Source: Enterobacter ludwigii
GTDB taxonomy: Bacteria > Pseudomonadota > Gammaproteobacteria > Enterobacterales > Enterobacteriaceae
Assembly (NCBI GenBank): GCA_900068845.1
Contig: CEFQ01000004.1
Location: 124,159 to 188,158 of the forward strand
Length of the DNA: 64,000 nucleotides
Direction of reading: 5' to 3'
The notes below the pieces were generated by a model. The model was not told the DNA's origin, searched no databases, and saw only the letters and a list, made by a program, of their open reading frames with translations. Below are positions 1 to 64,000 of this stretch, in pieces. The first letter of the stretch is position 1. The number at the start of each line of letters is the position of its first letter. The position numbers were made by a program, and so were the translations under genes.

Positions 1-602
1 CCATCGGCATGGCGGCGGTGCTGGCGGCGGTCAGTCAGGCACCGTTAATGGCGATGCTGATGGTGTTAGAGATGACGCTAAATAGCAGCCTGCTGTTCCC
101 GATCATGATCGCGTCGGTGTTGGCGTCAATGGTGGTGTATCGCCTGCAATCTTCCAGCACCTATCCGGTGGTGAGCAGTCATTTCAGCCGTTCCGAAGCT
201 AAATATGACTTCGATAACATGCGTGTCGATCAGTTGATCATTCCCGGCGCGGCGTTACAGCCGGAAGAGTCGGTTGGGCAGGCGCTGGCGGTGAGCTCAC
301 TCAAGCGTGAACGTTATGTTTATGTGATTAATAGCGAAGGGCAATTTCTCGGCGTAGTGTCGATTCACGATATTTCACGCAAGGTGTTAGCGCAGGAGAT
401 TACCCTGCATTCACCAGTGAGTAGCGTGATGGACAATAATTTTCCCTGCATTTATCAAAATCAAAGCATGCGCGAAGGTTGGGAAGCCTTTGCCCGTGTC
501 ACGCTTGAGCGTTTACCGGTGCTGAATAATCCGCAAGAGCGCCGTTTTATGGGCGCATTGACGAAAACCAGCCTGATTCAAAAAGCGCAGGAGTTTCTTT
601 AA
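1..602 (+). CDS. ClC-family chloride channel/antiporter, C-terminal part (5' end outside window)
   Basis: The open frame enters from the left edge (first full codon at base 3) and ends in TAA at 600-602. The first ~45 residues are the last hydrophobic helices of a ClC channel, with the typical small-residue stretch GMAAVLAAVSQAPLMAM. The rest is a cytoplasmic CBS pair, roughly residues 70-125 and 130-190, which in this family regulates gating or binds nucleotides. The product sits in the inner membrane and moves chloride, often in exchange for protons. E. coli ClcB lacks such a CBS tail, so I give no symbol. The gene is convergent with ygjP and overlaps its stop by 4 bases. The truncation is only an effect of the window edge. 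Confidence 0.85.
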   Translation, partial: IGMAAVLAAVSQAPLMAMLMVLEMTLNSSLLFPIMIASVLASMVVYRLQSSSTYPVVSSHFSRSEAKYDFDNMRVDQLIIPGAALQPEESVGQALAVSSLKRERYVYVINSEGQFLGVVSIHDISRKVLAQEITLHSPVSSVMDNNFPCIYQNQSMREGWEAFARVTLERLPVLNNPQERRFMGALTKTSLIQKAQEFL

Positions 603-1099
603 GCCGCGTTGCCGCGCATCGCCTGGTCGGTCATCCACAGGCGGGCGTCAAACTCCAACTGATGATAATCCGGTTCCATGTGGCAGCAGAGTTGGTAAAA
701 GGCTTTGTCATGCTCTTTCTCTTTCAGGTGAGCCAACTCGTGCACCACGATCATACGCAGAAATGCTTCCGGTGCGAGGCGGAAGAACGTGGAGATGCGG
801 ATCTCCGCTTTGGCTTTTAGGTTGCCACCTTGCACGCGCGAAATCGCCGTATGCAGCCCTAATGCGTGCTTCATCACCTTAATCTTATTGTCCCAAATCA
901 CTTTGCTCACCGGTGGCGCGCTGCGCATGTAGCGGTTTTTCAGCGCCTGCGTGTAATCATAAAGCGCCCGGTCGCTGACGATATTGTGCGTATTGGGATA
1001 GCGTTGCTGGAGAAAGGAACCTAAACGCTCATGTTCGATCAGTGTCTGAACCTGCTCGAGGATGTTTTCAGGGTAACCCTGCAGATAGATTAATGACAT
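599..1099 (-). CDS. ygjP: YgjP-like zinc metallohydrolase (DUF45 / M48-like)
   Basis: The protein is 166 residues, close to the family length. It carries the metalloprotease-type motif [11 protein letters not shown] (HExxH variant plus a third His), which marks YgjP/DUF45 predicted zinc-dependent hydrolases. No signal peptide is visible, so a cytoplasmic location is likely. It lies head to head with rlmG, as in E. coli where ygjP, rlmG and fadH are neighbours, and this synteny supports the name. The substrate of the family is not established. The start at 1099 has no strong ribosome site, so the N-terminus could differ by a few residues. Confidence 0.88.
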
Positions 1100-1180
1100 T
1101 GGGATTCCCGGCGAAAGACAGTATACTGCGCCCCCTTTTTAGGGCGAAAATCGCGCAAAGTGTACCACGCCGGAGATTCC

Positions 1181-2299
1181 ATGAGCCAACTTGAACTGAC
1201 CAATCGCACGCTGACGCTGCACCGCTTCCCGCCCATGCGTGAGGAAAGCCCGCTACAGGCGTGGGATTCCGCCGATGAATACCTGTTGCAGCAAGCGCTG
1301 CCTGAGGGACCGGTATTGGTGTTCAACGACAGCTTTGGAGCCTTGACCTGCGGACTAGGCGCGCGTCCCGTGTGGCACGTCAGCGATTCGCTGCTGAGCG
1401 AACAGGCGGCGAAACAGAACCTGCGTCTCAATGAGATGGATGAAGATCAGGTGCACTTTATAGATAGCCTGGCGCCACTGCCAGCCGCGCCGGCGGTGGT
1501 GATGATCAAAATCCCCAAAGCGCTGGCTTTGCTGGAGCATCAACTACGAGCACTGCGCGAAGTGGTCACGCCAGACACGCTGATTTTGGCGGCGGCGAAA
1601 GCCAAGGATATTCACAACTCCACGCTGCAACTGTTCGAGCGTATTCTGGGCGAGAGCAAAACGTCGCTGGCGTGGAAAAAAGCGCGTCTGATTTACAGCC
1701 GCTTCACCGCGCCTGCCTTAGTGGATCAGCCTGCGACCACGGTTTGGCCGCTTGACGATTCTGAATATCAGATCCACAACCATGCCAACGTGTTCTCCCG
1801 CGCCTCGCTGGATGTTGGCGCGCGTTTCTTTATGCAACATCTGCCCTTTGACATTGAAGGCGAGATTCTCGATTTGGGCTGTGGCAATGGCGTGATTGGC
1901 TTGCTGGCGCTGGAACAGAATCCGAATGCGGATGTGCTGTTTTATGACGAATCTTACATGGCGGTGGCATCAAGCAAACTGAACGTGGAAGTGAACCGCC
2001 CGCAGGATATGGCGCGCTGCCAATTCCGCGTTAACAACGTGCTGAGCGGTTTCCCCTCGGATCGTTTGCATGCGGTATTGTGCAATCCACCTTTCCATCA
2101 GCAGCACGCGGTGACCGATCATCTGGCGTGGCAAATGCTGCGTGATGCGAAACGCTGCCTGCAATACGGCGGCGAGTTGCGCATCGTCGGCAACCGCCAC
2201 CTCGGTTATCACGTCAAAATGAAAAAGCTGTTTGGCAACTGCGAGCTGGTGGCGTCCAACGCTAAGTTTGTGGTGCTGCGTTCGGTAAAACTGCGTTAA
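1181..2299 (+). CDS. rlmG: 23S rRNA (guanine-1835-N2)-methyltransferase RlmG
   Basis: RlmG methylates the N2 of G1835 in 23S rRNA using S-adenosylmethionine. The C-terminal half shows the Rossmann SAM-binding motif [15 protein letters not shown] and the NPPFH catalytic motif of N2-guanine methyltransferases. The N-terminal half is the degenerate duplicated domain typical of RsmC/RlmG. I chose the ATG at 1181 because the protein then begins [13 protein letters not shown], like E. coli RlmG; an in-frame start at 1160 would add seven unlikely residues. It is divergent from ygjP and convergent with fadH, whose stop codon abuts its own. Confidence 0.93.
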
Positions 2300-4625
<2,326 letters not shown>

Positions 4626-5249
4626 TTAACACGCACCGTTGCGCCGGGCGAGTTCGATGATATCAACCAGATTTTTCGACTCAAGCTTTTGGAATATTTT
4701 TGTTTTATAAGTACTAATGGTTTTATTATTTAATCCCAGCTCGAAAGCGATGATTTTATTTGATTTCCCCTGTGCTAATTGTCGTAAAATCAAATGTTCA
4801 CGATCCGTCAGGCGAGAAAGCATGTCTTGCTCATTCGCATAACGCTGACGTTTATCCAGAATATCGCCCGGTAGATAATTCACGTTGTTAGATACGCATC
4901 CAATAGCGGCGATCAGCGTTTGAATAGGATCGTATGTAGACACGAAGCCATTAGCTCCCTGACTAAGCGACTGTATAGACAAATGATTATTACCGCCCTG
5001 GCTTATCAGGATCACTTTCATCCATGTTTTTGATTTAACGATATCACGTAAAAATGCGATGCCATTTTTTTCTTTAAAGTCAGGGTCTAATATGAGTATG
5101 TCGATGTGATGATGAATGATATCATCAATTCCATCGTTAATTGTGTGCGCTGTAGTGACACAATTAAAACCATTCATTAATAATAAAGCCTGCACGCCGG
5201 CGGCAACCAAACGATGCTCATCAACGATGAGAATTTTTGCATTAAACAT
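4626..5249 (-). CDS. LuxR/NarL-type response regulator lacking the conserved receiver lysine
   Basis: This is a 207-residue two-domain regulator. The receiver domain (about 4-120) has the acidic pair VDEH, the phospho-acceptor in LILDPDF (Asp55) and Ser83 in the Thr/Ser position. The invariant lysine after beta-5 is missing: the usual GFVSK reads GFVSTY, so Thr105 replaces Lys. The C-terminal LuxR-type HTH (about 143-200) has the usual LTDREHLILRQLAQGKSNK stretch and should bind DNA. It lies 99 bp downstream of the hybrid kinase on the same strand, so it is the likely partner. The layout resembles evgAS/bvgAS but in reverse gene order. The lost lysine suggests altered or phosphorylation-independent output. 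Confidence 0.88.
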   Translation of the reverse strand: MFNAKILIVDEHRLVAAGVQALLLMNGFNCVTTAHTINDGIDDIIHHHIDILILDPDFKEKNGIAFLRDIVKSKTWMKVILISQGGNNHLSIQSLSQGANGFVSTYDPIQTLIAAIGCVSNNVNYLPGDILDKRQRYANEQDMLSRLTDREHLILRQLAQGKSNKIIAFELGLNNKTISTYKTKIFQKLESKNLVDIIELARRNGAC

Positions 5250-5348
5250 ATATCTCCCTTTAACGACACCGTAATGATGACGCTGGCGGCCATTATGTCC
5301 GGCGAAGTAATAGGGCGAACCGAGAAATGTCTCGTTAAGATTATGTTT

Positions 5349-8300
5349 CTATAAAAAATGATTATTTTTCAGACGAACTTCCGCAAATTCTATTAATGAC
5401 TGATTTACCCGATCTATTTCCGTGGCAATTTTTAGAATCAACGCTTCTACATCGTGTGCCTCCTCTTGATGCCTCTCCAGCTGGCGACCTAATTGCACCA
5501 GCGCCTGCGCATTGAGAATAGCCGCGCCGCCTTTGAGTTTATGGCCAAGTTGCGACAAGGCGCTGGGTTCCTGCGTTTGCTGCATTTCCGCCAGTAATGT
5601 CGCATGGCTGGTGCGAATGCTGGAGAGTAATTCCAAACAGCTCTCAACATCTCGCTCGGCAAGTTGCGTCAGGAGCGGCGGGAAGCTTGTGATGCTCGTA
5701 GCCACTGACTCAGCAGCGTTAACCGTTTCTTTGGTTTCACCAACAACCTGAGTTTGTCCCGAATGGGCCTGGCTGCGGCGTGTGCAGTGTGCAATCTGTG
5801 CCAGCAATCGATCAAGATTCAGGGGTTTGAACAGGCAGTCATCCATTCCCGATTTTAAACAGCGCTGCATAATGTGCTGCTCTGCAGATGCCGTTAGCCC
5901 GAAGAGCATAATGGGCGGTAATTGTTGCTGCTGTTCATATTGGCGCAGCGCCTCAGCAAGCTGAAAGCCATTCATTCCCGGCATATTGCAATCGGTAATA
6001 ATCAAATCAAAGCGCAGCGGCTCTTGCTGCCACAGCGTTAACGCTTCTGCAGCACTTTCACTCACTACAACCTGATGGCCTGACAACTCAAGCTGTTTGC
6101 CGAGTAGTAAGCGGTTAGGGGCATGATCATCAATTACCAGCACCGACAACTTGTCCGAAAGCAGGGGTTGTGACAGGTGTGGCTGCGTTTGATCGCGTGG
6201 TTCGCCCAGCGGCGCACGGAAGTAAAAAGAGAACACGGCACCTGCGCCTGGCGTACTTTCGACAATTAATTCGCCATCAAGAAGATGGGCCAGATTACGG
6301 CAGATACTTAATCCTAATCCGGTGCCAAGTTGTTGTTGATGACGTTCGCCCAACTGTACAAAGGGTTCGAAGATGGCATGTTGTTGATCTTCCGTCATGC
6401 CGCAGCCGTTATCGCTCACCTCTATGACGAATTCGCTGCCTTCCTCTTCCTGCGCGATGCCTTGCATGAGTACCACGGTGACCGTACCTTCTTCGGTAAA
6501 CTTAATCGCGTTGCTCAAAAGATTAGAGAGAATTTGGTTGATCATCAGCGGATCGGTTTTCACCCAGTAGGCAGCAATATCCATCTCCACACGCAGCTCC
6601 AAACCCTTACTTTCTGCCTTATTACGAAACAGTGCGACTGCCTGTTCGATCACATCCGGCAAATAGACGGTTTCCGGTGTTGGCTGATACATACCGGATT
6701 CGATCTTCGAAAGATCGAGTACATCACCAATTAACGACAACAACGCGTGTGCTGAACTGTAGGCAACACGAATATTCTCTGAAAGTGACTCTGCCGGTTG
6801 CGATCGGGTTTCCAGTTCCAGCAACCCAATAATGGCATGCAGCGGAGTGCGGATCTCATGGCTCATGCTGGCAAGGAATTCACTTTTCGAACGATTCGCT
6901 TTATCCGCAGTATCTTTGGCTAGCTGTAACTCTTGCAATAGCGCATTGCGTTCGGTGACATCCAGCCAGCCGCCAATGACGCCAGCCACATCGCCAAGGC
7001 GATCGCGAAACGGTAGCGTCCAGTTGAAGAGCTGAAAGGGTTGTTGATCAAACACCATATGAATATCGCGCATCACGGCTTCGCCATCGCGTAAGGTTTG
7101 CTGATAGCCATTTTCAATACTTTGGATACTGGCATTATTGCCCGTCAACACGTCGGACAGTCGTTTACCAATCACTTCTTCTCGCCGGAAATTCATAAAG
7201 CGCAAATAAGCTTTATTGCAGTCCACCAACCGGGTGTTTTTGTCGCGAATATACATAGCGACGGGCGATTCATTAAATAATGTATGGGTGAAATTAAGCT
7301 GATTTTTCAACGCATTTTCGGCTTGAATACGTTGCTGAATCACTTTACGTAAATGTCGGTTCCACAGCAGAATCAGCATAATTAACCCGGCGGAAACCAT
7401 CACGATCATGAGGATCGCTTGTTTATAGTTTTGCCATGATGCGCTGAGAAACGGTATTTCTGCCTGACGCCACTGTGCCAGCAGTGTGAACAGGGTTTCG
7501 GGTGGAATGGCTAATAAGGCTTTGTTGATGATACTCACCAGCATTTCATTACCGGGTTCAACGCGCATCACGAAACGCGCTGGTTCTGCGCCGAGTGTGC
7601 TTTCAACCACTAACTTATCGCCGAAATGATTACGCAGCAGATAATCTGCAAAAATTTTCGGTAGCACCACCGCATCAATCTTATGCTCTTGCAGCTGGCG
7701 CAAGGCATCAATGGGATCATCACTCTTAGCAAGGTTCAGATTGGGATAATGCTGCTGCATCCACTCTTTCATCGCCCGATTATTTAGCATCAATGCTGAG
7801 CCAAAGGGGAAGGTCTCGCGACCAATAATCGTGCGGGGCTTCTGATTACGGATAATTACCCAATGCGATACCAGCCACGGGCGTGTTCTCAGCGCAGGGC
7901 TCGCCTCATCCTCCCGTTCAAGGATGTCGAGTGGGAAGAGCCGTGGAGGTACGTAACTGCTGCTGCTCTCGGGAGCCTCTTCAGGTAAATGGACGTGAAA
8001 GCTGAGGCCTGTGAGGTTAGTGATCAGCTCCAGGACATCGACGACCATGCCGCGAAATGGCATTTTGTTGGAGCGACTGCTAAGAGGGGCCAGCGCCATC
8101 GGCAGGGATGTATCAATGCGCATATGCTCCTGCAGCCACTTCTCCTCTTCCTGCGTTAAGGCCAGCGGATTGCGCTGCAAAACATGGTGGGCATCAAGCT
8201 GCCAGCGTTTAGCTATCTGCATGCGAATAGCTAGGGGGATTTGCGGTAATGCCTGATTAATCGCCGCCGCCAGTAAGGGTAAGTGCGGGCTTATGCCGAA

Positions 8301-9023
8301 GCTAACATTCATCGGAATGCTGTGCTCATCGGGCACCACTTTTAAGGCATTAGCAAAGAGATAACGATTGAGATGGTTTAGTGTTGCGGCATTGCCCCAC
8401 ACTTTTCCCGTTTGACCAAAAACCACTGAAGCCACGGCATCGTAATTGCCGGGGAAGCGCACCAAAGGGTCATTTTTATAGGTGCGCTCCAGATACTCGC
8501 GCAGCGGTGGCGCGCCAGACCAGGCAATACGCTGTGCAAAAGTCTGACTCAGGCTAAGCGGATGATCGGTTTTGTAACCCATTACGCTGTAGTCCAGCAT
8601 CCATGGCGTACTGGCGATCAGCGGTTGTGGAAGAGATGAAGGATAAACCACATTGATCGCCAGCATGTGCATTTCGCCAGTCATCACGGCATTTTGCGCA
8701 GCGCTATGGCTGGGGTAGTGATACAGCTCGATAGTGGTGTCGAGCATACTTTGAATCAGGGAGAGGTAATCGGCACTGAGCCCTTCAAAACGTCGCGTAT
8801 CGGTATCCATAAATAAAGGGGGTTGTGGCTGGCCCGCCACAGCCACTTTAAGCACTTTATTGCGAAATCCAGAAGCAATCGGCTCTGCTAATTGCAGGGC
8901 TGGCTGTGTAGTGTCATATCTCGCCAGCAGTTGCAGTGTTTTTTCCGTGGCGAATAATGAGCAGGAGAATAACGAAACAAGCAACAAAATTGCACAGCGA
9001 AAAGTAATGAGCTGATTAGACAC
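5349..9023 (-). CDS. BvgS/EvgS-type unorthodox hybrid sensor histidine kinase
   Basis: This is a 1224-residue inner-membrane sensor kinase. A signal peptide (about 1-25) is followed by two periplasmic SBP_bac_3/Venus-flytrap domains (about 55-280 and 300-520), a transmembrane helix (about 535-555) and a PAS domain (about 575-690). The HisKA domain has phospho-His722 in SHEIRTP. The ATPase domain has N838, DNGCGM at 871-876 and GTGLGL at 900-905. The receiver has D965/D966, D1011 and K1066. An Hpt domain carries H1161 in LGHKLKGGA. All phosphorelay residues are present, so a His-Asp-His-Asp relay is expected. The ligand is unknown; paired flytrap domains suggest a small periplasmic solute. A regulator gene follows on the same strand and another is divergent upstream. 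Confidence 0.92.
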   Translation of the reverse strand: MSNQLITFRCAILLLVSLFSCSLFATEKTLQLLARYDTTQPALQLAEPIASGFRNKVLKVAVAGQPQPPLFMDTDTRRFEGLSADYLSLIQSMLDTTIELYHYPSHSAAQNAVMTGEMHMLAINVVYPSSLPQPLIASTPWMLDYSVMGYKTDHPLSLSQTFAQRIAWSGAPPLREYLERTYKNDPLVRFPGNYDAVASVVFGQTGKVWGNAATLNHLNRYLFANALKVVPDEHSIPMNVSFGISPHLPLLAAAINQALPQIPLAIRMQIAKRWQLDAHHVLQRNPLALTQEEEKWLQEHMRIDTSLPMALAPLSSRSNKMPFRGMVVDVLELITNLTGLSFHVHLPEEAPESSSSYVPPRLFPLDILEREDEASPALRTRPWLVSHWVIIRNQKPRTIIGRETFPFGSALMLNNRAMKEWMQQHYPNLNLAKSDDPIDALRQLQEHKIDAVVLPKIFADYLLRNHFGDKLVVESTLGAEPARFVMRVEPGNEMLVSIINKALLAIPPETLFTLLAQWRQAEIPFLSASWQNYKQAILMIVMVSAGLIMLILLWNRHLRKVIQQRIQAENALKNQLNFTHTLFNESPVAMYIRDKNTRLVDCNKAYLRFMNFRREEVIGKRLSDVLTGNNASIQSIENGYQQTLRDGEAVMRDIHMVFDQQPFQLFNWTLPFRDRLGDVAGVIGGWLDVTERNALLQELQLAKDTADKANRSKSEFLASMSHEIRTPLHAIIGLLELETRSQPAESLSENIRVAYSSAHALLSLIGDVLDLSKIESGMYQPTPETVYLPDVIEQAVALFRNKAESKGLELRVEMDIAAYWVKTDPLMINQILSNLLSNAIKFTEEGTVTVVLMQGIAQEEEGSEFVIEVSDNGCGMTEDQQHAIFEPFVQLGERHQQQLGTGLGLSICRNLAHLLDGELIVESTPGAGAVFSFYFRAPLGEPRDQTQPHLSQPLLSDKLSVLVIDDHAPNRLLLGKQLELSGHQVVVSESAAEALTLWQQEPLRFDLIITDCNMPGMNGFQLAEALRQYEQQQQLPPIMLFGLTASAEQHIMQRCLKSGMDDCLFKPLNLDRLLAQIAHCTRRSQAHSGQTQVVGETKETVNAAESVATSITSFPPLLTQLAERDVESCLELLSSIRTSHATLLAEMQQTQEPSALSQLGHKLKGGAAILNAQALVQLGRQLERHQEEAHDVEALILKIATEIDRVNQSLIEFAEVRLKNNHFL

Positions 9024-9508
9024 GGCACCATCTCGAAAAAATGAATTGCATTAATTTCAGTAAGGACATGGGAGTATAGAGATATTCGAACAATTCTCTC
9101 CTGTTATTTCTCAGAGGTCATTTTTTTGCGACCATTCTCAAGCAATTAATTTGTTGTTAAAGAAAACGCTTAAATGCAAGAATTGTCATTTTTATTAATT
9201 GTTCCTTTTATTCAATCTGTTACTTACGCACTATCCTTTCAAGACAATTCTTATGTGGTCTACCTGATGAGTTAAGTCAGAATTTTCGCAGTTTTACGTG
9301 AGCCGGCAACAATAAAGCCATCGCGGTGAATAATAAGACCTGCAAAATCGTGCTCATCATCGACTCTGCAGGTGAGATGATTTTAAAATAATAACACTGA
9401 GGTATATAAATTATCTCAATTGTCACATTATTAATGTTATCAGGTGTTTTTAACTGGTGTGGTTATCACAATTGGACAAAATTAAAACTGTAATAAGGGA
9501 ATAAAGAA
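9024..9508. promoter_or_regulatory. AT-rich divergent promoter region with repeated ACAATTCT/AGAATTGT sites
   Basis: These 485 bases lie between the divergent kinase and RcsB-like regulator genes and contain no credible gene. The octamer ACAATTCT, in either orientation, or a shorter core of it, recurs at 9090-9097, 9178-9187 (AAGAATTGTC), 9243-9252 (GACAATTCTT) and 9418-9424 (AATTGTC). The two middle copies form a perfect 10-bp inverted repeat 55 bp apart. AAGAATTGTC also partly resembles an RcsB box core. I infer binding sites for one or both regulators encoded on either side. No promoter elements could be assigned with certainty. Confidence 0.5.
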
Positions 9509-10210
9509 ATGGTATATGCACACAACAAACAAGTGCGTGTTGCTGTCCTTGATGATCACCCAATGGTCCGTACCGTTTTCGAGTTATGTTTAAAACATGA
9601 GCCCGATATTCATTTGGTGGGCACTTGGGCTTCAAGTAATGAGCTGTTTAATCAGCTAAGAAGTACGGTGGTTGATGTTCTGGTGCTCGATTTCCTGCTG
9701 GGCGAGCGTGAATTGGACGGCCTGGCATTAGTTAAGCAATTACGTAATCACTATCCACAGCAAAAAATTCTGATCTCCTCTTCAATGGAAAGTCCGGCGA
9801 TTGTCAAAATGGTGCTGAGCGCCGGCGTGAAAGGATTTATTGGTAAGAGCCATAACATGCAGGAGATTACGCACGCGATTCGTCAGGTTGCGCAGGGACG
9901 TTTATTCCTGTCCAGAGAAGTGGCCTATGAAGTGGAAAATCTGTATGTAATGAGTGAAGAATCACTGGATGATAGTCTCGACTTTAATAACAAGGGAAAT
10001 ATGTATGAGAAGGTGAAAACCCTCAGCCCGCGTGAAGTCGAAGTGGTGCGTTGTTTCCTGGATGGTTTGAGCGTGTCGCAAATTGCCGTGAAGTTTAAAC
10101 GCAGCCGTAAAACGGTGAGCGGCCAAAAACAATCGGCGCTGAAAAAACTCGGTTTGCGCTCCGATTCAGAGCTGTTCAAATACAGCCATGACCTGATGTC
10201 AGGCTATTAA
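9509..10210 (+). CDS. RcsB-like LuxR-family response regulator
   Basis: The protein has 233 residues. The receiver (about 8-130) has the acidic pair LDDHP, acceptor Asp61 in LVLDFLL, the Ser/Thr position in ILISSSM and Lys113 in GFIGKS, so it looks phosphorylation-competent. The C-terminal HTH (about 165-225) contains LSPREVEVVRCFLDG and SRKTVSGQKQSALKKLG, closely like RcsB (the SxKTxSxQKxSAxxKLG pattern). It is divergent from the hybrid kinase, so it may be a second output of that phosphorelay; this is an inference. It is not rcsB itself, because the rcsD/rcsC context is absent. A weak hairpin follows the gene. Confidence 0.88.
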   Translation: MVYAHNKQVRVAVLDDHPMVRTVFELCLKHEPDIHLVGTWASSNELFNQLRSTVVDVLVLDFLLGERELDGLALVKQLRNHYPQQKILISSSMESPAIVKMVLSAGVKGFIGKSHNMQEITHAIRQVAQGRLFLSREVAYEVENLYVMSEESLDDSLDFNNKGNMYEKVKTLSPREVEVVRCFLDGLSVSQIAVKFKRSRKTVSGQKQSALKKLGLRSDSELFKYSHDLMSGY

Positions 10211-10220
10211 TGTTCTTTAC

Positions 10221-10242
10221 AGGCGGTACCTCACGTCCGCCT
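10221..10242 (+). terminator. Possible weak terminator after the RcsB-like regulator gene
   Basis: A 6-bp stem (AGGCGG / CCGCCT) with a 10-base loop lies 10 bases after the stop codon. It is followed by a T-rich but interrupted tail. Efficiency is doubtful. Confidence 0.35.
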
Positions 10243-10281
10243 TGTTCCTCTTCTGCATCACATACTTCACGTTCCAGGTAA

Positions 10282-10320
10282 CAGCTTCCCGTAACATAAT
10301 TTTGCGTGATCTCTGTCACA
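10282..10320 (+). promoter_or_regulatory. Candidate GntR/IdnR box and CRP site upstream of idnD
   Basis: Bases 10282-10297 match 12 of 16 positions of the palindromic GntR/IdnR operator ATGTTACCCGTAACAT, with a perfect right half CCCGTAACAT. Bases 10305-10320 read CGTGA-N6-TCACA, nearly the CRP consensus TGTGA-N6-TCACA. Both lie 60-100 bases before idnD. This is where catabolite control and gluconate/idonate control would be expected. Regulation is inferred from sequence only. Confidence 0.55.
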
Positions 10321-10380
10321 GTTTTAAACTGCATAACCCGGTCTGATGGCCCCCATTGCGACAGCACTTAGGGGGACGTT

Positions 10381-11412
10381 ATGAATATCGAAACACAATC
10401 CGGCGTGATCACCGGAAAAAAACAAGTCAGCGTGGCACAACAGCAGGTTAAATGGGACGGCAAAGGTACGCTGGTGCGCATTACGCGCGGCGGTATTTGT
10501 GGCTCCGATCTGCATTATTATCAGGAAGGTAAGGTCGGCAGTTTTGAAATTAAGATGCCGATGATCCTTGGCCATGAAGTGATCGGTTACGTGGTGGAAA
10601 GCGATAACCCGGCACTCAAGCCAGAGCAAAAAGTTGCGGTTAATCCTTCTAAGCCCTGCGGTGAGTGCAAATATTGTCAGCGCGATCAGGAGAATCAGTG
10701 CACCACTATGCGCTTTTTTGGCAGCGCCATGTATGTGCCGCACGTTGACGGCGGGTTCACGCAATACAAAGTGGTGGATAGCGCGCAATGCGTACCGTTC
10801 CCATCGGATGCCGATGAAACGGTCATGGTATTCGCTGAGCCGTTGGCGGTATGCATCCACGCGACGCGCCAGGCGGGCGATCTCAGCGGCAAGCACGTTT
10901 TCATTTCCGGTGTGGGTCCGATTGGTTGCCTGATTGCGGCGGCGGCAAAAGCGCGCGGTGCCGCCTCAATTGTGTGCAGCGATATCAGCGAGCGTTCACT
11001 GGAGATGGCGCAGCAGATGGGTGCCACTGCGGTCATTCATGCCGCTGAAGGCGATTTCGCGCCTTATCTCGCCGATAAAGGCTACTTTGATGTGGCGTTT
11101 GAAGCCTCGGGGCACCCTGCTTCGCTACAGCGTTGTCTCGATGTGGTCTGCGCTAAAGGTACGCTGGTGCAGGTTGGCATGGGCGGCACCATTCCCAATT
11201 TCCCGATCATGGCGTTGATTGCCAAAGAGATTAATCTGGTCGGTTCCTTCCGCTTCACTCATGAATTCACTACCGCCGTCGAATGGCTGGCCACCGGCGT
11301 GATTAATCCGTTGCCGCTGTTCAGCGGTGAATTCGCTTTGCAGGATATTGATGCCGCGCTGCAGTTTGCCGGTGATAAAACCCGCGCCGCTAAAGTCCAG
11401 TTAACCTTTTAA
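10381..11412 (+). CDS. idnD: L-idonate 5-dehydrogenase (NAD(P)+)
   Basis: IdnD oxidises L-idonate to 5-keto-D-gluconate, the first step of L-idonate catabolism. The protein (343 residues) is a zinc medium-chain dehydrogenase. It has the catalytic-zinc segment GGICGSDLHYY and GHE, the structural-zinc cysteine cluster CGECKYCQRDQENQC, and the cofactor loop GVGPIGC. Similarity to E. coli IdnD is visible throughout (for example MRFFGSAMYVPHVDGGFTQ). A purine-rich ribosome site (AGGGGG) precedes the ATG. It heads the cluster idnD-idnO-idnT, with 9 bases to idnO. No idnK kinase or idnR regulator is in the window. Confidence 0.94.
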   Translation: MNIETQSGVITGKKQVSVAQQQVKWDGKGTLVRITRGGICGSDLHYYQEGKVGSFEIKMPMILGHEVIGYVVESDNPALKPEQKVAVNPSKPCGECKYCQRDQENQCTTMRFFGSAMYVPHVDGGFTQYKVVDSAQCVPFPSDADETVMVFAEPLAVCIHATRQAGDLSGKHVFISGVGPIGCLIAAAAKARGAASIVCSDISERSLEMAQQMGATAVIHAAEGDFAPYLADKGYFDVAFEASGHPASLQRCLDVVCAKGTLVQVGMGGTIPNFPIMALIAKEINLVGSFRFTHEFTTAVEWLATGVINPLPLFSGEFALQDIDAALQFAGDKTRAAKVQLTF

Positions 11413-11421
11413 GGAGCAGTG

Positions 11422-12186
11422 ATGAGTCAGTTATTTTCCCTCGAAGGCAAGCGTGTGTTGTTGACCGGTTCGGCGCGCGGCATTGGGTTTCTTTTGGCGC
11501 GCGGACTGGCTGAAGCCGGTGCCGAAGTGATCGTTAACGCCACCACCGCTGAAGGTGCGGAGAAGGGCGCCGCGCAGTTACGTGAGTTGGGATTACGTGC
11601 GCACGCCAAAGCTTTTGATGTCACGCAATCGTCGCAGGTCAAGCAGGCGGTTGATGAGATAGAAGCGGAGTGGGGCGCGATAGATGTGCTGGTGAACAAT
11701 GCGGGCATTCAGCGCCGTCGGCCATTCCTCGAATTCCCGGAGCAGGACTGGAATGACGTCATCGCAGTAAACCAGACCGCCGTATTTCTGGTTTCGCAAA
11801 CCGTGGCGAAAAAAATGGTGGAGCGGCAGCAGGGCAAAATCATCAATATTGGTTCAATGCAGAGCGAATTAGGCCGCGACACCATCACCCCTTACGCCGC
11901 CTCAAAAGGTGCCGTCACCATGCTGACGCGCGGTATGTGCGTGGAGTTGGCGCGTCACAATATTCAGGTGAATGCCATTGCGCCAGGCTATTTCGTCACT
12001 GAAATGACCCAAGCGCTGGCTGACGATCCCGCCTTTACCGGCTGGCTGACCAAGCGCACACCCGCTGCACGCTGGGGCAAGCCGGAAGAGCTGATTGGCG
12101 CAGCAGTATTCCTCGCATCGGCTGCGTCCAACTTCGTTAACGGCCATCTGCTGTTCGTTGATGGCGGCATGCGTGTTGCCGTGTGA
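11422..12186 (+). CDS. idnO: Gluconate 5-dehydrogenase (5-keto-D-gluconate 5-reductase)
   Basis: IdnO reduces 5-ketogluconate to D-gluconate, the second step of the pathway. It is a classical short-chain dehydrogenase of 254 residues, with the cofactor loop GSARGIG, the NNAG motif, and the catalytic Ser-Tyr-Lys (IGSMQS; YAASK). I prefer the ATG at 11422 because AAGGAG at 11411-11416 is correctly spaced; a GTG at 11419 is too close to that site. It follows idnD by nine bases and is surely co-transcribed with it. Confidence 0.93.
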   Translation: MSQLFSLEGKRVLLTGSARGIGFLLARGLAEAGAEVIVNATTAEGAEKGAAQLRELGLRAHAKAFDVTQSSQVKQAVDEIEAEWGAIDVLVNNAGIQRRRPFLEFPEQDWNDVIAVNQTAVFLVSQTVAKKMVERQQGKIINIGSMQSELGRDTITPYAASKGAVTMLTRGMCVELARHNIQVNAIAPGYFVTEMTQALADDPAFTGWLTKRTPAARWGKPEELIGAAVFLASAASNFVNGHLLFVDGGMRVAV

Positions 12187-12265
12187 TGCCAGGGCGCGGC
12201 TGGCGTTATCGCCGGGCCGCGCCTAAACCTTAATCACCCCTCTGTATTCCTAAGGATAATAAAAA

Positions 12266-13585
12266 ATGCCAATAACCATCATTGTGCTGGGTGTGATACT
12301 GCTGCTGGTGTTGATGATTGTTTTTAAGGTCAATGGCTTTATTGCGTTAGTGTTTGTCTCGGCGGTAGTCGGTATTGCCGAAGGTATGACGCCGCTGAAT
12401 GTCATGGCTTCGATCCAGAAAGGTATCGGTTCGACGCTGGGCGGATTAGCGATGATCCTCGGTTTCGGCGCCATGCTCGGGCGGCTGGTTTCCGATACCG
12501 GTGCAGCACAACGTGTGGCCACCACGCTGATCGCCGCTTTTGGAAAGGAGCGGTTGCAATGGGCGTTGGTGGTGACCGGACTGATCGTAGGTCTGGCGAT
12601 GTTCTATGAAGTTGGCTTCGTGCTGCTGCTGCCGCTGGTGTTCACTATCGTGGCGGCCGCCGGTTTGCCGCTGTTGTATGTCGGTGTGCCAATGGTGGCT
12701 GCGCTCTCGGTAACCCACTGCTTCCTGCCACCACATCCCGGTCCAACGGCGATTGCCACCATCTTTGGCGCCAATCTCGGTACGACATTGCTGTACGGCA
12801 TGATCATCACCATTCCAACAGTGATTATTGCCGGACCGGTTTTCTCGAAGTTTCTCAAGAGTTTTGAGAAGTCACCGCCGGAAGGGCTGTATAACCCAAA
12901 AATTTTCACGGAAGAAGAGATGCCGGGCTTCGGTATCAGTATCTTTGCCGCGGTGATTCCAGTGGTGCTGATGGCGATTGCCGCCGTCTTTGAATTGACC
13001 ACACCGAAAGAGAACGCGCTGCGTCAGTTCTTCGAATTCATTGGTAATCCGGCGGTGGCGCTGTTTATCGCGGTAGTGATTGCAGTGCTGACGTTGGGGC
13101 TGCGCAATGGTCGTAAGATGGAAGAAGTGATGGATATGTGCGGCGAATCGATTGCCGCCATCGCCATGATCATTTTTATCATTGCGGGTGGCGGTGCGTT
13201 CAAACAGGTGCTGGTGGACAGCGGCGTCGGTAACTACATCGCCGATATGATGAAGGGATCGTCACTGTCACCGCTGCTGATGTGCTGGACGGTTGCGGCG
13301 ATGCTGCGTGTAGCGCTGGGTTCCGCCACGGTGGCGGCCATTACCACCGCCGGCATTGTGACGCCCATTATCGCTGCCACACATGCCGATCCGGCTTTGA
13401 TGGTGCTGGCGGTAGGTTCCGGCAGCGTGATCGCTTCACACGTTAACGATCCCGGCTTCTGGCTATTCAAGGGCTACTTTAACCTCAGCGTGGTGGAAAC
13501 CCTGAAAACCTGGACGGTGATGGAAACGCTGATCTCGATTCTCGGTTTAGCCGGCGTACTGGCGCTCAATGCGGTAATTCACTGA
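12266..13585 (+). CDS. idnT: L-idonate/gluconate permease (GntP family)
   Basis: This is a 439-residue inner-membrane transporter, the same length as E. coli IdnT. It consists of about a dozen hydrophobic segments. Family-typical stretches are visible: GFGAMLGRL, FYEVGFVLLLPL, THCFLPPHPGPTAIA and GSGSVIASHVNDPGFW. It imports L-idonate and probably gluconate or 5-ketogluconate. It is the third gene of the idn cluster, 79 bp after idnO and preceded by AAGGA. Members of the GntP family are hard to tell apart by sequence, so the name rests on the idnD-idnO context. Confidence 0.88.
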   Translation: MPITIIVLGVILLLVLMIVFKVNGFIALVFVSAVVGIAEGMTPLNVMASIQKGIGSTLGGLAMILGFGAMLGRLVSDTGAAQRVATTLIAAFGKERLQWALVVTGLIVGLAMFYEVGFVLLLPLVFTIVAAAGLPLLYVGVPMVAALSVTHCFLPPHPGPTAIATIFGANLGTTLLYGMIITIPTVIIAGPVFSKFLKSFEKSPPEGLYNPKIFTEEEMPGFGISIFAAVIPVVLMAIAAVFELTTPKENALRQFFEFIGNPAVALFIAVVIAVLTLGLRNGRKMEEVMDMCGESIAAIAMIIFIIAGGGAFKQVLVDSGVGNYIADMMKGSSLSPLLMCWTVAAMLRVALGSATVAAITTAGIVTPIIAATHADPALMVLAVGSGSVIASHVNDPGFWLFKGYFNLSVVETLKTWTVMETLISILGLAGVLALNAVIH

Positions 13586-13592
13586 TCGATCA

Positions 13593-13614
13593 GGCTTCAC
13601 AAGGATGTGAAGCC
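13593..13614. terminator. Hairpin between convergent idnT and the PgeF-like gene
   Basis: A perfect 8-bp stem (GGCTTCAC / GTGAAGCC, loop of 6) sits immediately after idnT and before the convergent stop codon. There is no clear T-tract, so it may work weakly in both directions. Confidence 0.45.
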
Positions 13615-13615
13615 C

Positions 13616-14335
13616 TTAACCTCGCGTACGGATCCATGAGAAACGTGACTGATAGCCGCTGTCAAAATGGGTGTTATAGCGATAGCTGGAACCCGACTCC
13701 GCCATGCAGTAGGTGCAAACGTTCAGTACCTCAATATGTTCCGCCACGATTCCCCGCTCTAACAGCAAGCGCTGCGCCAGATTAGGCAAATCAAACCAGA
13801 TTCCGTCTTGCTTTGCCCCGGCCTGCGGACGGATCGCTTGCGCATTGTGCGGCTGCCGAGAGGAATATGGCAACGGTGGAAGATCGTGACGATCCTGCAT
13901 CTGCGCCAGCCAATCTTTACCCAACTCATAGCAGCACGGCCCGATCGCCGGACCGATTGCCACGCGCAGCGTTTCACGGCTGGCACCGCGTTCCAGCAGA
14001 CGGTCAATGGCGTTATTCAACACGCCACCCAGCGTACCTTTTAATCCGGCGTGTACCGCCGCAACTTGCTGCTGTTGCGGATCGGCAAATAACACCGGCA
14101 GACAATCGGCGGTATACACCGCAACCGGCAGATGATCTTCGCTAATCAAGCCATCCGATTCGCACCGCTTAGGCGGAATGTTTTGGCTTGCCAGCAACAC
14201 GTTAGCGCTGTGACGCTGTTGGCCGTAAGCGGCATTAACTGGAACCGGCTGGCCAGCGAGCTGAAAGGCATATTCCAGCCAGGATAAGTCATCCAGCAGT
14301 CTTGAACGTGGACCGCTATGTTGGTGCTGTGCCAT
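13616..14335 (-). CDS. PgeF/YfiH-like polyphenol-oxidase family protein (second paralogue)
   Basis: The 239-residue protein belongs to the laccase-domain YfiH/YlmD family, with metal/catalytic stretches VYTADCLPVLFAD, AAVHAGLKGT and IGPCCYELG. Members act on nucleosides or on mis-incorporated peptidoglycan residues (PgeF). The pgeF gene proper normally sits next to rluD and clpB, which are absent here, so this is probably a paralogue and I withhold the symbol. A good ribosome site (GAGGAGA) precedes the ATG at 14335. The gene is convergent with idnT and divergent from the phosphatase lipoprotein gene. Confidence 0.82.
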   Translation of the reverse strand: MAQHQHSGPRSRLLDDLSWLEYAFQLAGQPVPVNAAYGQQRHSANVLLASQNIPPKRCESDGLISEDHLPVAVYTADCLPVLFADPQQQQVAAVHAGLKGTLGGVLNNAIDRLLERGASRETLRVAIGPAIGPCCYELGKDWLAQMQDRHDLPPLPYSSRQPHNAQAIRPQAGAKQDGIWFDLPNLAQRLLLERGIVAEHIEVLNVCTYCMAESGSSYRYNTHFDSGYQSRFSWIRTRG

Positions 14336-14441
14336 AAGTGTCTCCTCTCACCAAACGGCTGCATTCTGCTGCCCACAGCTTACGTTAACTGCTACATTTT
14401 TAAAGCTTTACAAAAACTGACCCTAATCACTTAAGGATGAA

Positions 14442-15254
14442 ATGATGAAGAAAACCACTTTGCTGGCGGCGTCCGGCTTAATGGCGTTGGCGTTGACCGG
14501 TTGTGCGCAACCCTCCAAACAGCAGGCGCAGCAGCAGCTCGGTCAGCAATCGGTACTGGCAGTGAACTGGTTCCAGCAATCCGGCGAATATCAGGCATTG
14601 AGCTGGCAGGCGTTTAACAGTGCGCGCATGGCCTTTGATCAGGCGCCATCGCTGGCGGGTAAACCGAAAGCGGTTATCGTCGATTTAGATGAAACGATGA
14701 TCGATAACAGCGCCTATAGCGCGTGGCAGGCTAAAAACGGTCAGCCCTTCTCCGGTAAAACCTGGTCAGCCTGGACGCAGGCGCGTCAGGCAACAGCGGT
14801 TCCGGGGGCTGTGGAGTTTGCCAATTACGTGAATAGCCACGGCGGCACCATGTTCTATATCTCCAACCGCGATCAAAAAGATTATGCCGCAACGGTGGAG
14901 AACCTAAACAAGCTGGGCTTCACCGGCGTGAGCGATAAAACGGTGCGCCTCAGCACGGGCAATTCCAACAAGCAAGAGCGCTTCGACGCCGTGAAAAACG
15001 CCGGTTACAACGTGGTGCTGTATGTGGGTGACAACCTGAATGACTTTGGCGGTTCAACCTGGCATCAGGGGAATGCGCAGCGTCAACAGTTCGTTAGCCT
15101 TAACTATCAGCGTTTTGGCACCCAGTTCATCGTGTTACCGAACCCTCTGTATGGCGACTGGGAAAGTGGCATGGCGGAGAACTACAACAAACTGACACCT
15201 GAACAGCAATTGCAGGTACGTGAAGCGCGTATGAAAGCGTGGAACGGTAAATAA
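14442..15254 (+). CDS. 5'-nucleotidase, lipoprotein e(P4) family (class C acid phosphatase)
   Basis: The protein has 270 residues. A lipoprotein signal peptide ends in the lipobox LALTGC (Cys at about 21), so the product should be anchored in the outer membrane facing the periplasm. The HAD phosphatase motif I reads DLDETM (Asp nucleophile), and later acidic motif GDNLNDFG completes the active site. The family removes phosphate from nucleotides such as NMN and from other phosphomonoesters. Two adjacent ATGs (14442, 14445) follow a ribosome site AAGGA. It appears to be a single-gene unit. Confidence 0.88.
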   Translation: MMKKTTLLAASGLMALALTGCAQPSKQQAQQQLGQQSVLAVNWFQQSGEYQALSWQAFNSARMAFDQAPSLAGKPKAVIVDLDETMIDNSAYSAWQAKNGQPFSGKTWSAWTQARQATAVPGAVEFANYVNSHGGTMFYISNRDQKDYAATVENLNKLGFTGVSDKTVRLSTGNSNKQERFDAVKNAGYNVVLYVGDNLNDFGGSTWHQGNAQRQQFVSLNYQRFGTQFIVLPNPLYGDWESGMAENYNKLTPEQQLQVREARMKAWNGK

Positions 15255-15841
15255 TTCATTATGTGAAATAGCGTCTGTCCTGGCAGGCGCATTAATGCCC
15301 TCTTCAGGACCATGCATATTTACATTCATCCGTAACTATTATTCTCCTTACTTTTTTCCTGATTTCTTACTTTATTAATTCGATAAGAATAGTGAAATAT
15401 ATTGCATTATTTGCAAAAAGGCAGTGAATCACGCTAATCATAAATTTTATAATTAGGATTCTTCTCAGCTCAAAAGGTTTAGCTTATACCGCCAATCGAA
15501 AGGCACAGTATTGATGCGTGTAATTTTTTGTAATTGCATTGAGAATATAATATTTATAAATCATCTCATTTGATTGTTAATATTGGTTTTTATAGGGCTG
15601 TCCTACTTTTTCATTCCTTGCATAAACTTACCTGATTCATACGTTTATTGAATGTTTGTTTACAAAAATGCTTACTTTGTCGCTGTTAGAAATATTCATG
15701 ATGCAACGCTATGCTTAAGCGTCTATAAACAATTTTTGTGAGGAAGTTCTGCTTTCATCCTCAATTGTTCTCCATAGCCGCGTTTAATGACGTCGCTATT
15801 TACCTGAAAGCGATATTTCTAAACGTAGAGAGAAGATTATT
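15255..15841. other. Long AT-rich intergenic region before the sulP leader
   Basis: Nearly 590 bases with no credible protein gene. The DNA is distinctly AT-rich compared with the flanks, especially 15320-15700. The first 45 bases contain short G+C inverted repeats that could end the phosphatase transcript, without a good T-tract. I see no RNA gene I can name. The right part should contain the promoter for the SulP transporter. Confidence 0.45.
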
Positions 15842-15940
15842 GTGACGATCCTGAAAGCCTTATTAGCGAAAAATCGCAGTTGGGATTTGCAGCGCTGCGA
15901 GCGGTTAATTATTCAGCCTGCAGAGGAAACGATTCCATGA
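15842..15940 (+). CDS. Short upstream frame (32 residues) overlapping the sulP start
   Basis: A GTG-started frame of 33 codons ends in TGA that overlaps the SulP ATG as ATGA (15937-15940), the classical arrangement for translational coupling. The upstream ribosome site is purine-rich but not canonical. The peptide begins MTILKALLAKNRSWDL, reminiscent of the N-terminus of beta-carbonic anhydrases (LLxxNRxW). It could be a leader peptide, a remnant of a carbonic anhydrase gene, or chance. Confidence 0.35.
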   Translation: MTILKALLAKNRSWDLQRCERLIIQPAEETIP

Positions 15941-17412
15941 ATATAAATACACTTCGTCAGGATATTCCGGCTGGTTTAGTGGTGTTTCTTGTCGCACTGC
16001 CGCTCTGTCTGGGCATTGCACAAGCGAGCGGATTGCCACCTTTTGCCGGTCTGCTTACTGGCGTGATTGGCGGTTTGCTGGTCACTGCGCTTAGCCCATC
16101 GCGCTTTGCGGTCAGCGGTCCGGCTGCGGGATTGGTGACAATTGTGGTCGCGTCAATCGCCACGTTAGGAAGCTTTTCCGCCTTTCTCACCGCGCTGATT
16201 TTGGCTGGGGTGTTGCAATGCCTATTTGGCTTAGTGCGTGCAGGACGTTTTATCGCGCTGGTACCAAGCAGCGTCATTAAAGGCATGCTGGCGGCGATTG
16301 GTATTCTGCTGATTATGCAGCAAATTCCGGTGGCATTCGGCGCAGCGGGTGATGTCGAGCTGCTTGCGTTGGTCAACGGTGAGTTTCAATTTTCGAGCAG
16401 TGCGATGCTGGTTGCCGGTGTGGGGCTGATCATTTTATGGCTGTGGACTACTCCGCTAATCAAATCGGTGAAAGCACTAAGTTGGATGCCGGGCCCGTTA
16501 GTCGCGGTGCTGGTGGGGTGTGCCGCTACGGTATTTGGCGATCGCCTGTTTCCAACGCTGGCCGAAGGCTTGCCACGTATCACACTGCCTGCTTTTGATA
16601 GCATGTCTGCGCTGGTGGCTGAGCTGGAAACGCCAGATTGGCAAGCGTGGCAGAACCCTTCAGTTTGGATGGTGGCCGTGACGCTGGCGCTGGTGGCGAG
16701 TCTTGAGACGCTGCTCAGCCAGGAAGCACTGAAGAAACTGCGCCCGCAAAATCCTGCACCTTCACCCAATAAAGAGATGTTTGCGCAGGGCATTGGTAAC
16801 CTGACCGCCGGTTTCCTTGGTGCAATGCCGATTACCGCAGTGATCGTGCGCAGCTCGGTGAATGTTAGCGTTGGCGCCCAAACCAAGCTGTCGATTCTCA
16901 TTCATGGTGTGCTGTTGTTAATTTGTGGGCTGTGGTTCAGTAATCTGCTTAACGCGATTCCACTTGCCAGTCTTGCGGCGGTGCTGCTCTATACCGGCTA
17001 TAAGCTGGCCACGCCGCGCCTGTTCATTGAGCAGATACGTATGGGGCCGCAGCAATATGTGCCATTCCTTGCCACCATCGGCGGCATTATCGTATTTGGC
17101 ATGCTGGCCGGTATCGGAATAGGTATCGCTACCCAAATCCTCTACAGCATTTATAAAAGCCATCGCAATGCATTGCAGCTCACGCGCCATGACGATCACT
17201 ACGTTTTGCGTTTCCAGCAGAATCTGACTTTCATGCACAATCCGAAGCTGCAGGGATTACTGGCCGAGATTCCGGAAAACAGTGTGGTGATTGTGGATCA
17301 CGATAATGCCGAGTATATGGATCCCGATGTTAAAGCCGTGCTGAAAGACTTTGGTGAAAATGCGCGGGAACGCGGTATTCGTCTTAGTCAGTGGCCCGTT
17401 GCGGTGAAATAG
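15937..17412 (+). CDS. SulP-family inorganic anion transporter
   Basis: The protein has 491 residues when started at ATG 15937, which has AGAGGA nine bases upstream; an in-frame start at 15880 is less likely. The N-terminus shows the SulP signature region (PAGLVVFLVALPLCLGIAQA; SRFAVSGPAAG), followed by about ten further membrane segments. The C-terminal ~90 residues contain a short STAS-like domain. SulP proteins carry sulfate, bicarbonate or dicarboxylates across the inner membrane; the substrate cannot be read from sequence. A small overlapping frame precedes it and a strong terminator follows. Confidence 0.87.
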   Translation: MNINTLRQDIPAGLVVFLVALPLCLGIAQASGLPPFAGLLTGVIGGLLVTALSPSRFAVSGPAAGLVTIVVASIATLGSFSAFLTALILAGVLQCLFGLVRAGRFIALVPSSVIKGMLAAIGILLIMQQIPVAFGAAGDVELLALVNGEFQFSSSAMLVAGVGLIILWLWTTPLIKSVKALSWMPGPLVAVLVGCAATVFGDRLFPTLAEGLPRITLPAFDSMSALVAELETPDWQAWQNPSVWMVAVTLALVASLETLLSQEALKKLRPQNPAPSPNKEMFAQGIGNLTAGFLGAMPITAVIVRSSVNVSVGAQTKLSILIHGVLLLICGLWFSNLLNAIPLASLAAVLLYTGYKLATPRLFIEQIRMGPQQYVPFLATIGGIIVFGMLAGIGIGIATQILYSIYKSHRNALQLTRHDDHYVLRFQQNLTFMHNPKLQGLLAEIPENSVVIVDHDNAEYMDPDVKAVLKDFGENARERGIRLSQWPVAVK

Positions 17413-17449
17413 CCATAAGTCTTCGCTGGAATAAACGTTTTAAAACTAA

Positions 17450-17481
17450 AAAATCGGATATCTCGGATAGCCGATTTTTTT
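17450..17481 (+). terminator. Rho-independent terminator after sulP
   Basis: A hairpin AAATCGG-a-TATC-tcg-GATA-g-CCGATTT followed by a run of T lies about 40 bases after the stop codon. Confidence 0.85.
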
Positions 17482-17706
17482 ATTTACAGGGCATAATTGC
17501 CGCAAGTTACATCCTTTATCTCAGGCGTTTCCACAATGCCATTTGGCCGACGCTGCTTTTTATAGCAGGTTGAGCGCCGCCCAGCCGCAGAGTAGGATGA
17601 CGAACACTTGCTTAATTACCGAATCATCGCACGGTTATTTCCGGTTTAATGCTTGCTGATGCCTATGGCTGATGCCGGCACTTTCCAGGTTACAGGGTTC
17701 AGACGT

Positions 17707-19131
17707 ATGCGCGTTATGCTGTTTGAAGAGAATAATTTTAAAAAGAATGCTCTCACACTGTTCTTCATTACGCTGTTTTTCTGCTTTATTGGCAGCCATT
17801 TACGCATCCCCGAAGAGTTTTCTCTGTTCTGGCCGGTCAATGCGTTGGTAGCCGGTTTAATGGTGAGGAACCCGTTTTTGCACACCACCTCCAGCTATCT
17901 GGTGTGCTTCAGTGCGATGATATTTAACGACACGGTATTTTCCGGCTGGGCGCTGCCCGCGTTTACGGTTAATTTTGCCAATATCCTGTTTATCCTCGTC
18001 GCGGTCAGCATGCTGATCAAACATCTGCAACGACCTTCAGCCAATAGTCAGGTGTTCAATGCTATGCGCATTTTTCCCGCCTGTTTTCTTGCTGCTGCAG
18101 CTTGTGCAACCTGGGGGGCGTGGGCGCAGGATATCGACTTCAATGCACGCTTTATCGTGGCGTGGAGTGACTGGTTTAGCGAACAATTCTCCACTTCTCT
18201 GATGTTACTGCCAGTAATGCTGGCACGCCCGCTACGCTCGGTCTCACCCCGCACCTTGTTGCATCCCGGGAAACTACTGCCGCTGGCGGCGGTGCTGTTG
18301 TCGTTGATTATCGGGGCAATGATTGGTGGGGCGGGCAGCCTGACGTTCCCGGTGCCGGCGCTCATTTGGTGCGCCATCGTACTCCCCATCCCGCTGACCA
18401 GTTTGCTGATTCTGATAACGGGTATTACCGAGATTGTGCTGGTATCCCACGGAGTCATGAACATTCAGGGTGACGACGCGCTGCTGCCGATTAGCCATCT
18501 CACGTCGGCACGCCTCGGCGTGGCCACCGTCGCGCTCAGTCCATTGCTGGTTGCCGTGAGCATGGACGCCATTCGCCAGTTGAATTATCGCCTCGCGTTA
18601 CGCGCTAATTTTGATTTCCTCACCCAGCTGTTGTCGCGTTCCGGCCTGTATGAAAGCCTGAGAAATGAACCCTTTTCGCAGCAGCGTGAAGTAGGTGTAG
18701 TCATGCTCGATGTTGACTATTTCAAGGCCATTAACGACAATTTTGGCCACGATGCCGGCGATTGTGTGTTGGAAGAGATTGCGCGGAGGATTCAACGCGT
18801 GGTCGGTAATCGTGGCATGGTGTGTCGTTTCGGTGGGGAAGAGTTTGTGGTGGTCGTGTTTGATTGTAGCCACAGCCAGCTCTACCAGCTGGCCGAAACG
18901 GTGCGTCAGGCGATGGTCAAAGAGAAGTTCTGGATTCAGGGCAACACGGTGACGGTTACAGCCAGTTTAGGCCTGGCGCGCGGCAGTGCGCAGACTGAGC
19001 GGGAATGGCCGAGCGTCATTAACCGTTTGGTTTCAGCGGCGGACAAGAATTTGTATCTCTCTAAACGCAACGGTCGTAATCAAACCTCACCGGCGATGGA
19101 ACCGCGTAGCATAATGAATGACGTGGCCTGA
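17707..19131 (+). CDS. Diguanylate cyclase with MASE1-like membrane sensor
   Basis: It makes cyclic di-GMP from two GTP. The N-terminal ~290 residues form an MASE1-like integral membrane sensor (FSLFWPVNALVAGLMVR near the start and about eight hydrophobic helices). The C-terminal GGDEF domain has an intact active site FGGEEF and metal-binding MLDVDYFKAIND. The position of the inhibitory RxxD site, five residues before GGEEF, reads GNRG, so product inhibition is probably absent. The start is uncertain: in-frame candidates are TTG 17653, ATG 17659, 17665, 17707 and 17716, none with a clear ribosome site. It is convergent with ddlA and close to the type I secretion operon, which suggests control of adhesion. 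Confidence 0.87.
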   Translation: MRVMLFEENNFKKNALTLFFITLFFCFIGSHLRIPEEFSLFWPVNALVAGLMVRNPFLHTTSSYLVCFSAMIFNDTVFSGWALPAFTVNFANILFILVAVSMLIKHLQRPSANSQVFNAMRIFPACFLAAAACATWGAWAQDIDFNARFIVAWSDWFSEQFSTSLMLLPVMLARPLRSVSPRTLLHPGKLLPLAAVLLSLIIGAMIGGAGSLTFPVPALIWCAIVLPIPLTSLLILITGITEIVLVSHGVMNIQGDDALLPISHLTSARLGVATVALSPLLVAVSMDAIRQLNYRLALRANFDFLTQLLSRSGLYESLRNEPFSQQREVGVVMLDVDYFKAINDNFGHDAGDCVLEEIARRIQRVVGNRGMVCRFGGEEFVVVVFDCSHSQLYQLAETVRQAMVKEKFWIQGNTVTVTASLGLARGSAQTEREWPSVINRLVSAADKNLYLSKRNGRNQTSPAMEPRSIMNDVA

Positions 19132-19145
19132 GCCACGTCCGCCTT

Positions 19146-20240
19146 TCACACGCTGCTTTTCAGTTGGCTGGTTTGCTGGTGACGTTGCTGCGCCAGCTCA
19201 ATCAGACGGGAAATCAGCTCGCTGTAGCTCAAGCCGGCTGCCTGCCATAACTTCGGATACATGCTGATGTTGGTGAATCCGGGTAATGTATTGACTTCAT
19301 TGACAATGATTTCGCCAATGTCCGTCAGGAACACGTCAACGCGCGCCAGACCAAAACACTCTAATGCCTGAAACGCGGTAATCGCCACCTTACGAATCGC
19401 ATCGCTGGCTTCATCGCTGATCGCGGCAGGAACCACCACCTGCGCGCCACTTTCGCTGATGTATTTGGTGTCATACGAGTAGAAGGCGTCATGCACGACC
19501 ACTTCGCCGCACGGGCTGGCTTCCGGTGCATCATTACCCAACACCGCGCATTCAATCTCACGACCTTTAATACCTTGCTCGATCAAGACTTTGCGATCGA
19601 AAGTAAAAGCCAGCTCCAGAGCAGCAGCAAATTCTTCAAGGCTGTCGACTTTACTTACGCCAACCGACGATCCCTGGTTAGCCGGTTTGATAAACAGTGG
19701 CAAGCCCAAGCGCGCGATGACGGCCTCGGCATCAACATGCGCTCGCTGCGCCTGCGTCACACTGATCCACGGGGCGACATTAAGTCCGGCATCGCGCAGC
19801 AGACGTTTGGTGAAATCCTTGTCCATGCTGACGGCGGAACCGAGCACGTCGGAACCAACAAACGGCAGATTGGCCATGCGTAACAAACCCTGCAGCGAGC
19901 CATCTTCACCCAGCGTGCCGTGTACGATCGGGAAAATCACATCTACCTGTGACAGCGGCTGTGCCTGCTGACGGGTAATCAACTGTTGCGAGGAACTTCC
20001 AGGTACTAGCGCGACATTTTCACCTGAACGATTAAGGGCAATGAGCGTAGGATTCTCAGCGTTGAGTAAAAAACCCGATGCATCATTAAGATGCCATTCA
20101 CCCTGTTTATCAATTCCCAGTAAAACCACCTCATACTTGCTCTTATCGATGGCTTCGAGGATGTTTTTGGCTGATTGTAATGACACTTCATGCTCAGCCG
20201 ACTTGCCGCCAAACACTATCCCTACACGCTGTTTTGCCAT
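19146..20240 (-). CDS. ddlA: D-alanine--D-alanine ligase A
   Basis: DdlA joins two D-alanines with ATP for peptidoglycan precursor synthesis in the cytoplasm. The 364-residue length equals E. coli DdlA, and the sequence follows it closely: [21 protein letters not shown] at the N-terminus, the ATP-grasp segments [14 protein letters not shown] and EVNTLPGFT, and [12 protein letters not shown]. The gene is convergent with the cyclase gene and divergent from the type I secretion operon. Confidence 0.94.
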
Positions 20241-20309
20241 TGCTATTTGTCCGATTGCGATAAAGCGAGCCAGTAAGATAACACGCCCAGGACAGCCATC
20301 AACAGCCTT

Positions 20310-20340
20310 GCTTTTTCCTGCATAAAGTCATGGAAAAAGC
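20310..20340. repeat. 9-bp inverted repeat upstream of the type I secretion operon
   Basis: GCTTTTTCC and GGAAAAAGC form perfect arms separated by 13 bases in the ddlA/secretion-operon divergent region. It could be an operator or a transcript hairpin. There is no T-tract on the plus strand. Confidence 0.4.
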
Positions 20341-20506
20341 CTGTCGTCGTGCCCTTAGTCACGACTTTAAACAATTATTCATAACCGTTTGAGACAAGTC
20401 TTGGACGGCTCAAAACCTGCCTTCTGTCAGACTTTTCCCAATTCAAACAGGTACAACGGTGGGCAATGTGCTCACCGTTTTTTGTCAGGTTTACAGGAGT
20501 TGGGAA

Positions 20507-22819
20507 ATGGTCGACCAGAAGCAGGATGCTGTGGAGCAGGATGCGCGTTCTGTTGCTCGTATTGAAACCACGGTGGATGACACGCTGTTAAAAAGCGTGG
20601 CTTGGATCTGCAAACACTATAAACGCGATAAAAGTGAAGAAGCGCTGGTGGCAGGTTTGCCTAAGGCCACGTTGCTTTCCCCATCACAGGCCATGACAGC
20701 GCTGGAAAATGCGGGCATTACCGGCGGTATGGTAGAGCGTCGTCTGCAGGATCTGCCGGAACAGTTGATGCCGATGATTCTGTTACGCAAAGAGGGCGGC
20801 GGCTGCATTGTGCTCTCGCGCCGCATTCACACTAATGAGGAAAATCAGCGCGAATTACGTTTTCAACTGGTGATGCCAGAAGTGAGCGCCTCTGCAGTAG
20901 AGATGAGCCTGGCAGAACTTAATGAAATCTATGCCGGCTTTGCCGTGATGGCGAAACCCACAGCCGTGGTTGATGAGCGCGCCAGTGAAATGCTGCCGGA
21001 AGTTAACGGTCATTGGCTGTTTACTACGCTGTGGCGCTATCGCCGGTATTACCGCAGCGCTGCGATTGCGGCGGTATTGATCAACGTCCTGGGCCTTTCC
21101 AGCATCTTCTTCACCATGAACGTCTATGACCGCGTAGTGCCGAACCAGGCATTCGTAACACTGTGGTCATTGGCGATTGGTGTCACCATTGCCATGGTCT
21201 TCGAAGCCGTCACCCGTTTCGTGCGTGCGCATCTGCTGGACATGGCCGGTAAAAAGGCTGATTTAGTGCTCGGCAGCATGCTATTCCGCCAGGCGCTCTC
21301 TATTCAGATGGAGCACAAACCGGCTTCCTCGGGTACGTTTGCCAACCAGATTCGTGAGTATGAATCGGTGCGTGATTTCGTGGCCTCCGCCACGCTGGCG
21401 GCGATCTCTGATTTGCCCTTCATCCTGATGTTTGTCGGCGTGATCTTCTTTATCAGCGGTCCGCTAGCGATCATTCCGCTGATGATGATCCCGTTGATCA
21501 TCATCGTCAGTGCCGCGATCCAGTGGCCGCTGGCGCGCATCATGAAAGAGAACCTGCGTGATGCCTCACTCAAGCAAGGTGTGCTGATTGAGTCGGTTGA
21601 AGGTATGGAAACGCTGAAGGGGGTAGGCGGCGAAGCACACATGCAGCGCCGCTGGGAAAACTTCAGTGCATTGCAATCAGCTAACTCAATGAAATCGAAG
21701 CGTTACTCCACGCTGGCAACCGGCGTAGTGACGTTCCTGCAGCAGTTCCAGACAGTGATGTTGGTGGTTGCCGGTGTTTATCTGATCAATGAAGGCACGT
21801 TCACCATGGGTGCGATGATCGCCACCGTGATGCTCGCCAGCCGCGCCACCGGCCCACTCGGTCAGGTGATTGGTCTGGCTGTACGTTATCAGCAGGCAAA
21901 AGCGGCATTAACCTCGCTCAATAAGCTGATGGAGATGCCTGTTGATCGTGACAGCAGCAAAACCTATCTCACCGATCCACCGCTGAGTGGTGAGATCACG
22001 CTGACCAACGTCAACTTCTCCTATCCGGCACCGCCGATGAAACCGAATCCGGAGATTCTCAAAGATATCTCGTTGAGCATCAAAGCCGGAGAACGCGTAG
22101 CGATTCTAGGCCGCATCGGTAGCGGTAAATCCACCTTATTACGTGTGATGGCACGTCTTTATCAACCGGTGAAAGGGCAGCTTTCGGCCGATGGTCTGGA
22201 TGTTAACCAGATTGATCCAGCGGACTGGCGCAAAGCCGTTGGTTTTGTCGGCCAGGATGCGCGCCTGTTTTACGGCACGCTGCGTGAAAACGTGATGATT
22301 GGGCGCCCAGATGCGACGGCCAGTGAGCTGCTGCGCGTGCTAAATCTGACCGGTTTAGATCAAGTCGCTGCACGCCATCCAAGTGGCATCAATTTAACCG
22401 TAGGTGAGGGCGGTGAAGGCTTGTCCGGCGGTCAGCGTCAGCTGGTTTCACTGGCAAGAACGCTGCTAACGCGTCCCAAAGTATTGCTGATGGATGAGCC
22501 GACCAGCGCGATGGATAGCATGACTGAAAACCAATTCCTCGCCCACTTACGTCGTGCCAGTGAAGGACACACGCTGATTGTAGTGACGCATCGTCCGTCC
22601 ATTCTGGCGCTGGTTGACCGCATCATCGTGGTTGAGGAAGGAAAAGTGGTTGCGGATGGCCCGAAAGAGCAGGTTCTGGCCGCGCTGGAAGGCAAAAATA
22701 AAGCGCGTCCGCAGCCGCGTCAGGCGGTTGAACAGGCAGTTCGTCCGCCAGAACCCGCAAACGATGCTTCGGCGGCGTCAGCGCCAGCAGAAGCCCCAGC
22801 AGAGGAGGCTGCAGTATGA
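20507..22819 (+). CDS. Type I secretion ABC transporter, permease/ATPase (LapB-like)
   Basis: This is a 770-residue inner-membrane exporter. The N-terminal ~140 residues are a C39-like domain without the peptidase cysteine, as in adhesin exporters that recognise an uncleaved C-terminal signal. Six membrane helices follow (about 175-440). The nucleotide-binding domain has Walker A GRIGSGKS (about 535), signature LSGGQRQ (about 639) and Walker B LLMDEP (about 660). The ATG at 20507 is preceded by AGGAG; an upstream GTG at 20459 is less likely. An Ala/Pro-rich tail ends the protein. It overlaps the adaptor gene by ATGA. Confidence 0.92.
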   Translation: MVDQKQDAVEQDARSVARIETTVDDTLLKSVAWICKHYKRDKSEEALVAGLPKATLLSPSQAMTALENAGITGGMVERRLQDLPEQLMPMILLRKEGGGCIVLSRRIHTNEENQRELRFQLVMPEVSASAVEMSLAELNEIYAGFAVMAKPTAVVDERASEMLPEVNGHWLFTTLWRYRRYYRSAAIAAVLINVLGLSSIFFTMNVYDRVVPNQAFVTLWSLAIGVTIAMVFEAVTRFVRAHLLDMAGKKADLVLGSMLFRQALSIQMEHKPASSGTFANQIREYESVRDFVASATLAAISDLPFILMFVGVIFFISGPLAIIPLMMIPLIIIVSAAIQWPLARIMKENLRDASLKQGVLIESVEGMETLKGVGGEAHMQRRWENFSALQSANSMKSKRYSTLATGVVTFLQQFQTVMLVVAGVYLINEGTFTMGAMIATVMLASRATGPLGQVIGLAVRYQQAKAALTSLNKLMEMPVDRDSSKTYLTDPPLSGEITLTNVNFSYPAPPMKPNPEILKDISLSIKAGERVAILGRIGSGKSTLLRVMARLYQPVKGQLSADGLDVNQIDPADWRKAVGFVGQDARLFYGTLRENVMIGRPDATASELLRVLNLTGLDQVAARHPSGINLTVGEGGEGLSGGQRQLVSLARTLLTRPKVLLMDEPTSAMDSMTENQFLAHLRRASEGHTLIVVTHRPSILALVDRIIVVEEGKVVADGPKEQVLAALEGKNKARPQPRQAVEQAVRPPEPANDASAASAPAEAPAEEAAV

Positions 22820-24057
22820 GTAAGTTGATGCCGTGGCGTAAAAGTGCAAAGAACCTTTCTGCCGCTGATGCGGAGTTTATGAACGACGTGCAGGCTTCTT
22901 TGCTGTCGCAAACCACGCCCGGTTCGAAGCTGGTGATGTGGATCATCATTGCTGTCCTCGTGGGCGGATTGACCTGGGCTAATTACGCGCGTGTTGAAGA
23001 GATAACGAAAGGCGATGGCAAAGTCATTTCACGCAGTCGCGAGCAGGTTATTCAGAGCCTGGAAGGCGGGATTCTGGCGGAAATGAATGTGCGGGAAGGC
23101 ACGGTTGTCGATCGCGGTGAGGTATTGCTAAAGATCGATCCTACTCGTGCGCAGTCCAGCTATCGCGAAGTCTTGAGCAAAGTGGTGGGCTTGAAAGGTA
23201 GCATTGCACGTCTGCGTGCAGAAGCCTATTCACAGCCACTTTCCTTTGATGAGCAGGTGAAAAGCGATCCCGCTGTTGTTGCCCAGGAAACCAAAGCGTA
23301 TGAATCACGCAAGCGCGCGTTAAATGACAGCATTACCTCATTACAACGTAGCTATGCGCTGTCAATGCGCGAGATTCATTTGGCGGAACCGCTGGCGGCA
23401 AAAGGTTTGCTGTCGGAAGTCGAGCTACTGCGTATGCAGCGTCAGGCGAACGATATTCAGGCTCAGATTGTTGAACGACGTAACCGCTATCAATCTGACG
23501 CTCATACCGAGTTAGGTCGCCTGGAATTAGAGCTGAGCCAGGTGAGCGAAAACCTGATTGGTCGTGCCGATATCGTTGATCGCACCACGGTCACTGCACC
23601 CGTGCGCGGTACGGTTAAAAACGTGCGTGTAAATACCATTGGCGGCGTTATTCAACCCGGTGAACACATTCTCGAAATCGTACCGCTGGAAGAGCAGCTG
23701 CTGGTGGAAGGAAAAATTCGGCCATCGGATGTCGCCTTCCTGCGTCCTGGTCTGCCGGCCAAAGTGAAAATCACCGCTTATGACTTTGCCATTTATGGTG
23801 GGCTTGATGGACATGTTGAGTACATCAGTCCAGACACCCTAAAAGACGATCAAAAAGCCGCGAGTGGACGTCCAGACGATACCTACTATCGCGTATTGAT
23901 CCTGACCGATAAAAGCACGCTGCATGCGGGTAATAAAGATCTGCCGATCATACCCGGCATGATCGCTACCGTTGAAGTGCGCACGGGTGAGAAGACCATT
24001 CTCGATTACCTGTTGAAGCCGGTCCTGAAAGCCAAAGAAGCATTCCGCGAGCGTTAA
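22816..24057 (+). CDS. HlyD-family type I secretion periplasmic adaptor (LapC-like)
   Basis: The 413-residue membrane-fusion protein has a short cytoplasmic N-terminus, one membrane helix (about 38-58), long alpha-helical hairpins (about 110-240) and split lipoyl/beta-barrel halves (VIQSLEGGILAEMNVREG; VTAPVRGTVKNVRVNTIGG). It should bridge the inner-membrane ABC transporter and the outer-membrane channel. Its ATG overlaps the stop of the ABC gene (ATGA), indicating translational coupling. The outer-membrane gene starts five bases after its end. Confidence 0.92.
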   Translation: MSKLMPWRKSAKNLSAADAEFMNDVQASLLSQTTPGSKLVMWIIIAVLVGGLTWANYARVEEITKGDGKVISRSREQVIQSLEGGILAEMNVREGTVVDRGEVLLKIDPTRAQSSYREVLSKVVGLKGSIARLRAEAYSQPLSFDEQVKSDPAVVAQETKAYESRKRALNDSITSLQRSYALSMREIHLAEPLAAKGLLSEVELLRMQRQANDIQAQIVERRNRYQSDAHTELGRLELELSQVSENLIGRADIVDRTTVTAPVRGTVKNVRVNTIGGVIQPGEHILEIVPLEEQLLVEGKIRPSDVAFLRPGLPAKVKITAYDFAIYGGLDGHVEYISPDTLKDDQKAASGRPDDTYYRVLILTDKSTLHAGNKDLPIIPGMIATVEVRTGEKTILDYLLKPVLKAKEAFRER

Positions 24058-24062
24058 TAATC

Positions 24063-25913
24063 ATGAAAAATAATAACAAGATGCGCCACGCAAAGGCGCG
24101 TCATCTCTCTTTGCTTGCCGTTTGTGTCGCGGTTGTCATGGCGCCTGCGATCAATGTCATGGCTGATTCCACCAGTGAGCTGATGATGTTTGCGGAGATG
24201 AGCGGCCAGCGCCCGGCCGCTCCGGCGGCGGCATCGATAAAGCCAGTGCGAACTCAACCTTTGCCGGTTGCTGCTCCGGCAGCGCCTGCAGCGCGGCCAA
24301 TCTTTGTTGAAAGGCAAGTGCCTGCACCGGTGGCCTACAGTGCTGCGCCGGTTCAGCCAGCAACGCCACCCGTTTCTCCGCCTGCGGTGGTAGACGTTTC
24401 GCCGCAACGGGTCAATGTCGAGCAGCCCGTTCAGATCAAATCCAGGCCGACTCAGCCCGCTGAGACGCAGGGCGGAGGCTTCCTGACTGAAGAGCAGCGT
24501 CGTCCACAACCCCAGCCGTTTAATCCGATGCAACCGGCGCTTAAGGTAAGCCCACCGCAATCTGCGTCAACGGCGACTTATGCGCCAGCAGAAAGCTCAA
24601 CGTCGGATTTCAAATATGTTAGCCAGCCAGTAGCCGATGCGGCAGTGAAGCTTTCGCCTGTAACCTTGAGCGGAACAGCCAATGAAACGGTGGCTGAGAG
24701 CGAAGTACGTCAAAAGTTTCTCTCAGCAGCACGCATCACCTGGCGTATTAGCCCGTCGTTAAAGTCTTATATCGCCCAAGGTGATGCGGCTGAAGCCAGC
24801 GTTGATGAAGCTAAAGGGCAACGCTGGCCGCAGGTTGACGTCAGTGCAGCTTCCGCGACCAAGGAGTTTGGTAGCGGGGCTAAAAACTATGAATATCAAG
24901 GTAATAAGCCTTCGTTAGGCGTTTCGGTAGCAACCAATCTTATCGATTTTGGCCAAACCAGCCGTACTATTGAAAGTCGCGAAGAGCGCGTTACGTCTGC
25001 ACTGCAATCAGTGCAGGCACAGCGTGAAGATTTGGCGATGCAGGTCAGTAATGCATTGATTGAGTGGAATAAACAGCAGCACGTCATTGCAATTAGCAAG
25101 CAGTATCTGGCGCGTATGGCGGAGCTGACCAAAATGCTCAGCGGTATTGTTCAGTCAGATACCGGACGTCGCAGTGAACTGACGCAGGCAAAAGGGCGCT
25201 TGTTGCAAGCACAAAGCTACCTGGAAAATGCCGAATCACGCGCACGTGATGTCGAAATCACTCTGAATCGTTTGATGGGCAACAGTCGTGTGACTTTACC
25301 GGCCAGCGATAAGTGGTCGCTTTCCTTTGGTGATTTAAATCGCCAGCTCGCGAGTCTGGATGTGCATCCGCTGATCTTGCGCGCCAGCGCCGAAGAACGA
25401 GCGGCTTTCAAAGAAGCGGAAGCGATTAAAGCCTCGGGCTTACCAAAACTGAACTGGACCGTCAGTAAAAACACGCGGGAAGATCAATACGGACGCCAGC
25501 CTGCATGGCAAACCGGGCTGAACGTCTCCTGGGGTTTATTCCGTGGCGGTTCAACCAACGCACAAGAAATTGCTGCGATTAAACGGGCTGAAGCGAGCCG
25601 TCAGCAGGTGCAGGAGCAGCGCCGCGATCTGGAAAACCGTGTGCGCGCAGCAAGTCAGAATGCACACTCAACAGCGGAACGCGCCGTATTGTACAAAAAC
25701 CTGATTGTGGAATCCGATCGTATACGTAAGGACTTCTTCGATCAGTGGTATCACTTAGGCCGCCGTTCATTGCTGGACGTACTGAGTGCAGAAAGCGATC
25801 TTTACAACAACCAGGTTAGCGAAGTTACTAACCGTTTTGATAGTTATGCCGCCATTATCAGCGGTTATGCTAACTCAGGAACGCTAAGCCGTTGGCTACT
25901 GACGGGAAAATAA
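24063..25913 (+). CDS. TolC-family outer-membrane channel of the type I system (LapE-like), Pro/Ala-rich N-terminus
   Basis: The protein has 616 residues. A signal peptide (about 1-35, ending MAPAINVMA) is followed by a ~190-residue Pro/Ala/Gln-rich, probably disordered segment. The OEP/TolC channel domain covers roughly 215-605, with helical repeats (DLAMQVSNALIEWNK; VSWGLFRGG). TolC-type channels are usually about 450-500 residues, so the N-terminal extension is unusual. It is the last gene of the three-gene secretion operon and is followed by a strong terminator. It is distinct from the housekeeping tolC found later in the window. Confidence 0.9.
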   Translation: MKNNNKMRHAKARHLSLLAVCVAVVMAPAINVMADSTSELMMFAEMSGQRPAAPAAASIKPVRTQPLPVAAPAAPAARPIFVERQVPAPVAYSAAPVQPATPPVSPPAVVDVSPQRVNVEQPVQIKSRPTQPAETQGGGFLTEEQRRPQPQPFNPMQPALKVSPPQSASTATYAPAESSTSDFKYVSQPVADAAVKLSPVTLSGTANETVAESEVRQKFLSAARITWRISPSLKSYIAQGDAAEASVDEAKGQRWPQVDVSAASATKEFGSGAKNYEYQGNKPSLGVSVATNLIDFGQTSRTIESREERVTSALQSVQAQREDLAMQVSNALIEWNKQQHVIAISKQYLARMAELTKMLSGIVQSDTGRRSELTQAKGRLLQAQSYLENAESRARDVEITLNRLMGNSRVTLPASDKWSLSFGDLNRQLASLDVHPLILRASAEERAAFKEAEAIKASGLPKLNWTVSKNTREDQYGRQPAWQTGLNVSWGLFRGGSTNAQEIAAIKRAEASRQQVQEQRRDLENRVRAASQNAHSTAERAVLYKNLIVESDRIRKDFFDQWYHLGRRSLLDVLSAESDLYNNQVSEVTNRFDSYAAIISGYANSGTLSRWLLTGK

Positions 25914-25922
25914 TGCACAGAC

Positions 25923-25948
25923 AAACCCGCTTCGGCGGGTTTTTTTTA
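25923..25948 (+). terminator. Rho-independent terminator of the type I secretion operon
   Basis: AAACCCGC-ttcg-GCGGGTTT followed by a T-run begins ten bases after the stop codon. The stem and tetraloop are textbook. Confidence 0.93.
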
Positions 25949-26029
25949 ACCCAACGTAAACGAACTGAATTTTTGAGTTGGCGGCGTGGCATAAGTCACT
26001 TTAGAATCGCGGCGAATTTTTTACCCAAG

Positions 26030-26244
26030 AGGAGAGCGACATTGGACATTTGTCCCGAACGATTACAGCAGGACCTCGCGGTAAGATAGCCTTAAAGCTG
26101 TCTTAACTGCCTGTTAAGACGGTGGATTTCCTTCCAGAATCACCCCTTTTCATTAGCATGATGCAGCAGATTCCTGGCTGTATTGGCACTGTCTGTGATC
26201 CATTATTTAACCGGATATTCCGCAAACAAAGAGTGGCGGAGTGA
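26030..26244 (+). promoter_or_regulatory. mgtC leader with two short frames and a perfect hairpin
   Basis: Between the upstream terminator and mgtC lie: AGGAG (26030-26034) correctly spaced before a 15-codon TTG frame (26042-26089); a perfect 8-bp inverted repeat GTCTTAAC-N5-GTTAAGAC (26100-26120); and a 28-residue ATG frame (26158-26244) that ends 8 bases before the mgtC start. This resembles the attenuator logic of the Salmonella mgtC leader, which has two short frames and alternative stem-loops. The peptides themselves show no recognised similarity. Whether they are translated is unknown. Confidence 0.4.
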
Positions 26245-26252
26245 GGTCTGAC

Positions 26253-26957
26253 ATGGATTGGAAAATCTTTTTATTGCGCGTCACCGTCGCGCTGGTATTG
26301 GGCGCGCTGATCGGCTGTGAGCGCCAGTTACGTCAACGTATGACCGGATTGCGCACCAATGCGCTGGTTAGCACCGGCGCTTGTCTCTTCGTTCTGATGA
26401 CTCAAAGCGTGCCTGGCATCGCAACCGACGCATCGCGCGTTGCAGCCTATGTGGTTTCCGGTATCGGTTTTCTCGGCGGCGGCGTAATCATGCGTGATGG
26501 TTTAAATATTCGCGGATTGAATACCGCCGCCACCTTGTGGTGTACCGCCGCCATTGGCGTGCTGTGCAGCATGGGATTATTGCTGGAAGCGACGATCGGC
26601 TGCATGATGATCCTGTGCGCGAATATTCTGCTGCGTGAACTGGCTTTAGGGATTAATCGACAAAACATCGTCTCTGCAGCCGAAGCGATACAACACTATA
26701 AAGTTCAAATTATCTGTTTGGCGCAAGATGAGGTTCAGGTTCGTAGTCTGATGCTGCACACGCTGGGCGGCAGCGGCCTGCGGCTGCAATCGTTGCACAG
26801 TGAAGATATGGATCCACCGCATCGTATGGAGGTGAATGCCGAAGTGATTGGTCATCCAACGTTAACCGATCAGCTTGAAAGCCTGGTGAGCCGCATTAGT
26901 CTGGAAAAAGGTGTGAGTTCGGTAAGATGGCAGGTGAGTGATTTAGAACATGATTGA
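26253..26957 (+). CDS. mgtC: MgtC/SapB-family inner-membrane virulence/Mg-stress protein
   Basis: The 234-residue protein aligns with Salmonella MgtC along its length: GALIGCERQLRQRMTGLRTNA, VSGIGFLGGGVIMRDGLN and RGLNTAATLWCTAAIGVL. The N-terminal ~140 residues hold about five membrane segments and the C-terminal ~90 form the cytoplasmic ACT-like domain. MgtC helps survival in low magnesium and inside phagocytes and inhibits F-ATPase in Salmonella. I chose ATG 26253, seven bases after GAGG; GTG 26241 is an alternative. No mgtB follows, so it is a solitary mgtC. Confidence 0.86.
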   Translation: MDWKIFLLRVTVALVLGALIGCERQLRQRMTGLRTNALVSTGACLFVLMTQSVPGIATDASRVAAYVVSGIGFLGGGVIMRDGLNIRGLNTAATLWCTAAIGVLCSMGLLLEATIGCMMILCANILLRELALGINRQNIVSAAEAIQHYKVQIICLAQDEVQVRSLMLHTLGGSGLRLQSLHSEDMDPPHRMEVNAEVIGHPTLTDQLESLVSRISLEKGVSSVRWQVSDLEHD

Positions 26958-27015
26958 TATCAATAATTGCGTTGGCATACATATCGCCATTTAATCGCTA
27001 CTTTGAAGTACCAAC

Positions 27016-27042
27016 AAAAAGCCACCTTGAAAGAGGTGGCTT
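27016..27042 (-). terminator. Terminator downstream of the tRNA 3'-end copy at the left att site
   Basis: AAGCCACCT/AGGTGGCTT stem with a T-run on the minus strand. The same terminator with a different loop follows the intact tRNA at 36701-36726, so this one marks the original chromosomal end left of the island. Confidence 0.75.
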
Positions 27043-27058
27043 AATAGTATGATTTTCA

Positions 27059-27108
27059 TCACTAAATTTGGTGGCCCCTGCTGGGTTTGAACCAGCGACC
27101 AAGCGATT
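27059..27108 (-). repeat. attL: 50-bp copy of the tRNA-Ile2 3' end
   Basis: Bases 27059-27108 are identical to 36743-36792. The repeat covers the last ~40 bases of the tRNA gene, including the CCA and the T-arm, plus 10 bases beyond. The anticodon arm and 5' half are absent, so this is not a functional tRNA. It is the expected footprint of a tyrosine-recombinase element inserted at a tRNA 3' end. Confidence 0.9.
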
Positions 27109-27138
27109 TTCAGTCCTAATTCAAAGCGATAAAAAAAG

Positions 27139-27235
27139 TAACTTACTGATTTTTATTGTTTTATTTAGGCCGAGTAGTGACGAGAAGTGGCACAGAGCGT
27201 TGCGCTCTGCTGCCACTTTGCTGCCATTGTATTGT
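27139..27235 (-). pseudogene. Remnant of the 3' end of an Imm-like cargo gene
   Basis: This segment is clearly similar to the 3' end of the gene at 29536-29973 (aligned with roughly 29522-29615). The minus-strand reading gives KVAAERNALCHFSSLLGLNK, against KVAAEYNVIQRFLSLIGLKK in the intact gene. Only about 30 codons are left. It indicates that the left unit once had a related gene between att and integrase, since replaced by the retron. Confidence 0.6.
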
Positions 27236-27319
27236 TGTTCTGAAAGCTAAGGTTTTCAGTCCGGCATTCAGAATGAGCCTCATAAGTACACAAGGCTAAT
27301 GTGCATGACTACGACATGA

Positions 27320-29041
27320 TTATTTCTTCGATTTATGATGATCAATTATTTCAATTATCGAGTCAAAAATTATTGAGAACTTAGAAAAATCAATCTTTTT
27401 TCTACGCTTCAATACTACGCCTTTAGCAAATGCCTCTTTACCATATTCGTTATCTTTACATTTGTTATTGGTTCTATTAAAAGTCTTTTTCGATAAAGTC
27501 TTTTTAAGGACGGATTCATCAAATAAATCCTCCATTGAACTTTCTTTTTCACCATTCAGGGGAGTAAATATAACATATAGATTTTTGGTAACCCAAGTCC
27601 ATTTCTCATTTCTGAGAGTGTCTTTTGAAGTTGTGACATTTGGGAATGAGTTACCTACCAGTGATTGAAAAATGCCGCCACCACCTGTACTTCCTGAATC
27701 ATTATCAAGTATCATGATTACAGGGCTTTCATGTGTTGATGTGGAGTATTTATTGCTCTTTTTATTATAGTTCAATAAAAAATCCCTAAGGTGGGTGCTT
27801 CCTCCATCGAGTTTAAGAAAGTATTTTGTTTTTATGCTATTTTTAAAAAATGAGATCTTGTAATCTCGGACATAAGATTTTTGTCCTTTTTTATCTCCGA
27901 TTAATGTTGGGTATTTTTCTGCTAGAGAGTCTAATGCAACTCTAAGATATGTAATATCTGTTTTCCCTTCTGTTAAAATAACTGGCTTTTCATTGGCGCA
28001 AAAGGATTTATAATAAATGAAATCGGAGTACAGCCGTTCTCTTTTGTTAAGGATGCCTTGATGTTGATGGGGTATTTTATTGTTGTGCTTATCAAGTGAG
28101 TCAATAAATCCCAGCATTCCAGTTAATTCATTGATTGAACCAGCTCTCTTTTGATTGGTTTGCTTATCGATCAAATGAAACTCGCCGGTTTTAAATAGGT
28201 TGTGAGTCATCGCTCGAACGTTGCGAGCATATGCATTACTAACATTCACCATTTTATTTACAGTTAAGCCAGTAACTTCTTGGCGACACTTTCTATCTAG
28301 TAGCCTTACCTTACTTAAGTTTAACGAAAAACCTGAATTCGTTATTTCTTTTAAAAATCTCCCATTTAAATTAATAGTGTAGCCTTCATGCGAGGTTATT
28401 ATTTGCTTTGGGAATTCGGATTTGTTTGTGGATATTGTTATATCATCAGCATATCGAGTGTATGTACACCCTGCTTTTTTTGATATTAAATTAAGACGTT
28501 GATCTAGTGAAAGTAAAATTAAGTTTGTAATCACTGGCGAGCAGGGGCTTCCTTGTGGGAGCCTGTTCTCATAACACGCAATTTTTGATATTACATTGCT
28601 CACTTCCTCATTTAATTTGAAGTGATTATTTTTAATAAAGTATCCTCTTACACGACCAAAATTAAATTCATCAAAAAAGTTACTCAAATCTAAATTAAGT
28701 ACCCATTTTTTTCTTTTATGTTTCTCTGCATTAGTAATTATGCTTCTTTCTCTTTCGAATCCGTGTGACAAATTGTTTTTAATATTCAATGATTTTCGGA
28801 TGTCGGCTAAGCAATCTTGAAGTAATTCGGATAGTCTTCTTTGGATTTCTTTTAGTTCAGGATCAGGAGAAGATATGGTTCGATCGTAACCATTTTTCTT
28901 TTTGATGCAAAAATCAGTGTATAGTTTTTCAGTATTTCTAATGTATACGACACGAGTAAGAAAAACAGGATTAATTCCCAAGAGTCGAGCAAGATCAGGT
29001 TTAGATTTACAGTTTTGTAATTTTTCTAGGCGAGTTTTCAT
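27320..29041 (-). CDS. Retron reverse transcriptase fused to a TOPRIM domain (Ec67/Eco2-like)
   Basis: The enzyme makes msDNA from the adjacent retron RNA. The protein has 573 residues when started at ATG 29041, which has AGGAG eight bases upstream; the Ec67 enzyme is 586. The RT core has NLDLSNFFDEF (Asp about 118), LPQGSPCSP (about 163), catalytic YADD (about 197-200) and the retron VTGLTVN motif (about 256). The C-terminal ~215 residues are a TOPRIM domain, with TEGKTD (Glu about 358) and LDNDSG (about 446-448), the layout of type I-C retrons. The final part (SSMEDLFD; KRRKKIDFSKFSIIFD) also matches Ec67. It follows the RNA gene on the same strand. Very AT-rich. Confidence 0.93.
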   Translation of the reverse strand: MKTRLEKLQNCKSKPDLARLLGINPVFLTRVVYIRNTEKLYTDFCIKKKNGYDRTISSPDPELKEIQRRLSELLQDCLADIRKSLNIKNNLSHGFERERSIITNAEKHKRKKWVLNLDLSNFFDEFNFGRVRGYFIKNNHFKLNEEVSNVISKIACYENRLPQGSPCSPVITNLILLSLDQRLNLISKKAGCTYTRYADDITISTNKSEFPKQIITSHEGYTINLNGRFLKEITNSGFSLNLSKVRLLDRKCRQEVTGLTVNKMVNVSNAYARNVRAMTHNLFKTGEFHLIDKQTNQKRAGSINELTGMLGFIDSLDKHNNKIPHQHQGILNKRERLYSDFIYYKSFCANEKPVILTEGKTDITYLRVALDSLAEKYPTLIGDKKGQKSYVRDYKISFFKNSIKTKYFLKLDGGSTHLRDFLLNYNKKSNKYSTSTHESPVIMILDNDSGSTGGGGIFQSLVGNSFPNVTTSKDTLRNEKWTWVTKNLYVIFTPLNGEKESSMEDLFDESVLKKTLSKKTFNRTNNKCKDNEYGKEAFAKGVVLKRRKKIDFSKFSIIFDSIIEIIDHHKSKK

Positions 29042-29064
29042 AACTGCTCCTATCCTTGAGTAGC

Positions 29065-29195
29065 GGTGTGCAGGCACTCCTATGCACTTTGATATTACTC
29101 TAAGCAGATATAGCTATGAGAATCATAGCGGGCGAGATTTCCTGCCATTTAAATCAAGAATTGCGAAACACAATTCAAAAATCTGCCTGCACACC
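29065..29195 (-). ncRNA. Retron msr-msd RNA gene (Ec67-like)
   Basis: On the minus strand, a1 GGTGTGCAGGCA (29184-29195) and a2 TGCCTGCACACC (29065-29076) form a perfect 12-bp inverted repeat that bounds the RNA. After a1 comes a GATTT segment and a stem GAATTG-tgtttcg-CAATTC. Ec67 has an equivalent hairpin with a near-identical loop here. A second stem begins GGCAGGA, again as in Ec67. The msd part holds a 7-bp hairpin (29113-29129). The RT start follows 23 bases after a2. The branching G is likely the base just after a1, by analogy. Confidence 0.88.
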
Positions 29196-29263
29196 TTTAA
29201 TGAATATTTCACAAGTTATTCGAACTTTCAAGATTGTCCTCAAGAAAATATTTGATTTAGTGG

Positions 29264-29499
29264 ATTAAGTGTCAGTGCTTCCAGTAAATGTTCTGGCGAG
29301 AAGTGTGCATACCGCATCGTAACCTTAATATCTGTATGCCCCAGTTTCTTCTGAAATACGAGAATATTGCCCCCGTCCATCATGAAATGAGAGTAAAAAG
29401 TGTGGCGCAAAACATGCGTTAACTGCCTAGCAGGTTTCTCGATGCCGGCGCATTGTATGGTCTTTCTAAAAGGCTGAATAGCATGGTTTAAAGAGCCTC
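29264..29499 (-). pseudogene. Degenerate 3' fragment of a P2-type integrase
   Basis: About 235 bases are strongly similar to the last ~78 codons of the intact integrase (30595-30830), including the HxxR and final Tyr region. An extra A near 29470 shifts the frame, and the 5' three quarters of the gene are missing. It is the integrase relic of the left prophage unit and lies directly upstream of the retron RNA. Confidence 0.8.
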
Positions 29500-29535
29500 A
29501 CTTCGAAAAGATTGAAATAATTTACTTACTGATTT

Positions 29536-29973
29536 TTATCTTTTCTTAAGACCGATTAGTGACAGAAAGCGTTGTATGACGTTGTACTCTGCTGCCACTT
29601 TGATGTCATTTCTCTTGCTATTGGAAGCTGGGTATATCCTACTTTTGGGATCGTATTGCCAAGCATCTGAAGTTTCATATATCGTGCCATCGTCATCCAT
29701 TACCTTCGCGTTCAGCTTCTGAGATATTTTGAGCATTTTACGGTAGAGTGGGGTTGGCGGCCATTTAGTGCTAATGTTACCTTCCGACCATTCAAGCCAG
29801 TCTTCTCCATCTGATCCCTCACCATTCCATATAGTATGAAATTCACCGCTTATTTGGGAAAGACTAAGTTCGGGATCGTTATTTATGATATCTAACCATT
29901 CATCAGAACTGATTTGGTCATCATCGTTTTCAGCCCAATATTCTGCTCGTGTGATATGAAACTCTACGCCCAT
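29536..29973 (-). CDS. Unrecognised Imm-like protein, cargo of the right prophage unit
   Basis: The 145-residue acidic protein starts MGVEFHITRAEYWAENDDDQ and has no signal peptide or membrane segment. Its N-terminal pattern and composition resemble small immunity-type proteins, but I cannot assign it to a named family. It lies four bases after the next upstream gene (29978-30568) and is probably co-transcribed with it. Related 3' sequence occurs at 27139-27235. No toxin gene is adjacent. Function unknown. Confidence 0.7.
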   Translation of the reverse strand: MGVEFHITRAEYWAENDDDQISSDEWLDIINNDPELSLSQISGEFHTIWNGEGSDGEDWLEWSEGNISTKWPPTPLYRKMLKISQKLNAKVMDDDGTIYETSDAWQYDPKSRIYPASNSKRNDIKVAAEYNVIQRFLSLIGLKKR

Positions 29974-29977
29974 ATTG

Positions 29978-30568
29978 TCATTTCCGCTTAGTCAAGATAG
30001 ATAGCCAATCTTCGTTAATTAGTACTCGGTAGTAAGGTTCGCACCATTGCTTTACATACATCATCAATTCGTCATCACTCATGCTTGAGGCTCGTGAATT
30101 GAATATAGGTATAGCTTCATCATAAAGATCCCAATATAAATTGGATAATAGGCTCGCTATTTTCGCGAAAGACCGAGGTGAGTAATCTGAAAAGTAATAA
30201 TGAATGAAAATTTCTAGTCTTCTTTCAATTTCTTTAGAAGACGCTGGATGCATTAGGTACTGAATTTGCATCCTTAACCACACTAACGCACTATAATCAG
30301 AATGTGGGTTTTTTATATCATTTTCGAGCTGGTAAATTCCTAAATACCTTTCTATTTCATGGCGGTCAGGTATGGGATCTAAATTCAACGATGCCAAAAT
30401 GAGAAGGGTGTCTGATTCTCTTCCTGCCAAGACTGCTCTTTCAGCCCACTCTGTTATTGCTTTATAGAAACCATCAAGGCCTATTACATGAAACGTACTA
30501 CTAAATACCTTGAAGCAAAGAAGTTCTTTAAGTGCTAGATCATCATGTCGAGCTTCCTTTTCCATCAT
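29978..30568 (-). CDS. Unrecognised 196-residue protein between integrase and Imm-like gene
   Basis: The predicted protein is soluble, helix-rich and acidic to neutral, with no signal peptide or motif I can name. A central stretch (EIERRLEIFIHYYFSDYSP; FAKIASLLSNLYWDLYD) suggests helical-repeat or immunity-like folds, but this is only an impression. It lies 26 bases downstream of the integrase on the same strand and four bases before the Imm-like gene, so the pair may be one functional unit carried as prophage cargo. AT-rich coding sequence points to transfer. Confidence 0.68.
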   Translation of the reverse strand: MMEKEARHDDLALKELLCFKVFSSTFHVIGLDGFYKAITEWAERAVLAGRESDTLLILASLNLDPIPDRHEIERYLGIYQLENDIKNPHSDYSALVWLRMQIQYLMHPASSKEIERRLEIFIHYYFSDYSPRSFAKIASLLSNLYWDLYDEAIPIFNSRASSMSDDELMMYVKQWCEPYYRVLINEDWLSILTKRK

Positions 30569-30594
30569 GATTCCATTTTATTTAAGGGATTAAG

Positions 30595-31584
30595 TCACAT
30601 CGCTTCAGACAAATGGTCGGGAGCAAAGTGCGCATACCGCATTGTAACCTTAATATCTGTATGCCCCAATATCCGCTGAAGTACAAGAATATTACCCCCG
30701 TTCATCATGAAATGAGACGCGAAGGTGTGGCGCAAAATATGGGTAAGCTGCCCAGCAGGTGTCTCGATGCCAGCGCGTTGCATGGCCTTTCTAAAGGCTG
30801 AGTAACAAGGTTTAAAGAGCACCTGCGCTTTCCTACTGGATGGCAGTTCAGCCTGTAATTTTTCAGTTATCGGCACCGCGCGGTTTTTCTTGCCTTTAGT
30901 TTTCACGTAGATGATCTGACCGGAGCGGATTTGGTTTCCTTTCAACCCTTCTGCCTCACTCCATCGTGCGCCTGTTGCCAGGCAGATTTTCACAATAGCC
31001 GTCAGATCTTTAGATCGGCTGTTCTCACATTCGGCAAGGAGTGTTCTGATTTCTTCAATGGTGAGATAAGCCATCTCTGATTCACTGATTTTAAACTCGC
31101 GCACGTTCTCCAAAGGATTTGGAGGGGTCCATTCATCCAACCGGCGCAATTCGTTAAACATCGCCCTGAAATACGCCAGCTCTAAATTGACCGTGCGAGG
31201 TGTAACCGTCTTCACTCGAGTGGAGCGGGTGATCTTCCCGCTTAACCGCTGCTCGCCGTAAGACGCAAAAATTTTCGCGTTAAACTCGGTTGCGAGTGGG
31301 CTTCCCATAGCCTCGCAGGCGAACGCCATTGTGGTTCGCCGCTTCTCACCATCCGCCAACGTAATGCCATGCGTGTTGAACCACAATTCAACCAGCTCAA
31401 TTACCCGCCGCTTATCCGCTTTCTCTCCTAGCCAGGGCTTATCTTGAGCCTGTTCTTTTAAGAACTTCTCGTAGGATTGTGCTTCGCCCTTCGTCGCAAA
31501 CTGGCGGCGAATCCTTTTGCCGTCACGGCCGTTTGGGAAAACCTGTGCCTGCCATTTCCCATTGGGTAATTTGTTTATCGCCAT
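30595..31584 (-). CDS. int: P2-like tyrosine integrase
   Basis: The 329-residue site-specific recombinase aligns with the phage P2 Int family: MAINKLPNGKWQAQVFPNGR at the N-terminus and FKIS..MAYLTIEEI before the catalytic domain. All catalytic residues are present: Arg in TGARWSE, Lys in KTKGKKNR, HILRH, GHTD and the nucleophile Tyr in MRYAHFAP. It appears intact and probably catalysed insertion into the tRNA-Ile2 gene whose 3' copies bound the island. A repressor remnant lies just upstream on the same strand, as in P2 and 186. Confidence 0.92.
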   Translation of the reverse strand: MAINKLPNGKWQAQVFPNGRDGKRIRRQFATKGEAQSYEKFLKEQAQDKPWLGEKADKRRVIELVELWFNTHGITLADGEKRRTTMAFACEAMGSPLATEFNAKIFASYGEQRLSGKITRSTRVKTVTPRTVNLELAYFRAMFNELRRLDEWTPPNPLENVREFKISESEMAYLTIEEIRTLLAECENSRSKDLTAIVKICLATGARWSEAEGLKGNQIRSGQIIYVKTKGKKNRAVPITEKLQAELPSSRKAQVLFKPCYSAFRKAMQRAGIETPAGQLTHILRHTFASHFMMNGGNILVLQRILGHTDIKVTMRYAHFAPDHLSEAM

Positions 31585-31592
31585 TCCATGCC

Positions 31593-31970
31593 TTAAAGGT
31601 ATTCGGTTCGGGTGATCACTTTGCCTAAAACTACGATGTCACTTGATTGGCATTCAAATGATGATTTCCCATTCTCGACACGTATTCTTCCACCGGGAAA
31701 ACGTACCAGCTCTCGGATGCTGACTAACTTATCAATCTCGATAAGCCAAAGCCCATCGACGATCTCGCCTTCATAGGTATCAACCAAATAAGTGCTTCTA
31801 TCTGCGTTGATAACAAACGGGGCATTCAAGCCTTCGGGTAGTGATGCTTTATCCAGAATGAAATCATCCATGACTTCTAAAATCCCATTTGAGATTTTTT
31901 TGTGTGTGGCAATCACAACACGGGATTCCTCTACTTCCATAAAGCGTGCACCTTCTGTAGTAAGCCAGGT
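31593..31970 (-). pseudogene. Truncated CI-like phage repressor (C-terminal S24-like part)
   Basis: The longest ATG frame is 115 residues (31593-31940), but reading continues upstream in frame as ATWLTTEGARF before it is cut, the usual tail of a repressor HTH domain. The remaining C-terminal part (YLVDTYEGEIVDGLWLIEID; VRFPGGRIRVENG) resembles the oligomerisation domain of 186-type CI repressors. The N-terminal HTH is missing because the sequence switches at about 31970 to a baseplate gene on the other strand. It is unlikely to repress. Confidence 0.75.
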
Positions 31971-32722
31971 TGCCCGTGCCGATGGCTGGTAATGATTCCG
32001 GCATGTTCCAGTTTCCGCCTGAAGGCACGCTGGTTGAAGTCGGATTCAACGGTGGGCGTCCGGACAAGCCGTTTGTGCGTCAGACCGTGCCGGACGGCAC
32101 CAGCCAGCCCGACGTTAAACCGGGTGAGCAGTTACAGCAGCAGCGTGAAGAGGTATCACAGCGCGTCACACAGGCGGGAGACTCGGAGCGTAAAACCGAT
32201 CAGGTTATTCGGGAAACCTCTATGATGCGCGAAGTGAAGGCAGACAGTGAAACGCGTGAGCTGGTCAGCCGCGAAACGACGGTGAAGGCCGCCGACAAAA
32301 CTACCGTTATTAGCACCGCCACGCTGCTGGGCGGTGCCATTCAGCAGGTCACAACGGGAAGTTACACCACGGGCGTTAAGGGCGATCAGCTGATTACAGT
32401 AGGAGGTAACGCTGAATCTGACATCGCAGGCAAAGCCGCTATCACCGTAGGAAAGGAACTGGTTGAGAAGATTGGCCAGCTGAGGCAAAGCGTTGCCGGT
32501 ACGCGTCAGGAGATTATCGCGCCGGTTGTCTGGATTGGTTCAGAGCAAATCAACGTGGTGCAGCTGATGCTGGACACTGTTGCACTGGTGCAGCAGCTGG
32601 CGACACAGCTGGCCAGCCATACGCACCCGTCTACCGGGCAGCCGACCAACAGCGCTGCTATTTCGCAAAGTGCTATGAATGCTGCTGCACTCAATCTAAA
32701 GTATTCACCTATCATTGCCTAA
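31970..32722 (+). pseudogene. Truncated phage baseplate/tail protein (gpV-like), 5' end lost
   Basis: The open frame begins without an ATG context at the junction with the repressor fragment. The visible ~250 residues carry FPPEGTLVEVGFNGGRPDKPFVR, the OB-fold part of a baseplate or VgrG-like protein. A long repetitive beta-type region follows, then HTHPSTGQPTNSAA near the C-terminus, typical of phage baseplate assembly V/gp45 proteins. The N-terminal part is missing and no other tail genes follow. It is a relic of a large deletion. Confidence 0.72.
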
Positions 32723-32836
32723 ATTAGCAATGGTTGAATGATTAATGATACCTCGGAATAATATTCAACTTTATCGCGAGCTAACCTTTTTAAGGTAAAT
32801 TGACTTCACACTCTAATTAGCTGAGGGTTTTAACTA

Positions 32837-33688
32837 ATGGATGACTCTGACATTATTCGTTTTAAGAAACAATTCATAAACGGCGGAGAAATACCCAGCG
32901 TGCTTGAATTGTTGTCTTTAAAATCATTATTTATAGAAATGTATTTCGATGAACTAAAATTAAGCTCCGGCACTGCATTTTTGGTTGCTAATGATAGAGA
33001 GTCACATTGTGCATTAGTTACAAATAGGCATAACGTCACTGGGAGAAATCAGGAGACTAATGAGTGCATGAGTGCTTCGTGCGCCATACCTAATTATATA
33101 GTTATACATTTTCATAAGGGAGAGGAACTTGGCAAATGGCTTAAAGTCAAACTTCCTCTTTATCGAGATGATGGCACACCGTTTTGGATTGAAGATCCAA
33201 TTCTTGGTGCTAGTGCAGACGTAGTTGCATTGAATCTAAATTGGGGAAGTGATGTCACGAAAATTCCATACTATATGAAAACAAATTTAGATCGTGATGA
33301 TTTGTATGTTGGGCCAGGTGATACTGTCAATGTCATTGGTTTTCCATTTGGGATTAGCACTTTTGGAAAGTTTCCGGTATGGGCAACAGGTTTTATGGCT
33401 CAAGAGTTATTGTTGATTACAAATGAGAAGCCAGTATTTTTAATTGATTGCAGAGCGAGAAAGGGGCAGTCAGGTTCACCTGTAGTAGCTTATAAGCCTG
33501 GGGGGTACAGGCAGTTTAAAGACGGAAAAATTCACTCAGTGATGTCAGGGACACCTAAGTGGGAGTTTCTAGGGATTTACAGCGGCAGAGTCAATAACGA
33601 GTCTGATTTAGGTATGGTATGGCATGTATCTGTTATAGAGAGAATATTAAATGCAGCAGAGAAAGATTACATAGATAGAGGTAATTAA
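32837..33688 (+). CDS. Trypsin-like serine peptidase, stand-alone cargo
   Basis: The 283-residue protein has a recognisable chymotrypsin-fold triad: His in ALVTNRHNV (about 63), Asp in GASADVVAL (about 117) and Ser in RKGQSGSPVV (about 214). The oxyanion glycine precedes the serine as expected. No signal peptide is seen, so the enzyme should be cytoplasmic, unlike housekeeping Deg proteases, and there is no PDZ domain. Stand-alone cytoplasmic trypsin-like peptidases occur in defence loci and phage cargo, but no partner is adjacent. A terminator follows at 33734. The AT-rich sequence differs from the core. Confidence 0.8.
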   Translation: MDDSDIIRFKKQFINGGEIPSVLELLSLKSLFIEMYFDELKLSSGTAFLVANDRESHCALVTNRHNVTGRNQETNECMSASCAIPNYIVIHFHKGEELGKWLKVKLPLYRDDGTPFWIEDPILGASADVVALNLNWGSDVTKIPYYMKTNLDRDDLYVGPGDTVNVIGFPFGISTFGKFPVWATGFMAQELLLITNEKPVFLIDCRARKGQSGSPVVAYKPGGYRQFKDGKIHSVMSGTPKWEFLGIYSGRVNNESDLGMVWHVSVIERILNAAEKDYIDRGN

Positions 33689-33733
33689 ATTAATAATCAC
33701 TCTCTCCGTAATTGGTTAACAATTGCCTTCAAT

Positions 33734-33759
33734 AGCCCGCTGATATAGCGGGTTTTTTT
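33734..33759 (+). terminator. Rho-independent terminator after the peptidase gene
   Basis: AGCCCGC-tgatata-GCGGGTT followed by a T-run, about 45 bases past the stop codon. Confidence 0.85.
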
Positions 33760-34283
33760 ATGCCCGTCACCAGACCGCACAGAACGCCTTCAGAGCGCCG
33801 CACCGGCGTAATCATTCGACGTATTACCTCCAAATGGATCGCGCGCGCAGCGTTGCGCTGGCGCATCCACAGCACGACAAAATAAACGTCTTACCGACAA
33901 AAACGGCGCTACACCGCACCCGCCTGCGGGTTTTGCTCAATAAAAATTTTCCAGTTTTATTTTTCTACAAACCGATACGGCAAAGCGCGCTGCCGCTGGC
34001 TTTCTGTCGGAGTTCGGCAACTGAAAACTATGAAAGGGATTTCAGTGTTTTTCAGTTTTGTGGATCTCGAATGGATCTAAATTAATACGTATACCTATGA
34101 AATTGAAGGGTGTTGTCCATTTTATGTCGCTAGATGGATCTCAAATGGATCTCTGTTGGTTCAAGCCAAAATCCAACAGTGGCAGGGAGTTGGGGAATTT
34201 TATAGCGCTGAGAGAAACTGTAAAACATGAAAAAATATTACTGTTATTATATACAGTGGCTGGGTTGGTATGAGGGCAACAAC
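33760..34283. other. Non-coding phage-remnant stretch with paired TGGATCT repeats
   Basis: About 520 bases without a gene I can support; the 83-codon plus-strand frame at 33834-34085 has no ribosome site or recognised similarity. TGGATCT occurs four times in two pairs with the same 11-base step: 34061 and 34072, then 34135 and 34146. The 17-base units differ by one base (GGATCT-CGAAT-GGATCT versus GGATCT-CAAAT-GGATCT). These could be binding sites for a phage regulator or replication protein. Confidence 0.5.
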
Positions 34284-34568
34284 ATGAAGAAGATTTCAAT
34301 TAACGGCGCGCTTTTTTTATTCATGGCGCGAGGTGAAAAACTAACTGAAGATGCAATCTGGAATGAAGCATGGGGGCCACATAACAGGTTCATTCTTTGG
34401 CAACGCGCACAATTCTGGGATGTTAGATTCAAGAAAGTTTAAAACGGAAAGCTTGAATGGTTTCCGATTGCAGATAAGCCTTTTGATTATGAAGAAAAAG
34501 CATGGCAGGCAGCGTATGCACATTGGGAAAAGCACCCTGCCTATAGACGGGCATCTACGGAAAATTAA
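34284..34568 (+). pseudogene. Small phage-like gene interrupted by an in-frame stop
   Basis: The frame starts MKKISINGALFLFMARGEKL at ATG 34284 and meets TAA at 34440-34442. It then continues in the same frame as NGKLEWFPIADKPFDYEEKA to TAA at 34566-34568. Both halves have a consistent coding character, so this is best read as one ~94-codon gene with a nonsense mutation. I do not recognise the family. An earlier in-frame ATG exists at 34227. Confidence 0.55.
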
Positions 34569-35392
34569 AACCGCTTGGTTAGAGAATGGAATTTCGAAGC
34601 AATTCTATTCAGCAGTATTTTATCAAAAGTCATATATTGAACTCGGTGAAGTCTTAAATCATAAACAGCTTCTGAACCATACTCGCTATTGCTAGTATAC
34701 CTTACTAAGCAGATGCTACAGGTAAATTCAATAGAAAACCTATATCCTGATATGTCTTCATATTCTAGCTTAAGAATGCCAGCGTCCATTTCTGTTAGCA
34801 TCATATCGGTTAGAGATGTTAGGGTTTCGAATTTATTAATAGTTAAAACAGGTATTAGATAAGGTAAGAATAGAGTTGTAGAAGAATCATCTTGACTAAT
34901 AGGCATTATATACTCAAGATCAGAATAAACCTTTCTGACTGAATAGGACTTGAAAGTGTTTTCATTGAAAAATGAAAAGTAATATGAGTTATTTTTAGAG
35001 TCATCCTCCATAAATACGGATTTATTAAGCTCCTCTGCTTTAGCCGATTGAAACGCTTCCATTGGATGAACATCAGTATGCCTGAAACCGCAGGTGTCTA
35101 ATGCATTCCGATAATCGAAGATCCAGCTATATTTCAAGTTTAGTGCAGTTCCTAAGCCGACATTCTTTATGGGTACTTTAAAGTAATATACCGAGTCTTC
35201 ATCTTTAGGTGTAACTGAAAATATTTCATGTGACTTAGAAGTAACCGGTATTTTTATGCTCGTCACGATTAATTGTGGCTTGGTCAAAGTTGTCCTTTGT
35301 AACTTTGATTGAATGACCGCGAATGCAGCAGCAAGTGCTGAAAAAACTGCAGCTAATAGTCCACCAATTGCAATCCAATTTTGTGATGTCAC
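34565..35392 (-). CDS. Unrecognised membrane-anchored protein (275 residues)
   Basis: One N-terminal hydrophobic helix (about 7-27, WIAIGGLLAAVFSALAAAFA) is followed by a ~245-residue soluble domain rich in beta-type sequence, with no motif I can name. The short N-terminus (MTSQN) leaves either orientation possible. It lies 71 bases downstream of the zinc-ribbon gene on the same strand, which suggests a two-gene unit. Coding sequence is AT-rich and codon use differs from the core genes. It could be the effector or membrane anchor of a defence pair, which is conjecture. Confidence 0.72.
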   Translation of the reverse strand: MTSQNWIAIGGLLAAVFSALAAAFAVIQSKLQRTTLTKPQLIVTSIKIPVTSKSHEIFSVTPKDEDSVYYFKVPIKNVGLGTALNLKYSWIFDYRNALDTCGFRHTDVHPMEAFQSAKAEELNKSVFMEDDSKNNSYYFSFFNENTFKSYSVRKVYSDLEYIMPISQDDSSTTLFLPYLIPVLTINKFETLTSLTDMMLTEMDAGILKLEYEDISGYRFSIEFTCSICLVRYTSNSEYGSEAVYDLRLHRVQYMTFDKILLNRIASKFHSLTKRF

Positions 35393-35463
35393 TTTTTATT
35401 CTCTTTGCTTGTTAACATTTCATCTGCAATAAATTAGTTCAAGAGAGTATCTGAATTGATAGT

Positions 35464-36498
35464 TTAATCATCTTTTTCAAATTTATAGTTGCAGTAACCA
35501 CAAAGACCATCATTAATTTGGTCGTCCTGATTAAGCGATTCGCCACAAAATTTACAATGATTATAATCTAATCCCTCTCCGCACCACCTACACTCCCGTT
35601 CACTAATTACAAACGTTCCATTGTCGCAACGTATACAATCTTCGTATGTTGGTTCATCCCCATCAGGAATCCAATAGAAATTTGCATTCTCAAAGGAATC
35701 AATTAAAATCGGTTTAAAATCTGCTTTGTATGAGCAGCTTATACATACGTATTTAAAATCATCGTTATATTCAACTTGGAGGCCTTCATCTAGACTTTCG
35801 TTACAAGCTTTTACCAACTTCGAACCGCATTCCTCGCAAATGCAGCCTGTTAAATATTCAGCCATGCCAACAGGAATACCAGCATCATCCCAAGATTTTA
35901 ATGACTCTTCTTGCTGCTGAAGAAAGAACGCATGATGTTTAAGCATTATTTCCCAATGTTGTCCTAATATTTCTGATGGGGATGACTTAAGTTCCTTTGT
36001 GATGAAATCTCTTATTACAGGGAACAAGTCAGCAACAAAGCTTGCAACCTCACCTAAAGTATTTTGTGGGTGAAGATGCTCCAAATGATTGCGACAGTCT
36101 TGAAGCTTATCAATAACTGCCCAGTTAACTTCAATTTCAAATTTATCAAATCGCTCCTTTATTCCCTGAATATCAATTGTTGTGGATTTAAATTTTCCTG
36201 CAGGTATCCACTCTATACCTCCTTCTCCGTCAGGATGAGGTAACACTTTTTGAGGGGGATTAAAGATTAATTTGTAGGCATCTTCATCTGATTCTACTGA
36301 AGTTGCGATTTTGTACTTAAAAAGGAGCAACATCCCTGCATAAAGATTTCTTACTGAAGAAAGCGCGCGAGAGGGGTTTCCTCCATCATCTTTACTTTTT
36401 TGAGATATTTGAAAATCCTCTAATCCAAGCTGAACTGAAATAATGGCATTATCGAACAGTTTGGCTGCGTCCAAAGTATTACTGCTTGCATTACTCAT
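35464..36498 (-). CDS. Unrecognised protein with HEPN-like motif and Cys-rich zinc-ribbon tail
   Basis: The protein has 344 residues. The N-terminal ~190 residues are helical and contain [20 protein letters not shown] and then [19 protein letters not shown] fits the R-x4-H signature of HEPN nucleases. The C-terminal ~130 residues hold repeated CxxC pairs ([35 protein letters not shown]), pointing to two or three zinc ribbons. This combination would suit an RNA-binding or RNA-cleaving protein, but the HEPN call is my inference. It is the first gene of a likely pair with the membrane protein at 34565-35392. Confidence 0.74.
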
Positions 36499-36700
36499 GA
36501 GTAAATAGTCCTTGATTAAAACCCTATGGATAACACGTCAACTTTATGAGCCTAAATTATCACAATAGTAAAATTTTCAATAGGCGGGCTGTGATAACAA
36601 AATGCAGCATTAACGGCATGTAGTTGAGAAATTTGATGGAGCAATGGCGTATGCTCAAAACCTAGTGCGACACTTTTGCGACATACCAGATTGAGATAAC

Positions 36701-36726
36701 AAAAAAGCCACCTCGAAAGGTGGCTT
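36701..36726 (-). terminator. Terminator of the tRNA-Ile2 gene
   Basis: On the minus strand, AAGCCACCT-ttcg-AGGTGGCTT is followed by six T. It lies 27 bases after the tRNA 3' end. A variant copy lies left of the island at 27016-27042. Confidence 0.85.
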
Positions 36727-36742
36727 AAATGCATGAATTTAT

Positions 36743-36792
36743 TCACTAAATTTGGTGGCCCCTGCTGGGTTTGAACCAGCGACCAAGCGATT
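36743..36792 (-). repeat. attR: 50-bp repeat inside the intact tRNA-Ile2 gene
   Basis: Identical to 27059-27108. Here it forms the 3' part of a complete tRNA gene, so the incoming element restored the tRNA. Confidence 0.9.
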
Positions 36793-36828
36793 ATGAGTCG
36801 CCTGCTCTAACCACTGAGCTAAGGGGCC
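36753..36828 (-). tRNA. ileX: tRNA-Ile2 with CAU anticodon (lysidine-modified; ileX position)
   Basis: The 76-base gene includes an encoded CCA. On the minus strand it starts GGCCCCTTAGCTCAGTGG, has an anticodon loop CTCATAA between GCGA and TCGC, and the T-loop GGTTCAA. It matches E. coli ileX almost base for base and lies near mug as ileX does. It can be mistaken for tRNA-Met because of the CAU anticodon, but the acceptor and D-arm are those of the minor isoleucine tRNA that TilS modifies to read AUA. It is the insertion target of the island. Confidence 0.95.
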
Positions 36829-37018
36829 AGCGGAGCGGGGATTATAGAGTATCTTGTTAGGGTGATCCAGAGCTCACTATTTGGTTGGTGAAAATTACAG
36901 CAATGGCTGACTCTTTGATCTCAAAAAGAAAAATCTATCATCCCATGCTTTATCGCTTATTAAGCGCCCAATCGTCATTGGTTTTTTGAGACCAGGCTCA
37001 TTCGAAAGTATGCCAATG

Positions 37019-37801
37019 CTACAAATAGCGCGATGCAGGCTTGTTGAGCGAGATGAAGGGCAATATGGCGATGCGTGCCTCTTCGTACGTTTGCCAAAGC
37101 TGCATATCTTCCACGGATGGCATAGTCACCAACTCACCGGCATCAAGTCCACGTAGCGCTGCCGAGACTAAATCGTCCACTTCCATCAACATCTCTGCCG
37201 GAAGTTCGTGGATAGATTTTCCTGCGCGCTCAAAGATCTCGGTACGCGTTAAACCGGGCAGTACAGCCTGCACACGCACACCACTATCGGCTAATTCGCG
37301 ATGCAGATTACGAGTCAGGGAAAGCACATACGCTTTACTGGCGTTGTACGCCCCATTCGCCGATTCGCTCACCAGCGCTAGCACCGAAGCAATATTCACA
37401 ATCGTGCCAGTGTGACGTGAACGAAATACCTGGGCTGCACTGTGTGCCAGCTGCGTCAGCGCAACGATATTCAGCGTTAGCATCGTTTGTATTTTCGCGA
37501 TGTCACCGTCAAGAAATTCGCCTTCTACTGTCATGCCGGCGTTGTTGATCAAAAGAGTAATTGCTTTATTTTGCTGGATTTCGCGATCGATTCTTTGCAA
37601 ATCATCGTGCCTGGTTAGGTCTGCAACTAAGACGCCGACTTCAACGCCGTGCGCCTCGCGCAGTGATTGTGCCAATGCCTTGAGCCTGGCTTCATCGCGC
37701 GCCACCAGAATCAGGTTTGTGCCGTGTGCTGCCAGTTGTTTTGCATAAGTCGCGCCAATACCACTTGATGCGCCAGTGATCAAAGCCAGTTGTTGTGACA
37801 T
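37019..37801 (-). CDS. SDR-family NAD(P)-dependent oxidoreductase
   Basis: A 260-residue classical short-chain dehydrogenase. It has the cofactor loop TGASSGIG, the NNAG motif, and catalytic Ser-Tyr-Lys (IASVLA; YNASK). The arginine after the first beta-alpha unit (LVARDEARL) suggests NADP preference. The substrate is unknown. It is divergent from a TetR-type regulator gene with repeated operator-like sites between them, so it is probably repressed by that regulator. Confidence 0.88.
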   Translation of the reverse strand: MSQQLALITGASSGIGATYAKQLAAHGTNLILVARDEARLKALAQSLREAHGVEVGVLVADLTRHDDLQRIDREIQQNKAITLLINNAGMTVEGEFLDGDIAKIQTMLTLNIVALTQLAHSAAQVFRSRHTGTIVNIASVLALVSESANGAYNASKAYVLSLTRNLHRELADSGVRVQAVLPGLTRTEIFERAGKSIHELPAEMLMEVDDLVSAALRGLDAGELVTMPSVEDMQLWQTYEEARIAILPFISLNKPASRYL

Positions 37802-37816
37802 GGAATGTTCCTTTAG

Positions 37817-37894
37817 ATGATGGTTATCATATTTACGTGGTTTAATATGACGATCATAATATTTACCGTCAAGCTAGAATATGATGGTTGTAAT
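37817..37894. promoter_or_regulatory. Operator-like repeats between the SDR and TetR-type genes
   Basis: Three related elements lie between the two divergent starts: ATGAT-ggtt-ATCAT at 37817-37830, TATGA-cga-TCATA at 37846-37858, and ATGATGGTTGTAAT at 37881-37894. The first two are palindromic, as TetR-family operators usually are. Binding by the adjacent regulator is an inference. Confidence 0.5.
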
Positions 37895-37935
37895 AATTAC
37901 ACTGATTGCCATCAACGATGTCGGAGTCAATAAAG

Positions 37936-38523
37936 ATGGAAAAGCTGAGCCATAAAGCGCGTACACGACAGCGCATTTTGGATGAGGCCTCTGTGGTGAT
38001 GCGCGAGAACGGAACGGAAAGCATTGGCGTCGCAGCGCTGATGAAGCGCGTGGGCTTAACACACGGCGGATTTTATGCACATTTCGCTTCTCGCGAGGAT
38101 CTGGTGCAAGCGGTGATTGCTGAAATGTTTACCGATTCAGCGCGCCGCTTTGCGGATATCACTTCAATCAACGATCCCGCTGAACGACTGAATCAGCTGA
38201 TTGATAACTATTTGTCTGAGCAGCATTGCAACACGCCGGGTGAAGGCTGTCCGCTTCCTGCGCTGGTGAGTGAAATGGCGCATTTGCCGGTCGAGGCGCG
38301 CACGCTATTTTCCCAGCAACGAGAAGCGATGCGGCAGCGTTTGGCAATAACGCTACGTGAACTCAATCATCCGCACGCAGACGACGCGTCCACCACGATA
38401 TTGGCTGAGATGGTTGGCGCGGTAGCAATGGCACGCGCCTGTCCGGACCACGAGGAGGCTCGCACTATGTTAGCAAGCAGCCGTCGATCGGTTAAACAAC
38501 GCGCCGGACTGGAGGCTGCATGA
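37936..38523 (+). CDS. TetR/AcrR-family transcriptional regulator
   Basis: The protein has 195 residues. The N-terminal HTH domain (about 5-55) reads ARTRQRILDEA..GVAALMKRVGLTHGGFYAHF, the typical TetR helix-turn-helix. The C-terminal ligand domain includes CNTPGEGCPLPAL, similar to regulators of reactive-carbonyl or quinone responses, which is only suggestive. ATG 37936 has GGAG nine bases upstream and is preferred to an in-frame start at 37906. It is divergent from the SDR gene and overlaps mug by ATGA. Confidence 0.88.
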   Translation: MEKLSHKARTRQRILDEASVVMRENGTESIGVAALMKRVGLTHGGFYAHFASREDLVQAVIAEMFTDSARRFADITSINDPAERLNQLIDNYLSEQHCNTPGEGCPLPALVSEMAHLPVEARTLFSQQREAMRQRLAITLRELNHPHADDASTTILAEMVGAVAMARACPDHEEARTMLASSRRSVKQRAGLEAA

Positions 38524-39035
38524 GTGAGCACGATATCCGCGACATCATTGCGCCTGATTTACAGGTACTGTTCTGTGGCATTAATCCGGGCAAGTCGTCG
38601 GCGCACACCGGATTTCACTTTGCGCATCCCGGTAATCGTTTCTGGAAAGTAATATATCAGGCTGGCTTTACGCGTGAGTTGCTTAAACCCGAACAGGAGC
38701 AGCGGCTGATGGAAACCGGCTGTGGCATCACGATGCTGGTTGAGCGTCCGACAGTGCAGGCTAATGAGCTAGGCGGTGATGAGCTTCGCGACGGTGGCTC
38801 ACGTTTGCAGCAAAAGATTCTCCACTATCAGCCGCGTGCGTTGGCGGTGTTGGGCAAGGATGCTTTTCAGAAAGCGTTTCGCCAGCGTAAAGTTGAGTGG
38901 GGCGAACAATCGCAAACGCTGGGTGAAACGCGTCTGTGGGTGCTGCCCAATCCGAGCGGTTTGAATCGTACGACGTTGGAAGAGATGGTCGAATCTTATC
39001 GCCAACTGCATGACTGGCTGCAGATTAACGCGTGA
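38520..39035 (+). CDS. mug: G/U mismatch-specific DNA glycosylase (Mug)
   Basis: Mug removes uracil and ethenocytosine opposite guanine in double-stranded DNA. The 171-residue protein aligns with E. coli Mug, including CGINPGKSSAHTGFHFAHPGN (family active-site motif NPG) and the DNA-intercalation loop LPNPSGLNR. The start overlaps the TetR-type gene stop (ATGA), so translation may be coupled. It is convergent with rpoD across a shared terminator; the mug-rpoD arrangement is as in E. coli. Confidence 0.93.
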   Translation: MSEHDIRDIIAPDLQVLFCGINPGKSSAHTGFHFAHPGNRFWKVIYQAGFTRELLKPEQEQRLMETGCGITMLVERPTVQANELGGDELRDGGSRLQQKILHYQPRALAVLGKDAFQKAFRQRKVEWGEQSQTLGETRLWVLPNPSGLNRTTLEEMVESYRQLHDWLQINA

Positions 39036-39055
39036 AACACTGATTTTCAGGCAAT

Positions 39056-39083
39056 AAAAAACCCCAGCAAGCCGGGGTTTTTT
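39056..39083. terminator. Bidirectional terminator between mug and rpoD
   Basis: AAAAAACCCC-agcaagcc-GGGGTTTTTT lies between the two convergent stop codons and has T-runs on both strands. Confidence 0.9.
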
Positions 39084-39097
39084 CGTCTCGACAACGA

Positions 39098-40939
39098 TTA
39101 ATCGTCGAGGAAGCTACGCAGTACTTCAGAGCGGCTTGGGTGACGCAGTTTACGCAGCGCCTTGGCTTCGATCTGACGAATACGCTCACGCGTTACGTCA
39201 AACTGCTTGCCTACCTCTTCCAGCGTGTGGTCGGTGTTCATATCAATACCGAAGCGCATACGCAGAACTTTCGCTTCACGCGCAGTCAGGCCAGCCAACA
39301 CGTCGTGGGTAGCTGAGCGCAGGCTTTCCGAGGTTGCGGAATCCAGCGGCAGCTCCAGCGTGGTGTCTTCGATAAAATCGCCCAGATGCGAATCTTCATC
39401 ATCACCAATCGGCGTCTCCATAGAGATTGGCTCTTTAGCGATTTTCAGCACTTTGCGGATCTTATCTTCCGGCATCAGCATACGTTCAGCCAACTCTTCC
39501 GGCGTCGGTTCGCGACCCATCTCTTGCAGCATCTGACGCGAAATACGGTTGAGTTTGTTGATAGTCTCAATCATATGCACCGGAATACGGATGGTGCGCG
39601 CCTGGTCAGCGATAGAGCGGGTGATAGCCTGACGAATCCACCATGTCGCGTAAGTTGAGAACTTATAACCACGACGGTATTCAAACTTATCAACCGCTTT
39701 CATCAAGCCGATGTTGCCTTCCTGAATCAGATCGAGGAACTGCAGACCACGGTTGGTGTATTTCTTCGCGATAGAGATAACCAGACGTAAGTTCGCTTCA
39801 ACCATCTCTTTCTTCGCACGACGCGCTTTCGCTTCGCCAATTGACATGCGACGGTTGATGTCCTTCACCTGCTCGATGGTCAAGCCAGTTTCTTCTTCGA
39901 TCTGCTGCAGTTTGTACAGCGAACGATTCACATCATCTTCAACTTCCAGCAGTTTTTCTGACCATGGCTTGTTCATAGCCAGCGCGGCTTTAAACCAGCT
40001 TGGGTTAGTTTCGTTGCCGGTAAACAACGTGATGAAGTTTTTCTTTGGCATTTTGCACAGTTCAATACACAGCTTCATGATCAGGCGCTCTTGCGTACGC
40101 ACGCGCTCCATCATTTCACGCATATTGTTTACCAGGTAATCGAACTGCTTCGGTACCAGGCGGAACTGCTTGAACACTTCAGAGAGGTTCTGGATTTCGG
40201 CAACGGCGTCAGCATGGCTGCGGCCTTTGGCTTTGATGACGGTACGCGTCGTTTCGTACTGCGTACGCAGGTCGCCAAACTTCTCGCGAGCCAGTTCTGG
40301 GTCGATAGAATTATCGTCGTCAGAGCTGTCATCATCCTCTTCATCTTCTTCTTCGTCGTCATTCCGATCTTCCTGAGATAACTCAGAACCCACGTGCGTG
40401 GCGGTCGGCGCGATATCTTCTTCCGCGTTAGGATCGATGAATCCGATGATTAAGTCTGACAGTCGATAGTCGCCCGCTTCTACGCGATCATACTGATCGA
40501 GCAGATAGGTGATCGCTTCCGGATATTCGGCTACAGAGCATTGGACCTGATTGATACCGTCTTCGATGCGCTTAGCGATGTCAATTTCGCCTTCACGCGT
40601 CAGCAGTTCAACGGTACCCATTTCACGCATATACATGCGCACCGGGTCGGTAGTACGGCCAATTTCAGATTCAACACTGGATAAAACCTGAGCGGCGGCT
40701 TCTGCGGCATCTTCGTCAGTATCGGAGCTGTTTTCATTCAGTATCAGATCATCAGCATCAGGCGCTTCTTCTACAACCTGAATACCCATGTCATTAATCA
40801 TCTGGATGATGTCTTCGATCTGATCGGAGTCGACGATATCTTCCGGCAGATGGTCATTGACCTCAGCATAGGTCAAATAGCCTTGCTCCTTACCACGGGT
40901 GACAAGTAGCTTAAGCTGTGACTGCGGGTTTTGCTCCAT
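39098..40939 (-). CDS. rpoD: RNA polymerase primary sigma factor, sigma-70
   Basis: The principal sigma factor, 613 residues, the same length as E. coli RpoD. Region 1.1 is at the N-terminus ([20 protein letters not shown]). The acidic linker ([16 protein letters not shown], about 185-205) lies in the non-conserved region. Regions 2.3-2.4 read [20 protein letters not shown] and region 4.2 ends [20 protein letters not shown]. It is the last gene of the macromolecular synthesis operon rpsU-dnaG-rpoD. The 375-bp gap before it should hold an internal promoter and contains a long imperfect palindrome. Confidence 0.97.
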
Positions 40940-41314
40940 AAGACGGTATCCACACTTCTGTTAATTAGATTGGTGTCGGTCGGCGCGAGCCAACTATAAC
41001 AGTGAAGGCGTTGTGTTTTTGCCGCTGCCTACATCGCGGCCAGGGCCTTTGCCCTCATATAATCGGCACTTAAGCCGCTTGTGTTCGTTCCGGGCCTGGC
41101 TTACTTGCCATTTTCGTCCCCGGCAGTGCTCGCACTCCTCACGTACTTTAGTACGCTCCGGGTGCTGCGCGCTGGCGGTAACGAAACTGGCTTCGACGCC
41201 TACGGCCCTAATAGGGTGATGCTTCCGGCTTCGCTTATCGCGTATAACAATCCGGAAATGACTGAGCCAGAATGCGGTTTTTAACGTGCTTGCCGTTCAG
41301 ACCCAGTTAAAATC
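40940..41314. other. dnaG-rpoD intergenic region with a long imperfect palindrome
   Basis: These 375 bases are longer than the E. coli dnaG-rpoD gap. From about 41112 (TTTCGT) to 41186 (ACGAAA) the sequence is an imperfect inverted repeat centred on CGTACT-tt-AGTACG (41042-style centre at 41142-41155). It looks like one of the mobile-like intergenic repeats of enterobacteria rather than a terminator, since no T-tract follows. No gene is seen. An rpoD promoter must lie at the left part but I cannot place its hexamers confidently. Confidence 0.55.
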
Positions 41315-43060
41315 TTATTTTTTCGCTAATGCCTGGCTTAAAGCCCAGAATTCGCGGCGTTCGATGGCGCTTAAGCCTTCAGTTCGCTCGCGTGCGATCA
41401 GCGCTTCAAGGCGCTGTTCGAGCGCGGAATCGTAAATGCTCGCCAGTGAATCCTGGAACACTTCTTCCGCCTCTTCATCCACTATCATGTGGTTCCAGGT
41501 GGCCAGTGTTTCAAGGGTCTGGCTAAAATTTGTTCCGCGATATAACTCTAGTAGCTGTCCGGTGGTCAGGCCAGGATTCTCTGTACAACGGCTGACTAAC
41601 TCCACAAATAGCGGTAAACCCGCCATTTTCGACTGCTCTAATCCATCCAGTGTAGGCACGATGGAGGCAAACTGTGGGTTCTGCACTAATAACGCAATCA
41701 ACACGCGCATGGTGGTGCGTTTCAACGGTGGGGCAGTTGGCAGCACGCCACTTTCTGCCAGCTTCGGCATCAGCTTGTCTAACTGGTTATCGTCAAGAAT
41801 CCCAAGTTTATTACCCAATGTTTGACGCATATAAATGCGCAGCGTTTCACCGGGGATCTGACTAATCAGCGGTAACGCCAGTGTTGCCAGCTTGGTCTTG
41901 CCGTCGCGCGTACTCAAATCCACTTGCGGCATCAGGCTGTCGAACAAAAACGTGGAGAGCGGTGTAGCTTGCTCCATCCGCGCTTCAAAGGCTGCTTTGC
42001 CCTCTTTGCGTACCAGCGTGTCCGGATCCTCGCCATCAGGCAAAAACATAAAGCGTAGCTGACGACCATCATTCATGTAAGGCAATGCAGTTTCGAGCGT
42101 ACGCCATGCCGCTTCACGTCCGGCTCGGTCACCGTCATAACAGCAAATCACGGTATCGGTTGAACGGTAAAGCAGCTGAACGTGTTCAGCAGTGGTCGAG
42201 GTGCCTAACGACGCTACAGCATAATCAATGCCGAATTGCGCCAGTGCCACCACGTCCATATAACCTTCGACAACCAGCAAACGCGTGGGTTGCGGATGAT
42301 TTTTCTGCGCTTCATAAAGCCCGTATAACTGGCGGCCTTTATGGAAAATCGGTGTTTCAGGCGAGTTCAGATACTTCGGCGTGTCGTTGCCCAGCACGCG
42401 ACCACCAAAACCAATCACGCGGCCACGCTTATCGCGGATAGGGAACATCACGCGATCGCGGAAGCGATCATAGGTGCGGCCTGAGTCATTGCTGACCAAC
42501 ATGCCGGCTTCCATCAGTGATTCGCGATCATCTTTCTGCTGCCCAAAGCGCTTCAGTGCATTATCCCAACCGGCAGGTGCATAGCCGATAGCGAAGTGAT
42601 CGATCACTTCCTGACTAAGACCACGGGTGGCGAGATAGTTCTGTGCAGATTGCGCTTGTGGATTACGCAGGCTCTGTTGATAGAAGTCGTTAAGACCTTC
42701 CAGCAACTGATAAAGACTTTGACGTTGATGGCGCTCCATCTGGCTAGGGCCATTGCCCGCTTCATAAGGCACTTCTAAGCCATGAAGCGTGGCCAGCTCC
42801 TCAACGCTTTCAACAAATTCCAGACGATCGTGATTCATCAGGAAGTCGATAGCGTTGCCTTTGGCGCCACAGCCGAAGCAGTAATAAAACTGCTTCTCAC
42901 CACTTACGGTGAAAGAGGGGGTTTTCTCATTATGAAAAGGACAGCACGCGTGATAGTTCTTACCCTGCTTTTTCAGCTTAACGCGAGCATCGATGATATC
43001 CACGATGTCCGTGCGGGCAAGTAAGTCGTTGATAAATATGCGTGGAATTCGTCCAGCCAT
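41315..43060 (-). CDS. dnaG: DNA primase
   Basis: DnaG makes RNA primers at the replication fork with DnaB helicase. The protein has 581 residues, as in E. coli. The N-terminal CHC2 zinc-binding domain (CPFHNEKTPSFTVSGEKQ, then YYCFGCG) is followed by the catalytic core with TOPRIM motif VVEGYMDVV and CYDGDRAG. The C-terminal DnaB-interaction domain is present. It is the middle gene of the rpsU-dnaG-rpoD operon. Confidence 0.97.
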   Translation of the reverse strand: MAGRIPRIFINDLLARTDIVDIIDARVKLKKQGKNYHACCPFHNEKTPSFTVSGEKQFYYCFGCGAKGNAIDFLMNHDRLEFVESVEELATLHGLEVPYEAGNGPSQMERHQRQSLYQLLEGLNDFYQQSLRNPQAQSAQNYLATRGLSQEVIDHFAIGYAPAGWDNALKRFGQQKDDRESLMEAGMLVSNDSGRTYDRFRDRVMFPIRDKRGRVIGFGGRVLGNDTPKYLNSPETPIFHKGRQLYGLYEAQKNHPQPTRLLVVEGYMDVVALAQFGIDYAVASLGTSTTAEHVQLLYRSTDTVICCYDGDRAGREAAWRTLETALPYMNDGRQLRFMFLPDGEDPDTLVRKEGKAAFEARMEQATPLSTFLFDSLMPQVDLSTRDGKTKLATLALPLISQIPGETLRIYMRQTLGNKLGILDDNQLDKLMPKLAESGVLPTAPPLKRTTMRVLIALLVQNPQFASIVPTLDGLEQSKMAGLPLFVELVSRCTENPGLTTGQLLELYRGTNFSQTLETLATWNHMIVDEEAEEVFQDSLASIYDSALEQRLEALIARERTEGLSAIERREFWALSQALAKK

Positions 43061-43094
43061 AAGCCCCGATTTTTCAGCTCATAAACGACAACAA

Positions 43095-43121
43095 GCCGCG
43101 CTTCCTTTCGGAAAGCACGGC
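43095..43121 (-). terminator. Partial terminator/processing hairpin between rpsU and dnaG
   Basis: GCCGTGCTTTCC-gaaa-GGAAGCGCGGC on the minus strand forms a stable stem with one mismatch or bulge and a weak T-rich tail. The E. coli operon has an attenuating terminator in this gap that lowers dnaG expression relative to rpsU. Confidence 0.65.
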
Positions 43122-43178
43122 CTTTTACTTGACTCTGTCTGCGTTTATCACGCGGCGGAAGCGAACTTCCGCAAGAAA

Positions 43179-43451
<273 letters not shown>

Positions 43452-43675
43452 TCAAAATGGTGCAGCATTTTACTCCAGCCGCGGCTGACTTGTAAAGCAC
43501 CATGTATAATTTAGAACCAACAGGGGCATATGCCATCGCGGCTGCCGGTTTTTTCAGGCCGTGGAGTATAGCGCACTCTTTGTGCGACAGAAAAACACTT
43601 TTTCAGGGGCAAAGTTTCTGGCGTAAGAATTGCCTGTGTTACACTGCGCGCCGCACGAAGAGGGTGATAAAAGCT

Positions 43676-44689
43676 ATGCGAGTTCTGGGTATTGAAACGT
43701 CCTGCGATGAAACCGGCATCGCGATATATGATGATGCGTCCGGTCTGCTGGCAAATCAATTATATAGCCAGGTCAAACTGCATGCCGATTACGGCGGCGT
43801 GGTGCCTGAACTGGCATCGCGTGACCACGTACGTAAAACCGTGCCGCTGATTCAGGCTGCACTAAAAGAAGCCGGCCTTGAGCCGCAGCAAATTGATGGT
43901 GTGGCTTACACTGCAGGGCCAGGTTTAGTGGGTGCGCTGCTGGTTGGTGCCACCATTGGCCGTGCGTTGGCGTTCGCCTGGAATGTGCCGGCAGTACCGG
44001 TGCATCACATGGAAGGGCATCTGTTGGCGCCGATGCTGGAAGAGAATCCACCTGAATTTCCCTTTGTTGCGCTGCTGGTTTCCGGCGGGCACACGCAGTT
44101 AATCAGCGTGACCGGCATTGGAGAATACACTTTGCTGGGGGAATCGATTGACGATGCTGCAGGTGAAGCCTTTGATAAAACGGCCAAATTGCTCGGTCTG
44201 GATTATCCTGGCGGACCGATGCTGTCGCGCATGGCGCAGCAGGGCACTCCAAACCGTTTCCGCTTCCCGCGGCCAATGACCGATCGTCCGGGGCTGGATT
44301 TCAGCTTCTCCGGCTTAAAGACTTTTGCGGCAAACACCATTCGCGAGCATCAGGGCGATGAGCAAGCGCGCGCTGATATCGCCCGCGCGTTCGAGGATGC
44401 AGTGGTCGATACGTTGATGATTAAGTGCAAACGTGCGCTTGAGCAAACCGGCTTCAAACGTTTGGTGATTGCGGGTGGCGTCAGCGCGAACCGCACGCTG
44501 CGTGAGCGGATGGCCGAGATGATGCAAAAGCGTGGCGGCGAAGTGTTTTATGCGCGCCCTGAGTTTTGCACCGATAACGGTGCGATGATTGCTTACGCTG
44601 GCATGGTGCGCCTCAAAGGCGGCACAAGCGGGGGACTCGGCGTCAGCGTACGGCCGCGTTGGCCACTGTCAGAATTGCCCGCTATCTAA
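43676..44689 (+). CDS. tsaD: tRNA N6-threonylcarbamoyladenosine transferase subunit TsaD
   Basis: TsaD with TsaB and TsaE makes t6A37 in tRNAs that read ANN codons. The 337-residue protein begins [20 protein letters not shown], the universal Kae1/TsaD start. It has the metal-binding HHMEGH motif and the ATP-binding [10 protein letters not shown] segment. In-frame starts up to 43502 are rejected because the family begins at MRVLGIE. It is divergent from rpsU and convergent with plsY. Confidence 0.97.
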
Positions 44690-44693
44690 AACG

Positions 44694-44720
44694 AAAAAAC
44701 CGGCCTCGCGCCGGTTTTTT
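44694..44720. terminator. Bidirectional terminator between tsaD and plsY
   Basis: AAAAAACCGGC-ctcgc-GCCGGTTTTTT lies just after tsaD and runs into the plsY stop codon. Confidence 0.9.
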
Positions 44721-45319
44721 TATTTCTTCTTCTTCCGCTTCCAGATTTTATTTTCCTGTCCGCGCCACAGGCGCTGGATGTTGTCGTGATGCCGCAAAAG
44801 AATCAGGCAGGACAGCATAGATACGGGAAAAGTAAATTGTGGTTTGAACCACCACACGTAAAACGGTGCGATGAGCGCGCTGACAATTGCGCCAAGTGAG
44901 GAGTAGCCACTCAGCAACACCGTCAGCAGCCAGGTGCCGGTCATTAACCCCGTTAAATCCCAGCCAATCGGCGCAATGGCACCAAATGCCGTCGCCACGC
45001 CTTTACCGCCGCGGAAACGAAAGAATACGGGATAGATATGGCCAAGGCAGGCAGCAATCGCCGTTAATCCAAGATAGAGCGGCGTAACATGCAGCAGATA
45101 AGCGATCCACACGGGAAGCATGCCTTTCGCCACGTCAAAAATCAGTACCGCGGCAGCGGCAACTTTGCCTCCAATGCGCAAAACGTTGGTCGCGCCAGGA
45201 TTACCTGAGCCTTCCAGGCGCGGATCGGGTAAACCAGCCAGTTTACACACCAGAATCGCACTGGAAATCGAGCCGCACAGATACGCGAAAATAATCATAC
45301 CAAGCGCGATAGCACTCAT
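44720..45319 (-). CDS. plsY: Glycerol-3-phosphate acyltransferase PlsY
   Basis: PlsY transfers an acyl group from acyl-phosphate to glycerol-3-phosphate, the first step of phospholipid synthesis. The protein has 199 residues with about five membrane segments and the motifs [15 protein letters not shown] and [18 protein letters not shown] 45319 gives [19 protein letters not shown], matching E. coli; an upstream in-frame start at 45409 is rejected. It is divergent from folB, as in E. coli. Confidence 0.95.
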
Positions 45320-45426
45320 AGCGTCGTACCGTTCCTTTTGGGTCGTTTTGTTCTCGATAAGCGTGGATAATACGCATAATCCGCCGGAAGTGGTATCCGG
45401 CTTAGCCAAAAACAGAGACTGACATC

Positions 45427-45786
45427 ATGGATATCGTATTTATCGAGCAGCTTACCGTGTTCACGACCATAGGCGTTTACGACTGGGAACAGGGCATGCA
45501 GCAGAAGCTAGTGCTCGATGTCGAAATGGCGTGGGACAACCGTCAGGCCGCGGCCAGCGACGATGTGAAGGATTGCCTGAGCTACGCTGATGTCACCGAA
45601 GTGATCCTCAATCATCTGCAAGGCCAGCGTTTTGCTTTGGTCGAAAGGGTGGCGGAAGAAATCGCCGATCTGTTGATGAATCGTTTCAAAACGCCCGGCG
45701 TGCGAATAAAGGTAGGTAAACCGGGCGCTGTAGCCCAGGCAGCGAGCGTTGGCGTGCGTATTGAGCGCGGGACTATTCCGAAATAA
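45427..45786 (+). CDS. folB: Dihydroneopterin aldolase
   Basis: FolB converts 7,8-dihydroneopterin to 6-hydroxymethyl-dihydropterin in folate synthesis. The 119-residue protein starts MDIVFIEQLTVFTTIGVYDWE, with the conserved Glu-rich active-site stretch and Lys in VRIKVGKPGAV. Its length fits the family. It is divergent from plsY and upstream of uppP, with a terminator between them. Confidence 0.94.
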   Translation: MDIVFIEQLTVFTTIGVYDWEQGMQQKLVLDVEMAWDNRQAAASDDVKDCLSYADVTEVILNHLQGQRFALVERVAEEIADLLMNRFKTPGVRIKVGKPGAVAQAASVGVRIERGTIPK

Positions 45787-45918
45787 ATCTTCCGTGATTG
45801 CCATCACAATGAAACCAAACCAAATTATGGTGTGTCTCACTTGAGGCCGTTGCGCTAACGAACAGATTCTACCTGAATTTCTTAAGGTTTCCTTCAGCGT
45901 GACGCAGGCATAATTTCA

Positions 45919-45946
45919 GGCGGTAGCCCTTTGCGACCGCCTTTTT
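45919..45946 (+). terminator. Rho-independent terminator after folB
   Basis: GGCGGT-N11-ACCGCC followed by five T lies between folB and uppP, 133 bases after the folB stop. Confidence 0.8.
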
Positions 45947-45977
45947 ACTGTTTAAAACGGATAGAGGAAATATTTTG

Positions 45978-46796
45978 ATGGCAGACATTCACCAGCTTTG
46001 GGTAGCTGCAATCCTGGGGGTTGTAGAAGGCCTCACGGAATTCCTGCCGGTCTCCTCCACGGGCCACATGATTATCGTTGGCCATCTACTGGGTTTTGAA
46101 GGTGAGACCGCTGAAACCTTCGAAGTTGTGATACAGCTGGGATCAATTCTGGCTGTGGTCGTGATGTTCTGGCGTCGCCTGTTTGGTTTGATTGGGATTC
46201 ACTTCGGTGAGGTCAAACACGAAGGCGTCGGTACCGGTAAATTAACGCTGATTCATATTTTATTGGGAATGGTACCGGCGGTGGTGATTGGTTTGTTGCT
46301 GCACGATCAAATCAAAACGCTGTTTAACCCCATCAACGTAATGTATGCGCTGGTGGTCGGTGGTGTGCTGCTGCTGGTGGCGGAATACTTCAAGCCGAAG
46401 CAACCTAAAGCGGTTGGCGTGGACGATATCACCTACCGTCAGGCGTTTATGATTGGCTGCTTCCAGTGTCTGGCGCTGTGGCCGGGCTTTTCGCGCTCGG
46501 GGGCGACGATTTCTGGCGGTATGTTGATGGGCGTAAGTCGCTATGCGGCATCGGAGTTCTCGTTCATTCTGGCGGTGCCGATGATGATTGGCGCAACCGG
46601 ACTGGATCTCTACAAGAGCCTGGGCTTCCTGACAATGCAGGATTTGCCAATGTTTGCCGTCGGATTTGTGACGGCTTTCGTTGTGGCGCTGCTGGCGATC
46701 AAAGTGTTCCTTGAGCTCATCAAGCGTATCTCGTTCGTCTCTTTCGCCATCTACCGCTTCATTGTTGCGGCAGTGGTCTACGCCGTCTTTATGTAA
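45978..46796 (+). CDS. uppP: Undecaprenyl-diphosphatase UppP (BacA)
   Basis: UppP recycles the undecaprenyl carrier by removing a phosphate from undecaprenyl diphosphate at the inner membrane and confers bacitracin tolerance. The 272-residue membrane protein has the active-site segments [14 protein letters not shown] and [17 protein letters not shown] 45978 follows AGAGGA at good spacing; a TTG one codon upstream is less likely. It is convergent with cca, as in E. coli. Confidence 0.95.
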
Positions 46797-46814
46797 GTTG
46801 CAACGCGCGGCCGG

Positions 46815-48047
46815 TTAAACGGGTCGCGCGTTAATCAACTCCGCCTGCAGTACCGCAATACGCCGACGCGTTAACTCTTCCCGCACTTCAGCACCTTTAA
46901 ATCCTGCCGCAACCACCTCTTTGGTTGGCACCGCTTGCGCCAGCGAAAACGCCTGACGCAAATAGTCGCCTTGCGGATAAGCCATGCTTTCCATGCCCGC
47001 GCGCCCGCGTGCATCCGCTTCGCTGGTCAGCGCCATTTTTTCCACCCGATCGGGCTTGCGCCAGGCATCGATACGATCAAAAAGTGCGATTAAAGCGTCT
47101 GCCGGTTGACGCTCAATGGTGTGCACCACGTCATGGAATTCGGTCACCACTAACGCCAAATCACGTATCTGATTCGGCACGCGCAGACGTTGGCACAGCG
47201 CTTCAACAATCGGCACACCTGCGAGGCCATGCCCATGATGGCTAGGCCATTTTTCGGGTGGCGTCAGCGCTTTGCCGACATCGTGAAACAGCGTAGCGAA
47301 ACGCACATCCAGTTGATCTGAGAGGGCGGCTGACATTGTCAGCGTCATCAGCGCATGTACGCCGGTATCAATTTCGGGATGCCATTTAATCGGGGCTGGA
47401 ATGCCGTAAAGGCTATCAATTTCCGGGAACAGCACCTGCAGTGCGCCGCAATCACGCAGCACCTGGAAATAGACCTGAGGATTGCGCGTCAGCAACGCTT
47501 TTTCTGTCTCTTTCCACACGCGTTCTGCGGTGAGATGCGCCAGTTCACCACTGACCGCCATGTCGCGCATGAGCACCTGGGTTTCATCGGCAATACGGAA
47601 ATTTAGATGAGCAAAGCGGGCGGCGAAACGCGCCACGCGCAATACACGCAGCGGATCTTCATTAAAGGCGGCGGAAACATGGCGCAGCTGGCGTTGAGCC
47701 AGATCGCGTTGACCGCCATAAGGATCAATCAGTTCGCCACTGTCGCTTTGGGCGATGGCATTGATGGTGAGATCGCGACGCTGCAGATCTTGTTCGAGCG
47801 AGACATCCGGTGCGAATTGCGTCACGAAACCCGTGTAACCCTTGCCGCTTTTGCGTTCGGTACGCGCCAGCGCATACTCTTCACGACTTCGCGGATGCAA
47901 AAAAACCGGAAAATCCCGGCCAACTTGCTGATAACCTTCAGCCAGCATCGCCTCGGGCGTCGTGCCCACCACTACCCAATCTCGATCTTTTACCGGCAAA
48001 CGCAGTAAGGCATCGCGTACTGCACCACCGACCAGAAACGTCTTCAC
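46815..48047 (-). CDS. cca: Multifunctional CCA tRNA nucleotidyltransferase
   Basis: The enzyme adds or repairs the 3' CCA of tRNAs. The 410-residue protein has the class II nucleotidyltransferase head ([24 protein letters not shown] with the DxD motif) and the [10 protein letters not shown] segment. The C-terminal HD phosphohydrolase domain ([20 protein letters not shown]) is the feature of gammaproteobacterial multifunctional Cca. It lies downstream of ygiM on the same strand. Confidence 0.95.
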
Positions 48048-48189
48048 TCAACCACTCCAGAAGCAAATCAAAAATTGCGTGCTCAACACGCTTGTTGCTT
48101 TATTGTTGCATACTTTGGCTAAAAATCGGGCACGCCAAAAAGGGCATCTTACGATCCCCTTAAATAAAAGAACAAATCTGCGTGGAGTG

Positions 48190-48813
48190 TTAGTTCATCC
48201 AGCGATCGTTTTTCTTCCGGCGCGGCACCATATGCGGCAGCAACAGACCCAGCAGCAGACCGACACCCAGCACGCCGCCGCCATACATAAACCACTGCAT
48301 GATGATGGTGCGCTGTTTGTCATCCAACTGCACATTGGCGGCACTGACTTTCTTCTGCGCGACAATCAGCTCATTCTTCAGCTTCTGATTCTCCGCTTTC
48401 AGGCCATCAATGGTGCCATCGCTGTTGGCCACTTTGTTCTGCATCTCGGAAGTGCGCTGGTTCCAGCTGTTGTCGATATTCGCCAGCTTAGCCGTCAGGT
48501 CTTTAACCTGCTGCTCCAGCTGCGGCACGCGGGTGCGCAGGCTAGGATTAGCGCTCAGCTGCGAAAGTGGAATCCAGTTGGTTTTGCCTTCTGCATCACG
48601 AATTTGGCCATATTGAGAATCGTTATTGGTTTGCAGTAAGGTCACTTCCTCTCCGGCGTTCAGCTTGCCGATCAGGCGATACTGATCGCCGGGACCGCTG
48701 CGCACCCAAGTGGACAATTCATCGGAGATGTAACGCTTTTCGTCAGCAGCATGAGCAGGCGTGATGGCGCTGAAAGCCAGCAAAGAAAGGGCAGCAAGTG
48801 TGATTTTTTTCAT
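48190..48813 (-). CDS. ygiM: SH3-domain membrane protein YgiM (TIGR04211 family)
   Basis: A 207-residue envelope protein: signal peptide (about 1-22), bacterial SH3 domain (about 25-90, WVRSGPGDQYRLIGKLNAGE), a coiled coil (about 95-165), one C-terminal membrane helix (about 170-195) and a basic cytoplasmic end (RRKKNDRW). Its role is not established. It is divergent from ygiF and upstream of cca, the order seen in E. coli. Confidence 0.9.
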   Translation of the reverse strand: MKKITLAALSLLAFSAITPAHAADEKRYISDELSTWVRSGPGDQYRLIGKLNAGEEVTLLQTNNDSQYGQIRDAEGKTNWIPLSQLSANPSLRTRVPQLEQQVKDLTAKLANIDNSWNQRTSEMQNKVANSDGTIDGLKAENQKLKNELIVAQKKVSAANVQLDDKQRTIIMQWFMYGGGVLGVGLLLGLLLPHMVPRRKKNDRWMN

Positions 48814-49017
48814 TCGATGTCGTTTTTTCTTAATGGCGTAAAATTACCGGCACAGTCTGGAGACGCTTCTCAAAAATCTGAATGAGAACTATCCTGGTCT
48901 CAATCCGGTGCGAAAAGGGTCGTAAAAGCGCAAGAAAGCGGAGACAGCGGGCTTCCGGTGCATTACTCTTCGCCAGATTAAACTCGTAAGTGCCAGCAGC
49001 GTATTGAATAAAAAATT

Positions 49018-50328
49018 ATGACCATTGAAATCGAATTAAAGTTCATTGCCACACCGCAAGCAGCCGAAAAACTGGCTGAAACGCTTGCCACCTGGCCACA
49101 TCAGCACTTCGCCGCGCGCGCGCTGACTAACATCTATTATGAAACCGACGACAACCAACTGCGTCGTTGGGACATGGGCCTGCGCATTCGTGGTGTCGAT
49201 CAGCGCTATGAAATGACGCTAAAGGCGGCCGGTAAAACCGTTGGCGGTCTGCATCAGCGTCCGGAATACAACGTTGATCTCCCTGAGCCGCAGCTGGATA
49301 TTGCACGCCTGCCAGCAGAAATTTGGCCGCAGGGTACTGACGTTGCGGAGTTGCAAGCGCGACTGCAGCCGCTGTTCAGCACGCATTTCCAGCGCGAAAC
49401 GTGGCTGGTGCAATTTGGCGACAGCGAAATTGAAGTGGCGTTTGACCGCGGTGAAGTGGCTGCCGGTGAATTTAAAGAACCACTTTATGAAGTTGAGCTG
49501 GAGCTCAAGAGTGGGCAGCGTGCCGATATGCTGACGTTCGCCGAAGCGCTTATCGCCATGGGCGGATTGCGTCTTGGTAGCTTGAGCAAAGCCGCGCGCG
49601 GCTACCAGTTGGCGCAAGGTAACCTACCGCGTCCAATCCGCACTTTACCGTTACAGAAAATCGCCGCTAAAGCGTCGGTTGAGCAGGGCATGATCAACGC
49701 GATGACCGCTGCGCTGAATCATTGGCAATATCACGAAGAAGTCTGGTTACGTGGTAATAAAGAGGCCAAAGCGGCGGTGATTGATGCGCTGGAGACACTG
49801 CGTCAGGCTTTCTCCTTGTTTGGTGCATTGGTGCCACGCAAAGCGAGCAGCGATCTGCGCCAAAAATTAACCCGTCTGGAAGAGCTGCTGGCCGATGAAG
49901 AGAATAATGCAGAAGCAACCTGCTTCTCGTTGATCTCCGTTGAAGCGCAGTTAGCACTTACTCACTGGCTGGTTGAGTCTCAGTGGCAACACTGGCTCGA
50001 CGACAAGAGCAAAAGCAAGCTGGAGGGATCGTTCAAGCGCTTCAGCGATATTATGCTGAGCCGCATCTCGGCCGATCTCAGAGAAACCTTTGTTGACGTA
50101 CAGCTGTTCAATGAATTTCAGGATAAAGCGACGCGCCTGAATCGCCAGCTGCTGGCGGTGAATCTGCTGGCGGGTGCCTATCCAGCGGAAGAGGTAAATA
50201 TTTGGCTGGAAGGTTGGCTGGAGTTACAGCATGCCATTCGCGTCAAACAGAATCACGGCTTAATGCAGCTCGTGAATCTGGCGATTAAACCGGCTCCGTT
50301 CTGGCTCAATAGCGGAATCAAACGCTAA
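49018..50328 (+). CDS. ygiF: Inorganic triphosphatase YgiF (CYTH-CHAD)
   Basis: YgiF hydrolyses inorganic triphosphate. The 436-residue protein has an N-terminal CYTH domain (about 1-200), which opens with the ExExK signature (IEIELKF) and continues with basic tunnel residues ([14 protein letters not shown]). The C-terminal CHAD domain (about 215-430) is helical and polyphosphate-binding. It is 25 bases upstream of glnE and likely co-transcribed with it. Confidence 0.93.
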
Positions 50329-50353
50329 CGAAAAATCCAATCAGGGAGAGAAG

Positions 50354-53212
50354 ATGTTGTTACCGTTACCGGCGCTAATGCAGGCGCAGTTGGCTAATGT
50401 GGCAGAGCGACTTAATTTGCCACTCTCAGCGTTCACGCCAGAACAGGCGAGTGCGCTGACCTTTAGTGACTTTATCCTTGATAATCTGCAGCAGCATCCC
50501 GAATGGTGGCAGCATCTACAACAGCAGGCGCCTGCACCAGATGAGTGGCAGCACTATGCCCGCTGGCTGAAGGACGCGCTGCAAGCGGTTGATAACGAAA
50601 CCTCCCTGATGCGCGAACTGCGTTTGTTCCGTCGTCATATGCTGGTGCGCATTGCCTGGATGCAGGCGCTGCAGCAATCCAGCACTGAACAGAGTTTGCA
50701 GCAACTCAGCACGCTGGCGGAAATCCTTATCGCGGCGGCGCGCGATTGGGTATGGCAGGATTGCAGCCGCGATTTTGGCACGCCATGCAATGAAGCCGGG
50801 GAAGCCCAACCGATGCTGATTCTTGGCATGGGTAAACTCGGCGGCTGTGAACTCAACTTCTCTTCTGATATCGATCTGATTTTTGCCTGGCCGGAAAACG
50901 GCGTGACGCAAGGTGGACGGCGCGAGCTCGACAATGCGCAGTTCTTTACGCGCATGGGTCAGCGGCTGATTAAAGTATTAGATCAACCGACGGTGGATGG
51001 ATTTGTTTATCGCGTGGATATGCGTCTGCGTCCGTTTGGTGACAGCGGTCCGCTGGTGCTGAGCTTTGCGGCACTGGAAGATTATTATCAGGAGCAAGGC
51101 CGCGACTGGGAACGCTATGCAATGGTTAAAGCGCGCCTGATGGGTGACGATCATGGCCACTGGAGCCAGGAATTGCAGCAAATGCTGCGTCCGTTCGTCT
51201 ATCGACGTTATATCGATTTCAGCGTGATTCAATCGCTGCGTAACATGAAGGGCATGATTGCCCGAGAAGTACGTCGACGTGGCTTGAAAGACAACATCAA
51301 GCTTGGCGCCGGCGGCATTCGTGAAACCGAATTCATCGTTCAGGTGTTCCAACTGATTCGCGGTGGACGTGAGCGTTCACTACAGCTACGCTCCTTGCTG
51401 CCCACGCTCAAAGCAATTGGCGAGCTGGCTTTATTGAGCCCCAGGCAGGTTGATCACCTGCGTGAAGCCTATCTCTTCCTGCGTCGGCTGGAAAACCTGC
51501 TGCAAAGTATTAATGATGAGCAAACGCAAACGCTGCCGGAAAACGAGCTTGATCGTCAGCGCTTGGCTTGGGCCATGGGCGCGGCAGACTGGAGCGCCCT
51601 GATGCTGCGGCTTGAACAACAGATGTCAGGCGTGCGAGCCATTTTTGATGAGCTAATTGGCGACGATGCGCCGGATGTGGACGATCAGCCACAGTTGGCC
51701 GAATTTGCCGGTTTGTGGCAGGACGCGCTGGAAGAAAGCGATCTCATCCCGGTGGTGCCGCAGCTAGCAGATGCGCAGCGTCACGCGCTTTATAACGCGC
51801 TAAACAATTTCCGCCAGGATGTAAGCCGCCGTACCATTGGTCCACGCGGTCGTCTGGCACTCGATCAGCTAATGCCGCGTTTGCTCAGTGAAGTTTGTCC
51901 GCGCGAAGATGCGGATGTGCTGCTCAACCGCCTGACACCGCTGTTACTGGGCGTGCTGACACGTAGCACCTATCTCGAGTTACTTACCGAATATCATGGC
52001 GCGCTGCGTCATCTGATTCGCCTCTGTGCCGCCTCACCCATGGTTGCCAGCCAGCTGGCACGTTATCCGCTATTACTGGATGAGCTGCTCGATCCCGCAA
52101 CGCTGTATCAACCCACCGCGACCGACGCCTACCGCGACGAACTGCGTCAATATCTGCTGCGTATTCCTACCGATGACGAAGAGCAGCAACTCGAAGCGTT
52201 ACGCCAGTTTAAACAGGCGCAACATCTACGTATTGCCGCTGCCGATATTGCTGAAACGCTGCCAGTGATGAAAGTGAGCGATCACTTAACCTGGCTGGCC
52301 GAAGCGATTATCGAATCCGTGGTGCAGCAGGCCTGGCAGATGATGGTGCAGCGTTATGGTCGTCCATCGCATCTTACAAGCGATAATGAGCGCGGCTTCG
52401 CGGTTGTCGGTTACGGTAAACTCGGTGGTTGGGAGCTAGGTTACAGCTCTGATCTTGATTTAGTGTTCTTACATGATTGTCCGGATGATGCTGAAACCGA
52501 TGGCGAGCGCGTAATTGATGGTCGTCAGTTCTATCTACGCCTGGCGCAGCGTGTGATGCATCTGTTTAGTACGCGCACATCGTCCGGCATTTTATATGAA
52601 GTGGATGCGCGTCTGCGTCCATCTGGCTCGGCGGGCATGCTGGTCAGTACTTTTACCGCTTTTAACGAATATCAGCGCAGCGAGGCCTGGACCTGGGAAC
52701 ATCAGGCGCTAGTGCGTGCGCGTATTGTGTTTGGCGAACCCGCGTTGTGTGAACGCTTTGATGATATCCGACGAGGCATTCTTTGCCTGCCGCGCGAAGC
52801 TGGCTCATTACGAAAAGAAGTGCGTGAAATGCGCGAAAAAATGCGTGCGCATCTCAGCAATAAACACAAAGGTCGCTGGGAAATTAAGACCGATGAGGGC
52901 GGTATCACCGACATTGAATTCATCGCGCAATATCTTGTCTTAGGCTACGCAGCCGATCAGCCTGCGTTGACGCGCTGGTCGGATAACGTGCGTATTTTTG
53001 AACTGATGGCGCGGCAGACGATTATGCCCGAAGAGGAAGCGCAGGCTTTAACGCACGCTTACGTTACGCTGCGTGATGCGCTGCATCATCTTGCGCTGCA
53101 GGAATTACCTGGCCATGTGGCACCAGAAGCCTTTGTCGCAGAGCGCGCAGTAGTAAACAGCAGTTGGCAGCGCTGGCTAAGCGCCACCGAATCTGACGGC
53201 GCGGAACAGTGA
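50354..53212 (+). CDS. glnE: Bifunctional glutamine-synthetase adenylyltransferase/deadenylase
   Basis: GlnE adds AMP to, or removes it from, glutamine synthetase in response to PII. The 952-residue protein shows two nucleotidyltransferase domains. The N-terminal, AMP-removing domain has [18 protein letters not shown], and the C-terminal, adenylylating domain has [18 protein letters not shown]. Both DxD pairs are intact. It is between ygiF and hldE, as in E. coli. Confidence 0.96.
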
Positions 53213-53271
53213 GCCTTATGGCTTATGTGGTAATATCCCGCGCATTATTTTGACCGTGTTGGAGTCTCTGA

Positions 53272-54696
53272 ATGAAAGTAACACTGCCCACTTTTGGCAA
53301 GGCCACTGTGCTGGTCGTCGGCGATGTGATGTTAGACCGCTATTGGTATGGCCCAACCAGCCGTATTTCACCGGAAGCGCCGGTGCCGGTGGTGAAAGTG
53401 GATACCATTGAGGAGCGTCCAGGGGGCGCGGCAAACGTTGCAATGAACATTGCTGCACTCGGTGCAGCGTCGCGGCTGATTGGCTTGACCGGCGCCGATG
53501 ACGCCGCGCGTGTACTGAGTGAAACCTTGCAGAAGGTGAATGTCGACTGCGATTTTGTGGCGGTGAAAACCCATCCAACCATTACTAAACTGCGCGTGCT
53601 ATCGCGCAATCAGCAGCTGATTCGTCTCGATTTCGAAGAGGGTTTTGAGCAGATTGATCCGCAGCCGATTCACGATCGTATGCGTCAATCGCTGACACAA
53701 GCGGGTGCTCTGGTGCTTTCTGACTACGCCAAGGGCGCGCTGAACAGCGTACAAACCATGATCCAACTGGCGCGTGAAGCGAAAGTGCCGGTGTTGATTG
53801 ATCCAAAAGGCACGGATTTCGAGCGTTACCGCGGTGCAACGCTGCTGACGCCGAATTTGTCGGAATTTGAAGCGGTGGTGGGTAAATGCAAAACCGTCGA
53901 AGAGATTGTCAGCCGTGGCATGCAGTTAATCGCTGATTACGAACTCTCCGCGTTACTGGTAACCCGTTCTGAAAATGGTATGACATTGCTGCAGCCGGGC
54001 AAAGAACCGCTGCATCTGCCCACACAGGCGCAGGAAGTGTATGACGTTACCGGCGCGGGCGATACGGTGATTGGCGTGCTGGCAGCCGTTCTGGCCGCTG
54101 GCGACAGCCTGGAAGAGGCGTGTTTCCTCGCCAATGCTGCAGCAGGCGTAGTCGTTGGCAAGCTGGGTACTTCCACTGTTAGCACCGTTGAGTTGGAGAA
54201 CGCGATTCACGCACGTCCGGAAACCGGATTTGGTGTGATGACTGAGGCAGAGTTGAAAGGCGCTGTTGCTCTGGCACGTCAGCGTGGTGAGAAAGTGGTG
54301 ATGACTAACGGCGTGTTTGACATCCTGCACGCTGGCCATGTTTCTTATCTGGCGAACGCGCGCAAGCTAGGCGATCGCCTGATTGTGGCTGTAAACAGTG
54401 ATGCGTCCACAAAGCGTCTGAAAGGCGAAACGCGTCCAGTCAACCCACAAGAAAATCGCATGATCGTGCTGGGTGCGCTTGAAGCGGTGGATTGGGTGGT
54501 ACTGTTTGAAGAGGATACGCCACAGCGTCTGATTGCTGAGGTGTTGCCGGATTTGCTGGTAAAAGGCGGTGATTATAAGCCGGAAGATATCGCGGGAAGC
54601 AAAGAGGTTTGGGCGAACGGCGGTGACGTGCGTGTGCTTAACTTCGAAGATGGCATCTCAACCAGCAATATCATCAAAACTATTCGCAGTCATTAA
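53272..54696 (+). CDS. hldE: Bifunctional heptose 7-phosphate kinase / heptose 1-phosphate adenylyltransferase
   Basis: HldE makes ADP-heptose for the lipopolysaccharide inner core. The 474-residue protein has an N-terminal ribokinase-type kinase (about 1-318; [14 protein letters not shown], catalytic [12 protein letters not shown]) and a C-terminal cytidylyltransferase-type domain (about 344-474; [15 protein letters not shown] with the HxGH motif). It follows glnE by 59 bases. A hairpin separates it from the convergent ubiK. Confidence 0.96.
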
Positions 54697-54705
54697 GTGT
54701 GAATG

Positions 54706-54726
54706 GGCGGGAGTCATGCTCCCGCC
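54706..54726. terminator. Hairpin between convergent hldE and ubiK
   Basis: A perfect 8-bp stem GGCGGGAG-tcatg-CTCCCGCC lies between the two stop codons. It lacks a good T-tract. Confidence 0.5.
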
Positions 54727-54733
54727 GATTAGC

Positions 54734-55039
54734 TTATTGCGGAGTATCGATTTTCCCAGCAGGATCTGGCGTGATGATTGCCGGCGCGGGTGCCGCTGGG
54801 CTTTCACTTTCTAACTTCGCCAGGCGCTGTTCCAAAGCAGCTAACTTCTCGCGCGTGCGCAGCAGAACCTGCGTCTGCACATCAAACTCTTCACGATTCA
54901 CCAGGTCCATGCGCGTCAACTGCGCCTGCAAAACCTGACGGATTTTCTTTTCGACATCATCGCCAAAATCGCGAATCCCTTTCGGCATAGCTTCATGTAC
55001 CTGGCGAGCCAGTTGTTCAATTTTTTTCGTGTCGATCAT
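54734..55039 (-). CDS. ubiK: Ubiquinone biosynthesis accessory factor UbiK
   Basis: A 101-residue protein (E. coli YqiC) starting [21 protein letters not shown]. The N-terminal amphipathic helices are followed by a coiled-coil C-terminus ([20 protein letters not shown]) that mediates trimer formation. UbiK supports the UbiJ-UbiK lipid-binding complex for aerobic ubiquinone synthesis. The Ala/Pro-rich tail is typical. It is divergent from the FMN riboswitch of ribB. Confidence 0.93.
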
Positions 55040-55215
55040 GATTATTTCCTGGTTACGGTGGCCGATAGCTGCGCGTGTTCGGACTCAATAGCTATTAAGT
55101 GTAATGCCTGAAACGAAAAGGTTAAACCTGAAATCCGCAACGCAGGAAATGCAAAAGCATTTGCACTTTTGTCGATTGCCCGACCAGATGATTGGCGTTA
55201 TAGTTTGTTCGCTTA

Positions 55216-55357
55216 TTCTCAGGGCGGGGCGAAATTCCCCACCGGCGGTAAATCAGCTTTAGCTGAAAGCCCGCGAGCGCTCTCACAGCAATGTGAAAGG
55301 TCAGCAGATCCGGTGTAATTCCGGAGCCGACGGTTAAAGTCCGGATGGGAGAGGGTA
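55216..55357 (+). promoter_or_regulatory. FMN riboswitch (RFN element) controlling ribB
   Basis: The classical RFN core is visible: an opening segment TCTCAGGGCGGGGCGAAATT, then CCACCGGCGGTAAATC, AAAGCCCGCGAGCG, a GGTCAGCAGATCCGGTG stretch, GAGCCGACGGTTAAAGTC and closing GGATGGGAGAG. All conserved junction pieces are present in order. A short stem CCGGGC-ttt-GCCCG (about 55369-55382) follows and may be part of the expression platform. High FMN is expected to lower ribB expression. Confidence 0.95.
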
Positions 55358-55467
55358 ACGACATCAGCCGGGCTTTGCCCGCGCGTCACGTTATTGCCAT
55401 GTGTTCTGTACGCACTCCTAAGCACGCCCTGGTTCTGGTAACTCATATTTTATAAGGTTTTTTTACC

Positions 55468-56124
55468 ATGAATCAGACGCTTCTTTCTGAATTTGGCACG
55501 CCTGAACAGCGTGTAGAACGTGCCATTGATGCGCTGCGCAACGGCCGCGGTGTAATGGTGCTTGACGATGAAAATCGTGAAAACGAAGGTGACATGATCT
55601 TCCCGGCAGAAACCATGACCTTGGAACAGATGGCATTAACCATTCGTCACGGTAGCGGTATTGTTTGCCTCTGCATTACTGAAGAGCGCCGCCAGCAGCT
55701 TGAGCTGCCAATGATGGTGGAAACGAATACCAGCGCGTACGGCACCGGTTTCACGGTGACTATTGAAGCCGCAAGCGGTGTCACCACCGGTGTTTCTGCT
55801 GCCGATCGTATCACCACCATTCGTGCTGCAGTGGCTGATGGTGCCAAGCCTTCAGATCTTAACCGCCCGGGCCACGTTTTTCCGCTGCGTGCGCGTGAAG
55901 GCGGAGTGTTGTCTCGTGGCGGGCATACTGAAGCGACTATCGATCTGGTTACGCTGGCAGGATTTAAACCTGCGGGCGTGCTGTGCGAATTGACCAATGA
56001 TGATGGCAGCATGGCGCACGCGCCAGAAGCGATCGTGTTTGCTAAGCAACATGATATGCCGGTCGTCACCATTGAAGATCTGGTGGTGTATCGCCGTCAG
56101 CGTGAAACGCGTCACGCCAGCTAA
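55468..56124 (+). CDS. ribB: 3,4-dihydroxy-2-butanone 4-phosphate synthase
   Basis: RibB converts ribulose 5-phosphate to the four-carbon riboflavin precursor and formate. The 218-residue protein has the acidic active-site segment [13 protein letters not shown], then [10 protein letters not shown] and the [15 protein letters not shown] stretch. It is the stand-alone RibB without a GTP cyclohydrolase domain. An FMN riboswitch in its leader regulates it, and a strong terminator follows. Confidence 0.96.
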
Positions 56125-56143
56125 CTGAATGGATGTGCAAGAA

Positions 56144-56174
56144 AAGGCCGGGTAGATATCTACCCGGCCTTTTT
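56144..56174. terminator. Bidirectional terminator after ribB
   Basis: A perfect palindrome centred on GTAGATATCTAC with G+C arms (GGCCGG/CCGGCC) is flanked by AA and a five-T run. It separates ribB from the convergent hydrolase gene. Confidence 0.92.
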
Positions 56175-56179
56175 ATGTT

Positions 56180-56611
56180 TTAGCGATTGGCATAAAACAC
56201 GTGATTGCCAATTACCACAGTACGCTGAAAGGTATGACGCCAGGCCGGTTTGACGCTATGTGCATGGAAAAAGGTCGCACCTTTTGTCACGTCCTCTAAT
56301 TCCCCTTCAACGATCTTCTGTGCCAGATTCCTGGCGCGCTGCCAGCTCTTATCTTCATGTGGTGGGTAACGATAAGGATTTTTCTTGAGAGACGTCCAGG
56401 AGAACTGCTTTGGTGCGTACACCACAGGACAGATCTCTTTGACATCCCAGTTGGCACGGTTCATGGTCACCGTGCCAACGGCTATTTGTCCTTTAATCGG
56501 TTCGCCACGCGCTTCATGGTAGATATTCATCGCCAGGCACAATATTGCTCCCTGAATTAACATAGATTCCACTGCTCTTGTTTCTAAAATCGAGTGGAGT
56601 TTAAGAAGCAT
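56180..56611 (-). CDS. SleB-family cell wall hydrolase
   Basis: The hydrolase_2 (SleB) domain is recognisable: LAMNIYHEARGEPIKGQIAV with the catalytic Glu, then VGTVTMNRA and GATFFHAHSV. Members cut peptidoglycan glycan strands. Length is 143 residues from ATG 56611, and TTG 56629 and ATG 56563 are other possible starts; none has a good ribosome site. The N-terminal stretch before the domain is not a clear signal peptide. Convergent with ribB, upstream of ygiD divergently. Confidence 0.82.
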   Translation of the reverse strand: MLLKLHSILETRAVESMLIQGAILCLAMNIYHEARGEPIKGQIAVGTVTMNRANWDVKEICPVVYAPKQFSWTSLKKNPYRYPPHEDKSWQRARNLAQKIVEGELEDVTKGATFFHAHSVKPAWRHTFQRTVVIGNHVFYANR

Positions 56612-56894
56612 ATTTAAGGGATGTAACAAGACCGGTCTCGCTCAGTCTTACGTGCGCGCTATATCACTGATAAATAGAACAACGTAAAGTTTTATTGCGA
56701 CAATTCTTCCATCCACTTCCCTCTCTCAGTTTGTCATTGAGTCCTTAAGCCAATCAGGATCGCATGATGCTAAATCATGTCGGAATATCATTCAAATTTT
56801 CTGAATGAATTCATCATACTTATCAGCGTTAATCCTCATGCGAAAGCGCGTATCGTAACGTTTAACAAAGCGACACTTCGTCAGAGGATTAATC

Positions 56895-57680
56895 ATGAGC
56901 ACTACACGCATGCCTGCGCTGTTCCTTGGCCACGGTAGCCCGATGAACGTACTGGAAGATAATCGTTATACCCAAACCTGGCAGCATTTGGGCGCCACCT
57001 TGCCGCGTCCACGCGCGATTCTCGCGGTTTCGGCGCACTGGTACACACGCGGCACGGCGGTGACGGCGATGAATAATCCACGCACTATCCATGATTTTGG
57101 CGGGTTCCCCCAAGCGCTATTTGATGTGCGATATCCGGCGCCCGGGTCGCCCGAACTCGCTCAGCAAATCATTGATTTACTCGCACCAATCGCAGTTCAT
57201 GCCGATCAGGAGTGGGGGTTTGATCATGGTTCCTGGGGCGTACTAGCAAAAATGTATCCTGATGCTGATATCCCAGTGGTGCAATTAAGTATCGACGGCA
57301 CTAAACCTGCCGAATGGCACTACGCGTTAGGTCAAAAGCTGGCGTCATTGCGAGAAGCAGGAGTGATGATCGTTGCTAGCGGTAACGTGGTGCACAATCT
57401 GCGCATGCTGCGCTGGCAGGGAGCTGAAACTGCGTATCCGTGGGCGGAGCGTTTTAATCAGTTTGTGCGGGATAATTTGGCTTTCCAGGGCGAGGCCGCG
57501 GATCATCCGCTGGTGAACTTTATGCAGCATCCAGATGCACAGCAGTCGAATCCAACGCCTGAACATTATTTACCGCTGCTCTATATTCTCGGCGCGCGTG
57601 CCGCTGATGAAGCGATTACCCTTCCCGTGGAAGGGATGGAAATGGGCGCGATCAGTATGATGTCAGTGCAGATTGGCTAA
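56895..57680 (+). CDS. ygiD: 4,5-DOPA-extradiol-type dioxygenase YgiD
   Basis: The 261-residue LigB-type extradiol dioxygenase aligns with E. coli YgiD. Metal-ligand positions are visible in FLGHGSPMNVL, SAHWYTRG and WGFDHGSWG, and in SGNVVHNLR. YgiD opens L-DOPA in vitro; its physiological substrate is uncertain. It is convergent with ygiC across a strong hairpin. Confidence 0.92.
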   Translation: MSTTRMPALFLGHGSPMNVLEDNRYTQTWQHLGATLPRPRAILAVSAHWYTRGTAVTAMNNPRTIHDFGGFPQALFDVRYPAPGSPELAQQIIDLLAPIAVHADQEWGFDHGSWGVLAKMYPDADIPVVQLSIDGTKPAEWHYALGQKLASLREAGVMIVASGNVVHNLRMLRWQGAETAYPWAERFNQFVRDNLAFQGEAADHPLVNFMQHPDAQQSNPTPEHYLPLLYILGARAADEAITLPVEGMEMGAISMMSVQIG

Positions 57681-57688
57681 CGAACGCA

Positions 57689-57711
57689 GCCGCCCGAAGC
57701 GTGCGGGCGGC
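57689..57711. terminator. Hairpin between convergent ygiD and ygiC
   Basis: GCCGCCCG-aagcgtg-CGGGCGGC is a perfect 8-bp stem directly after ygiD. The flanking T-run is short. Confidence 0.55.
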
Positions 57712-57718
57712 GTAGCGT

Positions 57719-58882
57719 TTACTCGATAAAGACGTGCGGATAGAAACGCGACAGATCCTGAGTGATCAGTGCGCGATCTTCACGCAGGCCGATGCCGGCA
57801 GGTTGATCGTCAATCAGCCAGCTACCAATCAGCGTGTAGCTATCACCAAATTTGGGTAACTGATAGAACTGCTGGATAATCATGCCTTCTTCGCCATATG
57901 GACCCTCGGCGCGCGCGATTTCCTGACCGTTTTCAATAATGCGAATATTGGCACCTTCGCGGGAAAACAGCGGTTTCACCACATATTTATCCATCTGCGG
58001 CGCGTTTTGATCATCAGCAAAGTAAGCCGGCAGCAAGTTAGGATGGTTGGGGAACATCTCCCACAATAATGGCAAGAGCGCTTTATTGGAAATAATGCTT
58101 TTCCACGCCGGTTCCAGCCAGCGCACACCGGCGTCCGCCAGCTTGGTGGAGAACACCTCGCGCAGCATGAATTCCCACGGATAGAGCTTGAACAGATTAC
58201 TGATGACCTGATCGTTTACATCGGTAAACTGGCCTCTTTCACCCAATCCAATCTCATCAATATAGAGAAACTCGCTCGGCAGCCCGGCTTCGGTGGCGCA
58301 GTCCTGCAAATATTGCACTGTGGCACGATCTTCTTCGGTATCCCGACAGCAGGAGAAGTGCAGCCAGTTGAAACCGAATTGCTGATGCAGTGTGGCGAAG
58401 CGATCGATCAGCTTCTCTTGCAGGCTGTTGAATTGGTCGCTGCCCTGCGGCAGGTTGCCCGCTTTGACCTGATCCTCCAGCCAGATCCACTGGAAGAAAG
58501 CGGCTTCATACAATGAAGTAGGCGTATCAGCATTGTTTTCCAGCAGCTTGGCGTCACCTTTGCCATCCCATGCCAGATCGAGGCGTGAATAGAGTGATGG
58601 CTGGCGCAACTTCCAGGATTCACGCACAAAATCCCAGGTGTGCTTAGGAATGCAGAAACGGGTGAGTAGCTCGTCACTGTTCACCACTTTCTCCACCGCC
58701 TGCAAACACATCTGGTGCAGTTCGGCGGTGGTATCTTCCAGCTGTTCAACCTGCGCGAGCGTGAATTGGTAGTAAGCGTCTTCACACCAGTAAGGTTCGC
58801 CATACATGGTGTGAAACTGAAAACCATATTCTGCTGCTTTTTCACGCCAGTCTGGACGTTCCTGGATTGGAATACGTTGCAT
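57719..58882 (-). CDS. ygiC: Glutathionylspermidine-synthase-like ATP-grasp protein YgiC
   Basis: The 387-residue protein belongs to the preATP-grasp glutathionylspermidine synthase family, without the amidase domain of Gsp. Features include [20 protein letters not shown] and [11 protein letters not shown], the ATP-grasp lysine and binding loop. E. coli YgiC shows no proven glutathionylspermidine activity, so the true substrate is unknown. It lies eight bases downstream of ygiB and forms a two-gene unit with it. Confidence 0.9.
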
Positions 58883-58890
58883 GCTGCGGC

Positions 58891-59565
58891 TTAGCCTCCC
58901 AGCGAGCGGCTGCCGGTGCCTGAGGCACTGCTGCGCTGCATGGTGTTTTGTTTTGCCACGCTGTCACCAAAGCCGCCACGCGTGATGGTGGAAGTGGTCG
59001 CGGGTTTCGGCGCCATCGCTGTTTTCGGCACGTTAATGGTGCGGCCCGATGTCGCATTGCCGTAGTTTTTACCCGCAGCATCAACAAATTTACCATTTGC
59101 CGGGCTGTTAGGATTTTTTGGCGAGAAGAGCGGCTGTTGGGCAAAACCTGCGCCGCCGCTCATCATACGCCCCATCATGTAACCGGCCATCAACGGCATC
59201 CAGAAGCTACCGCTTTGCTGTGCTTCGGCATTATTAGCGGTAGTCCCTACGCCCGCTTGCGCTGGAGTTTGCTGGCACTGGTTTTCACCAAATTCAGCCA
59301 CACAATCTTCACGCGTGGCATATTTTGGCGCAGTACGTTCGGCTTCTTTCTGTGCGTTGTTATACGCAGTGGTACATTGCGCGCTCTGGCCAGGGTTGGC
59401 TTTTGCACAATCATCCGCGTTTTGATAGAGCGACACCGTTTCATCACTCTGTTCGCAGCCTGCCAGCATAAACACTGCGCTAACGGCAAAGGCGACTGGC
59501 GTTAAGTGGCGTGCCTGCCAGCTTTTACGGAAAGCGGCATGGCGAATATTTTTCGTCCGTTTCAT
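58891..59565 (-). CDS. ygiB: DUF1190 lipoprotein-like protein YgiB
   Basis: The 224-residue protein aligns with E. coli Ygi[17 protein letters not shown], the lipobox-like [11 protein letters not shown] (Cys about 37), [15 protein letters not shown] and [10 protein letters not shown] near the C-terminus. The Cys after AG suggests a lipoprotein, although the N-terminal region is long for a signal peptide. Function is unknown. An upstream in-frame start at 59574 would add three residues. It precedes ygiC. Confidence 0.88.
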
Positions 59566-59676
59566 TATTTTCATCCTGTGCCCAAAGGTGGGGTAAGGAT
59601 AGGGGATGAGCGGTGGAAAATGAAGCGGGAAGCCAGATGGGGAAAGGATCTTTACGTAGCTATACGATTGAATGCG

Positions 59677-59700
59677 AAAAGGGCCGCATGCGGCCCCTTG
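59677..59700 (-). terminator. Terminator downstream of tolC
   Basis: GGGCCGCATGCGGCCC is a perfect 16-base palindrome (59681-59696) followed on the minus strand by TTTT. It begins shortly after the tolC stop. Confidence 0.85.
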
Positions 59701-59705
59701 GGGAA

Positions 59706-61178
59706 TTAATTACCGAATGGATTTCCGCTGCTGCGTGCGGCAGCTGGACGGGCTTGTGCGGCGGCAGAAGGCGATGATGCCTTAGGACCGTTATCAACAC
59801 GCGCGGCCTGTTGGTTATTTTCCGGCGCTACCACTTCTGGTGTAGTGGTAATCTCTTTGCCCAGCGTGCTATTCAGCTGCTGCAGATCCTGCTCGTTGAG
59901 CGTACCCAGCGCATACTTGATGTTCAGCTGGTTGATCAGGTAGCTGTAACGCGCATCAGAAAGCTGCTGTTTGGCGTTGAACAGGGTGGTAGTTGCATCC
60001 AGTACATCAACGATAGTACGCGTACCCACCTGATAGCCCGCTTCCATCGCATCCAATGAGCTTTGTGCAGAGACCACTGCCTGCTTGTAGGCATCGATGC
60101 TGCTGATAGACGCATTTACGTTGTTGAACGATGAACGAACCGTCTGAACCGCGCTACGGTGTGCGCCTTCAAGCTGTTCGCTGGCAGCCACATAGTTGTA
60201 CTGCGCCTGTTTCACCTGAGAGGTAACCGAACCACCGCTGTACAGCGGCATGGTGAAGCTCAGGCCAACCTGGTTAGAACCGGTGATCGAGTCAGTGCTA
60301 CCGGCACTCTGGTTAGCGCGGCTGCCGCCATATTTGCTGTTCGACATACCTGTTGAAGCGGTCAAATCCAGCGTTGGCATATGCCCGGTTTCGGCTGAGC
60401 GAATCTGCTCACGCGCCAGATCCTGGCTCAAACGCGCAGACAATAACGTCAAATTACGGCTTTCTGCTTCTTTCAACAGGCTGGCAACGGCGTCTGGACG
60501 CGCGGTTTTGAAACGATCGATATTCAGTGAAGCCAGCGACAGATAATCCATGCCGGTAATCTGGCGCAGCGATTCCACCGCATTATCGAGGTTGTTACGT
60601 GCGGTTACTTCGTTAGCCAGCACGGTGTCATACTGTGCGCGGGCGTTCTGTACGTCGGTAATCGCCACCAGGCCAACGTTGAAGCGTTGCGTGGTTTGAT
60701 CCAATTCGCGGTAGATCGACTGTTTCTGTGCTTCGGTGTAAGAAAGCGTATCGATTGCCTTCAACACGTTGAAATAGGCTGTTGCACTGTTCAGAATCAG
60801 GTCTTGCTGGGCAACCTGATAAGTGACGTCTTGAATACCGGCCTGTTTTTCCTGCAGCGACAGCGCACGCCATTTCGACATATCGAAAATAGTTTGAGTT
60901 AATTGCAGAGATGCGCTGGTCGTGTTGGAATGAATTCCGCTGCTGTCACGGTAGCCGTTGTTATAAGTGTAATCTGCGCCCAAACCTAACTGCGGCAATA
61001 AAGGACTACGCGCTTCATTAATTTTCTCAAATGCAGCGTCGCGGTCAGCGGCAGAAGATCGCAGATCGGGGTTGCTAAGGCGCGCCTGCTGATAGACCTG
61101 CAACAGGTTTTCTGCCTGGCTGGCAAGGCTGAATCCGCCCAGGCTCAGTCCAATAAAAAGTGGGAGCAGTTTTTTCAT
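59706..61178 (-). CDS. tolC: Outer-membrane channel TolC
   Basis: TolC is the common outer-membrane exit duct for multidrug pumps and type I secretion. From ATG 61178 the protein has 490 residues and begins [20 protein letters not shown], a signal peptide cleaved before [11 protein letters not shown], as in E. coli. Two OEP repeats and the long helical barrel segments follow ([24 protein letters not shown]). An upstream in-frame start at 61208 is rejected. It is divergent from nudF. Confidence 0.96.
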
Positions 61179-61391
61179 TTGCATTCCTTTTGTTGCAGCA
61201 AAATGCACGGGTAGTGCTGCAGGTAAGCCAAAAAAATAATCGCCGATTCTACAGAGGCGGCGTCAGAGATAAGTTGGCTGAACGTGCCTTCTTCCCCTAA
61301 TTTACGTAAATAATTCAAAAAGAACCACTCGGACGGAGCGGTAGACTTGGCTTTTCTTTGCTCCATCCCAATCTGCATAAGGAATCAGACG

Positions 61392-62027
61392 ATGATGAGT
61401 GAAAAAAAATCCCCTGTGACTTTCACAAAAAACGATGTAGAAATTATTGCACGCGAAACGCGTTACGATGGTTTTTTTTCCATCGTTAGCTACCGTTTCC
61501 GTCACCGCCGTTTTAATGGCGAAATGAGTGGTGAAGTGGTACGCGAAGTTTTTGAGCGCGGACACGCCGCCGTGCTGCTACCCTATGATCCCTTACGTGA
61601 CGAAGTGGTGCTGATCGAACAGATCCGCATTCCTGCTTTTGATTCCAGCCCAACGCCCTGGCTGCTGGAAATGGTGGCTGGCATCATTGAATCGGGCGAA
61701 ACGCCAGAAGATGTCGCGCGACGTGAGGCGGTAGAAGAAGCGGGCCTCAAGGTTGGCCGCGTGAAACCGATAGTGAATTACTTAGCCAGCCCAGGCGGAA
61801 CGTCAGAGCGTTTGTCGGTGCTGGTGGGCGAAGTGGATGCCAGCCTGGCAGAGGGAAATCACGGGCTGGAGGAAGAGAATGAGGATATTCTTGTCCATGT
61901 GGTGAGCCGCGAACAGGCTTATCGTTGGGTGGAAGAGGGGATTATTGATAACGCGGCATCTGTCATCGCCTTGCAATGGCTGGCGTTGCACCATGAAAAA
62001 CTACGAGAAGAGTGGAAGCAAATATGA
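61392..62027 (+). CDS. nudF: ADP-ribose diphosphatase NudF
   Basis: NudF hydrolyses ADP-ribose to AMP and ribose 5-phosphate. The 211-residue protein has the Nudix box [20 protein letters not shown] with the REAVEEAGL ending. Two adjacent ATGs (61392 and 61395) are possible starts; the frame upstream to 61347 is not conserved. It overlaps yqiB by ATGA and starts the nudF-yqiB-cpdA-yqiA-parE cluster. Confidence 0.94.
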
Positions 62028-62449
62028 AACAGCGCTATACCCCTGACTTTCCCGAAATGATGCGTCTGTGCGAAACCAATTTCGCCCAGTTGCGTCGCCT
62101 GCTGCCGCGCAATGATGAGGCGGGTGCATCGGTGATCTATCAGGTGAATGGCGCCAGCTATCAGCTCACCATCGAAGAATCAACGCGTTACACCACGCTG
62201 GTAGAAGTGCGTCAGGTGGCGCCTGCAGTGAGCTACTGGAGCCTGCCCTCTATGTCGGTGCGGCTCTACCATGATGCGATGGTCGCTGAAGTGTGTTCCA
62301 CTAAACAGATCTACCGTTTTAAAGCGCGCTATGATTATCCTAATAAAAAACTGCATCAGCGCGATGAAAAACATCAGATTAACCAGTTCCTTGCGGATTG
62401 GTTGCGTTACTGCCTAGCGCACGGCGCTGTAGCAGTACCGGTCTGCTGA
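62024..62449 (+). CDS. yqiB: DUF1249 protein YqiB
   Basis: A 141-residue cytoplasmic protein starting [20 protein letters not shown], typical of the DUF1249 family. The length equals the family norm. The function is unknown. It overlaps the nudF stop by ATGA, suggesting translational coupling, and lies upstream of cpdA. Confidence 0.93.
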
Positions 62450-62491
62450 TAGCGTAAAACGCAACGATGGCGTGGAGATTAAGGAAACGCT

Positions 62492-63319
62492 TTGGATAGC
62501 CTGCTAACTCTTCCTGCGCAAGATGGGTCTGATATCAGGATTCTACAAATCACAGATACCCATCTTTTTGCCGGAAAACATCAATCGCTGCTCGGGGTAA
62601 ACACCTGGTCGAGTTTTGATGCGGTGCTGGATGCGATTGAGGTCCAACAGCGCCAGTATGATCTGATTATTGCCACTGGCGATCTCGCTCAGGATCATAC
62701 CGTCGAAGCTTACCAACACTTTGTAGCAGGGATTAATCGTCTGCCGAAGCCGTGCGTCTGGCTGCCGGGTAATCACGATTTTCAGCCGGCCATGGTAAAT
62801 ACGTTGGCTGATGCTGGCATCAAGTCAGATAAGCATGTTCTGTTAGGCGATCACTGGCAGTTAGTGTTGCTGGATAGCCAGGTATTTGGTGTACCGCACG
62901 GTATGTTGAGTGAATATCAGCTGGAGTGGCTGGACACCGCGCTACGTAAGTATCCTGAGCGTCATACCTTGGTGCTGCTGCATCATCATCCGCTGGCTTC
63001 CGGTTGTACCTGGTTAGATCAGCACAGCTTGCGCAATCCACATCAGTTGGAAGCGGTACTGCAACACTTCCCGCGCGCGCGCAATTTGGTCTGTGGCCAC
63101 ATTCATCAGGAACTCGATCTTGACTGGCATGGCCGCCGCGTATTGGCTTCGCCATCGACCTGCGTTCAGTTCAAACCGCATTGCACCAACTTCACCATTG
63201 ATACGCTAGCTCCAGGCTGGCGCTGGTTCACCTTGCAGCCCGATGGCACGCTGGAAACCGAAGTGAACCGCCTGCAAAGTGACATGTTCCGCCCCGATCT
63301 TGACTCCGAGGGCTATTAG
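62492..63319 (+). CDS. cpdA: 3',5'-cyclic AMP phosphodiesterase CpdA
   Basis: CpdA hydrolyses cAMP and so lowers CRP activity. The 275-residue metallophosphoesterase has all motifs: DTHLFA, GDLAQD, GNHDFQP, LLHHHPL and GHIHQEL. The start is TTG at 62492, supported by AAGGA at 62481-62485 and by the N-terminus MDSLLTLPAQDG, which matches E. coli CpdA; E. coli also uses TTG here. It is followed by yqiA after three bases. Confidence 0.95.
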   Translation: MDSLLTLPAQDGSDIRILQITDTHLFAGKHQSLLGVNTWSSFDAVLDAIEVQQRQYDLIIATGDLAQDHTVEAYQHFVAGINRLPKPCVWLPGNHDFQPAMVNTLADAGIKSDKHVLLGDHWQLVLLDSQVFGVPHGMLSEYQLEWLDTALRKYPERHTLVLLHHHPLASGCTWLDQHSLRNPHQLEAVLQHFPRARNLVCGHIHQELDLDWHGRRVLASPSTCVQFKPHCTNFTIDTLAPGWRWFTLQPDGTLETEVNRLQSDMFRPDLDSEGY

Positions 63320-63322
63320 GCA

Positions 63323-63904
63323 ATGGCGGCGCTGATCTATCTGCACGGATTCAACAGCTCTCCACAATCGGCGAAAGCCACACAGCTGCAGCAATGGCTC
63401 AACGAGCAGCATCCACACATCAATGTTATGGTGCCGCAATTACCTACGTTCCCGGCAGAAGCCGCCAGCATGCTGGAAGATCTGGTGATGCAATATGCCG
63501 GTGAACCGCTGGGATTGGTGGGATCGTCGCTCGGCGGCTATTTTGCGACCTGGCTGTCGCAGTGCTTTATGTTGCCAGCGGTGGTGGTTAATCCCGCCGT
63601 ACGGCCGTTTGAGCTGCTGGTGGATTACCTCGGTGAAAACCGTAATCCCTACACCGGCCAGCAATATGTGTTAGAGTCTCGCCACATTTACGATCTGAAA
63701 GTAATGCAGATTGACCCTCTTGAAGCGCCCGATTTACTCTGGCTGTTGCAACAAACCGGCGATGAAATTCTCGATTATCGCCAGGCGCTGGAGTATTACA
63801 GCGCATGCCGCCAGACGGTTGAAGAGGGCGGTAATCATGCCTATATCGGATTCGAACGCCATTTCGCACAAATCGTTGATTTTCTGGGATTAAACACTCA
63901 GTGA
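63323..63904 (+). CDS. yqiA: Alpha/beta-hydrolase esterase YqiA
   Basis: The 193-residue protein is a small esterase with N-terminal [16 protein letters not shown] and the nucleophile elbow GSSLGGYFA. His near the C-terminus ([10 protein letters not shown]) completes the triad. It has esterase activity toward short acyl chains in E. coli. It lies between cpdA and parE, in the same order as E. coli. Confidence 0.94.
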
Positions 63905-63950
63905 TGTTGTGAGGTGGGGCCATTTTCCTATTGCTAATCAGACATTTACG

Positions 63951-64000
63951 ATGAGCCAATCAAGCTATAATGCCGATGCCATTGAGGTCCTGACCGGCCT
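63951..64000 (+). CDS. parE: DNA topoisomerase IV subunit B, N-terminal end (cut by window edge)
   Basis: The last 50 bases encode MSQSSYNADAIEVLTGL, the N-terminus of ParE, and the cpdA-yqiA-parE order supports this. The rest of the gene lies beyond the right edge. Confidence 0.92.
   Translation, partial: MSQSSYNADAIEVLTG

Follow-up and report, generated by a model that had tools for sequence, protein, structure and literature searches.

Introduction

The Toprim domain is reported to be the effector most commonly fused to retron reverse transcriptases (RTs), making up 37% of associations (PMC12405507), and Retron-Eco2 (Ec67) of Escherichia coli, a type I-C retron represented by PDB entries 9lm3, 9i2f and 9s1f, is such a fusion. 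According to the same report, msDNA assembles the RT-Toprim units of Eco2 into a trimer that inhibits itself, phages that escape are mutated in denB, and the Toprim domain, once freed, cuts RNA, an RNase activity that needs residues E374 and D378; tRNA is named as the target in another report (PMC12956279). The N320-R335 loop of Eco2 holds D331, R332 and Y333, and an R332A substitution leaves Eco2 without defence and its trimer partly impaired (PMC12405507). The Eco2 retron lies between cos and the packaging-gene terminator of a 186-like prophage, and its branch guanosine occurs in a CAGA context (PMC6868368).

Here we compare with Eco2 a locus found in 64,000 nucleotides of Enterobacter ludwigii DNA (contig CEFQ01000004.1, positions 124,159 to 188,158), which we call the window. 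The locus holds an intact retron of type I-C (Ec67/Eco2 family), which lies in the remnant of a P2-like prophage and likely serves in abortive-infection defence. We regard it as a new type I-C member and not a new kind of retron, and its lineage differs from Eco2 in two testable features, a short loop in the protein and a conserved hairpin in the msDNA.

Results

The fusion protein. The coding sequence occupies positions 27320..29041 of the minus strand, running from an ATG at 29041 to a stop codon at 27322-27320, and specifies 573 amino acids; a start at the GTG at 29077 would make the protein longer, but this GTG runs into the a2 arm of the RNA gene described below. An RT domain of approximately residues 1-352 (27986..29041, minus strand), delimited by a Pfam RVT_1 match to residues 46-253 and by alignment with Eco2, is followed by a Toprim nuclease domain of approximately residues 353-573 (27323..27985, minus strand). 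RVT_1 was the sole Pfam match reported for the protein, with no match to a Toprim model. The RT domain has YADD at residues 197-200 (28453..28442, minus strand), and NAEKH (104-108), VTG (256-258), QGSPCSP and VTGLTVN are also present in the protein; NAxxH and VTG are motifs named for retron RTs along with YADD (PMC12405507). The Toprim domain contains EGKTD at 358-362 and DND at 446-448, and its residues E358, D362, D446, D448, S502 and E504 align with E374, D378, D460, D462, S513 and E515, the Eco2 catalytic residues named in PMC12405507. Six of the seven published catalytic residues are thus kept; under the residue numbering that suits these six, the seventh, K562 of that paper, corresponds to an Asp, and it could not be placed. 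A sequence-only reading of this DNA had recognized the 573-residue open reading frame and five of these motifs (YADD, QGSPCSP, VTGLTVN, EGKTD and DND), and the frame lies at the coordinates it gave; it had not given the strand, and it missed the msr-msd RNA gene at 29195..29065.

Assignment to the Ec67/Eco2 family, also proposed in that reading, is supported by PADLOC and NCBIfam models. The best PADLOC model is RT-Toprim_I-C (E 7.4e-215), and the four highest-scoring models are all RT-Toprim_I-C (712.7 to 541.7 bits), the next being RT-Protease_XI at 325.8, which places the protein with those of type I-C. The NCBIfam model NF038237 (retron_Ec67_fus), whose cut-off is 450 bits, gives a score of 688.7. 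Identity to Ec67 (PDB 9lm3) is 47%, or 263 of 559 aligned residues, a value that bears out the suggestion of clear divergence. The type I-C structures among the PDB matches listed are those of Eco2 only, and Eco2 entries rank first in a structure search with the predicted fold of the fusion protein; the predicted model, with a pTM of 0.59, differs from Eco2 by an rmsd of 13 Å over both domains. The Toprim fold is shared with the DNA-cutting OLD and Gabija nucleases (PMC12405507), and the domain could on that account cut DNA and not RNA, as they do. We regard this as improbable, because Eco2, the nearest solved relative, is an RNase whose activity depends on E374 and D378, both of which are kept here.

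Comparison with the viral-contig relative L022 gave pN 0.088 and pS 0.676 (dN 0.094, dS 1.74), with the RT and Toprim domains alike, and against both L022 and the Pantoea allii homologue (L016) the two domains are under purifying selection, as judged from their coding sequences. Since synonymous sites are near saturation (dS 1.74, L022), the protein was evidently kept, and a recent loss of function would still be compatible with these rates.

The msr-msd RNA gene. Directly upstream of the coding sequence lies a non-coding RNA gene (29065..29195, minus strand), identified by its folding, by covariation and with a covariance model. Its a1 arm (29184..29195) and a2 arm (29065..29076) form a perfect 12-bp pair (12/12 complementary). 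The predicted branch guanosine at 29183 stands in CAGA and aligns with rG15 of Eco2; an msr stem-loop follows at 29158..29176, as located by folding; and the predicted msd template of 69 nt (29078..29146), the ends of which come from the alignment with Eco2 (67 nt), terminates in UGGCAG, as at the Eco2 reverse-transcription stop (all minus strand). The CAGA branch site, the msr stem-loop and the terminal UGGCAG are thus shared with Eco2, and so are, in the protein, YADD, the six Toprim catalytic residues and the RNA contacts F44, R182 and H280. The msd itself differs, with 5 of 17 tip positions and 14 of 35 at positions 84-118 identical between the two.

The RNA gene folds with a z-score of -3.9, and none of 200 shuffles folds equally well. 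In an alignment of 22 ncRNAs, 96.6% of 438 cells are paired, compared with 29.5-47.3% in slid controls; 16 of 20 pairs have changed on both sides, with 92 compensatory cells, and on these three measures none of 500 shuffles reaches the real values. One of the five measures, that of further pair types, shows no excess, since 108 of 500 shuffles reach the same level. Five of the eight pairs of the msr stem-loop have changed on both sides in these 22 sequences, and its outermost pair is unpaired in ten of them. Across the 22 aligned sequences, compensatory changes occur in both helices of the RNA. The alignment leaves out L022 (its ncRNA is identical to that of L016), L004 (same locus as L016), L027 (its contig starts inside the gene) and L011 (without an ncRNA by the model).

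The covariance model scores the window RNA at 122.9 bits, the window being one of its 22 training sequences, and gives strong matches in 28 of the 32 sources, with no RNA match at L011, L027, L029 and L034. L062 and L063, which are outside the training set and no near-copies of its rows, score 99.6 and 105.8 bits. The RNA gene is present in a single copy in its own genome. Among 394 sampled genomes of the order, the protein was found in 10 (E up to 1e-90) and the RNA in 9 (E up to 1e-4), all nine falling within the ten. No Rfam family matched the RNA gene at gathering scores, and below them there was one chance match, to rox1 (E 4.5). Folded whole as DNA, the predicted msDNA has a z-score of -1.1 (25 of 200 shuffles as good), and its tip hairpin does form. 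A weak promoter-like sequence, TTGAAA-17-AATATT, lies at 29203..29231 (minus strand); a scan for such sites found 8 against 9.8 expected in shuffles, which is not above chance.

The host element. On one side of the retron is the 3′ remnant of a P2-like integrase gene (29496..29240, minus strand), and on the other an attachment repeat that copies the 3′ end of tRNA-Met (27069..27115, plus strand; 96% over 47 bp), a position that differs from that of Eco2 in its prophage. The remnant was recognized by three-frame reading, and its DNA is 82% identical (247 columns) to the last part of a second integrase gene in the element, which encodes a full-length tyrosine integrase at 30595..31584 (minus strand; Int_N and Phage_integrase in Pfam, phrog_1). 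The intact tRNA-Met gene is at the other end of the element (36753..36828, minus strand), and 27016-27115 matches 36702-36799 at 89% over 100 columns. Another repeat pair, 27132..27228 with 29515-29610 (78% over 100 columns), hints that two elements are stacked here. The element, in which fragments of a repressor (C-terminal part) and of a baseplate gene are also found, is decayed, to judge from the integrase remnant, and the prophage-remnant setting recognized earlier from the sequence holds. The Pantoea affiliation given in that reading holds as well, as a same-genus genome has its locus at contig coordinates identical to those in Pantoea allii NZ_NTMH01000035.1.

Left and full tRNA-side flanks occur on one contig in 15 of 61 same-genus genomes, approximately 0.9 to 65.6 kb apart; the flank comparison found no empty site, the shortest flank-to-tRNA distance being approximately 0.9 kb (G046). 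In Pantoea allii LMG 24248 (L016; NZ_NTMH01000035.1) the integrase-retron-tRNA repeat order is that of the window (tRNA-Met, integrase, ncRNA, RT-Toprim, tRNA repeat), whereas the integrase is in two frames, the unit spans approximately 3.4 kb and no second stacked element is seen there. In the viral contigs L021 and L031 the integrase gene adjoins a gene for a replication-origin nicking protein (phrog_91).

A decaying carrier raises the possibility that the retron is stranded, its genes intact and yet silent or no longer useful. The neighbouring integrase remnant, the repressor and baseplate pieces and the absence of a promoter above chance would fit such a state, and we nevertheless think it unlikely: RNA and protein are both intact and, within the limit that rates cannot date a recent loss, selection has acted on both domains. 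The earlier expectation of a functional retron finds support in the intact open reading frame, the catalytic residues, the covarying ncRNA and a dN far below dS, features of sequence from which we conclude that the retron is complete and probably working.

Other genes share the element. Candidate phage-defence proteins are encoded at 35464-36498 (minus strand; PADLOC PDC-S64, E 3.9e-39) and at 32837-33688 (plus strand; PADLOC PDC-S45, E 2.9e-17; Trypsin_2 in Pfam). The interval from the second integrase to the second repeat contains open reading frames of 145 and 196 amino acids (29536-29973 and 29978-30568, minus strand), which occupy the place by the second integrase that the retron occupies by the first; neither has a Pfam, PADLOC, NCBIfam or PHROG match, and a relative of the 196-residue frame is found at the same site in G023 (L038).

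Relatives and distribution. Searches of genome_contigs returned five named relatives with 66-83% identity, and searches of viral_contigs returned seven loci, the patterns used being ones that reach close relatives only. Closest are the P. allii retron and those of viral contigs L021 and L022, which have 83% protein identity to the window and the same msd tip. Retrons of Prodigiosinella, Atlantibacter, Serratia and Chimaeribacter (L017-L020) have 66-74% protein identity, and 5 of 5,426 E. coli genomes carry near-copies of the Atlantibacter locus (L018; approximately 68% identity, three loci aligned). All of these have the same msd tip and, where aligned, the short loop; their carriers differ from that of the window, being genomic islands or stretches next to P2-type genes. 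At the Serratia locus (L019) a gene for a Cap4-nuclease/HamA protein, likely a defence gene, adjoins the retron (3327-4958, minus strand).

In a tree of 28 proteins, confined to type I-C relatives, the window groups with L016 and L022 (99/97) inside a group of 10 rows (100/100), and a 12-row clade (95/95) adds the small-plasmid retrons of Providencia rettgeri (L002) and Proteus mirabilis (L061), leaving Eco2 outside; long branches flagged by the tree tool lie elsewhere, for example L003 with the Eco2 rows. The two plasmid retrons have approximately 48% protein identity to the window, and L002 differs from it in a1 (8/12) and at msd positions 84-118 (16/35 identical). Matches occur in 48 phage records and 189 plasmid records, all below 60% identity, with 80% of the query covered in one and 18 of them, respectively.

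At E 1e-40, a type I-C match is present in 4 of the 61 same-genus genomes, and in two of these four it belongs to the window's lineage. Retron msDNA can have other uses: in an enteric pathogen it has been tied to gut colonisation (PMC4569332), and the msDNA or fusion protein described here might likewise serve its host otherwise than in phage defence, for example in regulation. We give this reading very little credence, since the fused nuclease, the mobile carrier and so patchy a presence fit defence better. Distant type I-C retrons in two same-genus genomes, L005 (G056) and L006 (G058), have 43 and 39% identity to the window protein, and an ncRNA accompanies each of them. At L011 (G094), an RT-Toprim gene of type I-C, with an RT 46% identical, has no upstream msr-msd detectable by inverted repeat or covariance model.

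The short loop. Where Eco2 has 30 residues in the N320-R335 loop, the window protein has 14, approximately 16 fewer, and it lacks a counterpart of R332. Seven aligned close relatives also have 14, and L002 has 16. Because the distant type I-C relatives L005 and L013 likewise have a short loop, it is no mark of the type; because the Eco2 trimer loop with R332 is absent from the window, assembly of the complex may differ.

The palindromic msd tip. The 17-nt tip of the msd, GCTATGATTCTCATAGC (29113..29129, minus strand), is a palindrome that forms a hairpin with a 7-bp stem and, on the DNA strand, a GAA loop. It is identical at 17 of 17 positions in eight distinct ncRNAs of the lineage, the window included, compared with 29 of 52 invariant positions in the rest of the msd (permutation p 0.007 for eight sequences, some of which are close to each other); when L022 is exchanged for L026 in this set, mean protein identity among the eight is 75%. 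The a1 arm and msr stem-loop are invariant in the close set too, and are less kept in L002 (8/12 and 14/19). In L002 the tip is identical at 15 of 17 positions against 30 of 52 for the remaining msd (p 0.04), and the two changed positions face each other in the closing pair (A-T in place of G-C), by which the hairpin is kept. In the other 13 rows, tip identity is 2 to 7 of 17. We read this pattern in the aligned sequences as selection on the tip, which may be a phage sensor.

The tip was also considered as a phage operator. The exact 17-mer occurs in eight viral_contigs stretches, of which six are lineage retrons and only two (L029, L034) are not, so nothing indicates that it is a common operator. 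On its DNA strand, the tip (29113-29129) contains ATGAGAATCAT, which may resemble a Fur-box core, a likeness that we set aside. Literature on retrons in Pantoea and on type I-C, in titles and the starts of abstracts and with most subscription papers outside its scope, contained nothing on the window retron or its tip.

Discussion

From its likeness to Eco2 we infer that the locus directs msDNA synthesis, inhibition of the nuclease, a phage trigger, attack on RNA and defence. The RNA would fold by way of its a1 and a2 arms, and the RT is predicted to prime from the guanosine at 29183 and to copy approximately 69 nt into msDNA. By analogy with Eco2, the msDNA would keep the Toprim domain inactive within a complex until a phage activity damaged or bound it; the Toprim domain, once released, would cut RNA, perhaps tRNA, and translation would stop before the phage matured. 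As the window has the parts that the Eco2 mechanism needs, except the R332 loop, Eco2-like abortive infection is the most likely course of events, with an assembly and a trigger that may differ from those of Eco2.

The earlier reading had supposed that this retron might respond to different phage triggers, an idea that the lineage-specific msDNA tip and the missing Eco2 trimer loop turn into a sharper hypothesis. We put forward, tentatively, that the lineage is a separate type I-C branch which dispenses with the Eco2 trimer loop and uses its fixed msDNA hairpin as a dedicated sensor, triggered by a phage signal, of sequence or shape, other than the DenB nuclease implicated for Eco2. Because it stands well apart from Eco2 as a second branch, and combines a complete, covarying RNA and a frozen msDNA hairpin with the lack of the R332 loop, the lineage allows two questions to be tested directly: which part of the msDNA detects phage, and whether the trimer of Eco2 is a general feature.

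Defence-gene hotspots are known in P2- and P4-like elements (PMC9122126), and the stretch from integrase to attachment site is here a carrier position for a probable defence gene. Elsewhere in the window, an FMN riboswitch (RF00050, 121.8 bits) lies at 55211-55360 (plus strand), and two adjacent open reading frames at 22816-25913 (plus strand) appear by eye to encode a putative type I secretion membrane-fusion protein and a TolC-like protein.
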